Shown piece after piece: positions 1 through 45,734 of a DNA stretch of 45,734 nucleotides; within the stretch, counting starts at the first letter, position 1; each line of letters opens with the position of its first letter. The notes below the pieces were generated by a model. The model searched no databases and had not been told where the DNA came from. It saw only the letters and a list, made by a program, of their open reading frames with translations. The DNA comes from Bacillota bacterium (GTDB lineage Bacteria; Bacillota; Sulfobacillia; JAIMAT01): contig JASBVM010000012.1 of NCBI GenBank assembly GCA_029961055.1, forward strand, positions 119,741 to 165,474, in the 5' to 3' direction. The position numbers and the translations under genes were made by a program.

Positions 1-19
1 CCGGGCCGTCCCGACGGAA

Positions 20-45
20 GGGGAGCGGCCCCGCGGCCGCTCCCC
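20..45 (-). terminator. Stem-loop downstream of korB
   Basis: A perfect 11-bp inverted repeat (GGGGAGCGGCC at 20-30, GGCCGCTCCCC at 35-45) with a 4-nt loop starts 33 bp beyond the korB stop codon. Its position fits a transcript-ending or 3'-stabilising hairpin for the minus-strand korAB operon. No T-tract follows, so a classical Rho-independent terminator is not proven. Confidence 0.5.
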
Positions 46-78
46 CCGTACTGCCGGCTGCCGACCGGACGGCTCCGC

Positions 79-957
79 TCAGCGGTAGCTCTCGATCAGC
101 TGGCGGACCCGCGCCTTCTCGGCCTCCAGCTCCTCCAGCGTCCGCTGCGCCGCCGGCTTCGCCTCCAGGAAGCCGGGCAGCCGCTCCTCGAAGGAGAGCG
201 TCTCGTCGTCCCGGTAGATGATGCCCGTCACCAGCTCGTCGGTCTCCAGGAGCTTCCGCAGCGCCCAAGCCCGATCGTTCGTCCTGTACTCCGGATCCTC
301 CTCCAGGTTGACCAGCGACTTCCGGTAGAAGTCGTAGGTGTTGACCCGGTTGAAGGTGACGCAGGGGCTGATGGCGTTGACATAGCTGAAGCCCTTGTGC
401 CGGATGGCTTCCTCGATGATCGCGGTCAGCTGCCGCGGGTTGCCGGAGAAGCCCTGCGCCACGAAGGTGGCGCCGGCGCTGAGCGCGAGGGAGAGGGGCC
501 GGACGGGCTGCTCCACGTTGCCCCACGGGGTCGCCTTGCTCTTGGCGCCCGGGTCGCTGGTGGGAGAGTTCTGCCCCTTGGTCAGGCCGTAGATGTGGTT
601 GTCCATCACGATGTACGTGATGTCCGGGTTCCGCCGGACCGCATGGGCGAAGTGGCTCATGCCGATGGCGAAGGCGTCGCCGTCGCCGCCGGCGGCGATC
701 ACCGTCAGCGACGGGTTGGCCAGCTTGACGCCGAGCGCCGCGGGCAGCGTCCGCCCGTGCGTCACGTGCAGGTTGTAGGAGTTGATGTAGTTGCCGATCT
801 TGCCCGAGCAGCCGATGCCGGCCACCAGGGCCACCTTCTCCGGCTCCAGGTCCAGGTCGGCCAGCGCCTTCTGCAGCGCCGAGAGGACGCCGAAGTCGCC
901 GCAGCCCGGGCACCACCAGGCCTTCTCGTCGGTCTTGAAGGCTTCCAGCGTAGCCAT
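79..957 (-). CDS. korB: 2-oxoacid:ferredoxin oxidoreductase, beta subunit
   Basis: The thiamine-diphosphate-binding beta subunit of a cytoplasmic 2-oxoacid:ferredoxin oxidoreductase, which oxidatively decarboxylates a 2-oxoacid to its acyl-CoA and reduces ferredoxin. The 292-aa protein opens with the WCPGCGDFG motif near residue 15. The ThDP/Mg motif GGDGDAFAIG lies near residue 90, followed by the MDNHIYGLTKGQ stretch near residue 118. The length is normal for two-subunit KorB proteins. Its ATG overlaps the korA stop by one base (TGATG), so translation is coupled. The exact substrate (2-oxoglutarate, pyruvate or branched-chain) cannot be read from the sequence. KorB is used as the family name. 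Confidence 0.93.
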   Translation of the reverse strand: MATLEAFKTDEKAWWCPGCGDFGVLSALQKALADLDLEPEKVALVAGIGCSGKIGNYINSYNLHVTHGRTLPAALGVKLANPSLTVIAAGGDGDAFAIGMSHFAHAVRRNPDITYIVMDNHIYGLTKGQNSPTSDPGAKSKATPWGNVEQPVRPLSLALSAGATFVAQGFSGNPRQLTAIIEEAIRHKGFSYVNAISPCVTFNRVNTYDFYRKSLVNLEEDPEYRTNDRAWALRKLLETDELVTGIIYRDDETLSFEERLPGFLEAKPAAQRTLEELEAEKARVRQLIESYR

Positions 958-2774
958 CAGCGCACCGCCTCCTGTACCGGCGCCACCCGGTCACCGGCAC
1001 GCAACCAGCCCTCCAGGTCGCCGTGCACGCCCAGCCGTTCCGCCACGGGCCTGGCGATCTCCTCCGGAACGAAGGGACGCCCGTCCGCCTTGTGCACCTC
1101 GCCGACCACCACGCCCGCCGGGACGGCGTCATGCGCCTCCAGAAGGAAGCGCAGCTCGCCGGTGGCGTTCTGCTCGACCACGAAGGCGAAGGGCAGACCC
1201 GCCAGCCGCTCCCGCAGCTCCTTCGCCGGGAACGGGCTGAGGCGCCGGAGGTGCAGGTGGCCGACGCTGGCGCCGTGTGCCCGGAGCGCCTCCAGCGCCT
1301 CCTCGATGACGCCGCGGGTGTAGCCGAGGCCGATCACCACCGCGTCCGGCCGCTCCGGTCCCTCGTAGGTGAAGGCGGGGAAGTCGACGGACTCCATCTT
1401 CTTCCACCGCTTCTCCATCATCCGGGTGCGGTTCCCCGGATCCTCGGTCACATGGCCGAAGACGTTGTGCTCGGAACCGGTCGCCAGGAACTGGCCGTCG
1501 GGCTGGCCGGGGATGCTCCGCGGCGAGACGCCGGTCGGGGTGAAGGCGTAGCGTTGGAAGCGCCTCTCTCCGAGCCTCCTCAACTCCCCGGCGTCGACCA
1601 GGGCGCCCCTCTCGATGCGCACCTGGTCGAGCGGCAGGTCCTCCGCCGTGTAGGTGAACTCGCCCAGCGCCAGGTCCGAGGCGATGATCACCGGGCACTG
1701 GAAGCGCTCGGCGAGGTTGAAGGCCTCGGCGCCGTCGCGGAAGCACTCTTCCACCGAGGAGGGAACGATCACGATGCGCGGGCCCTCGCCGTGGCCGCCA
1801 TGCACCAGGGCGAGCAGGTCGGACTGCTCCACCTTGGTCGGCTCGCCGGTGGAGGGGCCTGCCCGCTGGACGTCGACGATCACCGAGGGCGTCTCCGTCA
1901 TGCTCAGGAGCCCGATCCCCTCCTGCATCAGCGAGATGCCGGGACCCGAGGTGGCGGTCATGGCCCGGGCGCCGGCATAGCCGGCACCCGCCACCACGTG
2001 GACGGCGGCCAGCTCGTCCTCCATCTGGACCACGGCGCCGCCGAACTTGGGCAGCATCCCCGCCAGCGTCTCCATGACGCTGGTGGCCGGCGTGATGGGG
2101 TAGCCGGCCATGATCCGGCAGCCGGCCGCCACGGCGCCCAGGGCGAGCGCCTGGTTGCCCGTGAGCGTCAGCTTGGGCCTGCCGTCGGCCGGCGGAAGCC
2201 GGAAGGGCTCGCCCGGAAGGTGTTCCTGTGCGAAAGCGTAGCCCTGCTCCAGCGCCTTGAAGTTGGACTGGACCACCGCTTCGCCCTTGGAGCCCCAGCG
2301 GCGCCGGACGAACTCGTGGAAGGGCCCCAGTTCGAGGCCCATCAGGTAGACGCTGGCCCCCAGCGCCACCATGTTCCGCATCAGCACGCCGCCCGCCTGC
2401 TTGGCGATCTCGCTGAGCGGGATCGTCACCAATCGGACGCCGGCAGGCGCCGTCTCGGGCAGTCGGGCCTGGAAGGCCTCGTCTGCCAGGACCACGCCGC
2501 CCGGCAGCACCTCGTCGATGTTCTTGTCGATGGCCTCCTGGGTGAGCGCAACCAGGACGTGGGTGTCCGAGCTGGCCCCGTTCACCGGCCGGTCCGAGAT
2601 CCGGATCTTGAAGTTGGTGTGACCGCCCTTGATGCGCGAGGAGAACCACTTGTACCCGTAGATCCAGTATCCCGCCCGTGCGAGGACCGTGGCCAGGATC
2701 GTCCCCGTCGAATCGATCCCCTCGCCCTGGTCCCCGCCGATCTTCCACGCGAAGACGCGTGGCGATGCGGCCAT
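957..2774 (-). CDS. korA: 2-oxoacid:ferredoxin oxidoreductase, gamma-alpha fusion subunit
   Basis: Partner of KorB in the 2-oxoacid:ferredoxin oxidoreductase. The N-terminal ~190 residues form the gamma domain (GGDQGEGIDSTG near residue 13), fused to the alpha pyrimidine-binding domain, which carries AGYPITPATSVMETLAG and the QMEDELAAVH segment. This is the usual two-subunit architecture of about 600 aa. I chose the ATG at 2774 because GAGGTGA lies six bases upstream. A GTG two codons earlier (2780) sits too close to that site. The gene diverges from a LysR regulator, which is the obvious candidate for its control. Confidence 0.93.
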   Translation of the reverse strand: MAASPRVFAWKIGGDQGEGIDSTGTILATVLARAGYWIYGYKWFSSRIKGGHTNFKIRISDRPVNGASSDTHVLVALTQEAIDKNIDEVLPGGVVLADEAFQARLPETAPAGVRLVTIPLSEIAKQAGGVLMRNMVALGASVYLMGLELGPFHEFVRRRWGSKGEAVVQSNFKALEQGYAFAQEHLPGEPFRLPPADGRPKLTLTGNQALALGAVAAGCRIMAGYPITPATSVMETLAGMLPKFGGAVVQMEDELAAVHVVAGAGYAGARAMTATSGPGISLMQEGIGLLSMTETPSVIVDVQRAGPSTGEPTKVEQSDLLALVHGGHGEGPRIVIVPSSVEECFRDGAEAFNLAERFQCPVIIASDLALGEFTYTAEDLPLDQVRIERGALVDAGELRRLGERRFQRYAFTPTGVSPRSIPGQPDGQFLATGSEHNVFGHVTEDPGNRTRMMEKRWKKMESVDFPAFTYEGPERPDAVVIGLGYTRGVIEEALEALRAHGASVGHLHLRRLSPFPAKELRERLAGLPFAFVVEQNATGELRFLLEAHDAVPAGVVVGEVHKADGRPFVPEEIARPVAERLGVHGDLEGWLRAGDRVAPVQEAVR

Positions 2775-2834
2775 TCCCACTCACCTCGCGATGGAGTGCG
2801 CTTCTTTCGTCTCTAAGAATAGGCTCCGCGCCGG

Positions 2835-2840
2835 TATAAT
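2835..2840 (+). promoter_or_regulatory. Consensus -10 element upstream of the LysR gene
   Basis: A perfect TATAAT hexamer lies in the korA/lysR divergent intergenic region, 85 bp before the lysR start codon. No convincing -35 hexamer is seen at 16-18 bp, so it may be an activator-dependent or extended element. The 150-bp divergent spacer is where a LysR protein would be expected to bind. Confidence 0.45.
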
Positions 2841-2925
2841 CCCAATGAAGAGTTTGCAACCGTCCCATGCGCCGGGCGCATACCGGGGGAGGCGACGGCG
2901 CATCACTACCTCCGCGGGGGAAGCG

Positions 2926-3945
2926 ATGCCGCTGCTGCTCCAGCACCTTCTCACCTTCCGCCAGGTCGTCGAGCGCCACTCGTTCACCGCAGCAGCCGAG
3001 GCGTTGCACGTCACCCAGTCGACCGTCACACGCCAGGTGGCGGCGCTGGAGAGGGAGTTCGGCGCCCTTCTCATCGACCGGGGTCACGCCCACCCCCACC
3101 TGACCGAGGCGGGTCAGCTGGTCTACGAGTGCGCGGTCCGCGTCTCGGAGACGATCGAGGAGTACCGCCAGCGGGTGGAGGAGCTGCGCTCGCCCCACCA
3201 CGGCCAGGTCTCCGTGGGCTGCGTGGAGACGCTGGTCCCCACGACCCTGGCCGAGCTCCTCCAGCTCTACACCGGTCGCTACCCCGAGGTCCGCATCCAG
3301 GTCCTGATCGCGGCCATCCGCGAGACCGTCGACCGGCTCCTCAACCGCGAGATCGACGTGGCCCTGGTGACCACGCCGGTCAACGACCCGCGCATCGAGA
3401 GCTACCCCCTCTTCGACGACCCCATCTGCTTCGTCGCCCAGCCGCGCCTCGCCCGGCAGCTGCCCGAGCCGCTCACCCTGCGGGATCTGCCGCGGCTGGC
3501 CCTGATCACGCACAAGGCCGGCTCCCGCTTCCGCGCCCTGGTGGACAGCACCATGGATGCCCTGGGCATCCTGCCCCGGGTGGTGATGGAGTTCGACAAC
3601 CACGAGGCGGTGCGGGTGATGACGGAGCTGGGACTGGGGGTGGGCCTGCTTCCTGCCAGCACGGTGGAGGACGCCCTGCGGAGCGGGCGGCTGGTTCAGC
3701 TTCAGGTGGAGGGCTTCCCCGAGCTACGCCGGACGACCACCCTCGCCCTCCTCCGCCAGCGGCGGCAGTCGGCCGCGGTCCGCGCCTTCGTCGAGACGGT
3801 GCTGGAGCGGTACCGGATCCAGCCTGCCAGCCCCCCGGAGGGGAGGCGGAGGACCGCCCGCGGCGAGGCGGGGACGGGACGGGCGCAGGCCCGGCCGGGG
3901 GGGCGGAAACCCGCCGCGGGAGCGACCCCCGGGGAGGCTCCCTGA
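2926..3945 (+). CDS. LysR-family transcriptional regulator
   Basis: A 339-aa LysR-type regulator. The N-terminal winged helix (FRQVVERHSFTAAAEALHVT, then QSTVTRQVAALEREFG) spans about residues 8-60, followed by a LysR substrate-binding domain to about residue 300. The C-terminal ~40 residues are a low-complexity Arg/Gly/Pro tail not typical of the family. The ATG at 2926 is preceded by GGGGGAAG at ideal spacing. Longer in-frame starts would run into korA and lack a ribosome site. It diverges from korAB, so regulation of the oxidoreductase in response to a carboxylate or CoA-type signal is a reasonable inference. The effector is unknown. Confidence 0.9.
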   Translation: MPLLLQHLLTFRQVVERHSFTAAAEALHVTQSTVTRQVAALEREFGALLIDRGHAHPHLTEAGQLVYECAVRVSETIEEYRQRVEELRSPHHGQVSVGCVETLVPTTLAELLQLYTGRYPEVRIQVLIAAIRETVDRLLNREIDVALVTTPVNDPRIESYPLFDDPICFVAQPRLARQLPEPLTLRDLPRLALITHKAGSRFRALVDSTMDALGILPRVVMEFDNHEAVRVMTELGLGVGLLPASTVEDALRSGRLVQLQVEGFPELRRTTTLALLRQRRQSAAVRAFVETVLERYRIQPASPPEGRRRTARGEAGTGRAQARPGGRKPAAGATPGEAP

Positions 3946-4004
3946 AAGCCGGGGAGGCCGGGACGGCGGGCCGGGAGACGGTGCTGGCCCGCCGCCCGCG
4001 GCGC

Positions 4005-4010
4005 TATACT
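4005..4010 (+). promoter_or_regulatory. Possible -10 element of treS
   Basis: TATACT lies 22 bp before the treS ATG in an otherwise very GC-rich 87-bp gap. No good -35 match is seen. The only support is its position and its AT-rich contrast with the surroundings. Confidence 0.3.
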
Positions 4011-4032
4011 TCAGGCTCGGCGGGGGTGGAGG

Positions 4033-7416
<3,384 letters not shown>

Positions 7417-8484
7417 CGCCTCCGCCGCGCCCTCCAGCGGGAAGGGCTCGACCCGCACCTCCAGGCGGACGGCGCCGGCGATGGCCATGAAGCGGCGCCC
7501 GTCCTCCCGCGTCAGGTTGGCCACCGACCGGAGGCTCCGCTCGTGGTAGAGGAGCTGGTAAGGCATCTCCGGCAGGCGGTCCATGTGGACCGCGTTGATG
7601 GCCAGGGTGGCGCCGCGCCGCAGGCTGGAGAGCGCCGCCGGCAGGAGCGCCCCCGCGGGGGCGAAGGTGATCGCCCCGTCCAGCGGGTGCGGCGGCTCCT
7701 CGCCCGCGCTGCCCGCCCAGGCGGCGCCGAGCTCCAGGGCCAGCCGCCGGTGCGCCTCGCCGCGGCTGAAGACGTAGACCTCGATGCCCATGTGCCTGGC
7801 CACCTGCAGCGTCAGGTGGGCGGAGGCGCCGAAGCCGAAGAGACCCAGGCGGCCGCCCGGCTCCACCCCCGAGAGGCGGAGCGAACGGTAGCCGATCAGG
7901 CCGGCGCAGAGGAGCGGCGCCGCCTCCGCGTCGTCGTAGGCCGGCGGAAGCGGCAGGAGCGCCTCCTCGGGCGCCACCGTCCACTCGGCGTATCCCCCGT
8001 CCACGTCCAGGCCCGTGAAGCGGGGCGACTCGCACAGGTTCTCCCGGCCTTGCCGGCAGTAAGCGCAGCGGCCGCAGCTCGACCAGAGCCACGGCACCCC
8101 CACCCGCTCTCCCGGCCGGAAGCCGGTCACCCCCGGCCCCACCTCGTCGATCCGCCCCACCACCTGGTGCCCGGGCACCACCGGATGGGAGAGCGGGAGC
8201 TCGCCGTCCACCTCGTGCAGGTCGGTCCGGCAGACGCCGCAGGCGGAGACGCGGATGCGGACCTGCCCCGGCCCCGCGTGCGGCTCCGGCAGGTCCTGGC
8301 GCCACTCCAGGCGGGTTCCCCTCCCCGCCGCCCCGGGCGAAGGCTGCAACAGCCAGCCGCGCATCGGCCTCTCCCCTCCCCCGAGAGGATAGCGCCCCGT
8401 CGAGGAAGAGCGCACCGGCGCCGGCCCGCGCCCGGCCCACGGCCGGTCAGCGGCCGGTGCCCTCGGGGCTGACCCCGAGCCCGC

Positions 8485-9141
8485 CTATCCTCTCCCTCCG
8501 GCCCGCTCCGCCCGTGCACCCGCCAGCAGCGCCTCGACCCAGGGCCGCAGGGGAGAGGCGCCGGGCTGCTGGAGTGTCCAGCGCAGCTGCCGCTCCAGCG
8601 TCGGATCTTTCCCCGCGTCGCGGGCGAGGAGGTCCAGGGCGGTCATCCACCCCTCACCCCCGGCCTGGGCCAGCGTCGCCCGAACCCAGGCGGCGTCCGG
8701 TCGGCCGTGTCGCCGGCGGAGTTCCCCGGCCGCCCGCCCCAGCGCCTCGCGCAGGGAGGGTGTTGCCAGCGCCGCCCCCACGGTCGGACGGTAGAGGGGC
8801 GTGCGCGCCAGCGCTTCCATGGTCCGGACGGCGGCCCGCGGGTCGCGGAGGGCGAGGCGCGCCCACCCGTCCAGCAGGGGCGGGAGACGGAGCGACTCCA
8901 GGTCGACCCGCGAGACGCCCTGCCGGTCGGCCGCCGCACCGGTCTTCCCGGGGGGCGCCATGGCCGGCCGGGCCTCGGCCGTGCCGGCGGTCGGCCCGGC
9001 CGGCCGCGTCACGCGCGGCGCTCTGCCCGGCCCCGCCTCCCCGGCCGGCAACCGCGCCGCGGCCACCACCGTGCCCAGGAGCAACCCGGCCAGGACCGAG
9101 AGCGCCGTCGCCCGCTTCCATCTTTTGTCCACATTGCTCAT
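8485..9141 (-). CDS. Hypothetical membrane-anchored/secreted protein
   Basis: I do not recognise this 218-aa protein. It has a short basic N-terminus (KRWKRA) followed by one hydrophobic segment (about residues 13-31), consistent with a signal anchor. A Gly/Pro/Ala-rich linker runs to about residue 75. The remaining ~140 residues are predicted helical and rich in Arg, Leu and Ala. It diverges from the molybdate regulator with a 153-bp spacer that holds an inverted repeat, so the two may share control. No cysteine or catalytic motif is apparent. The start has only a weak ribosome site. Confidence 0.6.
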   Translation of the reverse strand: MSNVDKRWKRATALSVLAGLLLGTVVAAARLPAGEAGPGRAPRVTRPAGPTAGTAEARPAMAPPGKTGAAADRQGVSRVDLESLRLPPLLDGWARLALRDPRAAVRTMEALARTPLYRPTVGAALATPSLREALGRAAGELRRRHGRPDAAWVRATLAQAGGEGWMTALDLLARDAGKDPTLERQLRWTLQQPGASPLRPWVEALLAGARAERAGGRG

Positions 9142-9245
9142 CCATGGGAGTCTGGCCGGAAGGGGACCGGCTTATCCACCTCGCCCGGGCTCCGCCCGCA
9201 GCCGGGTCGGTCCCTCGATGCGGTCGCCGTGGAAGGTATCGTTGG

Positions 9246-9270
9246 CATGTTGTCCAATACACACGACATG
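9246..9270. promoter_or_regulatory. Imperfect palindrome, candidate operator of the molybdate regulator
   Basis: CATGTTGT (9246-9253) and ACGACATG (9263-9270) form an 8-bp inverted repeat with one mismatch and a 9-bp spacer, giving about 17 bp centre to centre. It ends 24 bp before the regulator's start codon, in the divergent spacer with the hypothetical gene. This is the right size and place for autoregulation by the HTH protein encoded next to it. Binding is inferred. Confidence 0.45.
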
Positions 9271-9294
9271 ACCAGGCCCGCGGGAGGAAGCGGC

Positions 9295-10398
9295 ATGGAC
9301 GAGAACGGGCCGGATCGGCTCCGGAACCGGCTGCGCCAGCGGAGGCTGGCCGCCGGCCTGAGCCAGGCGGAGCTGGCTCGCAAGGCGGGTCTGAGCCGCC
9401 AGACGGTCAGCCTCCTCGAGTCGGGCCGCACCGCGCCCGGCGTCGGGGCGGCCCTCCGCCTGGCGAAGGCGCTCGGCTGCACGGTGGAGGAGCTCTTCAC
9501 CCTGGAGGAGGAGGCCGGTCCCGTCGAGGCGGAGACGCCCGGGGCCCGGCCTGGAGAGCGGGTGCTCCTGGCCCGGATGGGCTCCCGCTGGATCGCCCGC
9601 GGCCTGGAGGGGCTGGGCGACCGGCGCTGGCCCTCCCGGGCCGCGCACGCGGTGGTGGAGCAGCGGGAGGGGGCGGCCGCCCGGGTGCGGCGCCTGGCCG
9701 GGGGCGAGGGCCTCTTCCTGGCCGGCTGCGACCCGGCGCTGGGGCTCCTGGCCTCCCACGCCAGCCGCGACGCCGGCCCCCTCGAAGCCTTCTGGTGGGA
9801 GGCGGGCAACGGTTCGGCGCTGGCGCAGCTGGAGGCGGGATGGGTCCACGCCGCCCTGATCCACCACGGCGGCGCGGCGGGGGAGGCCCCGGCGCCCCGG
9901 GAGGGCGTGGCCCGCTTCCTGGTGGCGCGCTGGCCCATGGGCTGGCTGGTCCGCCGCGGCAATCCCCTGGGCTTCCAGGACGCCCGCGACCTGGCGCGGC
10001 TCCGGCTGGTCAACCGCGAGCGCGGCTCCGGGGCGCGCGCCCTGCTCGACCGCCAGCTGGCCGAGGCCGGGCTCGCCCCGGCCGAGGTGGCCGGCTACGA
10101 GGACGAGGTCTCCGGCCACTGGGAGGCGGCGGCCCGCGTGGCCGCCGGCCTGGCGGACGTGACGCTGGCCGCCGCGGCGGCGGCCGAGAGCTGGCGGCTC
10201 GACTTCCTGCCCGTGAGCGAGGAGCAGTCCGAGCTCTGGCTGCCCGAAGCGCGGCTGGAGGAGCCCTGGGCCGCCCTCCTGATGGACAGGCTGGTGAGCG
10301 GCCCCTTTCTGCGGGAGCTGGAACTCTTCGGCCCTTACGACACCCGGGGGGTGGGCAGGCGTGTGGTTGGCGGATCGCACGAGGAAGGCGCGGGGTAG
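9295..10398 (+). CDS. HTH regulator with periplasmic-binding-like ligand domain (molybdate-type)
   Basis: A one-component regulator of 367 aa. Residues ~10-65 are an XRE-type HTH (LRQRRLAAGLSQAELARKAG). Residues ~100-350 form a PBP-like domain of the type found in molybdate/tungstate-responsive regulators, ending RGSGARALLDRQLAEAG and onwards. It probably senses the oxyanion directly and controls the transporter that overlaps its 3' end by 38 bp, doing the job of ModE with different parts. The ATG at 9295 is chosen because GGAGGAAG precedes it. A palindrome upstream suggests autoregulation. Ligand identity is inferred from the neighbours. Confidence 0.85.
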   Translation: MDENGPDRLRNRLRQRRLAAGLSQAELARKAGLSRQTVSLLESGRTAPGVGAALRLAKALGCTVEELFTLEEEAGPVEAETPGARPGERVLLARMGSRWIARGLEGLGDRRWPSRAAHAVVEQREGAAARVRRLAGGEGLFLAGCDPALGLLASHASRDAGPLEAFWWEAGNGSALAQLEAGWVHAALIHHGGAAGEAPAPREGVARFLVARWPMGWLVRRGNPLGFQDARDLARLRLVNRERGSGARALLDRQLAEAGLAPAEVAGYEDEVSGHWEAAARVAAGLADVTLAAAAAAESWRLDFLPVSEEQSELWLPEARLEEPWAALLMDRLVSGPFLRELELFGPYDTRGVGRRVVGGSHEEGAG

Positions 10399-11353
10399 GC
10401 GCGGCGGGTCCGCCCGGCTGGCGGTGCTCCTGGTCGCTCTGCTGCTGGCGGGGTGCGGCGGCGCGGCGGGCACCACCCGCGGCGGTGCGGGGGACTCCGC
10501 CCGGGGCGCGGGCGGCGGGCCGAGCGGCTCCGGCGCTCCGCCCTGCCAGGGGCAGACCGTCCAGGTGGCGTACGCCGCCTCCCTGGTCAACCTGATGGAG
10601 CATCGCGTCCGGCCCGCCTTCGAGAAGGCGACCGGCTGCCGCTTCCGCGGCTATCCCGGCGGCTCCAAGGGGCTGGCGCAGCAGATCCGGAGCGGGCTGA
10701 AGAGGGTCGACGTCTTCGTCAGCGCCTCGCCCTCGGTCAACCGGCAGCTGATGGGGAACGAGGGAGGCCAGCGGCTCCGCTGGTACGCCGTCTTCGCCGA
10801 GGCGCCGCTCCTGATCGGCTACAGCCCCTCCAGCCGCTTCGCCTCGGAGCTGAAGAACCGTCCCTGGTACGAGGTGATGGCCGAGCCCGGCTTCCGCCTC
10901 GGGCGGACGGACCCGCGCATCGACCCCAAGGGCGAGCTGACGATCCGCCTGGTCGAGGCGGCCGCCCGGCGGTACGGGCGTCCGGATCTGGTCCGGCGTC
11001 TGCTGGGCTCGCCGGAGAATCCGGAACAGATCTTCCCCGAGGAGGAGCTGCTGGGCCGGATCGAGGCCGGCCAGCTGGACGCGGGCTTCTTCTACGCCAA
11101 CGAGGCGAAAGAGGCCGGCCTGCCCACCCTCTCCGTCGACCCGGCCATCCGGCTGAAGGCGGTCTACTCCTTCGCGCTCATGGAGCAGGCGCCGGACCGG
11201 CAGGCGGGAATCGCCTTCCTCCGCTGGCTGGAGGGGGACGGAGGGCGGAGGGCGCTGGAGGAGGACGGGCTCCAGGTGCTCAGGCCGGAGCTGCACGGGG
11301 ACCGGACCGCCGTGCCGGCCGAACTGGCACAGCTCCTCGGAGCGGGTTCGTGA
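10361..11353 (+). CDS. Molybdate/tungstate ABC transporter substrate-binding lipoprotein
   Basis: Extracytoplasmic ligand-binding lipoprotein (330 aa) of a molybdate or tungstate importer. A basic N-terminus, a hydrophobic stretch and the lipobox LLLAGCGG near residue 32 predict lipid anchoring. A Gly/Ser linker follows. The binding domain has the ModA/WtpA signatures YAASLVNLM and FRGYPGGSKGLAQQI, and DVFVSAS near residue 125. The YPGGS-type loop looks more WtpA/tungstate-like than E. coli ModA, so the anion is left open. It starts with GTG inside the regulator gene. Its TGA overlaps the GTG of the permease-ATPase gene (GTGA). Confidence 0.88.
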   Translation: MWLADRTRKARGRRGGSARLAVLLVALLLAGCGGAAGTTRGGAGDSARGAGGGPSGSGAPPCQGQTVQVAYAASLVNLMEHRVRPAFEKATGCRFRGYPGGSKGLAQQIRSGLKRVDVFVSASPSVNRQLMGNEGGQRLRWYAVFAEAPLLIGYSPSSRFASELKNRPWYEVMAEPGFRLGRTDPRIDPKGELTIRLVEAAARRYGRPDLVRRLLGSPENPEQIFPEEELLGRIEAGQLDAGFFYANEAKEAGLPTLSVDPAIRLKAVYSFALMEQAPDRQAGIAFLRWLEGDGGRRALEEDGLQVLRPELHGDRTAVPAELAQLLGAGS

Positions 11354-13407
11354 GCGCGGAGACCGCACGCCGGCCCGGAGCGCGGCCTCCCGCCGCCCCC
11401 TCCGCCGGGCCGCTCCCCTGGCTGGCCGGGCTTCTCGCCCTCTACCTGCTCCTGCCCGTCGGCGTCTACGTCGTCTACGCGGGTCAGGCGGCCGCCACGG
11501 GCCGGTTGGGCCCGCCGGACCCGGCGGGGCTCTACGGGGCGCTGAAGACCTCGCTCCTCAGCGCCAGCCTGGCCACGCTGGCGGTGGCCGCCGGGGGGAT
11601 TCCGCTGGGCTACTTCCTGGCGCGCCGCCGCGGCCGCTCCGGCCGCTGGCTCGGCCTGCTGGAGGCGCTGGTCCAGGTGCCGCTGGCGCTGCCGCCGCTG
11701 GTCAGCGGCATCCTGCTCCTGCTGGTGATCGGCCCCTACACCTGGCTGGGCCGCTGGAGCGGCGGCCGCCTGACCGATTCGCTGGCCGGGGTGACGCTGG
11801 CGGAGGCCTTCGTCAGCGCGCCGTTCCTGGTCATCTCCGCCCGCTCCGCCTTCGCCGCCGTCAACCCCTCGTTGGAAGAGGTCGCGGCGACGCTGGGGAT
11901 GCGGCCGCTGGCGAGATTCCTGCGCATCGCGCTGCCGGCCGCCTGGCCGGGCGTCCGCGCGGGCATCCTCCTGGCCTGGCTGCGGGCCTTCGGCGACTTC
12001 GGCGCCACGGTGATGGTGGCCTACCACCCGGCCTCGCTGCCCGTCTACACCTTCGTCCAGTTCGGCAGCGCCGGCCTGGGGGCGGCGCTGGTGCCGGTCG
12101 CCCCCGCCATCGTGGTCGCGGTGCTTCTCCTCCTCCTGGCCGGCCGCCTCTCCCCGGGGCTGGGGCACCGGGGCCGGGCCGGCCTGCTCCGGGTCGACGG
12201 CGCGGGCCCCGCGCCGGCCGCCCCCCCAGCGCCGCCCGACCCGCCCGCCCGCCCGCGGGCGGCGCTCTCCGCCGCCTCCGCCGGCGCGCGCACGCTGAGC
12301 TTCCGCCTGGAGGCGGAGCTCGACGGCTTCTCGCTCCGGCTGGCGCACGTCGCCCGCGCACCGCGGCTGGCCCTGCTCGGCCCTTCCGGCTCGGGCAAGT
12401 CACTCACCCTCCGCCTGCTGGCCGGGGTGGAGGGCCGCGGCGGCGGTGAGCTCCGCCTCGGGGAGGCGGAGCTGGGCGCGCTTCCCCCGGAGGAGCGGGG
12501 CGTCGGCTACGTCCCCCAGGATTACGCGCTCTTCCCGCACCTGACGGTGCGGGAGCATCTCCTGCTCGCCGCGCGAGACGACGTGACCGAGGCAACCTTC
12601 TGGCTGGAGCGGCTGGGGCTGGGCGGCCTGGCGGAGCGGCTGCCCGGCCAGCTCTCGGGGGGCCAGCGGCAGCGGGTGGCGCTGGGTCGCGCGCTCGCGG
12701 CGCGGCCGAGGCTCCTCCTGCTGGACGAGCCGCTCTCGGCGCTGGACGCCCCCCTGCGGCGAGAGCTCCGGCTCCACCTCCGCCAGCTCCAGCGCGAGAC
12801 CGGCCTGGCCACGGTCCTGGCGACCCACGACCCGGAAGAGGCGGCCTTCCTGGCGGACGAGCTCCTGGTGATCCGGGGCGGCCGCCTCCTCCAGGCGGGG
12901 CCCGCCGAGGAGCTGCTCCGCCGCCCGGCGACGCCGGAGGTGGCACGCCTCCTCGGCCTGGTCAACACCTTCCCCGGCCGCCTGGAGCGGGGGCGTCTGG
13001 AGAGCGGCGGCCTGCTCCTGCCCTGGACGGGCCCCCCTGCGCCGGCGGCGGGGCCCGCCAGCCTCTCCGACCCGGCGCCGGACCGCATGGAAGGCGAGGT
13101 CATGTGGTCGGTGGCTCCCGGCGCGGTCCGCCTCCTGATGGAGGGGGAGGAGGCGCGCCCGGGGGAGGTGGCGGTGGAAGGGATCCTGCGCGAGCGCTGG
13201 ACCGCCGGCGAGCAGGAAGAGGCCTGGGTGGAGCTGCCCGGCCCGCTGACGCTGGTGGTCCGGCGCTCCGCGGGCGGCGAGGCGCCTCTGCCGGGCGCCC
13301 GCTGCCGCATCGCCATCCCCCTCCGCGCCGTCCGCCTCTGGCCGCGGGCAGGGAGCGACCCGCGCCCGGCACGGGAACGGGCGGCGAGCGGCGCCCGCGG
13401 GAGCTAG
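11350..13407 (+). CDS. Molybdate/tungstate ABC transporter permease-ATPase fusion (ModB-ModC)
   Basis: A single 685-aa polypeptide joins the permease and ATPase of the oxyanion importer. Residues ~25-270 are a five-to-six-helix permease with the EEVAATLGM coupling-loop motif. A Pro/Ala-rich linker (~275-310) leads to the ATPase, with Walker A GPSGSGKS at 344-351, a VPQDYALFPHLT Q-loop, signature LSGGQ at 435-439, Walker B D459-E460 and switch H493. The C-terminal ~150 residues resemble a TOBE/mop-type regulatory region, with a variable Pro/Ala-rich insertion. One gene per full transporter half means a homodimer could form the importer. The stop shares the CTAG tetranucleotide with the convergent murJ stop. 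Confidence 0.9.
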   Translation: MSAETARRPGARPPAAPSAGPLPWLAGLLALYLLLPVGVYVVYAGQAAATGRLGPPDPAGLYGALKTSLLSASLATLAVAAGGIPLGYFLARRRGRSGRWLGLLEALVQVPLALPPLVSGILLLLVIGPYTWLGRWSGGRLTDSLAGVTLAEAFVSAPFLVISARSAFAAVNPSLEEVAATLGMRPLARFLRIALPAAWPGVRAGILLAWLRAFGDFGATVMVAYHPASLPVYTFVQFGSAGLGAALVPVAPAIVVAVLLLLLAGRLSPGLGHRGRAGLLRVDGAGPAPAAPPAPPDPPARPRAALSAASAGARTLSFRLEAELDGFSLRLAHVARAPRLALLGPSGSGKSLTLRLLAGVEGRGGGELRLGEAELGALPPEERGVGYVPQDYALFPHLTVREHLLLAARDDVTEATFWLERLGLGGLAERLPGQLSGGQRQRVALGRALAARPRLLLLDEPLSALDAPLRRELRLHLRQLQRETGLATVLATHDPEEAAFLADELLVIRGGRLLQAGPAEELLRRPATPEVARLLGLVNTFPGRLERGRLESGGLLLPWTGPPAPAAGPASLSDPAPDRMEGEVMWSVAPGAVRLLMEGEEARPGEVAVEGILRERWTAGEQEEAWVELPGPLTLVVRRSAGGEAPLPGARCRIAIPLRAVRLWPRAGSDPRPARERAASGARGS

Positions 13408-15086
13408 GGACGGCCCTCCGCCGGAGCCGAGCCGGTACGGCGGCCGATCCGACCGCCCACCGTCTCGGTGACGAAGGCGGCCACCTCCATGCGCAGGAGG
13501 GCGGCTGCGGCCCCGTAGACCGCGATGCCGGCGACGATCACCAGCGCCACCGCCAGCAGGTCGACCAGCGAACCCGGGGCGGCGGGGTTCCGTCCCAGGA
13601 GGTGCGCCAGGCGGGCGGCCGGCTGCAGCCGCTGGAGCCCGGCCAACGCCATCGCCATGGCCGCGCTGGCCAGAAGCGACTTCCCCACCTCGACGGCCAG
13701 GCTGCGGCCCCCGAGCGGCCCCGTCCGCCGCCGGAGGAGCAGGAGCAGGAGGAAGCCCCCCGCCGTCGTGGCCACCGAGGTGGAGAGGGCGAGGCCGGCC
13801 AGCCCGATGATCCGGACCAGGACCAGGTTGAGGCCGACGTTGATGGCCACGGTGGCCACGCCCACCCACATGGGCGTCAGGCTGTCGCGGAGCGACCAGA
13901 AGGCGCGCGTCAGCAGAAGGCTCCAGCCGCCGCCCGGCAGGGAGAGGCCGTAGAGGGCGAAGGCCACCGCCGTCATGCCGGTCGCCCGGGCGTCGAAGGC
14001 GCCCCGCTCGTAGACGGCGCGGACGATCTCGTAGCGCAGCAGGACCATGCCCGCCACGGCCGGCACCGTGACCGCCGCCATCAGGCCGAGCCCGCGGCGG
14101 ACCCCGTTGCGGAAGGCGTCCATCTCCTCCGCCGCCGTCTGCGCGGAGAAGGTCGGGTAGAGGACGGTGACCAGCGGCGTCACCAGCAGCCCCGCGGGGA
14201 CGCCGTAGAGCCGGTTGCCGTAGTTGAGCGCCGCGATGCTCCCCGCCGCCAGCCAGGAGGCCAGCAGGCGGTCGACGAAGAGGTTGACGGCGTTGGCGCC
14301 CGAGCTGATCAGGACCGGCACCAGCATGCGGCCGCTCTCCACGATGGCCGGCATCCCCGGCGCCCAGACCCAGCGGAAGCGCCAGCCGTGGCGGCGGAGG
14401 AAGGGAAGCTGGATCAGGAGCTGGCTGGCGGAACCCAGCAGCGTTCCCGCGGCCAGGAAGGCGACGCCGGCCTCGGGACCCCAGCGCGCCGCCACGGGGA
14501 TCCCGCCCACCAGCGCCCCCAGCACGATCAGGATGTCGTAGGGGATGCCGATGGCGGCGGGCGCGGCGAAGTGCTGGTTGGACTCCAGGATGCCGGCCGC
14601 CCAGCCCGCGAGGCTCTGGAAGAGGAGCGCCGGCAGCAGGATGCGGGTGAGCCCTGCGGTCAGCGCCCGCTCCTGCGGCCCGAACCCCGGCGCCATCCAG
14701 CCCACGAGCCAGGGCGCCAGCAGCTCGCTGGCCGCGGTGACCGCGATCAGGCCGACGGAGATCAGGATCAGGGCGGCGTTGGCGTAGCGGAGGGCCTCCT
14801 CCTCGCCCTCCCGCTCCCGCACCCGGGCGTAGTTGGGAATGATGACGCTGGTGGCGGCGGCGTTGACCGCCGCGAAGAAGAGGATCGGGATGTTGGTCGC
14901 CACCAGGTAGGCGTCGACCACGCGGCTGGCGCCGAAGGCCGCCCCGATCGCCGCCTCCCGTGCGAAGCCGAAGAGCTTGGAGACCGCGGTGATCACCAGG
15001 ATGGTCAGGGTGGCCCTGGCGATGCCCCTCCGGCCGAGGGCCCGTCCCACCGCCACCCGCTCGCCCGCCTCGACCTCTCGCTCCAC
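13404..15086 (-). CDS. murJ: MurJ-family lipid II flippase
   Basis: A 560-aa multi-spanning membrane protein of the MurJ/MviN (MOP) family, expected to flip lipid II across the cytoplasmic membrane. The start region has SKLFGFAREAAIGAAFG, the family's conserved first helix. Later motifs include NYGNRLYGVPAGLL and AFWSLRDSLTPMW. About 14 hydrophobic segments are visible, matching the family. The GTG start has GGAGGGGCGGGAGC upstream. It lies 26 bp after an ABC exporter permease on the same strand, so the three genes probably form one transcript. An O-antigen or exopolysaccharide flippase role is possible but less likely. Confidence 0.9.
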   Translation of the reverse strand: MEREVEAGERVAVGRALGRRGIARATLTILVITAVSKLFGFAREAAIGAAFGASRVVDAYLVATNIPILFFAAVNAAATSVIIPNYARVREREGEEEALRYANAALILISVGLIAVTAASELLAPWLVGWMAPGFGPQERALTAGLTRILLPALLFQSLAGWAAGILESNQHFAAPAAIGIPYDILIVLGALVGGIPVAARWGPEAGVAFLAAGTLLGSASQLLIQLPFLRRHGWRFRWVWAPGMPAIVESGRMLVPVLISSGANAVNLFVDRLLASWLAAGSIAALNYGNRLYGVPAGLLVTPLVTVLYPTFSAQTAAEEMDAFRNGVRRGLGLMAAVTVPAVAGMVLLRYEIVRAVYERGAFDARATGMTAVAFALYGLSLPGGGWSLLLTRAFWSLRDSLTPMWVGVATVAINVGLNLVLVRIIGLAGLALSTSVATTAGGFLLLLLLRRRTGPLGGRSLAVEVGKSLLASAAMAMALAGLQRLQPAARLAHLLGRNPAAPGSLVDLLAVALVIVAGIAVYGAAAALLRMEVAAFVTETVGGRIGRRTGSAPAEGRP

Positions 15087-15112
15087 GCTCCCGCCCCTCC
15101 CCGCCCCGGCCC

Positions 15113-16828
15113 TCAGGCGCTCAGCCGCTCCCAGGCCCGACCGGCGACCGAGACGGCCAGGGCCACCGTGCCGGCGGGCACCGCCACCGCCAGGAGCAGG
15201 CCGGCGCGCAGGAGCCAGCCCGCCTCACGCACCCATCCAAGGTACCCGAGGAGGAGAGCCGCTGCCAACGCCGCCGCGAAGAGCAGGTCGCCGGCGGCCA
15301 TCGTCGCCAGGGCCTGCACCCTCGCCACGCTGTGGCGGACATCCTCCGCCTCCGGACGGGCCCAGGAGGCCCCCGCCGCCAGCGCCGAGGCGGAGAAACC
15401 GGCGGCCACCGCGAGGCCGATCAGGCCCGCCCCCGTCGCCTGTACCCAGCCGCCCCCCGCCAGCAGCGTCACGGCGACGGCGAGGAGCAGGCTGAGGGAG
15501 CCGCTCACGGCGAGAGCGGCGAGGAGCTTCCCCAGCGCCACCTCGCTCCCGTGGACGGGGGCCGCGCGCAGGATCCAGAGGTTCTTCCCCTCCCGCCCGT
15601 AGGCCGTCAGGGCGACCTGGCCGCTCACCAGCGCCGCGAAGAGCGCGGCGACCAGGGCGCCGCGGGCCGCCGCCCACAGGGAGGCGCCTCCGGCCACACC
15701 CGCCAGGGGCGCGGGGAGCGGCCCCTCCCGGCCGGGCGCGCCGCTGGGCAGGATGAAGCCGACCACGGCCACCACCAGGGCGTAGGCGGTGTCCGACCAG
15801 AGCCGCAGGTCCCGGAAGGTGGTGCGCAGCTCCTTCCTCGCCACCGAAACCGCGGGGGCCCAGCCCCCCCGCCCGCCACCGGCGGCGGAACCCACCCGGC
15901 GGCCGACCCGGCTCTCTCCCGCCGCCGGCTCGGCATCCCGGGTCCCCGGTTCCGGCCGCCGGCGACGGAGACGACGACCCGTCTCCCGGGAGCCCGCCCA
16001 GCCGCTCCGGAAGGTCTCGGGCACCAGCCAGAGCCCGAGCGCCAGCGGCAGGGCGGCAACCAGCGTCGCCGCCGCCAGCGGGCCCAGAGCTCCGGCCGGA
16101 TCGCCTCCCGCCGCCCGCGTCCACGCTTCGGCCGCCCAGAGCGTGGGCCAGGGCCCGTGGGCAAGGCCCGAGAGCCGGTCCGGGGCGGGCAGGCTCCCGC
16201 CGTCCGGAACCAGGCGGGGTGCCAGCTGGCCGCCTGCGTAGATGAGGGCGCCCAGGAGCGTCCCCACCGCCGCCCCCACTTCGCGGGTCCGGTAGGGAGG
16301 CACCACCCGCATCACCACGAGGTGCAGGAGCAACCCCATCCCGACGCTGCCCAGGATCGTGGCCAGGAGCAGCCAGATCGCCTCCGCCGCGTAGGCGGCG
16401 CCCGCCCCCCAGGCCCGCCCCAGCCCGGTCACCGCGGGCAGGCCGAAGAGGAGGCCGCCGGCGAGAGGCGTGGCCGCCACCTCCGCGAACTTGCTCAGGA
16501 AGACGGTCCGCTCCGGAAGCGGAGCGCTGAAGAGAAGCTCCAGATCGGAGGCGGCGTAGAGGCTGGAGAAGGCGGCCCCCGCGGCGAGGAAGAGGGCGGT
16601 CGCCGAACCCGCGAAGAGCAGGGCGTGCAGCAGCGGGAGCGCCAGCGGCGAGCCGGGGCGGATCGGCCCGCGGAAGAGCGCCTCCACGGCCGCTCCCCAC
16701 CCGATGGCCAAGGCCGAGGCGACGACGAGGACGACGGGAAGCCAGAGCCAGCCCCTCCCCCGGCTCCCCGCGGCGAAGCCCTTCCAGGCGATGCGCAGCT
16801 TCCAGCCCAGGAGGCGACCGAGGCTCAC
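15113..16828 (-). CDS. ABC exporter permease
   Basis: Membrane half of an ABC-2-like exporter (571 aa) with roughly 12-14 hydrophobic segments. Conserved-looking features include LELLFSAPLPERTVFLSKF near residue 95, seen in large putative exporter permeases where the cytoplasmic loop follows the first helices. A hydrophilic Arg/Gly-rich loop lies mid-protein near residue 310. The GTG start overlaps the stop of the ATPase gene (GTGA), so the two subunits are coupled. The substrate cannot be predicted. The neighbouring murJ hints at an envelope-related cargo, which is weak evidence. Confidence 0.82.
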   Translation of the reverse strand: MSLGRLLGWKLRIAWKGFAAGSRGRGWLWLPVVLVVASALAIGWGAAVEALFRGPIRPGSPLALPLLHALLFAGSATALFLAAGAAFSSLYAASDLELLFSAPLPERTVFLSKFAEVAATPLAGGLLFGLPAVTGLGRAWGAGAAYAAEAIWLLLATILGSVGMGLLLHLVVMRVVPPYRTREVGAAVGTLLGALIYAGGQLAPRLVPDGGSLPAPDRLSGLAHGPWPTLWAAEAWTRAAGGDPAGALGPLAAATLVAALPLALGLWLVPETFRSGWAGSRETGRRLRRRRPEPGTRDAEPAAGESRVGRRVGSAAGGGRGGWAPAVSVARKELRTTFRDLRLWSDTAYALVVAVVGFILPSGAPGREGPLPAPLAGVAGGASLWAAARGALVAALFAALVSGQVALTAYGREGKNLWILRAAPVHGSEVALGKLLAALAVSGSLSLLLAVAVTLLAGGGWVQATGAGLIGLAVAAGFSASALAAGASWARPEAEDVRHSVARVQALATMAAGDLLFAAALAAALLLGYLGWVREAGWLLRAGLLLAVAVPAGTVALAVSVAGRAWERLSA

Positions 16829-17598
16829 CCGCGCTCTTCCTCCCCGAGGAGCCGGACCAGGTCGGCGACCTCCTCGCCGCCGGTCAGCTCGATGAAGACG
16901 TCCTCCAGCGAGCGGTCCGCGCCCCGGGCCAGCTCTTCCGGACGCCCCTGGGCGAGGAGCCGGCCGTTCTGCAGGATGACGACGCGGTCGCAGAGGTGCT
17001 GGGCGATCTCCAGCACGTGCGTGGACATGAGGACGCCCCCGCCCCGGGCGCAGAAGCTGCGCAGCACGTTCTTCAGCAGCCGGGCCGAGCGCGGGTCGAG
17101 CCCGATGGTGGGCTCGTCCAGCACCAGCACCTCCGGGTCGTGCAGGAGGGCACCGGCGATGGCCAGCTTCTGGCGCATGCCGCGGGAGTAGCTCTGCACC
17201 GGATCGTCCGCCTGCCCGGTCAGGGCGAACAGCTCCAGCAGCTCGGCCGCGCGCCGGTGGGCGACGGCGGGAGGGACCCGCCACAGGTCGCCCACGAAGG
17301 CGAGGAACTCGCGGCCGGTCAGCTTCTCATAGAGGACCGGGACGTCCGGCACGTAGCCCAGGCGCTGCTTCGCCTCCAGCGGCTGGCGCCAGACGTCGTA
17401 GCCGGCCACCCGGGCGCGACCCCCGCTGGGTTGCAGCAGCCCGGCCAGCATCCGCAGCGTGGTCGTCTTCCCCGCCCCGTTGGGCCCCAGGAAGCCGACG
17501 AGTTCGCCGCGCCGCACCTCGAAGCTGAGCCGGTCGACGGCGCGGTGGGCGCCGTACGATTTCGACAGCTCCTCGAGGCGGACGACGCTCTCCTCCAT
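16825..17598 (-). CDS. ABC exporter ATP-binding protein
   Basis: A 257-aa cytoplasmic ATPase of an ABC-2-type exporter (CcmA/DrrA-like). It contains Walker A GPNGAGKTT near residue 40, signature YSRGMRQKL near 138, Walker B VLVLDEPTIGLDP near 158, and the switch region STHVLEIAQHLCDR. The length is typical. The ATG at 17598 follows a 90-bp divergent spacer with the MFS gene, so the promoter for the ATPase-permease-MurJ set is expected there. Confidence 0.9.
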   Translation of the reverse strand: MEESVVRLEELSKSYGAHRAVDRLSFEVRRGELVGFLGPNGAGKTTTLRMLAGLLQPSGGRARVAGYDVWRQPLEAKQRLGYVPDVPVLYEKLTGREFLAFVGDLWRVPPAVAHRRAAELLELFALTGQADDPVQSYSRGMRQKLAIAGALLHDPEVLVLDEPTIGLDPRSARLLKNVLRSFCARGGGVLMSTHVLEIAQHLCDRVVILQNGRLLAQGRPEELARGADRSLEDVFIELTGGEEVADLVRLLGEEERG

Positions 17599-17676
17599 CG
17601 CGCTCGCCCCCGGTCGACCGATGTCCCTTCCGCCATTCCACGCCGGACCGTCCGGCCCCTCCGCCCGGCGATCTGC

Positions 17677-17682
17677 TATAAG
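17677..17682 (+). promoter_or_regulatory. -10 element close to MFS start
   Basis: TATAAG ends six bases before the MFS start codon. Transcription from such an element would begin at or near the ATG, giving a leaderless message. No recognisable -35 lies 16-18 bp upstream. Confidence 0.35.
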
Positions 17683-17688
17683 AGAGCC

Positions 17689-19053
17689 ATGGCCCACGCC
17701 CGCAGCCGCGGTCCGGCGCGCTGGTTCCGATGGATGACGCACGGGCCCCGCCGTTGGCTGGGCGCCCTCCTGGCCTATCCGGCGCCGCGGGCGGTCCGGA
17801 GGAACGCCGCCTGGAGCCTGCTGGAGGGCGCGCTGGCGAACCTGAGCACCGGCGTGCTCGGGAGCTTCCTCGGGGTGTACGTCGTCCGCCTGGGCGGGCC
17901 CGTCCTCCTGGTCGGCCTCGCCTCGGCGCTGCCTCCCCTCCTGGCCAGCTTCGTCCAGCCCTGGGCGGTCCGCCTGATCGCCCGGCAGGGCGCCCGCCCG
18001 GTGATGCTCCGCTGGGCGCTGGCCGCCCGCGCGGGCCTCCTCCTCCTCGCGGCGGTGCCGCTTCTGCCCGCGCCGGGGCCGGTCCTGGCCTGGCTGCTGG
18101 TGCTCGCCACCACGCTGGCCAACGGGGCGGCCACCCTGGCGCTGGTGGCCTGGACGGCGCTGATGGCCCAGCTCTTCCCCGGCCACCTGCGGGGACGGGT
18201 CTTCGGCGACCGGAACCTCTTCGTCTCGCTGACCACGCTCCTGGGCACCCTGCTGGGCGGCCTCTTCCTGGATCTCTTGGGCACGCGCCTGGGGAGCGCG
18301 GCCGGACTCTTCGCGGGCGGCGCGGCGGCGGTCGCCTCCTGGCTCTTCCTGCGCAGGCTCCAGCCGCCGGAGGCGGGCGGCGCGCCGGCGGCGGCGCAGG
18401 GCGGGGCGATCGGGGGGATCCGGGGAGAGGGAGGGGCGGAGAGGCCGGGCGACCTGGAGGTGGCGCGCGAGGCGCTGCGGCGGCCGCTCCCGCGGCTGGT
18501 CTTCCTGGGCGGGGCGATCTTCCAGGCGGGGCTGATGCTGCCGGCCGCCGCCTACCCGATCTTCTACGTCCGCCTCCTCCACCTGCCGGGCTCCTGGATC
18601 AGCCTCATCGGCATGGGCAGCTCGCTGGCCGCCATCCTCACCTCGCGGCTCTGGGGCATCTGGCACGACCGGCGGGGCGTGCTCTGGACCTACGCGGCCA
18701 GCACCGCCCTCTTCCTCGCGGTCCCCCTGGTCTACGCCTGGGCCCGGAACCCCTGGCTCCTCCTGCTGGCCAACAGCGTCACCGGGATCGGGGCGGCCGG
18801 TTACACCATCGCCAACTTCAACGCGGTCCTGGCGGTGGCGCGCCCGGAGGAGCGGACGGCCCTGGTGGCGCTCTTCAACCTGGTGCTCTACGCGCTGGCG
18901 GCGGTGGCGCCCTTGGTGGGGACGGCCCTCCTCCCCCTGGCGGGGGTTCCCGGGCTCTTCCTGCTGGCGGGCGCCGGCCGCGCCACGGGAGCGCTCCTCT
19001 TCGCCTGGGCGAGGAGGCGCTGGGGCGAACCCCGGGCGACGCCTACCGCCTGA
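17689..19053 (+). CDS. Major facilitator superfamily transporter
   Basis: A 454-aa integral membrane protein with about 12 hydrophobic helices in two halves. They are separated by a long hydrophilic loop (about residues 225-265) rich in Gly, Ala and Glu. An MFS-type loop (GHLRGRVFGDRNLF) lies near residue 165, typical of the cytoplasmic loops of the superfamily. Substrate unknown; drug or sugar efflux are possibilities. No strong ribosome site is visible and a -10-like TATAAG lies six bases upstream. The 3' end overlaps the convergent Nramp gene by 11 bp. Confidence 0.85.
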   Translation: MAHARSRGPARWFRWMTHGPRRWLGALLAYPAPRAVRRNAAWSLLEGALANLSTGVLGSFLGVYVVRLGGPVLLVGLASALPPLLASFVQPWAVRLIARQGARPVMLRWALAARAGLLLLAAVPLLPAPGPVLAWLLVLATTLANGAATLALVAWTALMAQLFPGHLRGRVFGDRNLFVSLTTLLGTLLGGLFLDLLGTRLGSAAGLFAGGAAAVASWLFLRRLQPPEAGGAPAAAQGGAIGGIRGEGGAERPGDLEVAREALRRPLPRLVFLGGAIFQAGLMLPAAAYPIFYVRLLHLPGSWISLIGMGSSLAAILTSRLWGIWHDRRGVLWTYAASTALFLAVPLVYAWARNPWLLLLANSVTGIGAAGYTIANFNAVLAVARPEERTALVALFNLVLYALAAVAPLVGTALLPLAGVPGLFLLAGAGRATGALLFAWARRRWGEPRATPTA

Positions 19054-20320
19054 GCAGCCCGGCCGCCGCCTGGGCCAGGAGCAGGAGGTCCAGCGCGACG
19101 ACGGCCAGCGCCACCAGCGTCGCCAGGCCTGTCAGCCAGGGGGGCGCCGAGCGCTCCCCCATCACACGCCGGTCGGCGTTGAAGAAGACCAGCGGGCCCA
19201 GCGCGAAGGGCAGGGCGAAGCTGAGCACCACCTGGCTGAGCACCAGCACCCGTACCGGGTCGAACCCCAGGGCGACCACCGCCACCGCCGGCAGGAGCGT
19301 CAGCAGCCGGCGCTCCAGCAGGCCCATGCGCACGTCCACGAAGCCCGCCAGGATGGTCTGGCCGGCCATGGTGCCGACCATGCTGGAGGCGAGCCCGGAG
19401 GCGAGGAGGCCGACGGCGAAGACCGTCGCCGCCGCCGGGCCGAAGAGCGGCCGGAGCGTCCGGTGCGCCTCTTCGATGCCCGACACCTCCAGGCCCCGGG
19501 CGCCGAAGGCGGCCGCCGCCATCACCAGCAGGCTGGCGTTGACCAGGAAGGCGACGTTCATGGCGACCAGAACGTCGATGCGCTCGTACCGGTCCAGCAC
19601 CGCGGGGTCCGCGCCGGTACGCCGGGGCAGCACCAGCGCCGAGTGGAGGTAGACCACGTGCGGCATCACCGTCGCCCCGAAGATGCCGGCGGCGTAGAGG
19701 AGCTCCTCGCCGTCCAGGCGCGGCACCACCAGGTGGGGGAGGAGGGTGCCCCAGGCCGGCCGGGCCAGGAAGACCTCCCCCACATAGGCGACCGCGATCA
19801 CACCCAGGAAGCCGATGATCACCTCCTCCACCAGCCGGAAGCCGCGCTCCTCCAGCTTCAGCAGGAGGAGCGTCGACGCCCCGGCCAGCAGGGCGGCGGC
19901 CAGGAGCGGCAGGTGGAAGAGGAGCCGGAGGCCCAGCGCGGCCCCCATCAGCTCCGCCAGGTCGGTGGCCATGGTGCCCAGCTCGGCCACCACCCAGAGG
20001 AAGCGGTTGAGCCGCGCCGGCAGGAACCGCCGGCTCAGCTCCGGAAGCGTCTGCCCCGTGGCGATCCCCAGCCGCGCGGCCAGGCTCTGCACCAGGATGG
20101 CCACCAGGTTGGCGGCCAGGACCACCCAGAGCAGGTCGTAGCCGAAGAGCGAGCCGGCGGCGATGTTGGTGGCGAAGTTGCCGGGGTCGACGTAGGCGAT
20201 GCTGGCCACGAAGGCCGGCCCCATGTACGGGAGGAGCGTCCCCAGGCGGGGAACGAGACCCGCCGGGCGGCCGGCGGGAGCCACCGCCCGGGAGGCCGTC
20301 TGCCGTCTTCCTTCCGCCAC
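19043..20320 (-). CDS. Nramp-family divalent metal transporter
   Basis: A 425-aa Nramp transporter, expected to import Mn(II) or Fe(II) with protons. TM1 carries the metal-binding DPGNFATN motif near residue 47. TM6 carries the MPHVVYLHSALV motif with the conserved Met near residue 225. About 11 hydrophobic helices are visible, as in the family. It is divergent from a CPBP protease gene with only 44 bp between the starts. The upstream gap is too short to hold an obvious metal-sensing riboswitch, so control by a protein repressor is more likely. Confidence 0.92.
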   Translation of the reverse strand: MAEGRRQTASRAVAPAGRPAGLVPRLGTLLPYMGPAFVASIAYVDPGNFATNIAAGSLFGYDLLWVVLAANLVAILVQSLAARLGIATGQTLPELSRRFLPARLNRFLWVVAELGTMATDLAELMGAALGLRLLFHLPLLAAALLAGASTLLLLKLEERGFRLVEEVIIGFLGVIAVAYVGEVFLARPAWGTLLPHLVVPRLDGEELLYAAGIFGATVMPHVVYLHSALVLPRRTGADPAVLDRYERIDVLVAMNVAFLVNASLLVMAAAAFGARGLEVSGIEEAHRTLRPLFGPAAATVFAVGLLASGLASSMVGTMAGQTILAGFVDVRMGLLERRLLTLLPAVAVVALGFDPVRVLVLSQVVLSFALPFALGPLVFFNADRRVMGERSAPPWLTGLATLVALAVVALDLLLLAQAAAGLLRR

Positions 20321-20364
20321 GTGCCGACCTCCCCCCGGCGCTCCTACCCTATGGAAGGGGGAGG

Positions 20365-21015
20365 GTGCGGGTGCAGGAAGGCTGGCGGGAGGCGCTGGAA
20401 CGGACGCCCACCTGGCTTCTGGTGGCCCAGGAGGCGTTCTTCCTGGTGCTGGGCTGGGGCGGCAGCTGGCTCCGGGATCCCGGCTCCCCGGTGGGAAGCT
20501 GGCGAAACGGCGCCAGCTGGGCGGCGGCCGGAGCGGGGGCCGGCGCCGGGCTCCTCCTCGGTCTCCTCGACCTGGAGCTGAGCCGGCGATTTCCCCGCTA
20601 CAACGACACGGTGACGCCGCTCCTCTTCCGCCGCTTCCGCGCCGCGGGCGCGCTCGCCTTCACCGGCTTCGTCGCGCTGGCCGAGGAGACGCTCTTCCGC
20701 GGCTGGCTCCAGCCGGCGCTGGGGGCCGCGGCCGCCACGCTCCTCTTCACCCTGGTCCACGTCCAGTACCTTCGCAGGCCGCCCGCGCTGCTGGCGCTCC
20801 TGGTCTACGGCGGCGCCCTCGCCTGGCTCCGCGCCTGGAGCGGCGGCCTCCTGGCGCCATGGCTGGCCCACTGGGGGCTGGACGCCGTCCAGGCGCTGGC
20901 GGTGGTCTACGACCGCTACCCGGGCCTGCCGCCCCGGGAGGGCGGGCGCGGCGGTGCCGGCGGCGGGCCGGGCGACGCCGGGCCGGGCGGGGTCGCGCCG
21001 CCTACGCCTCGATGA
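20365..21015 (+). CDS. CPBP family intramembrane glutamic endopeptidase
   Basis: A 216-aa membrane protein of the CPBP (Abi/Rce1-like) family. The catalytic EExxxR motif is seen in LAEETLFRGWLQP near residue 112. The second motif includes H in FTLVHVQYL near residue 132, and the third is HWGLDAVQAL near residue 172. The GTG start is preceded by GGAAGGGGGAGG. Such proteins process small peptides or act in bacteriocin immunity; here the substrate is unknown. The C-terminal ~30 residues are a Gly/Pro-rich tail. The end overlaps the convergent reductase gene by 14 bp. Confidence 0.85.
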   Translation: MRVQEGWREALERTPTWLLVAQEAFFLVLGWGGSWLRDPGSPVGSWRNGASWAAAGAGAGAGLLLGLLDLELSRRFPRYNDTVTPLLFRRFRAAGALAFTGFVALAEETLFRGWLQPALGAAAATLLFTLVHVQYLRRPPALLALLVYGGALAWLRAWSGGLLAPWLAHWGLDAVQALAVVYDRYPGLPPREGGRGGAGGGPGDAGPGGVAPPTPR

Positions 21016-22144
21016 TCAGCTTGCCGAAGACCTCGCGGCTGAGCAGCGCCTCCTGCGCCTCGGCGATGCGCGCCAGGGGGTAGCGCCGCTGGATCACCGG
21101 GCGGAGCGTCCCCCGGGCGATCAGGTCGAGCACCGCCTCGGCCTCGTGGCGCAAGGAGGCCTCGGCGCAGTAGAAGGTCAGGTGGTTGCGGTAGGCGTGG
21201 CGGACGTTGAGCTTCACCTCGGCGCCGGCGGTGACGCCCGCCGTCACCAGCCGCCCGCCCGTGGCCAGGCTGCGGACCGCACGCTCCCAGTACTCGCCGC
21301 CCAGGTTGTCGACCACCAGGTCGACGCCGTGCCCCCCGGTCAGGCGGCGCGCCTCCTCGTCCAGGGGAAGGTCGTGATAGAGGATGCCGCCGTCCGCGCC
21401 CAGCTCCCGCGCCCGCTCCAGCTTCCAGGGCGCGCCCGCCGCCGCCAGCACCCGGGCGCCGTGGAGGCGGGCGATCTGCAGGGCCGCGACCCCGATCCCG
21501 CTGCCCGCCGCCAGGACCAGGACCGTGTCCGACGGCCGCACCCCGCCCAGGGTGACCAGCAGGTGCCAGGCGACGCTGTAGGAGACCATGGCGGCGCTCG
21601 CCTCGGCGAAGTCGACCCCCTCCGGCAGGCGGAGCAGGAGAGAGGCCGGGACGCGGGCGTACTCGGCGTCGGCCCCGTCGGTGTGGACGCCCCAGATGGC
21701 GAAGCGCTCGCAGGCCGTGGTCTGGCCGCGGCGGCAAGCCGGGCACTGACCGCAGGTGAGCCAGGGGAGGACCGCCACCCGTTCGCCCGCCTCCCAGCCG
21801 GTCACCCCGGGCGCCCAGGCCACCACCTCGCCGGCGGCGTCGACGCCGCCCACGTGGGGAAAGGTGACACCCCAGACCGGCCCGAACTGGCGCGCCTCCA
21901 GGTCGAGGCCGCGGTTGACGCCGACGGTCCGCACCCGGATCAGGACGTGACCGGGAGCCGCCTCAGGAAGCGGCCGCTCCTCCAGCTTCAGGACCTCCGG
22001 CCCTCCGGGTCCGGGCGCCACCGCCGCCCACATCCGGCCTGGCAGGGGGGACGGCGAGATCCAGCCGCGGTTGGCCTCCCCCGTCGCGGTGGCCAGGGGG
22101 GCCGCCGCCCCAGGCTCCCGCCAGGAGCCCCATCGCTCGCTCAT
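21002..22144 (-). CDS. Medium-chain dehydrogenase/reductase (quinone/enoyl reductase-like)
   Basis: A 380-aa NAD(P)-dependent medium-chain reductase. The structural zinc cluster is kept (CGQCPACRRGQTTAC near residue 118). The catalytic-zinc His/Glu motif is absent (FPHVGGVDAAGEV), placing it with quinone or enoyl/crotonyl-type reductases rather than true alcohol dehydrogenases. The cofactor loop is LAAGSGIGVAALQIA near residue 190. The ATG at 22144 has GGAGGTG about 12 bases upstream; a start nine codons earlier has none. A perfect TetR-type palindrome sits 30 bp upstream, just after a TACAAT -10-like element, so it is probably repressed by a TetR protein encoded elsewhere. Confidence 0.85.
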   Translation of the reverse strand: MSERWGSWREPGAAAPLATATGEANRGWISPSPLPGRMWAAVAPGPGGPEVLKLEERPLPEAAPGHVLIRVRTVGVNRGLDLEARQFGPVWGVTFPHVGGVDAAGEVVAWAPGVTGWEAGERVAVLPWLTCGQCPACRRGQTTACERFAIWGVHTDGADAEYARVPASLLLRLPEGVDFAEASAAMVSYSVAWHLLVTLGGVRPSDTVLVLAAGSGIGVAALQIARLHGARVLAAAGAPWKLERARELGADGGILYHDLPLDEEARRLTGGHGVDLVVDNLGGEYWERAVRSLATGGRLVTAGVTAGAEVKLNVRHAYRNHLTFYCAEASLRHEAEAVLDLIARGTLRPVIQRRYPLARIAEAQEALLSREVFGKLIIEA

Positions 22145-22173
22145 GCTGGATACGGCACCTCCAGGGAGCATTT

Positions 22174-22191
22174 AGACCGACCAGTCGGTCT
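22174..22191. promoter_or_regulatory. Perfect palindrome, TetR-family-type operator
   Basis: AGACCGACCAGTCGGTCT is a perfect 8+8 inverted repeat with a 2-bp centre. It has the GACCGAC/GTCGGTC half-sites common for TetR-family repressors. On the minus strand a TACAAT hexamer lies at about 22200-22205, placing the palindrome over the likely transcription start of the reductase gene. It also lies 126 bp upstream of the ubiD remnant on the plus strand. No TetR gene is present in the window. Confidence 0.65.
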
Positions 22192-22316
22192 CGGAAAGAT
22201 TGTACCATGGGGGGGAACCTGCCCGGAGGGCGAGGCTGCCGCCCCGACGGGGGAGGTGCAGCGGGCCGCCGGGGCGGCGACCGGCGGAACGGCGCACGAG
22301 GAGGCTCTGGCGGTTC

Positions 22317-22419
22317 ATGGCGGAGAGACGAGCGTACCGCGACCTGCGCGAGTTCCTGGAGGCGCTGGAGGAGCGGGGCGAACTGCGCCGGGTCCGCGCG
22401 CGGGTCAGCCCGGTGCTGG
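22317..22419 (+). pseudogene. Remnant of UbiD-family decarboxylase (N-terminus only)
   Basis: An ATG with GAGGAGG upstream opens a reading frame whose first ~35 residues (YRDLREFLEALEERGELRRV) match the conserved N-terminus of UbiD-type prenylated-FMN decarboxylases, normally near 480-600 aa. At about 22415-22420 the similarity stops abruptly and sequence typical of UbiA begins in another frame. More than 90% of ubiD is missing. The start signals are intact, so a short peptide may still be made. It is either a genuine deletion or an assembly collapse. Confidence 0.75.
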
Positions 22420-22962
22420 GTCGTCTACTCGTACACCAAGCGGTTCACCTGGCTCGACCACCTGGTGCTGGGCATCGCCGACGGGTGGGCTCCCCTCGGG
22501 GGATGGGTGGCCGTCACCGGCTCCGTGGGGCCGGCGGCCTTCCTGCTCTGGGCGCTGGTGGCGCTCTGGGTGGGCGCCTTCGACATCCTCTACGCCGCCC
22601 AGGACCTGGAGTTCGACCGAAGGTACGGGCTGCACTCCATCCCCGCCCGCTTCGGCCTGCCGCGCGCCTTCCGCATCGCGCGCCTCGGCCATGCGGCGGT
22701 GGTGCTGCTGGCGCTGGCCGTCGGCCACGCGGCGGGACTGCTGGGCCCCGGCCTGCGGGTGGACGACTGGCGCGGGGGCCTCTACCTGGCGGGCGTGGCG
22801 GTCATGGCCGGTCTGCTCGTCTACGAGCACGCCATCGTCTCGCCGGACGACCTCTCCCGCCTGGACGCCGCCTTCTTCGCCGTCAACGGCTGGATCTCCG
22901 TCGTCTTCTTCGCCTTCACAGCGGCGGCGACGCTGGCGGCTCCGGGGGCGAGCCCGCCCTGA
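22414..22962 (+). pseudogene. Truncated UbiA-family prenyltransferase (C-terminal half)
   Basis: The C-terminal ~180 residues of a UbiA-like 4-hydroxybenzoate polyprenyltransferase. VYSYTKRFTWLDHLVLGIAD is the conserved start of the protein's second half, followed by YAAQDLEFDRRYGLHSIP, the second Asp-rich motif region. Four to five membrane helices remain. The first ~100 residues, with the first NDxxD-type motif, are absent and replaced by the ubiD fragment in a different frame. An in-frame ATG exists at 22207, but its product would begin with ~70 residues of non-UbiA, low-complexity sequence. Activity is not expected. Confidence 0.75.
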
Positions 22963-23222
22963 GCTCCGGCCCCATCCCCGGCCAGGGGCGGTAGAGCCCG
23001 TGGGCGACGCCGAAGCGGTCGAGGACCCGGCCCACGAAGTGGTCGACCAGCTCCTCGGCGGAGCACCTCCTCCACCGGGCGGCCCAGCTCGTGCTCGATG
23101 GTCTTCCTCCCCCAAGCGGTCACCGCCAGATGACGCTCCACGCCCAGCTCGCGCAGAACCTCCAGCAGGCGGACCGCAAAGACGGCGCCGCTGGCGCCGG
23201 TGATCCCCACGACCAGCCGCAT
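22916..23222 (-). pseudogene. UbiX-family flavin prenyltransferase with internal deletion
   Basis: The first 54 codons match UbiX (MRLVVGITGASGAVFAVRLL, then WGRKTIEHELGRPVEEVL). The C-terminal stretch EELVDHFVGRVLDRFGVAHG also matches, but lies immediately afterwards in another frame. The central ~100 codons, including the flavin and prenyl-phosphate binding residues, are gone, with the junction near 23055-23063. The N-terminal frame runs on without homology into the ubiA remnant. The ATG lies 20 bp after nagB on the same strand, so it may be transcribed by read-through. It cannot encode a working prenyltransferase as it stands. Confidence 0.75.
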
Positions 23223-23242
23223 CGCACCACCTCCCGGGCTCC

Positions 23243-24007
23243 TCAGCCGCGGCCTCTCTCCGCCCCGGGCCGGACCCGCGTCAGCCGCGAGGCGGCGCTC
23301 TCGTCCAGAAGGACCAGCGCGTCGGGGTGGAGCTGGAGGATCGAGGCGGGCACGTGGCGTGAGACCGGCCCCTCGATGGCGCGCTGGACGATCTCGGCCT
23401 TGTGCGGCCCGGCCGCCAGCAGGAGCAGGCGGCGGGCGTGCATGATGGTCCGTATGCCCATGCTGATGGCCCGCTGGGGCACCGCGTCGACCACGCCGCC
23501 GAAGTAGCGCGCGTTGTCCTGGCGCGTCTCCGGCTTCAGGCGGACGACCCGCGTCCCCCGCTCCCAGGGCGCCCCCGGCTCGTTGAAGCCGATGTGGCCG
23601 TCGCGGCCGATGCCCAGGAGCTGGAGATCGATGCCGCCGTGGGCCTCCACCGCCGCCTCGTAGCGCCGGCACTCGGCCTCCAGGTCCTCGGCCCAGCCGT
23701 CGGGGAGGTGGGTCGCCCCCGGCCGCAGGTTGACGTGCCGGAAGAGGTGCTCCTCCATGTAGGCGTGGTAGGAGCGGGGATCCCGCGGGTCGAGACCCAC
23801 GTACTCGTCCAGGTTGAAGGTGGTCACCCGCGAGAAGTCGACCCTTCCTTCCCGGTAGAGGCGGACCAGCTCGCGGTAGGTGCCCACGGGCGTCCCGCCG
23901 GTGGCCAGGCCGAGGACCAGGTCGGGCTTGCCCCGGATGGCGTCGGCGATGATCTCCGCCGCGCGGCGGCTCATGGCCTCCTCGTCCTCCAGGATCTCGA
24001 GCCTCAT
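23243..24007 (-). CDS. nagB: Glucosamine-6-phosphate deaminase
   Basis: A cytoplasmic 254-aa NagB, converting glucosamine-6-phosphate to fructose-6-phosphate and ammonia. Active-site residues are visible: D67 in FNLDEYVGL, and D136, H138 and E143 in GIGRDGHIGFNEPG. The phosphate loop GLATGGTPVG lies near residue 33. It is the last intact gene of the amino-sugar operon; its ATG overlaps the EI stop (ATGA). The length fits the short Gram-positive type without the allosteric C-terminal extension. It supplies the link from the imported amino sugar to glycolysis. Confidence 0.95.
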   Translation of the reverse strand: MRLEILEDEEAMSRRAAEIIADAIRGKPDLVLGLATGGTPVGTYRELVRLYREGRVDFSRVTTFNLDEYVGLDPRDPRSYHAYMEEHLFRHVNLRPGATHLPDGWAEDLEAECRRYEAAVEAHGGIDLQLLGIGRDGHIGFNEPGAPWERGTRVVRLKPETRQDNARYFGGVVDAVPQRAISMGIRTIMHARRLLLLAAGPHKAEIVQRAIEGPVSRHVPASILQLHPDALVLLDESAASRLTRVRPGAERGRG

Positions 24008-25866
24008 GGCCGGCCGGTCGGGGCGCCCCCGGCGCCCGGCTCCCGGGATTCCAGCGCTCGGCGGAAGGCCTCGACCCGCTCCTCGACCTCGGCGGCCGTG
24101 GAGCAGGCGAGCGCCTCTCCGGCCAGCTCCCGCGCCCGTGCCAGCGGGGTCCGCCGGACCTCCCGCTTCACCCGTCCCAGGGAGGCGGCGGCCATGCTCA
24201 GCTCGCGCACGCCCAGGCCCAGGAGGAGCGCCGTCGCCCGGGGGTCGCCGCCCATCTCGCCGCAGATGCCGCAGAGGATGCCCGCTTCCTCCGCCGCCTC
24301 GCCCACCAGGCCGATCAGCCGGAGCACCGCCGGGTGAAAGGGCTGGTAGAGGCCGACCACCCGCTCGTTGGTCCGGTCGGCGGCCAGGGTGTACTGGACC
24401 AGGTCGTTCGAGCCGATGCTGAAGAAGTCCACCTCCCGGGCCAGCTGCCGGGCGATCAGCGCGGCGGCCGGTATCTCCACCATGATCCCCAGCGGCACCC
24501 GGAGCTCCCGCGGGAAGCGCCCCTCCTCCACCAGCCCGGCGCGGACCTCGTCCAGCAGCCGGCGCGCCCCGCGCACCTCCTCCACCGTGGCCACCATGGG
24601 GAGCATGATCCGCGCCGGCGACACCCCGTCCGGGGCCGGCGCCTCCTCGGCGGCCGCCCGGAGGATGGCGCGCACCTGGGTGCGGAGGAGGTCGGGGTGC
24701 TCGAGGCCGATGCGGATGGCGCGGTAGCCCAGGAAGGGGTTGGCTTCCCGGGGCAGGTCAAGGGCGGGGACCGGTTTGTCCCCGCCGATGTCGAAGGTGC
24801 GGAAGATGACCGGACGGCCGCCCATGCCCCGCAGGACGCGGCGGTAGACCTCCACCTGCTCCTCCTCGCCGGGGAGCGTCTCGCGCCCGGTGACCAGGAA
24901 CTCCGTCCGGAAGAGGCCGACACCCTCGGCGCCCGCCTGGAGCGCCGGCTCCACGTCGCCGGGGCCGCCGATGTTGGCCACCAGCTCGACCCGGAGGCCG
25001 TCGGGCGTCACCGCGGGCTGGCCGGTCAACGCCGCCAGCTCGCGCCGCTCCGCCCGTTCCCGCCGCTCGGCGCGACGAAGCTGCTCGAGCTCCTCGCCCG
25101 CGGGCTCCACCCAGAGGTCGCCCGCCTCCCCGTCGACCGCCACCTGGACGCCCGGCGGCACCTGGTCGAGGAAGGCCCCCAGACCGAGCACCGCCGGCAC
25201 GCCCATGGAGCGGGCGAGGATGGCCACGTGCGAGGTCGGCCCGCCGCTGCCGAGCGCCAGGCCGGCCAGCGCCTCCCGGTCCAGGGCGAGGAGCGCCCCC
25301 GCGCCCAGCTCGCGGGCACAGAGGATGGAGCCGCGCGGCAGGTCGGCCAGCGGGATGGGCGGCTCGCCGGCCAGGGCGCGCAGGAGCGCCTCCCCCACCT
25401 CGCGGACGTCGTCCGCCCGCTGCCGCAGGTAGGCGTCCTCCAGCCCCGCGAAGAGCGCGGCGTACCGCTCGATGGCCGCCCGCGTCGCCGCCTCCGCCCG
25501 GCTCCCCGCCGCCACCGCCTCGCGCACCGCCTGCTCCAGCCCCGAGTCGTCCACCATCATCTGCTGCGCCTCGAGGATGGCGACGCCCTCCTCGGCGGCG
25601 CTCCCGGCGGCGCCGCCTGCGGAGAGCTGGCGCGCCCGCTCCACCAGCCGCGCGTAGGCCTCCTCCACCCGCCGGCGCGCATCCAACCAGCGGGCCACCT
25701 CCTGCTCCGGCGACGGGGCGGCGCCCTCGCCGCCTCCCGCCGTCCCGGCCGGACCGGCCGCCTCTTCCGCGTCGGCCCCGCCCCCGGCGACCGGAGCGAA
25801 GACGAAGGCGGGCCCCAGCGCCACGCCCGGCGCCCCGGCGACCCCGTGCAGCCGCCGTCCGGCCAT
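24004..25866 (-). CDS. ptsI: PTS enzyme I (phosphoenolpyruvate-protein phosphotransferase)
   Basis: The general PTS enzyme I takes phosphate from PEP and passes it to HPr. The 620-aa protein carries the phospho-histidine H213 in GGPTSHVAILARS, the PEP-binding FRTEFLV segment near residue 325, and the C-terminal IGSNDLVQYTLAADRTN and CGICGEMGGDP motifs. A low-complexity Gly/Ala/Glu insert at about residues 28-52 makes it longer than the usual ~575 aa. Its ATG overlaps the HPr stop by one base. Location inside a sugar-specific operon, rather than in a general pts operon, is unusual and makes this PTS self-contained. Confidence 0.95.
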   Translation of the reverse strand: MAGRRLHGVAGAPGVALGPAFVFAPVAGGGADAEEAAGPAGTAGGGEGAAPSPEQEVARWLDARRRVEEAYARLVERARQLSAGGAAGSAAEEGVAILEAQQMMVDDSGLEQAVREAVAAGSRAEAATRAAIERYAALFAGLEDAYLRQRADDVREVGEALLRALAGEPPIPLADLPRGSILCARELGAGALLALDREALAGLALGSGGPTSHVAILARSMGVPAVLGLGAFLDQVPPGVQVAVDGEAGDLWVEPAGEELEQLRRAERRERAERRELAALTGQPAVTPDGLRVELVANIGGPGDVEPALQAGAEGVGLFRTEFLVTGRETLPGEEEQVEVYRRVLRGMGGRPVIFRTFDIGGDKPVPALDLPREANPFLGYRAIRIGLEHPDLLRTQVRAILRAAAEEAPAPDGVSPARIMLPMVATVEEVRGARRLLDEVRAGLVEEGRFPRELRVPLGIMVEIPAAALIARQLAREVDFFSIGSNDLVQYTLAADRTNERVVGLYQPFHPAVLRLIGLVGEAAEEAGILCGICGEMGGDPRATALLLGLGVRELSMAAASLGRVKREVRRTPLARARELAGEALACSTAAEVEERVEAFRRALESREPGAGGAPTGRP

Positions 25867-26129
25867 CAGGCGCCGCTCCCCCTCAGGAAGGCTTCCAGCG
25901 CCCGCAGGGCCTCCTCCGCGTCCTCCCCCTCCACGCGCAGCCCCACCTCCGCGCCATGGTTGGCGCCCAGCGCCATCACCGCCATGATGCTCTTGCCGTC
26001 CGCCTGCCGCCCGTTCAGCTCCAGCCGCACGGTCGACCGGAAGCGGTTGGCCAGCTTGACGAACTCCGCCGCAGGACGCGCGTGCAGCCCCTCGGCCTGG
26101 CCGATCACCACCCGGGTCTCCTCCGTCAT
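25866..26129 (-). CDS. ptsH: Phosphocarrier protein HPr
   Basis: An 87-aa HPr. The phospho-accepting H16 is in EGLHARPAAEF. The regulatory serine region GKSIMAVMALGA (S47, equivalent to Ser46) is intact, so HPr kinase and CcpA-type carbon control are possible. It relays phosphate from EI to EIIA of the same operon. It overlaps ptsI by one base and lies 30 bp after nagA. Length and motifs are canonical. Confidence 0.95.
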   Translation of the reverse strand: MTEETRVVIGQAEGLHARPAAEFVKLANRFRSTVRLELNGRQADGKSIMAVMALGANHGAEVGLRVEGEDAEEALRALEAFLRGSGA

Positions 26130-26159
26130 CCTCCACCCCTCCTGTAGGACCTCCCGACG

Positions 26160-27404
26160 CTAGCGGCCCGAACCGAAGCCCTCCCTCTCGAAGGCGAGCC
26201 GGCCCCTCGTCCACGTGGCGAGCACCTCGCCCTCCCGGTCCAGCGCCACCAGGTCCGCGTCCATGCCGGCGGCGATCCGCCCCTTGCGGCCGTCGACGCC
26301 GGCGATGCGGGCGGGCGTCCAGCTGGCCATGCGGATCGCCTCCTCCCAGGAGGCGCCGGCGCGGGTGACCATGGTCCGGACCGCGCGGTCCATGGTCAGC
26401 GTGCTCCCCGCCAGCGTCCCGTCCGGTAGCCGCACCGCCCCGTCGCGGACCACCACGCGGCGCCCGGTGAACTCGTACTCGCCGTCGCCCAGTCCCGCCG
26501 CCGCCACGGCGTCGGTGACCAGCGCCACCTCGTCGGCCCCCCGTGCCGCCAGGACCAGCCGCAGGACGGCGGGATGGAGGTGGATCCCGTCGGCGATCAC
26601 CTCCACCGTCGCCCGCCGGTCGGTCAGGAAGGCGCCGGGTACCCCCGGCGCCCGGTGGCCCACCGGCGTCATGGCGTCGAAGAGGTGGGTGCAGTGGCGC
26701 GCACCGCCGTCGATCGCCCGCTCCGCCTGCTCGTAGCTGGCCATGGTGTGGCCGACGCAGGCGATGATGCCGTGCGCCACCACCGCCGCCAGGAAGCGGC
26801 CGCCCGCATCCTCCTCCGGCGCGAAGTCGATCAGGCGGAGCCAACCCCGTCCCGCCTCCACCAGCCGCGCCAGCTCCCCGGTGTCGGGAGGGCGGATCGC
26901 CGGCTCGTACTGGGCGCCCTTCTTCGCCTTGCTGATGAAGGGGCCCTCCAGCCGGGCGCCCAGCACCTGGGCCGACGGCGGCTCGGGTCCCTCCTCGGCC
27001 AGCGCCGCGATCCGCCGCACCTGCTGCTCGGTCGGCCCGGGCAGCGTGCTGGCCACCGTGGGGAAGAAGGCGGTGACGCCGGTCCGCGGCAGCTCCCGCG
27101 CCATGGCGGCGATCTCCCCGGCGCTGCCGGTGGTCACGTCGTGGCCGCGGAAGGCGTGGGTGTGGAGGTCGATCAGGCCCGGCGCCAGCCATGCCTCCCC
27201 CAGGTCGATCACCCGGCCGGCCTCGCCCAGGCGGGCGGCGGCCTCCTCGGCGCCCGTCCCCCGCCAGAGATCGAGGATGCGCTGGCCGCGGAGCACCACC
27301 GTCACCGGGCCGGCCACCTCCTCCGGGGCATAGACCCGCCCGGCCACCAGCGCGGTCAGGCGCTCCCCGGGCCCTCCTGGCCGCCGGCTCGCTCCTGCTT
27401 CCAT
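26160..27404 (-). CDS. nagA: N-acetylglucosamine-6-phosphate deacetylase
   Basis: A 414-aa cytoplasmic amidohydrolase that removes acetate from N-acetylglucosamine-6-phosphate, feeding NagB. Family motifs: PGLIDLHTHAFRGHDVT near residue 75, metal ligand Glu in ARLEGPFISKAKKGA, His in CVGHTMASYEQAE, THLFDAMTP, and the catalytic Asp in ALVTDAV near residue 297. The N-terminal ~20 residues are low complexity and a later start is possible. It lies 7 bp after a HAD phosphatase gene. The substrate may be GlcNAc-6-P or a related N-acyl amino sugar phosphate. Confidence 0.93.
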   Translation of the reverse strand: MEAGASRRPGGPGERLTALVAGRVYAPEEVAGPVTVVLRGQRILDLWRGTGAEEAAARLGEAGRVIDLGEAWLAPGLIDLHTHAFRGHDVTTGSAGEIAAMARELPRTGVTAFFPTVASTLPGPTEQQVRRIAALAEEGPEPPSAQVLGARLEGPFISKAKKGAQYEPAIRPPDTGELARLVEAGRGWLRLIDFAPEEDAGGRFLAAVVAHGIIACVGHTMASYEQAERAIDGGARHCTHLFDAMTPVGHRAPGVPGAFLTDRRATVEVIADGIHLHPAVLRLVLAARGADEVALVTDAVAAAGLGDGEYEFTGRRVVVRDGAVRLPDGTLAGSTLTMDRAVRTMVTRAGASWEEAIRMASWTPARIAGVDGRKGRIAAGMDADLVALDREGEVLATWTRGRLAFEREGFGSGR

Positions 27405-27411
27405 CCTCGCT

Positions 27412-28320
27412 TCATCTCCCGCTGCGATGCTCGTCCCGGGCGAGGAGGTGGGCGACCGCCCAGGCCGCGCCGTCCTCCCGCGCCGCCGGCGCCACCACGT
27501 CCGCGTGGCGGCGGACCTCGCGGGGGGCGCCGCCCATCACCACCGCGTACCCGGCCGCCTTGAAGGCGGGGACGTCGTTGAAGTTGTCCCCCACCATCAC
27601 CGTCCGCCGGGGATCGATGCCGTGGAGCCGCGCCACCGCCAGGAGCGCCTCCCCCTTGTCGGAGCCGGGAGGAAGGAAATCCAGCGACGCCTCGGTCACC
27701 GCCTCCACCTGGAACTCCGGGAAGAGCGCGCGGTATCGCTCCCGCTCCGCCTCCAGCGCCTCCGGCCGGACCAGCACCGTCAGGTGGGTCGGGGGCGCGT
27801 CCAGCCGCTCCACCACCTCCAGCGTCCGCCGGACCGCCCGGAAGCCGACGCGCCGGAAGCGGAGCGCCCGCACCAGCCAGCCCAGCGCCCGTGCCTTCCC
27901 CAGGATGGGATCACGGGCGATCCGGTCGCGCCAGGTGCGCCAGCCGACGTACGCCTCCTCCACGCCATAGACCCAGAAGAGCGCCCGCTCCTCCTCCAGG
28001 AGGCGCACCGCCCGCAGCGCCGCCTCCCGTTCGAGCCGGCGGACGCGCAGGAGCTCGCCCCCGGGTGCCTGCGCCACCACCGCCCCGTTGGCGCAGGCGA
28101 CCGGCCCGGAGAACCAGGGGATCTGGCGCAGGATCGGCCGCAGCTCGGGCCAGGAGCGCCCCGTCAGGATGGTCAGGCGCCACCCCGCGGCCTGGGCCTG
28201 CTCCATCGCCTGGCGCACGCGGGGCGAGATCACGCCGCCGTACGGGATGAGCGTCCCGTCCACGTCGAAGGCCAGGAGTCCCGACCCCTCCTGCGCCTCG
28301 GGCTGCAGCCGCGCCTCCAA
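27412..28320 (-). CDS. HAD-superfamily (Cof-type) phosphatase
   Basis: A 302-aa HAD subfamily IIB hydrolase. Motif I is FDVDGTLIPYGG near residue 18 with the nucleophile Asp, motif II is TILTGRS, and motif IV is VMVGDNFNDVPAFKAAG near residue 240, with a cap domain between. Such enzymes dephosphorylate sugar phosphates and may relieve sugar-phosphate stress in this operon. The annotated start is TTG at 28320 with GAAGG directly upstream, which is very close. A CTG four codons later with GGAGG at better spacing is an alternative. It is 3 bp after the Gfo/Idh gene. Confidence 0.85.
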   Translation of the reverse strand: MEARLQPEAQEGSGLLAFDVDGTLIPYGGVISPRVRQAMEQAQAAGWRLTILTGRSWPELRPILRQIPWFSGPVACANGAVVAQAPGGELLRVRRLEREAALRAVRLLEEERALFWVYGVEEAYVGWRTWRDRIARDPILGKARALGWLVRALRFRRVGFRAVRRTLEVVERLDAPPTHLTVLVRPEALEAERERYRALFPEFQVEAVTEASLDFLPPGSDKGEALLAVARLHGIDPRRTVMVGDNFNDVPAFKAAGYAVVMGGAPREVRRHADVVAPAAREDGAAWAVAHLLARDEHRSGR

Positions 28321-28323
28321 CCT

Positions 28324-29265
28324 TCACCACCCGACCCTCTGCCGGATCTCGTCGGCCAGCCGCTCCGTCCGCAACGCCGACCGCCCGTCGTCTGCCTGCC
28401 TCCAGGCGGCCACCCGCCCCAGGAAGTGGGCGATCGCCCCCTCGAATCCCCGCCGCCGCGCGACGCTCTCCCAGGCGCCGCTCTCGCGGCGCAGCCAACC
28501 GGGCTGGCCGGGGAGGGCGAGTTCCAGACGCTCCAGGCCCTCCACCCGCGCGCTCCGCCCGCCGGCGCCCCACAACTCCAGCCGCTCGCTGTCGGCTCCG
28601 GCGCCGCGGACCATGGCCACCACCGCGCTCGCCGGACCCTCCCCCTCCAGGCCCACCACCAGGCGGAGGAGATGGCCCTCGTCGTCGCACCGCGCCTGCA
28701 CCCAGCCCAGGCGATCGGCGCCCAGCTGGACCGCCAAGTCGAGGGGATGGACGAAGTCGTCCCACAGGTCGTGGAGAGCGCTGAACGGCCCCGGGACCGC
28801 GCGGTGCTTCTCCGCCAGCACCCAGACCGGTCCGGGCACCGCCGCGCGCGCCGCCTCTACCAGGGGCGCCCAGCGGCGATTATACCCCACCACCAGCGGC
28901 GCCCCGGAGCGGCGCGCCGCCTCCACGATCCGTTCCGCCTCCTCCAGCCGGTAGGCCAGCGGCTTGTCCAGGTAGACCGCCAGCCCCGCCTCCAGGAGCG
29001 GCACCGCCACCGCCGCGTGCGCCTCGGTGGCCACGTGGACGAAGGCGGCCACGATCCCTTCCTCGCGCCAGCGGCGCGCCAGCGCGGCGTCGATCGGCTC
29101 CGCGCTCCAGCGCCGGAAGCCCCACCGCCGGGCCGCCGCCTCCGCCCGCTCCGGCCGCCGGGCCCAGAGGAGCTCCCGCTCCACCCGGCCGCCGGAGGCC
29201 AGAAGCGGCAGGTAGACCCGCTCCGCGATGGAGCCTGGGCCGGCGAGCAGGACCCTGGGAGGCAC
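28324..29265 (-). CDS. Gfo/Idh/MocA-family oxidoreductase
   Basis: A 313-aa NAD(P)-dependent oxidoreductase of the glucose-fructose oxidoreductase/inositol dehydrogenase family. The Rossmann N-terminus VLLAGPGSIAERVYLPLL departs from the usual GxGxxG (GPGSIA). The EKP-type catalytic motif appears as YLDKPLAYRLEEAE near residue 98, with Asp for the usual Glu and Lys conserved. A C-terminal substrate domain follows, slightly shorter than typical. It starts at GTG with AGGAGG upstream. In this operon it could oxidise or epimerise the imported sugar or its derivative; the substrate is unknown. Confidence 0.85.
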   Translation of the reverse strand: MPPRVLLAGPGSIAERVYLPLLASGGRVERELLWARRPERAEAAARRWGFRRWSAEPIDAALARRWREEGIVAAFVHVATEAHAAVAVPLLEAGLAVYLDKPLAYRLEEAERIVEAARRSGAPLVVGYNRRWAPLVEAARAAVPGPVWVLAEKHRAVPGPFSALHDLWDDFVHPLDLAVQLGADRLGWVQARCDDEGHLLRLVVGLEGEGPASAVVAMVRGAGADSERLELWGAGGRSARVEGLERLELALPGQPGWLRRESGAWESVARRRGFEGAIAHFLGRVAAWRQADDGRSALRTERLADEIRQRVGW

Positions 29266-29287
29266 GGGCGCCCGCCTCCTCCCGCCC

Positions 29288-30055
29288 TCAGACTCGCCCC
29301 GCGTAGTGCCGGCGGAGCTCTTCGTTCCGCTCCCTCCCGCCGGGCACGTTGACGGAGATGAGCACAGGCGGCCGCTGGCCGCGTTCGAGGAGCAGCCCCA
29401 CGATCTCCGCCGTCAGCATCTGGGCGATCAGCGCACCGGTCAGCGAGGAGACCGAGCAGGCGCGCCCGCCGCCCGGCAGGTCCAGAAGCGCGTCCCCGAA
29501 GGGCCCGCAGTTGTCCACCACCACGTCCGCCAGCTCGACCAGCTTCTTCCCGCTCTCGTGGCGCGACTCCACCTGCCGCGTGTGCTCCAGCGAGGTGACC
29601 GCCACCAGCGGGTAACCGCCCTCCTTCGCCCGCAGCGCCACCTCGACGACGGCCGGGTTGACGCCCGAGTTGGAGGCGATGATGAAGGCGTCGTGGGGCT
29701 CCAGCCGGTGGAGCGCCAGGAGCGCCCGCCCCGCCTCCGGGTCGCGCTCCAGCTCCGGGTCGAAGACGCGCTCGGGAGGCCAGCCCGCCAGCACCAGCTG
29801 CTCGAGGCTCATCATGTCGAAGGGGACGAGCCCGCCTGCCCGGTTGGCCAGTTCCATGGCGAAGGCGCGGGAGTGGCCCGTGCCGAAGGCATGGATCACG
29901 CCGTCCTGCTCGATGCGGCCGGCGAAGAGCTCCGCCGCCCTGCGGACCGCCTCGCCCTGCGTCGCCACCACGCGCTCCAGCACCTCCGAGGCCCGGCGCC
30001 AGAAGAGCTCCTTCCCGAAACGCTCCCCTCCCCGGCCGTCAAGCCTTCCCGTCAT
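29288..30055 (-). CDS. SIS-domain sugar isomerase-like protein (UPF0309 type), copy 2
   Basis: A 255-aa SIS-fold protein resembling UPF0309 sugar isomerase-domain proteins. Phosphosugar-binding motifs are FGTGHSRAFAMELANRAGG near residue 56, IIASNSGVNPAVVE near 125, and AVTSLEHTRQVESRHESGK near 150. It is a divergent paralogue of the gene just upstream, with which it overlaps by 17 bp. I chose ATG 30055 because AAGGGGG lies nine bases upstream; a TTG three codons earlier is possible. Expected role: isomerisation or deamination-type chemistry on an amino-sugar phosphate. The reaction is not established for this family. Confidence 0.85.
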   Translation of the reverse strand: MTGRLDGRGGERFGKELFWRRASEVLERVVATQGEAVRRAAELFAGRIEQDGVIHAFGTGHSRAFAMELANRAGGLVPFDMMSLEQLVLAGWPPERVFDPELERDPEAGRALLALHRLEPHDAFIIASNSGVNPAVVEVALRAKEGGYPLVAVTSLEHTRQVESRHESGKKLVELADVVVDNCGPFGDALLDLPGGGRACSVSSLTGALIAQMLTAEIVGLLLERGQRPPVLISVNVPGGRERNEELRRHYAGRV

Positions 30056-30857
30056 CCGCTCCAACCCCCTTCGCGACGCTTCGCCGCAGCCGCTCGTACG
30101 CGTCAGGAAGCCTGCCCGTCCAGCGCAGGAGCAACGCGCGGTTGGCTTCCTCGGCGCCCGGGACGTTGCCCGAGCGGAGGACCGGCGGCTCCGCCCCTTC
30201 CTCCAGCAACCGCTCCGCGGTGGCCAGGACCAGCGCCTGGAGGAGCCAGGCGCCGACCACCGTCGAGGTGGCGGCCACGCGCAGGCCCGGACGCAGCTCC
30301 ATCACCGCGTCCCCCGGCTCGCCCAGGTTGTCCAGGACCACGTCGGCCACCTCGAAGAGCCGCCGCCCCGAGGGCGCCAGCGAGGCGACCGAGCGCGAGT
30401 GGGCGAGCGAGGTCAGGGCGATGACCGGCATCCCGCGGCTCCGCGCCCATTCCGCCGCCTCCACCGGCACGGCGTTCCGGCCGGAGTTGGAGATGACCAG
30501 GAGCACGTCCCGCTCCGGGTCGACGGCCGCATGCTCCAGGAGGATGGCGGCCACGCCGGGCAGCTTCTCCCAGTCGCCGGAGGCGACCGCGTCCTCATGG
30601 AGCATGAGCGGCGCCGACTCGATCACCTGCACCGGGAGCAGGCCGCCTGCCCGGGAGTAGATCTCCTCGGCCAGCAGGTGGGAGTGGCCGGTGCCCAGCA
30701 GGTGGAGGAGACCGCCCCGCGCGAGGCTTTCCGCCACCAGCCGGGCGGCCTGCCCGATCGCCTCGCCCTGCTCCTCGGCGGCCGCCCGGATCATGCCGCT
30801 CACCCGCTCGGCGAAGAGCGCCACCCGTTCCGACCCCTTCTCCGTCGCCCCGGTCAT
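30039..30857 (-). CDS. SIS-domain sugar isomerase-like protein (UPF0309 type), copy 1
   Basis: A 272-aa SIS-fold protein closer to the UPF0309 consensus than its neighbour. Motifs are LGTGHSHLLAEEIYSRAGG near residue 55, ESAPLMLHEDAV, VISNSGRNAVPVEAAEW near 120, and ALTSLAHSRSV. Its ATG overlaps the stop of the ceramidase-like gene (ATGA), so the two are co-translated. The pair of SIS paralogues could form a hetero-oligomer or act on two different phosphosugars. A regulatory SIS role is unlikely because there is no DNA-binding domain. Confidence 0.85.
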   Translation of the reverse strand: MTGATEKGSERVALFAERVSGMIRAAAEEQGEAIGQAARLVAESLARGGLLHLLGTGHSHLLAEEIYSRAGGLLPVQVIESAPLMLHEDAVASGDWEKLPGVAAILLEHAAVDPERDVLLVISNSGRNAVPVEAAEWARSRGMPVIALTSLAHSRSVASLAPSGRRLFEVADVVLDNLGEPGDAVMELRPGLRVAATSTVVGAWLLQALVLATAERLLEEGAEPPVLRSGNVPGAEEANRALLLRWTGRLPDAYERLRRSVAKGVGADDGKA

Positions 30858-32215
30858 GCCCCCGCGCCTCCCTCTCCGTGCTCGCCGCCCGCCGCGACCT
30901 CGAGAGCCGCCAGAAGCTCCCGGAAGGCGGAGACCATCTCCTCCGCGGCGCCGGGCCCGAAGGGGCTGGTCAGCACCTCGTAGTCGGCCTGGCCGTAGGC
31001 CGACGCCTCCGGAATGTAGCCCAGGTAGCCGTTGGCGTAGCCCAGCAGCAGGGTGGGCCGGCCGCCGGACCGCCGGATGGCGTCCCCGGGACGGTGATAG
31101 AGCTCGCCTGGGACGGCCGCCAGGCGGAGCTCCCCCCAGGCCGCCGCGGCCAGCTCGGCTTCCAGGTCGAGGGAGCCGAGCCGGTCGGAGAGCCTCCGGA
31201 CCGCCTCCACCCCCTGGAGCGCGGTGACCACGGTCCGCGCCTCGGCCTGGCGCCCGGCTCGCCGCGCCGCCTCCAGGCGCGCCCGCAACTCGCTCTCGGT
31301 CCGCTCCAGGAGGACGGGGTCAGGCGGCTCCTTGGGCGCGAAGCGACGGAGCCGGCTTGCCGCGACCGGACCTCCCGGCGCGAGAGGGCGCCTGCGGGGG
31401 AGGAGCTCGAGGGCGCGATCGGCCAGGAGGCCGCCCAGCCGCTCCACCTCCGCGAAATCCTGCCCCCTGCGGGTGTGCCGGGTGCTGACGTCGCCCGCCG
31501 CCCCGGTGGCCAGCGCCACCCACGTTCGATCGTCCAGCCTCTCCCCCAGCCGGCGCCGGAAGGCGCCGGGGAGGTCGGACGAGATCTCCAGGTTCGACTC
31601 GCCCAGCACCGTCGGGTGGCAGGGGAAGCTGCCGAAGACCGCCAGCGGCTTCCCGGAGGTGTCGCCGTCCGCCGGGTCGAGGATCAGCAGGTCGAGGTCG
31701 AGCTCGGCCCCTTCCTGGGGATGGTCGCGGGGCGTCCCCACCCCGGCGGCCGGCGCCGAGACCCAGGCCGGGCGGACGGGCCGCAGGGAGCCGGATGCCG
31801 CTTCGGCCGCCTCCAGCACGGCGGCCAGGACGGCCTCCTCCACCTCCGGATCGGAGGGGCCGTCGGAGAGGCGCCCCAGCCCGACGTCCGGCCCGGAGTG
31901 GGTGTGCGTCGCCGCAAGCCAGAGCCGGGCACCGGGTCGCCTCGCCTGGAGGCGCCGCCGCGCCTCCGCCACCAGGCCGGCGTCCACCGCCAGCAGGTCG
32001 GCCACGGCCAGGATCAGGGGCTGCCCGGAACCGGCCGCTCCGTCCTCCGGGTCGCCCAGCGCCAGCGCCCGCACCTCGAGGGGGTCGTGGACCGCGCGGG
32101 CGGGCTCCCGGCGGGCCGCGTAGCCACCCATGGCGACGGGCGGCCGGAGCCGGACGGACGCCGTCGCCCAGCCGGCCCGGGCGGCGCGGGCCGGTCGCTC
32201 CCGCCCCGCGCTCAT
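30854..32215 (-). CDS. Neutral ceramidase-like zinc amidase, cytoplasmic
   Basis: A 453-aa protein matching the neutral/alkaline ceramidase N-terminal fold. Features expected for the zinc site are present: H104/H106 in THTHSGPD, H200 in FPCHPTVLG, E371 in AVPGELYH, and tyrosines in the GYANGYLGYIP loop near residue 393-400. The nucleophile motif appears as GDVS with S244 (GDVSPN in true ceramidases; here GDVSTR). There is no signal peptide, and it is far shorter than secreted ceramidases (~650-750 aa), so it acts in the cytoplasm. Overlaps of 4 bp on both sides tie it to EIIB and a SIS gene. An N-acyl amino sugar is a plausible substrate, not a sphingolipid. Confidence 0.75.
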   Translation of the reverse strand: MSAGRERPARAARAGWATASVRLRPPVAMGGYAARREPARAVHDPLEVRALALGDPEDGAAGSGQPLILAVADLLAVDAGLVAEARRRLQARRPGARLWLAATHTHSGPDVGLGRLSDGPSDPEVEEAVLAAVLEAAEAASGSLRPVRPAWVSAPAAGVGTPRDHPQEGAELDLDLLILDPADGDTSGKPLAVFGSFPCHPTVLGESNLEISSDLPGAFRRRLGERLDDRTWVALATGAAGDVSTRHTRRGQDFAEVERLGGLLADRALELLPRRRPLAPGGPVAASRLRRFAPKEPPDPVLLERTESELRARLEAARRAGRQAEARTVVTALQGVEAVRRLSDRLGSLDLEAELAAAAWGELRLAAVPGELYHRPGDAIRRSGGRPTLLLGYANGYLGYIPEASAYGQADYEVLTSPFGPGAAEEMVSAFRELLAALEVAAGGEHGEGGAGA

Positions 32216-32703
32216 AGGCCGTTCCGTTTCAGGAGCTCCAGGAAGTCGGTGGGGCGGTCGCTGGGCATCATCCGGCAGGTGAGCGTGTAGCCCTGCGCCG
32301 CGATCTTCCGGTAGATCTCGGCTTCCTCGGGAGTCACCGCGATGGAGTGGGTCACCATCTTGAACCTGGTGCCCGGCGCGGGCGCCTGGTTCCCCACGTT
32401 GACCTCGCCCGGCTTCAGCCCGCCCTCCAGGAGCCTGAGCGCATCCGAAGGAAGCTTGGCGATGACGAAAACCTTCTCTTTCTGACCCTGGGGGCTCTGG
32501 GCGAACGCCAGCGTCTCCTCCACGGAGAGGATGGACGTGGGCACCCCCCGCGCCGCCTGGGGCAGGAGCAGCTTCTGGACGGGATCCTTGGCCACGTCGT
32601 CGTTGGTGACCACGATCCGGTCCGCGCCCACCGCGCCCACCCAGCTGGTCGTCACCTGGCCGTGGATCAGCCGGTTGTCGATCCGCATGTGCACGACCGC
32701 CAC
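32212..32703 (-). CDS. PTS mannose-family EIIB component
   Basis: Cytoplasmic EIIB of a mannose/fructose/sorbose-family PTS (163 aa). The phospho-histidine is H14 in RIDNRLIHGQV. The remaining sequence (KLLLPQAARGVPTSI, VNVGNQAPAPG) follows the family. It accepts phosphate from EIIA and transfers it to the sugar entering through EIIC/EIID. GTG 32703 is chosen because GGAGGGGGG lies about seven bases upstream and the resulting length is typical; an ATG seven codons earlier would place the ribosome site inside the gene. Its stop overlaps the ceramidase-like start. Confidence 0.9.
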   Translation of the reverse strand: MAVVHMRIDNRLIHGQVTTSWVGAVGADRIVVTNDDVAKDPVQKLLLPQAARGVPTSILSVEETLAFAQSPQGQKEKVFVIAKLPSDALRLLEGGLKPGEVNVGNQAPAPGTRFKMVTHSIAVTPEEAEIYRKIAAQGYTLTCRMMPSDRPTDFLELLKRNGL

Positions 32704-32736
32704 ATCATTCCCCCCTCCGGGCATCCCGCCCGCCCT

Positions 32737-33144
32737 TCAGCCCGCGCCCCCCGAGAGGCGGGCGCCCAGGTCGGTGACCCCCTGGCGGCCCGCCTCCAGC
32801 GCTGCGGCCGCCAGCTCCAGCGGGCCCGCCGACTCGCGGCGCATGAGCACCTCGAGCAGCATGGGCAGGTTGACGCCGCAGATGACCGGCGTGCCGGCCA
32901 GGGCCGCGTAGCCGCTGGCGTTGGACGGGCTGCCGCCCAGCATGTCGGCCAGGATCAGGCCGCCGTCCGCGCCTTCCGAGACGCGGGCGAGCGCGCCCTC
33001 GATCTCCGCCCGCAACGCTTCGACGTCGGCCGCCGCATCCATGCCGACAGCCGCCAGACGCTCCTGGGGGCCGACGATCATCTCGGCCGCCCCCTTCAGC
33101 CCCTCGGCCAGCGGGCCGTGCGAGACCAGGACCACGCCCACCAC
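32737..33144 (-). CDS. PTS mannose-family EIIA component
   Basis: EIIA of the mannose-family PTS (135 aa from this start). The phospho-histidine is H9 in VVLVSHGPLAEGLKGAAEM. LADMLGGSPSNAS near residue 68 is the family's second hallmark. An ATG at 33207 would add 21 low-complexity residues and has no ribosome site, so I prefer the GTG at 33144, which has a run of G residues 12 bases upstream. It receives phosphate from HPr of the same operon. It is separate from EIIB here, unlike the fused E. coli ManX. Confidence 0.88.
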   Translation of the reverse strand: MVGVVLVSHGPLAEGLKGAAEMIVGPQERLAAVGMDAAADVEALRAEIEGALARVSEGADGGLILADMLGGSPSNASGYAALAGTPVICGVNLPMLLEVLMRRESAGPLELAAAALEAGRQGVTDLGARLSGGAG

Positions 33145-33217
33145 GTCGGTCAGACCCCCCCGCCAGGCGAGGGTGCGCCCGCCGCCGGAGGCGGGACGCA
33201 CCCTCATCCGATGGATC

Positions 33218-34081
33218 TCAGAGCACGCCGAGCGCGCTCAGGCCGAAGCCGACCACGAAGAGGACGACCATCACCCAGACCGGCGAAAGCCGCAGCCCGC
33301 GCAGGAGCCAGTAGGCGAAGGCGACCAGCAGGACCGGGATCAGGTAGGGCACGATCTGGTCGAGGACCGACTGGATCTTGACCACCTGCTCGGTCACCTT
33401 GCCCTGGACGGTCACCCTGCGGGCGAACTCGAGCGGCGTCTGCACCTTGGCCATGATGCTGGGCACGAAGCCGCCGATGACGATGACGCCCATCAGCGTG
33501 GCCAGGTCGGTGATGCGCGTCACCAGCCCGCCCTCCGCCACCTGCGCGGCCAGGCCCACGCCCTCGCGGTAGCCGAGCCGGAAGAGCGGGATCATGAGCG
33601 CCGTCCAGAGCAGCCCGGAGAGGAACATGAGCAGAGGTCCTCCCAGGCTCCCCGACAGCGCCATGGAGGCGGCGAAGACGGCGATGATGGGCCGGTAGAG
33701 CACGGCCTGGAGCGTGTCGCCGATGCCGGCCAGCGGGCCCATCAGGGCCACCTTCAGGCTGTCCACCATCTGGCCCTGCTTCTGTGCCTCCAGCGCCACC
33801 GTCGCCCCGAAGATGGGTGGCGAGCCGACCTGCGGGTTGGTGTTGTAGAAGGCCAGGTGCCGCTTCATGGCGGCGATCCGCTCTTCCTTGGTCTTGTAGA
33901 CCTTGTCGATCACGGGCAGCATCGAGTAGCAGTAGCCCAGCGCCTGCATCCGCTCGTAGTTCCAGGACCACTGCAGCGTGAGGATGTGCCGCCACATGGC
34001 GCTGCGGACGGTCGCCTGATCCAGCTCCATCGGCCCCTCGCCGCCGCCGTCGACGGGACGGTTCTCCACCGGCTCAGACAT
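33218..34081 (-). CDS. PTS mannose-family EIID component
   Basis: Membrane EIID subunit (287 aa). Family features include WNYERMQALGYCYSMLPV near residue 40, YNTNPQVGSPPIFGATVALE near 78, and KVALMGPLAGIGDTLQ near 110. The C-terminal third has the hydrophobic helices. With EIIC it forms the translocation channel. It overlaps the EIIC stop by 8 bp. Substrate specificity in this family cannot be read reliably from sequence; context indicates an amino sugar. Confidence 0.93.
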   Translation of the reverse strand: MSEPVENRPVDGGGEGPMELDQATVRSAMWRHILTLQWSWNYERMQALGYCYSMLPVIDKVYKTKEERIAAMKRHLAFYNTNPQVGSPPIFGATVALEAQKQGQMVDSLKVALMGPLAGIGDTLQAVLYRPIIAVFAASMALSGSLGGPLLMFLSGLLWTALMIPLFRLGYREGVGLAAQVAEGGLVTRITDLATLMGVIVIGGFVPSIMAKVQTPLEFARRVTVQGKVTEQVVKIQSVLDQIVPYLIPVLLVAFAYWLLRGLRLSPVWVMVVLFVVGFGLSALGVL

Positions 34082-34820
34082 TGGACTGCCCCCCCGCCTG
34101 CACCATGTTGACGATGAAGCCGACAGCCACGGCCAGAAGCGCGATGCCGATGACCGGCATCTTGAGGTAGGCGAAGAGGATGAATCCCAGGAGCAGGAAC
34201 GGCCAGTACCTCTTCAGCGGCAGCTGCGAGAGCAGGAGCGCGAAGCCCAGGGCGGGCAGGATCCGGCCGGTGGTGGTCATGCCGTCGGTGAACCATGCGG
34301 GCATGGAGTGGACCAGCGACTGGATCGGGCCCGCGCCCAGCCAGACCGCCAGGAAGATGGGGATCGCCCGGGTGAGACCCCATGGGATCTGTCCCAGGAA
34401 GTGCATCCAGGCGAGGCCGCGCTCGTTGCCTTCCTCGGCGTACCGGTCGGCCGCATGGATGAAGAAGGTGGTGACGGCACGACCGAGCACGTCCATCTGC
34501 GTCATCAGCAGGGCGGTGGGGACGGCCACGGCCAGGCCGGCCGACATGCCGCCGCCGAGCGCGCCGATCGCCGTGCCGATGATGGCGCCGGTCTGGAAGT
34601 CCGGGATGGTCGCCCCGCCGTAGGTCCAGAGGCCCAGCGACATCAGCGTCAGGGTGGCTCCGATGGTGAGCCCCAGGGGCAGATCCCCGACGATCAGGCC
34701 GGTGACCGCACCGGCGATGAGCGCCTCCTGCCACCAGAGCCCGGGGCCCAGCTGGAGCACGATGCCGACGTAGCCCCAGAGGGCCAGCGCCGCCGCCACC
34801 CAGATCGGATAACCTTCCAT
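34074..34820 (-). CDS. PTS mannose-family EIIC component
   Basis: Membrane EIIC subunit (248 aa) with 7-8 hydrophobic segments. Family motifs include GLIVGDLPLGLTIGATLTLM near residue 40 and GAIIGTAIGALGGGMSAGLA near 75. The ATG at 34820 has GAGGAGGGA upstream at good spacing; an ATG 20 codons earlier lies almost on the gntR stop. The 63-bp gap after gntR contains no obvious terminator, so gntR and the PTS genes are probably one transcript. Confidence 0.93.
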   Translation of the reverse strand: MEGYPIWVAAALALWGYVGIVLQLGPGLWWQEALIAGAVTGLIVGDLPLGLTIGATLTLMSLGLWTYGGATIPDFQTGAIIGTAIGALGGGMSAGLAVAVPTALLMTQMDVLGRAVTTFFIHAADRYAEEGNERGLAWMHFLGQIPWGLTRAIPIFLAVWLGAGPIQSLVHSMPAWFTDGMTTTGRILPALGFALLLSQLPLKRYWPFLLLGFILFAYLKMPVIGIALLAVAVGFIVNMVQAGGQSNV

Positions 34821-34883
34821 CGATTCGTCCCTCCTCGCGGGACCACGGCCCGCCGCCTCATCCGGGCGGACGGGCTGCATCCT

Positions 34884-35768
34884 TTACACCTCTCCGTTCC
34901 TCCCCGCGGCCTCGCCGGGGCCGTCACCCCCTTCCTGCCTTCCGACCGCCGCGCCGGGTGCCGCGCTCCACGGGCGGCGCAACTCGACCTGGAAGCGGTA
35001 TCGATCTCCCCGGTAGTATGACCGGACGAACTCCAGCGGCACTCCGTCCTGGTCCAGCGTCAGGCGCGTCATGCGGAGAAGCGGCGCGCCGGGCTCGACC
35101 CCCAGGAGACTCGCCTGCTCCGGTCCCGCCCGGCACGCTTCCAGCGTCTGCGTGGCCCGGGTGGGCCGGCGCCCCCAGCGCCCGGCGAGGAGCTGGTAGA
35201 GCGAGCCCTCCAGCACCTCTTCCGGCAGCTCCTCCAGGCCGGGCAGCCGGAGGATGGGCAGGTGGTTGATCTCCAGCGCCATGGGCCTCCCGTCCGCCAG
35301 GCGGAGCCGCTTCAGGTAGAGGACCGGCTCTCCCCGGCGGAGGCCGAGGAGGCGCTGCGCCTCGGCGTCGGGCAGGCGCCGGCCGACCGCGAGCAGCCGG
35401 CTCGACGGCCGCAGCCCCAACGCCCGCATGTCCTCGGTGAACGAGGTGAGCCCCTGCAGCTGCTGGCGCACCTTGGCCTGCGCGACGAAGCTGCCGCGGC
35501 CCACCTGCCGCTCGGCCAGGCCCAGGTCGACCAGCTCCTGCAACGCGCGCCGGCAGGTCATCCGGCTGACGCCGTATCGCTCCGCCAGCTCCCGTTCCGA
35601 GGGAAGCCTCGCCCCCACCGCGAGCCGGCCGGTCTGGATCGCCTCCAGGAGGTGGCCGAGGATCTGCTCGTGATAGGGGCGCCCGGGGTCGAGCCGGACG
35701 CCCCGCCGTCCGCCCCGCGTCGCAGAGCTTCCACCCCCGACAGCCTCCGGCTCCCGGCGCTCCTCCAT
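34884..35768 (-). CDS. GntR/HutC-family regulator with UTRA domain
   Basis: A 294-aa transcription factor and first gene of the amino-sugar operon. The winged HTH spans about residues 28-95 (LPSERELAERYGVSRMTCRR, then ALQELVDLGLAERQVGRGSF), followed by a UTRA effector domain to about residue 265. NagR/DasR-type members of this family bind amino-sugar phosphates and release DNA. A perfect palindrome of the right type lies 49 bp upstream of the start, supporting autoregulation and control of the whole operon. The start is uncertain: the ATG at 35768 has only a weak ribosome site and a GTG three codons earlier is possible. Confidence 0.9.
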   Translation of the reverse strand: MEERREPEAVGGGSSATRGGRRGVRLDPGRPYHEQILGHLLEAIQTGRLAVGARLPSERELAERYGVSRMTCRRALQELVDLGLAERQVGRGSFVAQAKVRQQLQGLTSFTEDMRALGLRPSSRLLAVGRRLPDAEAQRLLGLRRGEPVLYLKRLRLADGRPMALEINHLPILRLPGLEELPEEVLEGSLYQLLAGRWGRRPTRATQTLEACRAGPEQASLLGVEPGAPLLRMTRLTLDQDGVPLEFVRSYYRGDRYRFQVELRRPWSAAPGAAVGRQEGGDGPGEAAGRNGEV

Positions 35769-35816
35769 GCGGCTCACCGGCCTCAGCCCGCCTTTGCGCG
35801 GTACGTACTGGCTTAT

Positions 35817-35832
35817 TGTGGTATATACCACA
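35817..35832. promoter_or_regulatory. Perfect 16-bp palindrome, GntR/HutC-type operator
   Basis: TGTGGTATATACCACA is a perfect 8+8 palindrome in the gntR/SDR-like divergent region. Its TGGTnnnnACCA core matches the pattern known for NagR/DasR-type (HutC subfamily) operators, which regulate amino-sugar uptake genes. It lies 49 bp upstream of gntR and 148 bp upstream of the divergent plus-strand gene. Its AT-rich core could also be part of overlapping promoters. Confidence 0.7.
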
Positions 35833-35979
35833 TTCGACCCCACATTTCGCCGCACGCCGACGGTTTCCCTGCTGCTGCGACGGCGAGGACCGGCTGGCGC
35901 GCTTCCTGGCGCGGGAGCGGGGAAAGAGGCGGGAGGAGCCGCGGAGAGGCCGTGGAAGAGGCGGGCCGAGGTGGATGCG

Positions 35980-37407
35980 ATGGCCAGGCTTTCAACGGCG
36001 CCCGTCTCGCCCGACGGCGTCGCGGTCGCGGGGGAGGGGCTCGAGCCGGGGATCCGCCGCTTCCTGGGCGCACTGGAGCGGCTCCGCTCGGAGCAGCAGG
36101 CGCTTCTCCCCGCGGGGGTCGCCGGAGAGCCGGCCGGACGGGTGACGGTGGCCGGGGCGCTCCCGCCCGCGGCCTCGCTCCTGGAGGCGCAGCCCGGCCA
36201 GCTGCGCCAGCTGATCAGGGCGCTGGCCGCCACGGAGCGGAGCGTCCGCAGCGCCCCGGCCCCCGTCCGGCGCCACCTCCTGGTGGGGTTCGCCGCCTCG
36301 GGCGGCGCGCTGGCCGAGCTGGGCAACGCCGCCCTGGCCGGGCTGGTGCAGGCGTTGGCGCACGAGCTGGGTCCGCGCGGCGCCACCGCCCATCTCCTCC
36401 TGCCCGGCGCCGCCGGGGGCGAGGAGGCGCTGGCCCGGCTGGCGGCCTTCCTCCTCTCCCGGCGCGCCGACTGGCTGACGGGGACGGTCCAGGCGGCGCC
36501 GGGGGCGGCGTTGCCACCGCTCTTCCCCGGGCCGATCGCCACCTGGCCGGAGGCGCTGGCGGCCGGGCCGCGGTGGGCCGGCGGCACCGCACCCCCCGAG
36601 CCGTGCTCCCGCCGCCGCGGGCACGTGATCGTCTCCGGCGCCGGCACCGGGCTGGGCAGGGCGTGCGCCCTCCTCTGGGCCGCGGAGCACGCCTCGCTCT
36701 CGCTTTTCGACCGGAACCCGGGGGGGGAGCTGGTGGCGGCGGTGAGCAGCCTGGGAGGCCAGCCGCTGCCGGTGAGGGTCGACGTGCGCAGCGCCGCGGG
36801 CGTCGAGCAGGCACTCCGGCGGGCCCGCGACCACTTCGGGCCGGCGTCCGCCCTCTTCGTCGGTCTCGGGGAGGAGATCGCGGCCCCGGGGGCGGAGCTC
36901 TCCCCGGGAGCGGCCCCCGGCCCTGCGCGAAGGGAGGACGGGTCGGGGGGCGAAGACCTGGACGACTTGCTGGAACGCGGGCTTCTCGGCGCCTGGCAGC
37001 TCTGCCGGCTGGCGCCGCCCTACTTCGGGCCGGAAGGGGGCGCCGTGGTGGTGGACGCCGGCCCCGCCCCAGTCCGCAGCCTCGGGGAAGGGTCGCTGCA
37101 CGCCATGCTCTCCCGCGCCCGCCTGGCGCTGGCCTGGCGGCTGGCGCGGGAGCTGGCGCCCGCCGGCGTCCGCGTCAACGCGGTGCTCCGGGCGACCGGG
37201 GGCGCAGGGCACCTGGATGCGTCCGGCCGAGGCGGCGGGCGGCCTCCTCGCCGGGCGGAGGGCGGGATGCCCCGGCAGCGGGCGGTCCTGCCCCGGCCCG
37301 CGGCGCCCCTGGAGGACGTGGCGGCGGTGGTCCGCTGGCTGGCCGACCCCGCCTGCCCGCTCTCGGGTGCGGCGCTCCCGGTGGACGCGGGGGAGTGGTT
37401 GAGCTGA
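35980..37407 (+). CDS. Double SDR-like protein lacking catalytic residues
   Basis: A 475-aa protein built from two short-chain-dehydrogenase-like halves. The first (~residues 95-170) retains only the second half of the fold (LVGFAASGGALAELGN then LVQALAHELGPRG). The second (~215-475) has an intact cofactor motif, VSGAGTGLGRACA, and the terminal ELAPAGVRVNAV and PLSGAALPVDAGEW. Aligning on the ELxPxG helix, the catalytic YxxxK is replaced by AELGN in the first half and HAMLS in the second. It is probably a non-enzymatic NAD(P)-binding protein or one with altered chemistry; layout recalls high-molecular-weight FabG proteins. ATG 35980 follows GAGGTGG. It is one base from the next gene. Confidence 0.7.
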   Translation: MARLSTAPVSPDGVAVAGEGLEPGIRRFLGALERLRSEQQALLPAGVAGEPAGRVTVAGALPPAASLLEAQPGQLRQLIRALAATERSVRSAPAPVRRHLLVGFAASGGALAELGNAALAGLVQALAHELGPRGATAHLLLPGAAGGEEALARLAAFLLSRRADWLTGTVQAAPGAALPPLFPGPIATWPEALAAGPRWAGGTAPPEPCSRRRGHVIVSGAGTGLGRACALLWAAEHASLSLFDRNPGGELVAAVSSLGGQPLPVRVDVRSAAGVEQALRRARDHFGPASALFVGLGEEIAAPGAELSPGAAPGPARREDGSGGEDLDDLLERGLLGAWQLCRLAPPYFGPEGGAVVVDAGPAPVRSLGEGSLHAMLSRARLALAWRLARELAPAGVRVNAVLRATGGAGHLDASGRGGGRPPRRAEGGMPRQRAVLPRPAAPLEDVAAVVRWLADPACPLSGAALPVDAGEWLS

Positions 37408-37408
37408 G

Positions 37409-38248
37409 GTGGTGAGGGACGGGGTGCGGCCTGTCCTCTTCCTGAGCGACTTCGGCGCGTCGGAATACCCCGGGATCTGCCGGGCGGTGATCGCCTCCAT
37501 CGCGCCGGAGGTGCCGGTGATCGACCTGAGTCATCACGTGCCGCCCTTCGACGTGGCGGCGGGCGCCCTGGTGGCGATGGACGCCGCTCCCTATGCACCG
37601 CCGGGCAGCGTCTGGCTGGCGGTGGTCGACCCCGGCGTCGGCGGCGGGCGGCGGGCCGTGGTGGTGCTGGCGGCGCGCGGCGACCTGCTGGTGGGACCCG
37701 ACAACGGCCTGCTCATGGCCGCGGCCGCCGCCCTGGGTGGGGTGAAGGGCGCCTGGAGCCTGGAGAATCCCGCCTACCGGCTGCCCGGGCTCTCCTCCAC
37801 CTTCCACGGCCGTGACCTCTTCGCGCCGGCGGCCGCCCACCTGGCGAAGGGTCTCCCGCCGGAGGCCATGGGACCCCCGGTGGAGCCCGAGAGCCTGCTC
37901 CCCGCCCCGCTCCCGGAGCCGCGGCTGGAGAAGGCGCCCGAGCCGCGCCTGATCGCCACGGTGATCCTCTTCGACCCCTTCGGGTCGGCGCGGTTGCGCG
38001 CACCGGCCCGGCTCCTCGGCGACCTCGGACTGGCCCCCGGGCGGCCGGCGCGGCTGGCGGCGGGCGGCCGGAGCTGGCGGCTGCCCGTGGCCCGCACCTT
38101 CGGCGACGTGCCCGAGGGTGCAGCGCTCTTACTCGAGGACTCGTCCGGCGATATCCTGGTGGCAGTCCACCGTGGCAGCGCCCGGCGCGAGTTGGGGCTC
38201 CAGCGCGGCCAGGAGGTGGAAATCGCCCCGCTGCGGGGAGGCGTCTGA
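37409..38248 (+). CDS. SAM hydroxide adenosyltransferase (DUF62 / SAM-dependent chlorinase-fluorinase family)
   Basis: A 279-aa member of the DUF62 family, which hydrolyses S-adenosylmethionine to adenosine and methionine using a D-R-H triad. Seen: LFLSDFGASEYPG near residue 10, VVDPGVGGGRRAVV near 72 (triad Asp and Arg), GPDNGLL near 95, and STFHGRDLFAPAAA near 130 (triad His). The true halogenases have a characteristic insertion I do not see, so hydrolase function is favoured. Start is one of two adjacent GTG codons, one base after the SDR-like stop. It leads into a DUF1614 gene 3 bp downstream. Confidence 0.88.
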   Translation: MVRDGVRPVLFLSDFGASEYPGICRAVIASIAPEVPVIDLSHHVPPFDVAAGALVAMDAAPYAPPGSVWLAVVDPGVGGGRRAVVVLAARGDLLVGPDNGLLMAAAAALGGVKGAWSLENPAYRLPGLSSTFHGRDLFAPAAAHLAKGLPPEAMGPPVEPESLLPAPLPEPRLEKAPEPRLIATVILFDPFGSARLRAPARLLGDLGLAPGRPARLAAGGRSWRLPVARTFGDVPEGAALLLEDSSGDILVAVHRGSARRELGLQRGQEVEIAPLRGGV

Positions 38249-38251
38249 CGC

Positions 38252-38908
38252 GTGCCGCTCCTCCTGCTCCTGCTCCTCTTGCTGGCGCTGCCCTGGCTCT
38301 TCTTCTCGTTCTTCGCGCAGCTCTCGGCCGCCTCGTTCAGCGCCCTGGGGCTCTCGCCGGCCGAGTCCTTCTGGCTCTTCGCCGGCTCGCTGGTGGGAAG
38401 CGTGATCAACATCCCCGTCTGGCGAAGGACCGTCTACTACGAGCGGCCGGCCGCGGGCCTGCGGTCGTTTCTCTTCTACTACCCGCCGGAGGTGCGGGAG
38501 CAGGTGGTCTACCTCAACGTGGGCGGGGCGCTGCTGCCGGGTCTCTTCGCCCTCTACCTGCTCATCCGCGGCCCCCTCCTGCCCATGCTGGTCACGATCG
38601 GCGTGGTCACGCTGGTGGCCGAGCGGATCGCCCGGCCCCGGGCCGGCGTCGGCATCGTCCTGCCGCCCTTCATCCCGCCGCTGGCCGCCGCGGCGGTCGC
38701 CTTCCTCCTGGCCCGGGGCGCCGAGGTCTCGCCGGTGGCCTACGTGGGCGGCGTCCTGGGCACGCTGATCGGCGCCGACCTCCTCCACCTGCGCGAGGTG
38801 CTGCGGCAGGACGCGCTGTCGCTGAGCGTGGGCGGCGCCGGCGTCTTCGACGGGATCTTCCTGGTGGGCATGGTCTCCGCGCTTCTGGGAGCGCTGGCGC
38901 GGGGGTAG
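38252..38908 (+). CDS. DUF1614 membrane protein
   Basis: A 218-aa integral membrane protein of the DUF1614 family, function unknown. It starts at GTG with a run of Leu, and has about six to seven hydrophobic segments. Family features are VNVGGALLPGLFALYLL near residue 88, PPFIPPLAAAAVAFLLA near 130 and GGVLGTLIGADLLHL near 170. It is 3 bp after the SAM hydrolase gene and ends a three-gene plus-strand operon. A 191-bp gap follows in which I see no feature I can support. Confidence 0.82.
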   Translation: MPLLLLLLLLLALPWLFFSFFAQLSAASFSALGLSPAESFWLFAGSLVGSVINIPVWRRTVYYERPAAGLRSFLFYYPPEVREQVVYLNVGGALLPGLFALYLLIRGPLLPMLVTIGVVTLVAERIARPRAGVGIVLPPFIPPLAAAAVAFLLARGAEVSPVAYVGGVLGTLIGADLLHLREVLRQDALSLSVGGAGVFDGIFLVGMVSALLGALARG

Positions 38909-39099
38909 GGGTCGGATCGGTCCGGAGACGGAGGGCGGCGCGCGCCACCGGTCGCCGCCCGCACCGCCTTCCCTCCCGCCTCATCCTTTGCGACCCGCCC
39001 CATCGGAGGAGCTGCCGGCCCAACATCGCCCGTGCGGAGGGTAGCCGGGGGCGCTGCTCCCTTCCTAGCCTGGGGGGTCGGCGGGAAGCGAGGCGGCGC

Positions 39100-39912
39100 A
39101 TGGGCATCGTCAGGAAGCGGGGATCGGGCGCGCGCTGGCTGCGCCGGCTGGGATTCCACACGGTCTTCCAGCCCGTCGTCGATCTGGAGAGCGGGGAGGT
39201 CCACGGCTACGAGGCGCTCCTCCGCGGCCCGCGGCGGAGCGCGTGGGAATCGCCCTCGCGGCTCTTCGCTGCCGCGCACGCCGTGGGCGTCGTACATCGG
39301 CTCGATGCCGGGGCGCTGGACCTGGCGCTGGCCAGCTGGCGGGAGCTGGCGCCGGCCGTGCGTTCCGGCGCCCGGCTCTTCCTCAACGTGCGGGCGGCCA
39401 CGCTTCTGGCCGTGCCGGACCTGCGCGAACGGATCGACCGCGGCCGGCGGGCAGGGGATCGCCTGGTGCTGGAGCTGAGCGAGGCGGAGAGCTCGCCGGA
39501 GGCCGTCGCCTTGCTGGGCCGTCTCTGTGCCAGCCTGCAGGGGGTCGAGGCGGCGGTCGACGACTTCGGCGCCGGCTACTCCAACCTGGCCCAGGTGATG
39601 GAGCTCCGCCCCGCCTACGTCAAGATGGACCGGAAGCTCACCCGGCTGGTGGCGGATGACGCCACCTCGGGGCCGGCCGTGAAGGGCCTCATCGACTGGG
39701 CCAGCCGGCTGCCCAGCCGGATCGTCGCCGAGGGGATCGAGCGACCGGAACAGCTCGAGCGCGTCCGCCACCTCGGGGTTCCTCTGGGGCAGGGCTGGCT
39801 CCTGGGCTGCCCATCCGAGCGCCCTGCCCCGCCACGTCGCCGGATCCGGCGGGCGGCGGCCCGCCGGAAGGCCGGCGGCAGGGCGACCCGACCCGGGGGA
39901 AGCCGGGGCTAG
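39100..39912 (+). CDS. EAL-domain c-di-GMP phosphodiesterase
   Basis: A 270-aa stand-alone EAL domain. Residues expected for catalysis are all present: E38 in YEALLRG, N96 in LFLNV, E125 in LELSE, D154-D155 in VDDFGAGYSN, K175 in YVKMD, E211 in VAEGIE and Q231 in GQGWLLG. It is therefore likely an active enzyme hydrolysing cyclic di-GMP to pGpG. No sensor, GGDEF or membrane segment is present. The C-terminal ~35 residues are a basic Arg/Ala/Gly tail of unknown role. The ATG has GAGG about seven bases upstream. Confidence 0.9.
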   Translation: MGIVRKRGSGARWLRRLGFHTVFQPVVDLESGEVHGYEALLRGPRRSAWESPSRLFAAAHAVGVVHRLDAGALDLALASWRELAPAVRSGARLFLNVRAATLLAVPDLRERIDRGRRAGDRLVLELSEAESSPEAVALLGRLCASLQGVEAAVDDFGAGYSNLAQVMELRPAYVKMDRKLTRLVADDATSGPAVKGLIDWASRLPSRIVAEGIERPEQLERVRHLGVPLGQGWLLGCPSERPAPPRRRIRRAAARRKAGGRATRPGGSRG

Positions 39913-40048
39913 CCGGTCACCGGTCCGTCTCCGGGAGCGGCACCCGAGACCAGCGCAGGCGGCTGCCCGAGAAGCGCCCGGCGGCCCGACCGGCTTGACG
40001 CCGATCACGGCTGGGAACGGCAGGGTCGCTGACACCGCTCCTTCCCCT

Positions 40049-40183
40049 GAGCGCCGGCGCAGGCTGGTTCTCCCAAAACCACCACCACGTGGGGAGAAGC
40101 GCGGGACGCCTTCCCGGCCGAGCGGCGGAGGCCCGCGCTTCCGCCTGACTTGCTGCCGGCGGAGATCCCGGCGAAGCCGCCGG
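40049..40183. repeat. Left arm of a ~135-bp inverted repeat
   Basis: This intergenic stretch is the reverse complement, at roughly 90% identity by eye with a few 1-base indels, of 40381-40517 inside the following phosphoesterase gene. It ends five bases before the GTG annotated as that gene's start. The indels break the reading frame relative to the coding arm, so it looks like a decayed inverted copy or the stump of a divergent paralogue. It fills about half of the 275-bp gap between the EAL and phosphoesterase genes. Confidence 0.85.
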
Positions 40184-40187
40184 TGGC

Positions 40188-41321
40188 GTGGTTCCGGGGC
40201 GGCCGCGGCGGGCGGGCACCGGCATCCGGCGGGGGCTCCGGCGGGGCCGGACGCGCCTCGCGCTTCTCTTCCCGCTCCTGCTGGCGGCCGGGGTGGGGCT
40301 CGCCGCCTGCGCCCACCTTCCGGGCTCGACCGGAGGAAGCCCGGCTCGCCCCCGGGGAGAACTCGCCCCCTCCGGCAGCCCGGCGGCTTCGCCGGGATCT
40401 CCGCCGGCGGCAAGTCCGGGCGGAAGCGCGGGCCTCCCGCCGCTCGGCCGGGAAGGCGTCCCGCGCTTCTCCCACGTGGTCTTGGTGGTGCTGGAGAACC
40501 GGCCTGCGCCGGCGCTCCTGGCTCCGGGTGCGGCGCCTCGACTCCAGCAGCTGATGCGGCAGGGCGCCACCGCCCTCCAAACCTACGGGGTCGCCCACCC
40601 CAGCCTCCCCAACTACCTGGCCCTGCTGGGCGGCGACACCTTCGGCATCCACAGCGACTGCTGGTTCTGCACCGTGGACGCTCCCAACCTGGTCGACCGC
40701 CTGGAGGCGGCGGGCCTCTCGTGGAAGGCGTACATGGAGGGCCTTCCCCGTCCCGGCTGGCTCGGCCCCTGGAACCCCCTCACCCGCTACGCGGGCAAAC
40801 ACAACCCGTTCCGCTACTTCCAGGACATCCGCCGCTCGCCTGCCCGCAGGAGCCGGATCGTCGGCTTTGACGCGCTCGCGCGGGACCTGCGCGCGGGACG
40901 GCTGCCCGCCTTCGCCTTCGTGGTCCCCGACCTCTGCCACGACGGCCACGACTGCCCGCTGGCCGCGTCGGACGCCTGGCTCGGCGCCTTCGTCCGGCAG
41001 CTGACCGCCTCGCGCGCCTGGGACAGCCGGAGCGTCCTCTTCGTCACCTGGGACGAGGGGGCGGGCGACGACGCCAGCGCCGCCCCCGGGCTCGCTCCGG
41101 GCGGCGGGCGGACGCTTCTGGTGGCGCTCTCCCCTCTGGCCAGGCCGGGCTACAGGTCGGGGCTGCCCTTCTCGCACCTCTCCCTGCTCCGCACGTTGGA
41201 GGATGCATGGGGGCTTCCCCCGCTGGGTCGAAGCGGCCTGCCCGGCGTCCGCCCCCTGACGCCGCTCTTCCGGCCCCGATCCGACCGGCCCACCTCGGCA
41301 GACGGTTCCCCCGGAGGCTAG
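40188..41321 (+). CDS. Lipoprotein phosphoesterase (acid phosphatase-like)
   Basis: A 377-aa exported protein of the phosphoesterase family that includes acid phosphatases and phospholipase C-like enzymes. A basic N-terminus, a hydrophobic segment (residues ~24-40) and the lipobox LAAC near 41 predict a lipoprotein. A Pro/Ser/Gly linker precedes the catalytic domain. Its motifs are VVLVVLENR near residue 98, HPSLPNYLALLGGDTFGIHS near 135, VVPDLCHDGHDC near 245 and VTWDEGAGDD near 285. The GTG start has no clear ribosome site. Residues ~65-110 are encoded by the right arm of a large inverted repeat. Confidence 0.83.
   Translation: MVPGRPRRAGTGIRRGLRRGRTRLALLFPLLLAAGVGLAACAHLPGSTGGSPARPRGELAPSGSPAASPGSPPAASPGGSAGLPPLGREGVPRFSHVVLVVLENRPAPALLAPGAAPRLQQLMRQGATALQTYGVAHPSLPNYLALLGGDTFGIHSDCWFCTVDAPNLVDRLEAAGLSWKAYMEGLPRPGWLGPWNPLTRYAGKHNPFRYFQDIRRSPARRSRIVGFDALARDLRAGRLPAFAFVVPDLCHDGHDCPLAASDAWLGAFVRQLTASRAWDSRSVLFVTWDEGAGDDASAAPGLAPGGGRTLLVALSPLARPGYRSGLPFSHLSLLRTLEDAWGLPPLGRSGLPGVRPLTPLFRPRSDRPTSADGSPGG
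40381..40517. repeat. Right arm of the ~135-bp inverted repeat (within phosphoesterase gene)
   Basis: Reverse-complement partner of 40049-40183, separated by a 197-bp spacer that holds the phosphoesterase start, signal peptide and linker codons. The arm encodes the linker end and the first conserved phosphoesterase motif. An RNA spanning both arms could fold into a long hairpin with the start codon in the loop. Confidence 0.85.
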
Positions 41322-41623
41322 CACCTGAGCGGCGAAACCTCCGCCCGGACCCCCAGGCGCACGCGGAAGGGGACAGGCCCGGCGCCCGCCCCTTCCAAGA
41401 CGCTTCCCGCTCCGTCCCCCTCTTCCACGCTCCCCTCCGGCCATCGGCCCTTGCCGCCGCTGAACTTGCCCCCCGACGCGCGAGCGCTGCGCGAAGAAAG
41501 AGACGCGCACCGGCAAGATCGTCAGGACGAGGCCGCCATCCGCAGGTTCCGCTCCGTCCGGAAGGAGCCGCCGAAGAGGAAGCCGCCCCGCGCGCCCCGG
41601 GAGGCGCCGACGGCCACCGCCCG
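41322..41623. other. 302-bp convergent intergenic region
   Basis: Lies between the ends of the phosphoesterase (plus) and diiron protein (minus) genes. Apart from one small hairpin (41365-41396) I see no gene, RNA or repeat here. Open frames crossing it lack homology and ribosome sites. Confidence 0.6.
41365..41396 (+). terminator. Possible hairpin after the phosphoesterase gene
   Basis: GGAAGGGG (41365-41372) and CCCCTTCC (41389-41396) form a perfect 8-bp stem with a 16-nt GC-rich loop, 43 bp past the phosphoesterase stop. There is no T-run, so this is only a candidate terminator. Confidence 0.3.
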
Positions 41624-42691
41624 CTACGAGCCGGCGGACAGCGCGCTGCGGACGATCCGGCTCTTGCAGAGGAGCGCCACGGCGCAGGCCCCGCAGTGGC
41701 GGAGCTTCTCCGTCACCCGGCCGGTCGCCTGGCCCAGGGGCTCGGCCAGCCGGTCGAGCGGGATGGTGAAGAGACGGCGGCGCGGCTGGTCGTCCGGCCG
41801 CTCGAAGGCGCCCTCAAGGCCCGCGGCGGCGTCCTGTCCCCGGTCGTCGTCGCCCGGGAGGGCCGTCCCCGTACCCGCCAGCGCCTCCGGACCCGGCTCC
41901 GCCGCCAGCGGCCCGCCGTCGTCGCCGTCGTCGCCGTCCTGGCCGGTGGCCGGCTTCAGCCCGATCCGGCGGGCGTGGTACTCGATGTCGGCGATCCAGC
42001 GGTCGACGATCTCGCGCCCGTCCAGCCCGAGCACGCGGGCGTCCTCCTCCAGCTTCCTCTCGATGGCGCGGATGATCTCGATCAGGTCTTCTTCCATGCG
42101 GACCAGGCCGCGGCGGCGGTCCTCGCCCAGGCGCGGCAGCGCCCGCTTCAGGTAGTGGTGGGCGAAGGCCTTGTGGCGCGACTCGTCGACCAGCACGGCG
42201 GAGGAGATGCGGCCGAAGACCGCGTCCGGCCGGGCCTCCGCGAAGAGCTTGTAGAAGAGGCTCGAGTAGAGGTCGGAGATGAGGATGCCCCAGGCCCAGT
42301 CGAAGCGGTCGCCCTGCCGGAGCCGGTGGTGGTAGCGGAGCATCTCGGGGATCTCGCGCAGCCGGGCGGGGTGCTCCCCGGCGCGCTGGTAGAAGCGGGT
42401 GAGAATCTCGAAGTGCCTGCCTTCGTCGGAGAGAAAGCTGCTCAGGTAGAGCTGGACGCTGGTCTCGTGCGCGTTGAACATCTGCGGCAGCGCCGCCGCC
42501 GCGCCCAGCATGGCCGACTGCTCGCCCAGGTAGACCGGCGTCAGGACGCGGGCGAGCGCCTGCATCTCCCGGGGGTCGAAGCCGCTCGGCGCCTCCCAGT
42601 CGAAGTCGAGGGAGGTGAGCTGCGTCTTCCTCGCCTTGTGGTAGAGGGTAAGGAAGACGTCTTCCTCCAGCTTGGGGAACAGCTCGATCAT
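41624..42691 (-). CDS. Ferritin-like diiron protein (oxygenase/R2-like)
   Basis: A 355-aa, mostly helical protein with a four-helix diiron pattern: E57 in YLGEQSA, E90-x2-H93 in SDEGRHFEIL, and E170-x2-H173 in VDESRHKAFAHHYL. A fourth helix lies between. This arrangement fits AurF-, desaturase- or R2-like oxidases, not storage ferritin. The C-terminal ~100 residues are a Gly/Asp-rich linker and a segment with HCGACAVALLC, possibly metal-binding. The start has an excellent GAAGGAGGTGGG site, and its ATG overlaps the HMG-CoA reductase stop (ATGA). Electrons could come from the FAD reductase in the same operon. Substrate unknown. Confidence 0.78.
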   Translation of the reverse strand: MIELFPKLEEDVFLTLYHKARKTQLTSLDFDWEAPSGFDPREMQALARVLTPVYLGEQSAMLGAAAALPQMFNAHETSVQLYLSSFLSDEGRHFEILTRFYQRAGEHPARLREIPEMLRYHHRLRQGDRFDWAWGILISDLYSSLFYKLFAEARPDAVFGRISSAVLVDESRHKAFAHHYLKRALPRLGEDRRRGLVRMEEDLIEIIRAIERKLEEDARVLGLDGREIVDRWIADIEYHARRIGLKPATGQDGDDGDDGGPLAAEPGPEALAGTGTALPGDDDRGQDAAAGLEGAFERPDDQPRRRLFTIPLDRLAEPLGQATGRVTEKLRHCGACAVALLCKSRIVRSALSAGS

Positions 42692-44037
42692 CGCGCTCCC
42701 ACCTCCTTCGGGCGGTCCGACCGCCCGTCTTCCACCTCGCGGCGCCCGCGCAGGCCGCCGCGCTCGGTGTGCGCCTGGGCGAAGCCCTCGCTGTCGGCCA
42801 TGGACATGGCGGCCGCGGCCGAGACCTCCAGCGCCAGCGCCGTGGCCGCCACGATCTGCGCCAGCCGGTAGACGGAACCCGGGCCGGTGCAGCCCATCAT
42901 CTCCAGGAAGGCGCGCTGGTGCGGAAGCCCGGTCCCGCCCCCGACGGTGCCCACCTCCAGGCCGGGGAAGCGGATGGAGACGTGGAGCCCGCCCTCCACC
43001 CGCTCGGCCGTGGCGTGGGCCATGGAGCTGGTGCCGACCATGCCCAGGTCCTGCCCGGTGGCCGCGAAGAGCGCCGCCACCGCCGAGGCGGGGGTGAAGG
43101 CCATGGACTGCATGCCGCTGGCGATGGTGCCGTGCATCCCGGCCAGTCCGAGGCGCATCATCCGCCGCGAGCTGGTGCGGAGCAGCCGCCGGAGCACGCC
43201 CTCCGCCAGCGTCGCCTCGGCCAGCACCGTCTTGCCGCGGCCTTCCTGGAAGTAGAGGAAGCTGGGCTTCTTGTCCCCGCCCATGTTGGTCTCCAGGGCG
43301 AACTCCTCCGGCGGGGCCCCCGCCTCCGCCGGGTAGCGGGGCATCAGGTAGTGCTTGGCCAGGAGGTAGGCGTTCCGCGTGATCATGTTCGGCCCGCAGG
43401 CGTCCCCCGTGGTGAAACGGAGGAGGACGTGGCAGTAGGGGCCGACCACGTGGGTCCGCACCTCGCGCAGGAGCGCGTGCCGGCTGACCAGCGGCTTCTG
43501 GCCCAGGCGCAGGTGGGAGGCCTCGCTCCGGCCCGCGGCCGTCTCCTGGAGCCAGTCGGCCATGCGGGGCGCCTCGGCCTCCACCCAGCGGGCGAAGGCG
43601 ATGGCGTCGGCGGAGGTGCGGAAGAAGAAACAGGTGTCCCGGGTGATCCGGTCCTCCAGGACGAAGGTCCGTATGCCGCCGGCCGCGGCCACGGCGATGG
43701 CCCCGCGCTGGACGCTGGCTGCCAGGCCGCCCTCGGTCTGGGCCAGCGGGACCCAGACGCGCTGCCGGCTGCGGGCGTGCTCCCGGAGCCGTCCCCCCTC
43801 GTCGAGGCCGTACTCGCCCAGCTCCACCTCCAGCGGCCCGACCACGCTGACCGGGATGGCCACCTGCGCGGTCAGGCACTCCACCGCCTCATCCCAGCCC
43901 GCGCGCTCTTCCGGCAGGCGGAAGACCGCCTCGCGCGCGCCGACGTCGCGCCAGCCCTCCAGCCCGCGCAGAACCGCCTGGCGCCGGAGGACGGAGGCGG
44001 GGTCGTTCCGCCGCGGCCAGCGGAGCGCTTCGTTCAT
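42688..44037 (-). CDS. hmgA: Hydroxymethylglutaryl-CoA reductase, class I type
   Basis: A 449-aa HMG-CoA reductase, reducing HMG-CoA to mevalonate with NADPH. The catalytic tetrad is visible: E102 in AQTEGGLAASVQRG, K256 in NMGGDKKPSF, D330 in ATGQDLGMVG, and H423 in FAQAHTERG. Cofactor and substrate motifs TGDACGPNM and VGTVGGGTGLPHQ are present. The spacing follows class I (eukaryote/archaea-like) enzymes rather than the class II type of Gram-positive cocci. It is coupled by 4-bp overlaps to the FAD reductase upstream and the diiron gene downstream. No other mevalonate-pathway gene is in the window. The last ~22 residues are a charged tail. Confidence 0.92.
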   Translation of the reverse strand: MNEALRWPRRNDPASVLRRQAVLRGLEGWRDVGAREAVFRLPEERAGWDEAVECLTAQVAIPVSVVGPLEVELGEYGLDEGGRLREHARSRQRVWVPLAQTEGGLAASVQRGAIAVAAAGGIRTFVLEDRITRDTCFFFRTSADAIAFARWVEAEAPRMADWLQETAAGRSEASHLRLGQKPLVSRHALLREVRTHVVGPYCHVLLRFTTGDACGPNMITRNAYLLAKHYLMPRYPAEAGAPPEEFALETNMGGDKKPSFLYFQEGRGKTVLAEATLAEGVLRRLLRTSSRRMMRLGLAGMHGTIASGMQSMAFTPASAVAALFAATGQDLGMVGTSSMAHATAERVEGGLHVSIRFPGLEVGTVGGGTGLPHQRAFLEMMGCTGPGSVYRLAQIVAATALALEVSAAAAMSMADSEGFAQAHTERGGLRGRREVEDGRSDRPKEVGAR

Positions 44038-45284
44038 GCGCCGATCCTTCCGCTCAGCCGGCTGGGGTCCGGGTAGGAGCCCCCTTCCTCGATCAGGGCG
44101 CGCGCCTGGGGGATGGCGTCCCAGACGTTCCAGTCGAGGACGCCCACCACCCGGTCCTGGTCGAGGTAGTAGACCACGCCCTCCTCCATGGGCGACTTCC
44201 AGTCGGCAAAGGTCCGGAGCCGCGAGTCGAGGACCCCCACCGCCTCGTAGCCGAGGTCGAACATGTCGGAGTAGAAGAAGGGCAGGTAGTCGTACGGCTC
44301 CAGCCCCTCCCCGTCGTCGCGCGCCGCCCCCGGCGCCTTGCCGGTGGCCGCCAGCGCCATGTTCCGCCCGGCCAGGCGTCCCTGGGCGTTGGAGTTGTCC
44401 TCGTGCTCCACGCGGAGCGTCCTCCCCGGACCCAGCGCGGGCGCCGGGAAGCGGGCGCAGTCCCCGCCGGCGAAGATGTCCGGCTGGCTTGTCCTCAGGA
44501 AGCGGTCGACCACGATCCCGTCCTCCACCGCCAGGCCGGCCTCCCGCGCCAGCTCCTGGTTGGGCGCGATGCCCAGCCCGGCGACCACCGCGCCCGCCCG
44601 CAGCCGCTCGCCCTTCTGGCTCCGCACCTCCAGGAGCTCGCCCTGGCGGGCGATCTCCACCGGCACGTCGCCGGTGAGCAGGCGGACCCCCTTCTCCTCG
44701 TAGGCGCGGTTGACCGCCTGGCCCAGCTCCGCCGGGAAGAGGCGCTCCAGGATGGTCGCCTCGGGGAAGATCATGCTCACCTGCTTCCCCTGCATCCGCA
44801 GCGCGGCCGCCACCTCGGCGCCGATGAAGCCGCCGCCGACGATCACGAACTCCCCCTCCACGGCCGCCTTCCAGCGGAGCTGCAGGTAGTCTTCCATGGT
44901 CCGGAAGTAGATCAGGTCGCCCGCCTGCGCCAGCTCCCCGGCGAAGGGCAGCCGCTTCACCCGTCCGCCCACGGCCAGGAAGCATTTCTCGTATCCCCAC
45001 CTGTTCCCGTCCGTGTCGAACGCCGTCCGCTCCCCGGGATCGAGCGCGACGATCCGCGTCCCCAGGTGCTCCTCGACGCCCTCGGGCGCCCTCACCTTCC
45101 GCCAGTTCTGTTCCAGCCGCTCCCCCTTCCAGAGCCCCTTGGAGAGCGGCGGCCGGTTGTAGGGCGGGAAGCGTTCTTCGGAAAAGAGGCCGATGGAGCC
45201 CTCCCCGTCGACCTCGCGGATGCCATCGATGGCAGCGTCGGCGGCCATGCCCCCGCCGACGATCAGGTACCGGAAGCTCTTCAT
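44034..45284 (-). CDS. FAD/NAD(P)-dependent pyridine nucleotide-disulfide-type oxidoreductase
   Basis: A 416-aa flavoprotein resembling ferredoxin/rubredoxin reductases and AIF-like enzymes. The FAD-binding YLIVGGGMAADAAIDG is at the N-terminus, the NAD-binding VIVGGGFIGAEVAAALR is near residue 148, and the second FAD motif PDIFAGGDCARFPAP is near 270. There is no CxxxxC redox-active disulfide, so it is not a thioredoxin or glutathione reductase type. GGGGAGGTCAGCC precedes the ATG. As first gene of the HMG-CoA reductase/diiron operon it may supply electrons to the diiron enzyme, directly or through a ferredoxin. Confidence 0.87.
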   Translation of the reverse strand: MKSFRYLIVGGGMAADAAIDGIREVDGEGSIGLFSEERFPPYNRPPLSKGLWKGERLEQNWRKVRAPEGVEEHLGTRIVALDPGERTAFDTDGNRWGYEKCFLAVGGRVKRLPFAGELAQAGDLIYFRTMEDYLQLRWKAAVEGEFVIVGGGFIGAEVAAALRMQGKQVSMIFPEATILERLFPAELGQAVNRAYEEKGVRLLTGDVPVEIARQGELLEVRSQKGERLRAGAVVAGLGIAPNQELAREAGLAVEDGIVVDRFLRTSQPDIFAGGDCARFPAPALGPGRTLRVEHEDNSNAQGRLAGRNMALAATGKAPGAARDDGEGLEPYDYLPFFYSDMFDLGYEAVGVLDSRLRTFADWKSPMEEGVVYYLDQDRVVGVLDWNVWDAIPQARALIEEGGSYPDPSRLSGRIGA

Positions 45285-45326
45285 GGCTGACCTCCCCGCG
45301 GGCCGGAAAGCCGCCCCGCTGCCTCC

Positions 45327-45354
45327 AGTCTACCGATGATGGCCGGCGCGTCCA
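45327..45354 (-). promoter_or_regulatory. Possible promoter of the FAD reductase/HMGR operon
   Basis: On the minus strand, TGGACG and TAGACT are spaced by 16 bp. Each matches four of six consensus positions. The -10 lies about 43 bp before the FAD reductase ATG. This is a weak sequence-only prediction. Confidence 0.3.
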
Positions 45355-45426
45355 GTTCGCCGTTCGCGAAGTGTGGGAATCCAGGCACGGCAGGTGGAGG
45401 GGACGTCCCCCCCAAGTCCGTCCGGG

Positions 45427-45466
45427 TCCGGCGTCATGGTGGCGGATCCGACGCCATGATGCCGGA
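45427..45466. promoter_or_regulatory. 13-bp inverted repeat upstream of the FAD reductase operon
   Basis: TCCGGCGTCATGG (45427-45439) and CCATGATGCCGGA (45454-45466) pair with one mismatch around a 14-bp spacer. It lies 37 bp past the cytochrome c stop and 143 bp upstream of the FAD reductase start. It could be a terminator-like hairpin for the cytochrome gene or a protein-binding site for the operon. There is no T-tract. Confidence 0.4.
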
Positions 45467-45502
45467 GCGGACCCGCTCCCCGGGCACCCGCGGCAGGCCC
45501 GG

Positions 45503-45734
45503 CTAGCGAAGCGTCCCCAGGTAGGCGATCAGCGCGCGCACCTCGTCGGGGGTCAGCTGCCAGCGCGGCATGATCGGGTCGAGCGGCTTCCCCTCCGCGT
45601 CCAGCCCCTGGGTGACCGCCCGGGCGATCCGCTCGTCGGTGTAGCGCATCCCCCGCTGCCCGTCCGGCTCCAGCATCCCGCGCGGATCGGTCAGGTTGCC
45701 ATCGGTGATGTCGGGAGCCGTGACCATCATGGTC
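45503..45734 (-). CDS. Cytochrome c, C-terminal part (cut by window edge)
   Basis: The reading frame is open to the end of the window, so only the last ~77 residues are seen. GNLTDPRGMLEPDG, then RYTDERIARAVTQGLD and PIMPRWQLTPDEVRALIAYL are typical of the C-terminal half of a class I cytochrome c. The Met in IMPRW is the likely axial haem ligand. The CxxCH haem-attachment motif must lie beyond the edge. It is on the same strand as the HMGR operon but separated from it by 218 bp. Confidence 0.75.
   Translation of the reverse strand, partial: TMMVTAPDITDGNLTDPRGMLEPDGQRGMRYTDERIARAVTQGLDAEGKPLDPIMPRWQLTPDEVRALIAYLGTLR

Follow-up and report, generated by a model that had tools for sequence, protein, structure and literature searches.

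A ceramidase-fold protein beside NagS-family SIS genes in a bacterial amino-sugar PTS operon: a probable amidase of phosphorylated N-acyl amino sugars

The operon around the ceramidase-like gene

The gene under study, hereafter CER, occupies positions 30854-32215 of the window (i.e., the whole 45,734-nucleotide stretch of Bacillota DNA analysed) and encodes a protein of 453 aa. The initial annotation had given the same coordinates and length without a strand, which is the minus strand. CER belongs to an amino-sugar operon of 14 same-strand genes separated by short gaps or overlaps, with nearly all of the 13 gene junctions below 31 bp. The overlaps of 4 nt between the EIIB and CER genes, and again of 4 nt between CER and the first SIS gene, agree with the translational coupling to EIIB and a SIS protein that had been proposed. 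From head to tail, the operon contains the following genes:

34884..35768, minus strand: GntR-type regulator at the operon head, start codon approximate; family from the sequence and homologues, not from a profile search
34074..34880, minus strand: PTS EIIC, AgaW-like (PF03609)
33218..34081, minus strand: PTS EIID (PF03613)
32737..33207, minus strand: PTS EIIA of the mannose family, AgaF-like (profile match)
32212..32724, minus strand: PTS EIIB of the mannose/sorbose family, overlapping CER (PF03830)
30854..32215, minus strand: CER, predicted ceramidase-fold zinc amidase, no signal peptide or Ig-like domain, R246/R249 (GDVSTRHTRR) subtype (sequence searches and model)
30039..30857, minus strand: SIS1, UPF0309/PRK02947, NagS family (NF002805, 272 bits, cut-off 135; 9eol, E 2.9e-34)
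29288..30064, minus strand: SIS2, second UPF0309/NagS-family protein (NF002805, 271 bits, cut-off 135; 9eol, E 1.8e-28)
28324..29265, minus strand: Gfo/Idh/MocA oxidoreductase (PF01408), missing in the sister genome (L030)
27412..28320, minus strand: HAD-family phosphatase of the Cof type (PF08282)
26160..27404, minus strand: NagA, GlcNAc-6P deacetylase (TIGR00221, 280 bits, cut-off 226)
25866..26129, minus strand: HPr-like phosphocarrier (sequence and same-place homologue in the sister genome, not a profile search)
24004..25866, minus strand: PTS enzyme I (EI), 620 aa, start approximate (sequence and comparison with the sister genome, not a profile search)
23243..24007, minus strand: NagB, GlcN-6P deaminase (PF01182; TIGR00502 match at the same place, E 3.2e-93)

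A mannose-family PTS, a NagA-type deacetylase and a SIS protein are also found together in aga (GalNAc) operons. However, AgaS belongs to another SIS family, aga operons hold no ceramidase-fold protein, and no tagatose-phosphate aldolase was recognised in the window operon. Note that a divergent neighbouring gene (37409-38248, plus strand) resembles, by eye, SAM-hydrolysing DUF62 proteins.

Fold and catalytic residues of CER

As a single sequence, CER matched the neutral ceramidase of P. aeruginosa (2zws) in phmmer with an E-value of 5.5e-7, while a profile of 13 CER homologues searched against PDB sequences retrieved 2zws (2.3e-34) and the human enzyme 4wgk (3.1e-28) and no other PDB entry. 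The AlphaFold2 model of CER (pLDDT 87.9) aligned with 2zws over 390 residues at 2.9 Å (Z 41.8) and with 4wgk at Z 39.1, the next unrelated structure reaching Z 6.5. The resemblance to neutral ceramidases first seen by eye is thus borne out by both the profile and the model. Indeed, this homology is visible to standard annotation, and neither it nor the fold is new: two plasmid-borne CER homologues already carry a ceramidase name, and the ceramidase family profile (PF04734) matches 12 of the 13 aligned homologues (E up to 0.001, best 1.3e-32). CER itself scores 28.8 bits against this profile, just below the Pfam gathering score of 32.1, and a PF04734 profile search of the window's own genome gave no match.

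The motifs noticed at first, THTHSGPD (H104/H106), FPCHPTVLG (H200), GDVS (S244), PGELYH (E371) and GYANGYLGYIP, are all present at the positions first given. In the alignments, eight residues of CER are equivalent to catalytic residues of human neutral ceramidase (ASAH2): H104 to H194, H106 to H196, R163 to R257, H200 to H303, S244 to S354, E371 to E540, Y400 to Y579 and Y412 to Y591. The model as a whole fits 2zws, and the zinc ligands (H194, H303 and E540 in 4WGK) correspond to CER residues as judged from alignments. Roles in the human enzyme have been described for H196, R257, Y579, Y591 and S354 (PMC6952831), and the label of nucleophile initially attached to S244 is doubtful, this residue not being established as such. 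Among 73 CER homologues with the arginine pair discussed below (RR type), H104, H106, R163, H200, S244 and E371 are 100% conserved and Y400/Y412 99% conserved; judged from these alignments, the catalytic apparatus as a whole is conserved relative to neutral ceramidase.

Neutral ceramidases have at least 646 aa and a C-terminal domain, whereas the 453-aa CER lacks the C-terminal Ig-like domain, its model spanning residues 1-490 of the 646-residue 2zws chain. The CER N-terminus (MSAGRERPARAARAG) has no hydrophobic stretch and no signal peptide, as had been read at first, and most homologues likewise start 3-14 residues ahead of the first core strand. Our results thus support the assignment of CER to a branch of the neutral-ceramidase fold that is cytoplasmic. 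That CER is an ordinary ceramidase or lipid amidase lying beside sugar genes by chance would fit the fold and the mapped catalytic residues, but we consider it highly improbable given the missing signal peptide and Ig-like domain, the basic pair R246/R249 behind the conserved Ser and a sugar context that recurs among amino-sugar import genes of many lineages.

Gene neighbourhood and SIS partners

A scan of genome contigs with the single CER protein gave no matches; an alignment-based scan, blind to gene context, worked and recovered 154 CER relatives; the 80 best entered the survey. Since simple GC-frame gene calling performed poorly at low-GC loci (e.g., L033 and L089), the adjacency counts rest on tblastn. 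Around the best 80 of these 154 relatives, a UPF0309/NagS-family SIS gene lay within 6 kb at 52 loci, NagA at 28, a mannose-family PTS at 28, a NagK-like kinase at 28 and NanE at 20. In the window's class, 22/154 genomes hold a CER homologue; at least 8 families are represented by homologues that sit in mannose-PTS operons together with SIS, NagA or NagB. Actinomycete operons carry an ABC importer, a GlcNAc-kinase-like protein and NanE in place of the PTS, and PTS and kinase have been swapped at least 8 times on the phylogenetic tree. The link of CER to sugar genes, claimed in the initial annotation from one locus, is therefore not local and extends across unrelated bacteria and some archaea, whereas the identity of the SIS partner as a NagS/UPF0309 protein had been missed. 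With sugar genes found beside homologues and the zinc ligands aligning, none of the outcomes named at first as refuting the proposal was observed. In archaea, CER lies near a SIS gene and NagA in Desulfurococcales (L084:1878-8992), together with GlmS, and in Thermococcus (L098).

The UPF0309/NagS-family SIS gene is the tightest association of CER. In a phylum sample of 398 evenly drawn genomes, UPF0309 exceeded the cut-off in 29 of the 35 CER-positive genomes and in 39 of the 363 CER-negative ones (raw counts, uncorrected for relatedness); it lay within 6 kb of CER in 26 of these 35 genomes and within 300 bp in 14. The six CER genomes of the sample lacking UPF0309 never carry a CER of the Ser-Arg-Arg type. 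UPF0309 was also present in 30/30 genomes from a second list of CER carriers, even where no copy adjoins CER.

Among characterised proteins, SIS1 and SIS2 are most closely related to SCO4393 (NagS, PDB 9EOL), a Streptomyces enzyme reported in 2025 that dehydrates GlcNAc-6P to 6P-chromogen I and depends on the acetyl group as well as on the phosphate of its substrate (PMC12680351). At 33-36% identity to NagS, both proteins conserve H53, R64, E94, D179 and N228 as well as the phosphate serines S119 and S121, while S91 is replaced by Gly in SIS1 and by Pro in SIS2. Among 56 aligned SIS sequences, mostly CER partners, the NagS-essential H53, R64, E94 and D179 are present in all and N228 in 55, and Ser91 is not kept. 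Since UPF0309 homologues of 26-36% identity showed no or almost no activity towards GlcNAc-6P (PMC12680351) and Ser91 is missing, the substrate of SIS1 and SIS2 may differ from GlcNAc-6P. Note that the same genome holds a third UPF0309/NagS-family gene (G000:C47:57463-58185; L160:9455-10255, minus strand) with no ceramidase-like gene; it adjoins a LytR-CpsA-Psr protein, with an aldo/keto reductase and a class-III aminotransferase nearby.

Two candidate phosphate sites, one in each partner, were compared across loci. The pair R246/R249 stands right behind the conserved Ser, is invariant in the 73 homologues and is the candidate phosphate site of CER. Among the best 80 of 154 relatives, a PTS or kinase gene lies within 6 kb of 56 of the 66 RR-type CER genes and of none of the 14 non-RR genes. 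In NagS, the phosphate is held by Ser119/Ser121; the SIS partner has both serines in 47/47 loci with an RR-type CER, while Asn/Tyr occupy positions 119/121 in 14 of the 17 loci with a non-RR CER and in none with the RR type. Overwhelming as it looks in raw counts, this pattern comes down to about three changes on the tree and loses significance once relatedness is corrected for; we consider it suggestive that CER and SIS alter their candidate phosphate sites jointly, in operons where no phosphorylating step is recognised. One set of variant operons (L099, L100, L114, L116 and L117, mostly Devosia, and L101 and L129) has the order NagB-SIS-NagA-CER-ABC importer, with NagB lacking in L101 and L129. 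Their CER has neither the Arg pair nor the conserved Ser, which is replaced by Asn, their SIS lacks the phosphate serines, and their NagA shows QVNG instead of the metal-binding HxHG. The idea that the NagA phosphate site follows the same pattern was unsupported, as the REPG Arg persists in the NagA of non-RR operons, which is a divergent subtype.

A proposed route and competing readings

Taken with the fold, the Arg pair, the accompanying PTS or kinase and the SIS serines suggest that CER is quite likely a zinc amidase acting on a phosphorylated N-acyl amino-sugar metabolite of the pathway to which its SIS partner belongs. That CER acts on an imported amino-sugar phosphate, as originally put forward, is thus probable. 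In the route that we propose, the PTS would bring in an N-acyl amino sugar in phosphorylated form, a task that in relatives would fall to an ABC importer and a NagK-like kinase; a NagS-family SIS enzyme would act next on the N-acyl amino-sugar phosphate through C2-C3 dehydratase-type chemistry as in NagS; and CER, as a cytosolic zinc-dependent amidase, would hydrolyse the N-acyl amide of the compound that SIS makes or of an intermediate close to it. NagA and NagB of the same operon would serve the ordinary route from GlcNAc-6P to fructose-6P. We judge this scheme as a whole, from import through a NagS-type step to a ceramidase-fold amidase working on a small sugar substrate, to be somewhat favoured by the evidence. 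Since the tightest association of CER is with a NagS-family SIS gene, its substrate may be a dehydrated derivative and not a differently acylated sugar. In addition, NagS binds GlcNAc-6P but not GlcN-6P (PMC12680351), so that a deacylase is more naturally placed downstream of it; the order of SIS first and CER second, with a dehydrated amide resembling 6P-chromogen I as the substrate, is nonetheless put forward tentatively. A deaminated 3-deoxy product could conceivably leave the pathway through KDPG aldolase, but this enzyme was rejected as a common outlet, being absent from the window's genome and from 4 of 22 other genomes.

NagA hydrolyses an amide in the same operon, as CER is predicted to do, but it belongs to the amidohydrolase superfamily and the two folds are unrelated. 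We rejected CER as a replacement for NagA, since NagA exceeds the cut-off in 31/32 CER-holding genomes and accompanies CER in the window operon; the same count fits the early idea of a substrate that NagA cannot handle. NagB passes its cut-off in 10/32 CER genomes, yet it is present in the window operon. In a simpler reading, the direct substrate of CER would be an intact N-acyl hexosamine 6-phosphate that NagA handles poorly owing to its acyl group or configuration (e.g., N-glycolyl or a ManNAc-type epimer), and SIS would work elsewhere in the pathway. By our own chemical reasoning, the 1,3-oxygenated 2-acylamido head group of ceramide resembles C1-C3 of an N-acyl hexosamine; moreover, NanE lies near CER at 20 of the 80 loci counted above, and Kribbella-type operons contain transporter, kinase, NanE and CER with the SIS gene not nearby. 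We nevertheless hold direct hydrolysis to be rather doubtful, because the NagS-family SIS gene remains the closest partner of CER, NagS needs the acyl group in place (PMC12680351), and the joint change of the candidate phosphate residues suggests that SIS and CER probably share one metabolite.

In another reading, MurQ-like SIS lyases would remove a 3-O substituent and CER would cut an amide within it (muramyl peptide or muramic lactam), thereby feeding NagA and NagB. NagS is phylogenetically related to MurQ (PMC12680351), the NagA and NagB of the window operon would complete such a route, and genuine MurQ is absent from the window's genome. This reading is unlikely, however, as genuine MurQ is also present in 14/23 CER genomes and the surveyed operons hold no peptide transporter or peptidase.

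In a further reading, SIS and CER would not serve the use of a new sugar but would rid the cell of a dehydrated compound formed from GlcNAc-6P as a toxic side product (6P-chromogen I or its imine). Both 6P-chromogen I, which Streptomyces NagA can deacetylate, and its deacetylated product have been tied to toxicity in Streptomyces (PMC12680351), and the products could be disposed of through the HAD and Gfo/Idh genes. Such damage control is improbable in our view: dedicated sugar importers adjoin the genes in most lineages, which suggests catabolism, and in Streptomyces NagS makes 6P-chromogen I and does not remove it.

Returning to the favoured route, what is new is the gene context and probably the substrate class. 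The NagS paper describes no ceramidase-like partner (PMC12680351), and our literature search, with most subscription journals outside its scope, returned no paper that ties PTS or amino-sugar operons to any homologue of ceramidase. It is conceivable, and we advance it with reserve, that Bacillota, Chloroflexota, Actinomycetota and some archaea share an undescribed pathway in which a NagS-type SIS protein dehydrates an N-acyl amino-sugar 6-phosphate and a ceramidase-fold zinc amidase cleaves the resulting amide. If true, NagS-like chemistry would serve catabolism generally instead of being peculiar to Streptomyces, the ceramidase fold would extend from lipids to sugar phosphates, and many non-Streptomyces UPF0309 proteins that lack a substrate in the NagS paper (PMC12680351) would gain a partner and a testable role. 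The question of which SIS product the ceramidase-fold enzyme would then cut is within reach of two purified proteins.

Two further operons carry an additional gene after CER and SIS. In the first, a GH84-type beta-N-acetylglucosaminidase (PF07555; L075:12075-13823) follows the pair, a hint that GlcNAc-containing glycans are the source of the sugar. In the second, from Jatrophihabitans, a histidinol-dehydrogenase family protein (PF00815; L063:11991-13271) comes directly after them and may oxidise a product of the pathway.

Follow-up and report, generated by a model that had tools for sequence, protein, structure and literature searches.

The phosphoesterase gene and the inverted repeat at its start

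We analyzed a stretch of DNA of 45,734 nucleotides (hereafter, the window) from G000, a single metagenome-assembled genome of 2.28 Mb in 54 contigs that is 96% complete. The locus comprises an EAL-domain gene, a downstream gene encoding a phosphoesterase lipoprotein and the interval between them, and was compared with that of two genomes of the same genus, G001 and G002. The G001 locus is located within contig JASBVS010000005.1 of isolate Bu54. The features of the window discussed here are as follows.

39100-39912, plus strand: upstream EAL-domain gene (PF00563); C-terminal tail dissimilar to both relatives from about 39826 on
39959-40014, plus strand: right-end fragment of an IS110-family element, 86% over 56 bp
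40049-40183, minus strand: left arm, an inverted copy of 40380-40517; non-coding, with 5 indel events relative to the right arm
40184-40379, plus strand: loop from arm to arm, with the GTG start at 40188, signal peptide, lipobox and first part of the linker
40188-41321, plus strand: phosphoesterase lipoprotein gene (PF04185, 377 aa)
40380-40517, plus strand: right arm, the in-frame source copy; last part of the linker, then the HVVLVVLEN motif

The phosphoesterase matched the PF04185 profile with 113.9 bits (curated cut-off, 23) and, by sequence, two proteins of solved structure, a phospholipase C (E=2.2e-6) and an acid phosphatase (E=0.0067). Purifying selection acts on its catalytic domain, with dN/dS values of 0.31 and 0.33 in comparison with the two relatives. 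The GTG codon at 40188 is the only in-frame ATG, GTG or TTG start and lies inside the loop, 4 bp past the inner end of the left arm. By eye, the gene encodes a signal peptide with an LAAC lipobox; no good Shine-Dalgarno sequence was seen before this GTG, and one is present before the ATG of the G001 gene. A terminator-like site lies at 40241-40261 within the signal-peptide region. Further, the linker from the lipobox to the catalytic domain (40320-40440) is longer than those of the relatives and contains SPAASPGSPPAASPG-type repeats.

The original prediction described two near-exact reverse-complement arms enclosing a loop of 197 bp. The arms bear this out, with 128 of 140 aligned columns identical, five substitutions and five indel events (1, 1, 1, 3 and 1 bases, seven in all). 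The left arm is 135 nt and the right arm 138 nt, and they are spaced by 196 nt; the loop measures 197 bp only if one base is left outside the arm. The loop had also been said to contain the start codon, signal peptide and linker. The start codon and signal peptide are located there, together with only part of the linker, the remainder of which is in the right arm. As proposed, the right arm encodes the first conserved motif of the protein, HVVLVVLEN, which is probably a metal-binding motif of the PF04185 phosphoesterase family. Its glutamate and asparagine (E103 and N104) are invariant in all six aligned homologues.

The repeat gave the top self-inverted blastn score in 39000-42500 (289 bits). 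When 100 dinucleotide-preserving shuffles were scored alike, the maximum was 57.2 bits and the mean 33.9 bits; a palindromic hit counts both arms, for real and shuffled sequence. The shuffles thus ruled out a chance origin in this sequence of 75% G+C. Across the 45.7-kb window, the runner-up inverted repeat scored 46.4 bits. The strongest one in 399,740 further bases, a sample of about 18% of the genome, was a short palindrome of 68 bits. We also scanned 38 loci, of which three (L001-L003) represent the window's own locus and two (L004 and L022) share one contig and are not independent; none of the 35 loci other than the window's own contained an inverted repeat above 59 bits. A search of G000 for further copies, as suggested with the original prediction, found the arm at exactly two places, the two already known. 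It is therefore not a dispersed repeat, and a MITE was ruled out on the same count.

Comparison with the same-genus relatives

Both relatives possess the phosphoesterase gene. From about 40452 onward, the right arm is identical to their genes at 53 and 52 of 66 bases, respectively. Neither relative has an inverted copy upstream, so that in both genomes the source is present and the left arm is missing. An element conserved among the relatives was thus ruled out for both G001 and G002.

The left arm holds frameshifting indels and the right arm keeps an open reading frame. Four differences between the arms, each a single position or a missing codon, could be read against the outgroups: the left arm shows the derived state in two (a 3-nt deletion at 40480-40482, and 40490), the right arm in one (40501, where the left arm retains the A of G001 and G002), and the fourth, at 40491, is of ambiguous polarity. 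In the same stretch, the left arm has two one-base insertions that are missing from the right arm. The indels and the polarized differences together indicate that the left arm is a genuine copy of an earlier state of the gene, and one that has aged. Neither relative aligns clearly with the inner half of the arms, which therefore has no usable outgroup. Accordingly, the direction of copying is demonstrated for about 40452-40517 and is extrapolated to the inner half.

Of 133 base pairs aligned between the arms, 5 are mismatched, well below the synonymous difference of 0.35 between the window and G001. Because this divergence is low and the copy is missing in G001, the duplication seems to postdate the split from that genome. 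In alignments of the EAL and phosphoesterase sequences, the two relatives resemble one another more than either resembles the window.

The interval between the EAL-domain and phosphoesterase genes

In both relatives, a gene encoding a 102-aa ABM monooxygenase (PF03992) lies on the other strand between the EAL-domain and phosphoesterase genes, at the following positions.

L004, 1048-1356: ABM monooxygenase gene (PF03992)
L005, 2630-2938: ABM monooxygenase gene (PF03992)

The corresponding interval of the window, 39913-40187, is without this gene. No ABM match was found in G000 (96% complete) in a search for which both relatives served as positive controls, and the window contained no convincing ABM remnant. 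Beyond the genus, where 32 loci were available (L006-L021 and L023-L038), there was no ABM match in the 15 that were searched. The ABM gene may have been lost in the lineage of the window rather than never gained there. Given the greater similarity between the two relatives, a gain in their common ancestor could instead account for the distribution. Where the ancestral flanks of the arms would be sought, the relatives diverge and carry the ABM gene.

The tail of the EAL-domain protein encoded by 39826-39912 is longer than, and different from, the tails in both relatives. This dissimilarity suggests that the rearranged stretch may begin within the end of the EAL-domain gene.

The fragment at 39959-40014 precedes the left arm by 34 bp. 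It matches an IS110-family element of G001 at the 3' end of the latter, as well as the corresponding end in G002. The ORF of the G001 element matches PF01548 and PF02371, and the matched end is the one that adjoins this DEDD/Transposase_20 transposase gene. Further, the match ends close to where the IS copies diverge among themselves, and the opposite end of the G001 element carries an inverted version of the end motif. Searches of G000 with the G001 transposase and with PF02371 detected no IS110 transposase, and hence no complete element. Excision of IS110 elements is described as scarless (PMC11208160), so that a surviving end suggests that the fragment arose by deletion or decay, not by excision. 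The sequence TTGAC at 39995-39999, inside the fragment, could be part of an outward -35 element.

Origin of the inverted copy

We consider it likely that the repeat is a lineage-specific inverted duplication, produced through a template switch in replication or through break repair, and that insertion and decay of an IS110-type element also remodelled the interval. Template switching had been among the origins put forward in the original prediction, and it fits the reverse-complement copy near its source and the lack of this copy in both relatives. During replication or repair of the interval between the EAL-domain and phosphoesterase genes, synthesis would have jumped to the opposite strand, at a distance of about 200 bp, and copied some 138 bp from the linker and motif region of the phosphoesterase gene in reverse before returning to the original strand. 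The outcome would be an inverted copy directly upstream of the start codon. An IS110-type insertion would also have struck the interval and left 56 bp of its right end. The left copy would afterwards have drifted as non-coding DNA and the gene would have remained intact. We infer the template-switch mechanism, and the decay of the IS, the loss of the ABM gene and the duplication may have been linked in time. The left arm is probably neutral debris. There is also some chance that the altered start region has weakened expression of the phosphoesterase.

The original prediction also considered that the left arm is the stump of a divergent paralogue. On this view, a complete inverted copy of the phosphoesterase gene once lay upstream and was later deleted from both sides. 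The left arm read on the minus strand is indeed an internal piece of such a gene. However, it covers only codons ~65-110, the adjacent start, signal peptide and remainder of the catalytic domain are missing, and two additional deletions would be required. A paralogue of the arm was found neither elsewhere in the genome nor upstream in the relatives, and we regard this origin as very improbable. Long inverted repeats can recombine, and recombination between the arms would flip 40184-40379, the invertible segment that had likewise been proposed, and so toggle the gene. Such a flip would, however, turn the signal peptide around. Between the arms, 12 of 140 columns differ and homogenization is not evident, and the relatives, in which the left arm is missing, have the loop region in a single orientation. 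An invertible start segment is thus extremely unlikely. The structure rests on one metagenome-assembled genome of 54 contigs, which raises the question of an assembly artefact. A hairpin or chimera would nevertheless yield almost identical arms, at odds with these 12 differing columns. Further, the ancestral base opposite 40501 means that the left arm keeps the older allele, unlike a copy made in assembly, and an artefact is in our view highly improbable.

The remaining alternative concerns function. A transcript from upstream of 40049 would span both arms, and the resulting 135-bp stem might limit the phosphoesterase by masking or exposing the start region in the loop or by being cut by RNase III. 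The predicted fold of 40049-40517 (-429 kcal/mol) pairs the arms over almost their full length and the GTG start sits 4 bp off the stem, so that the translation-limiting hairpin of the original prediction is possible by complementarity. It found no support beyond this: the left arm is missing in both same-genus relatives, and the differences between the arms, indels included, break pairs; none is compensatory, which follows by construction for a recent copy. No sigma-70-like promoter was found in 39700-40600, and no Rfam family scored above its gathering score; one match far below it was located elsewhere. A functional mRNA hairpin is thus very improbable. It is likewise very improbable that an accidental inverted copy was captured as a cis-regulatory hairpin that sets the level of the phosphoesterase lipoprotein. 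In such a case, the start region of the relatives' type and the divergent ABM gene would be gone and transcription would enter from the side of the IS110 end; if true, a regulatory RNA structure would have arisen through one template-switch event.

The inverted duplication looks like an ordinary copying accident, not a switch, and the inverted copy is most likely neutral. The locus provides a roughly datable example of a rebuilt intergenic interval, in which a gene that the relatives possess is missing and a scrap of an IS110-type element and a reversed piece of coding sequence are present. Were the hairpin both transcribed and functional, it would demonstrate that a long regulatory stem can originate in one mutation.

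Template switches during replication or break repair are reported as an established source of reverse-complement copies of nearby segments (PMC8794818). As in the cases introduced there, the copy described here is close to its source and capable of forming a hairpin. Those cases concern RNA genes and their stems; in contrast, the present one involves 135 bp from a coding region beside an IS scar. Quasipalindrome-associated template-switch mutations of Escherichia coli similarly tie template switching to inverted repeats (PMC7202029), but are presented as mutations at existing imperfect inverted repeats, whereas a new long inverted copy was generated here. The titles and opening abstract sentences of the template-switch papers found contain no description of this locus.

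The likeness to IS110-family elements, as these are outlined in PMC11208160 and PMC11187229, consists in the match of 39959-40014 to the right end of such an element found within the genus. The window differs in retaining only a fragment, and neither of the inverted arms is itself an IS end. A further 32-bp match to the IS-end motif, with other flanks, lies in G001 (L044; G001:C18:26062-26093) and is possibly a second solo IS110 end.
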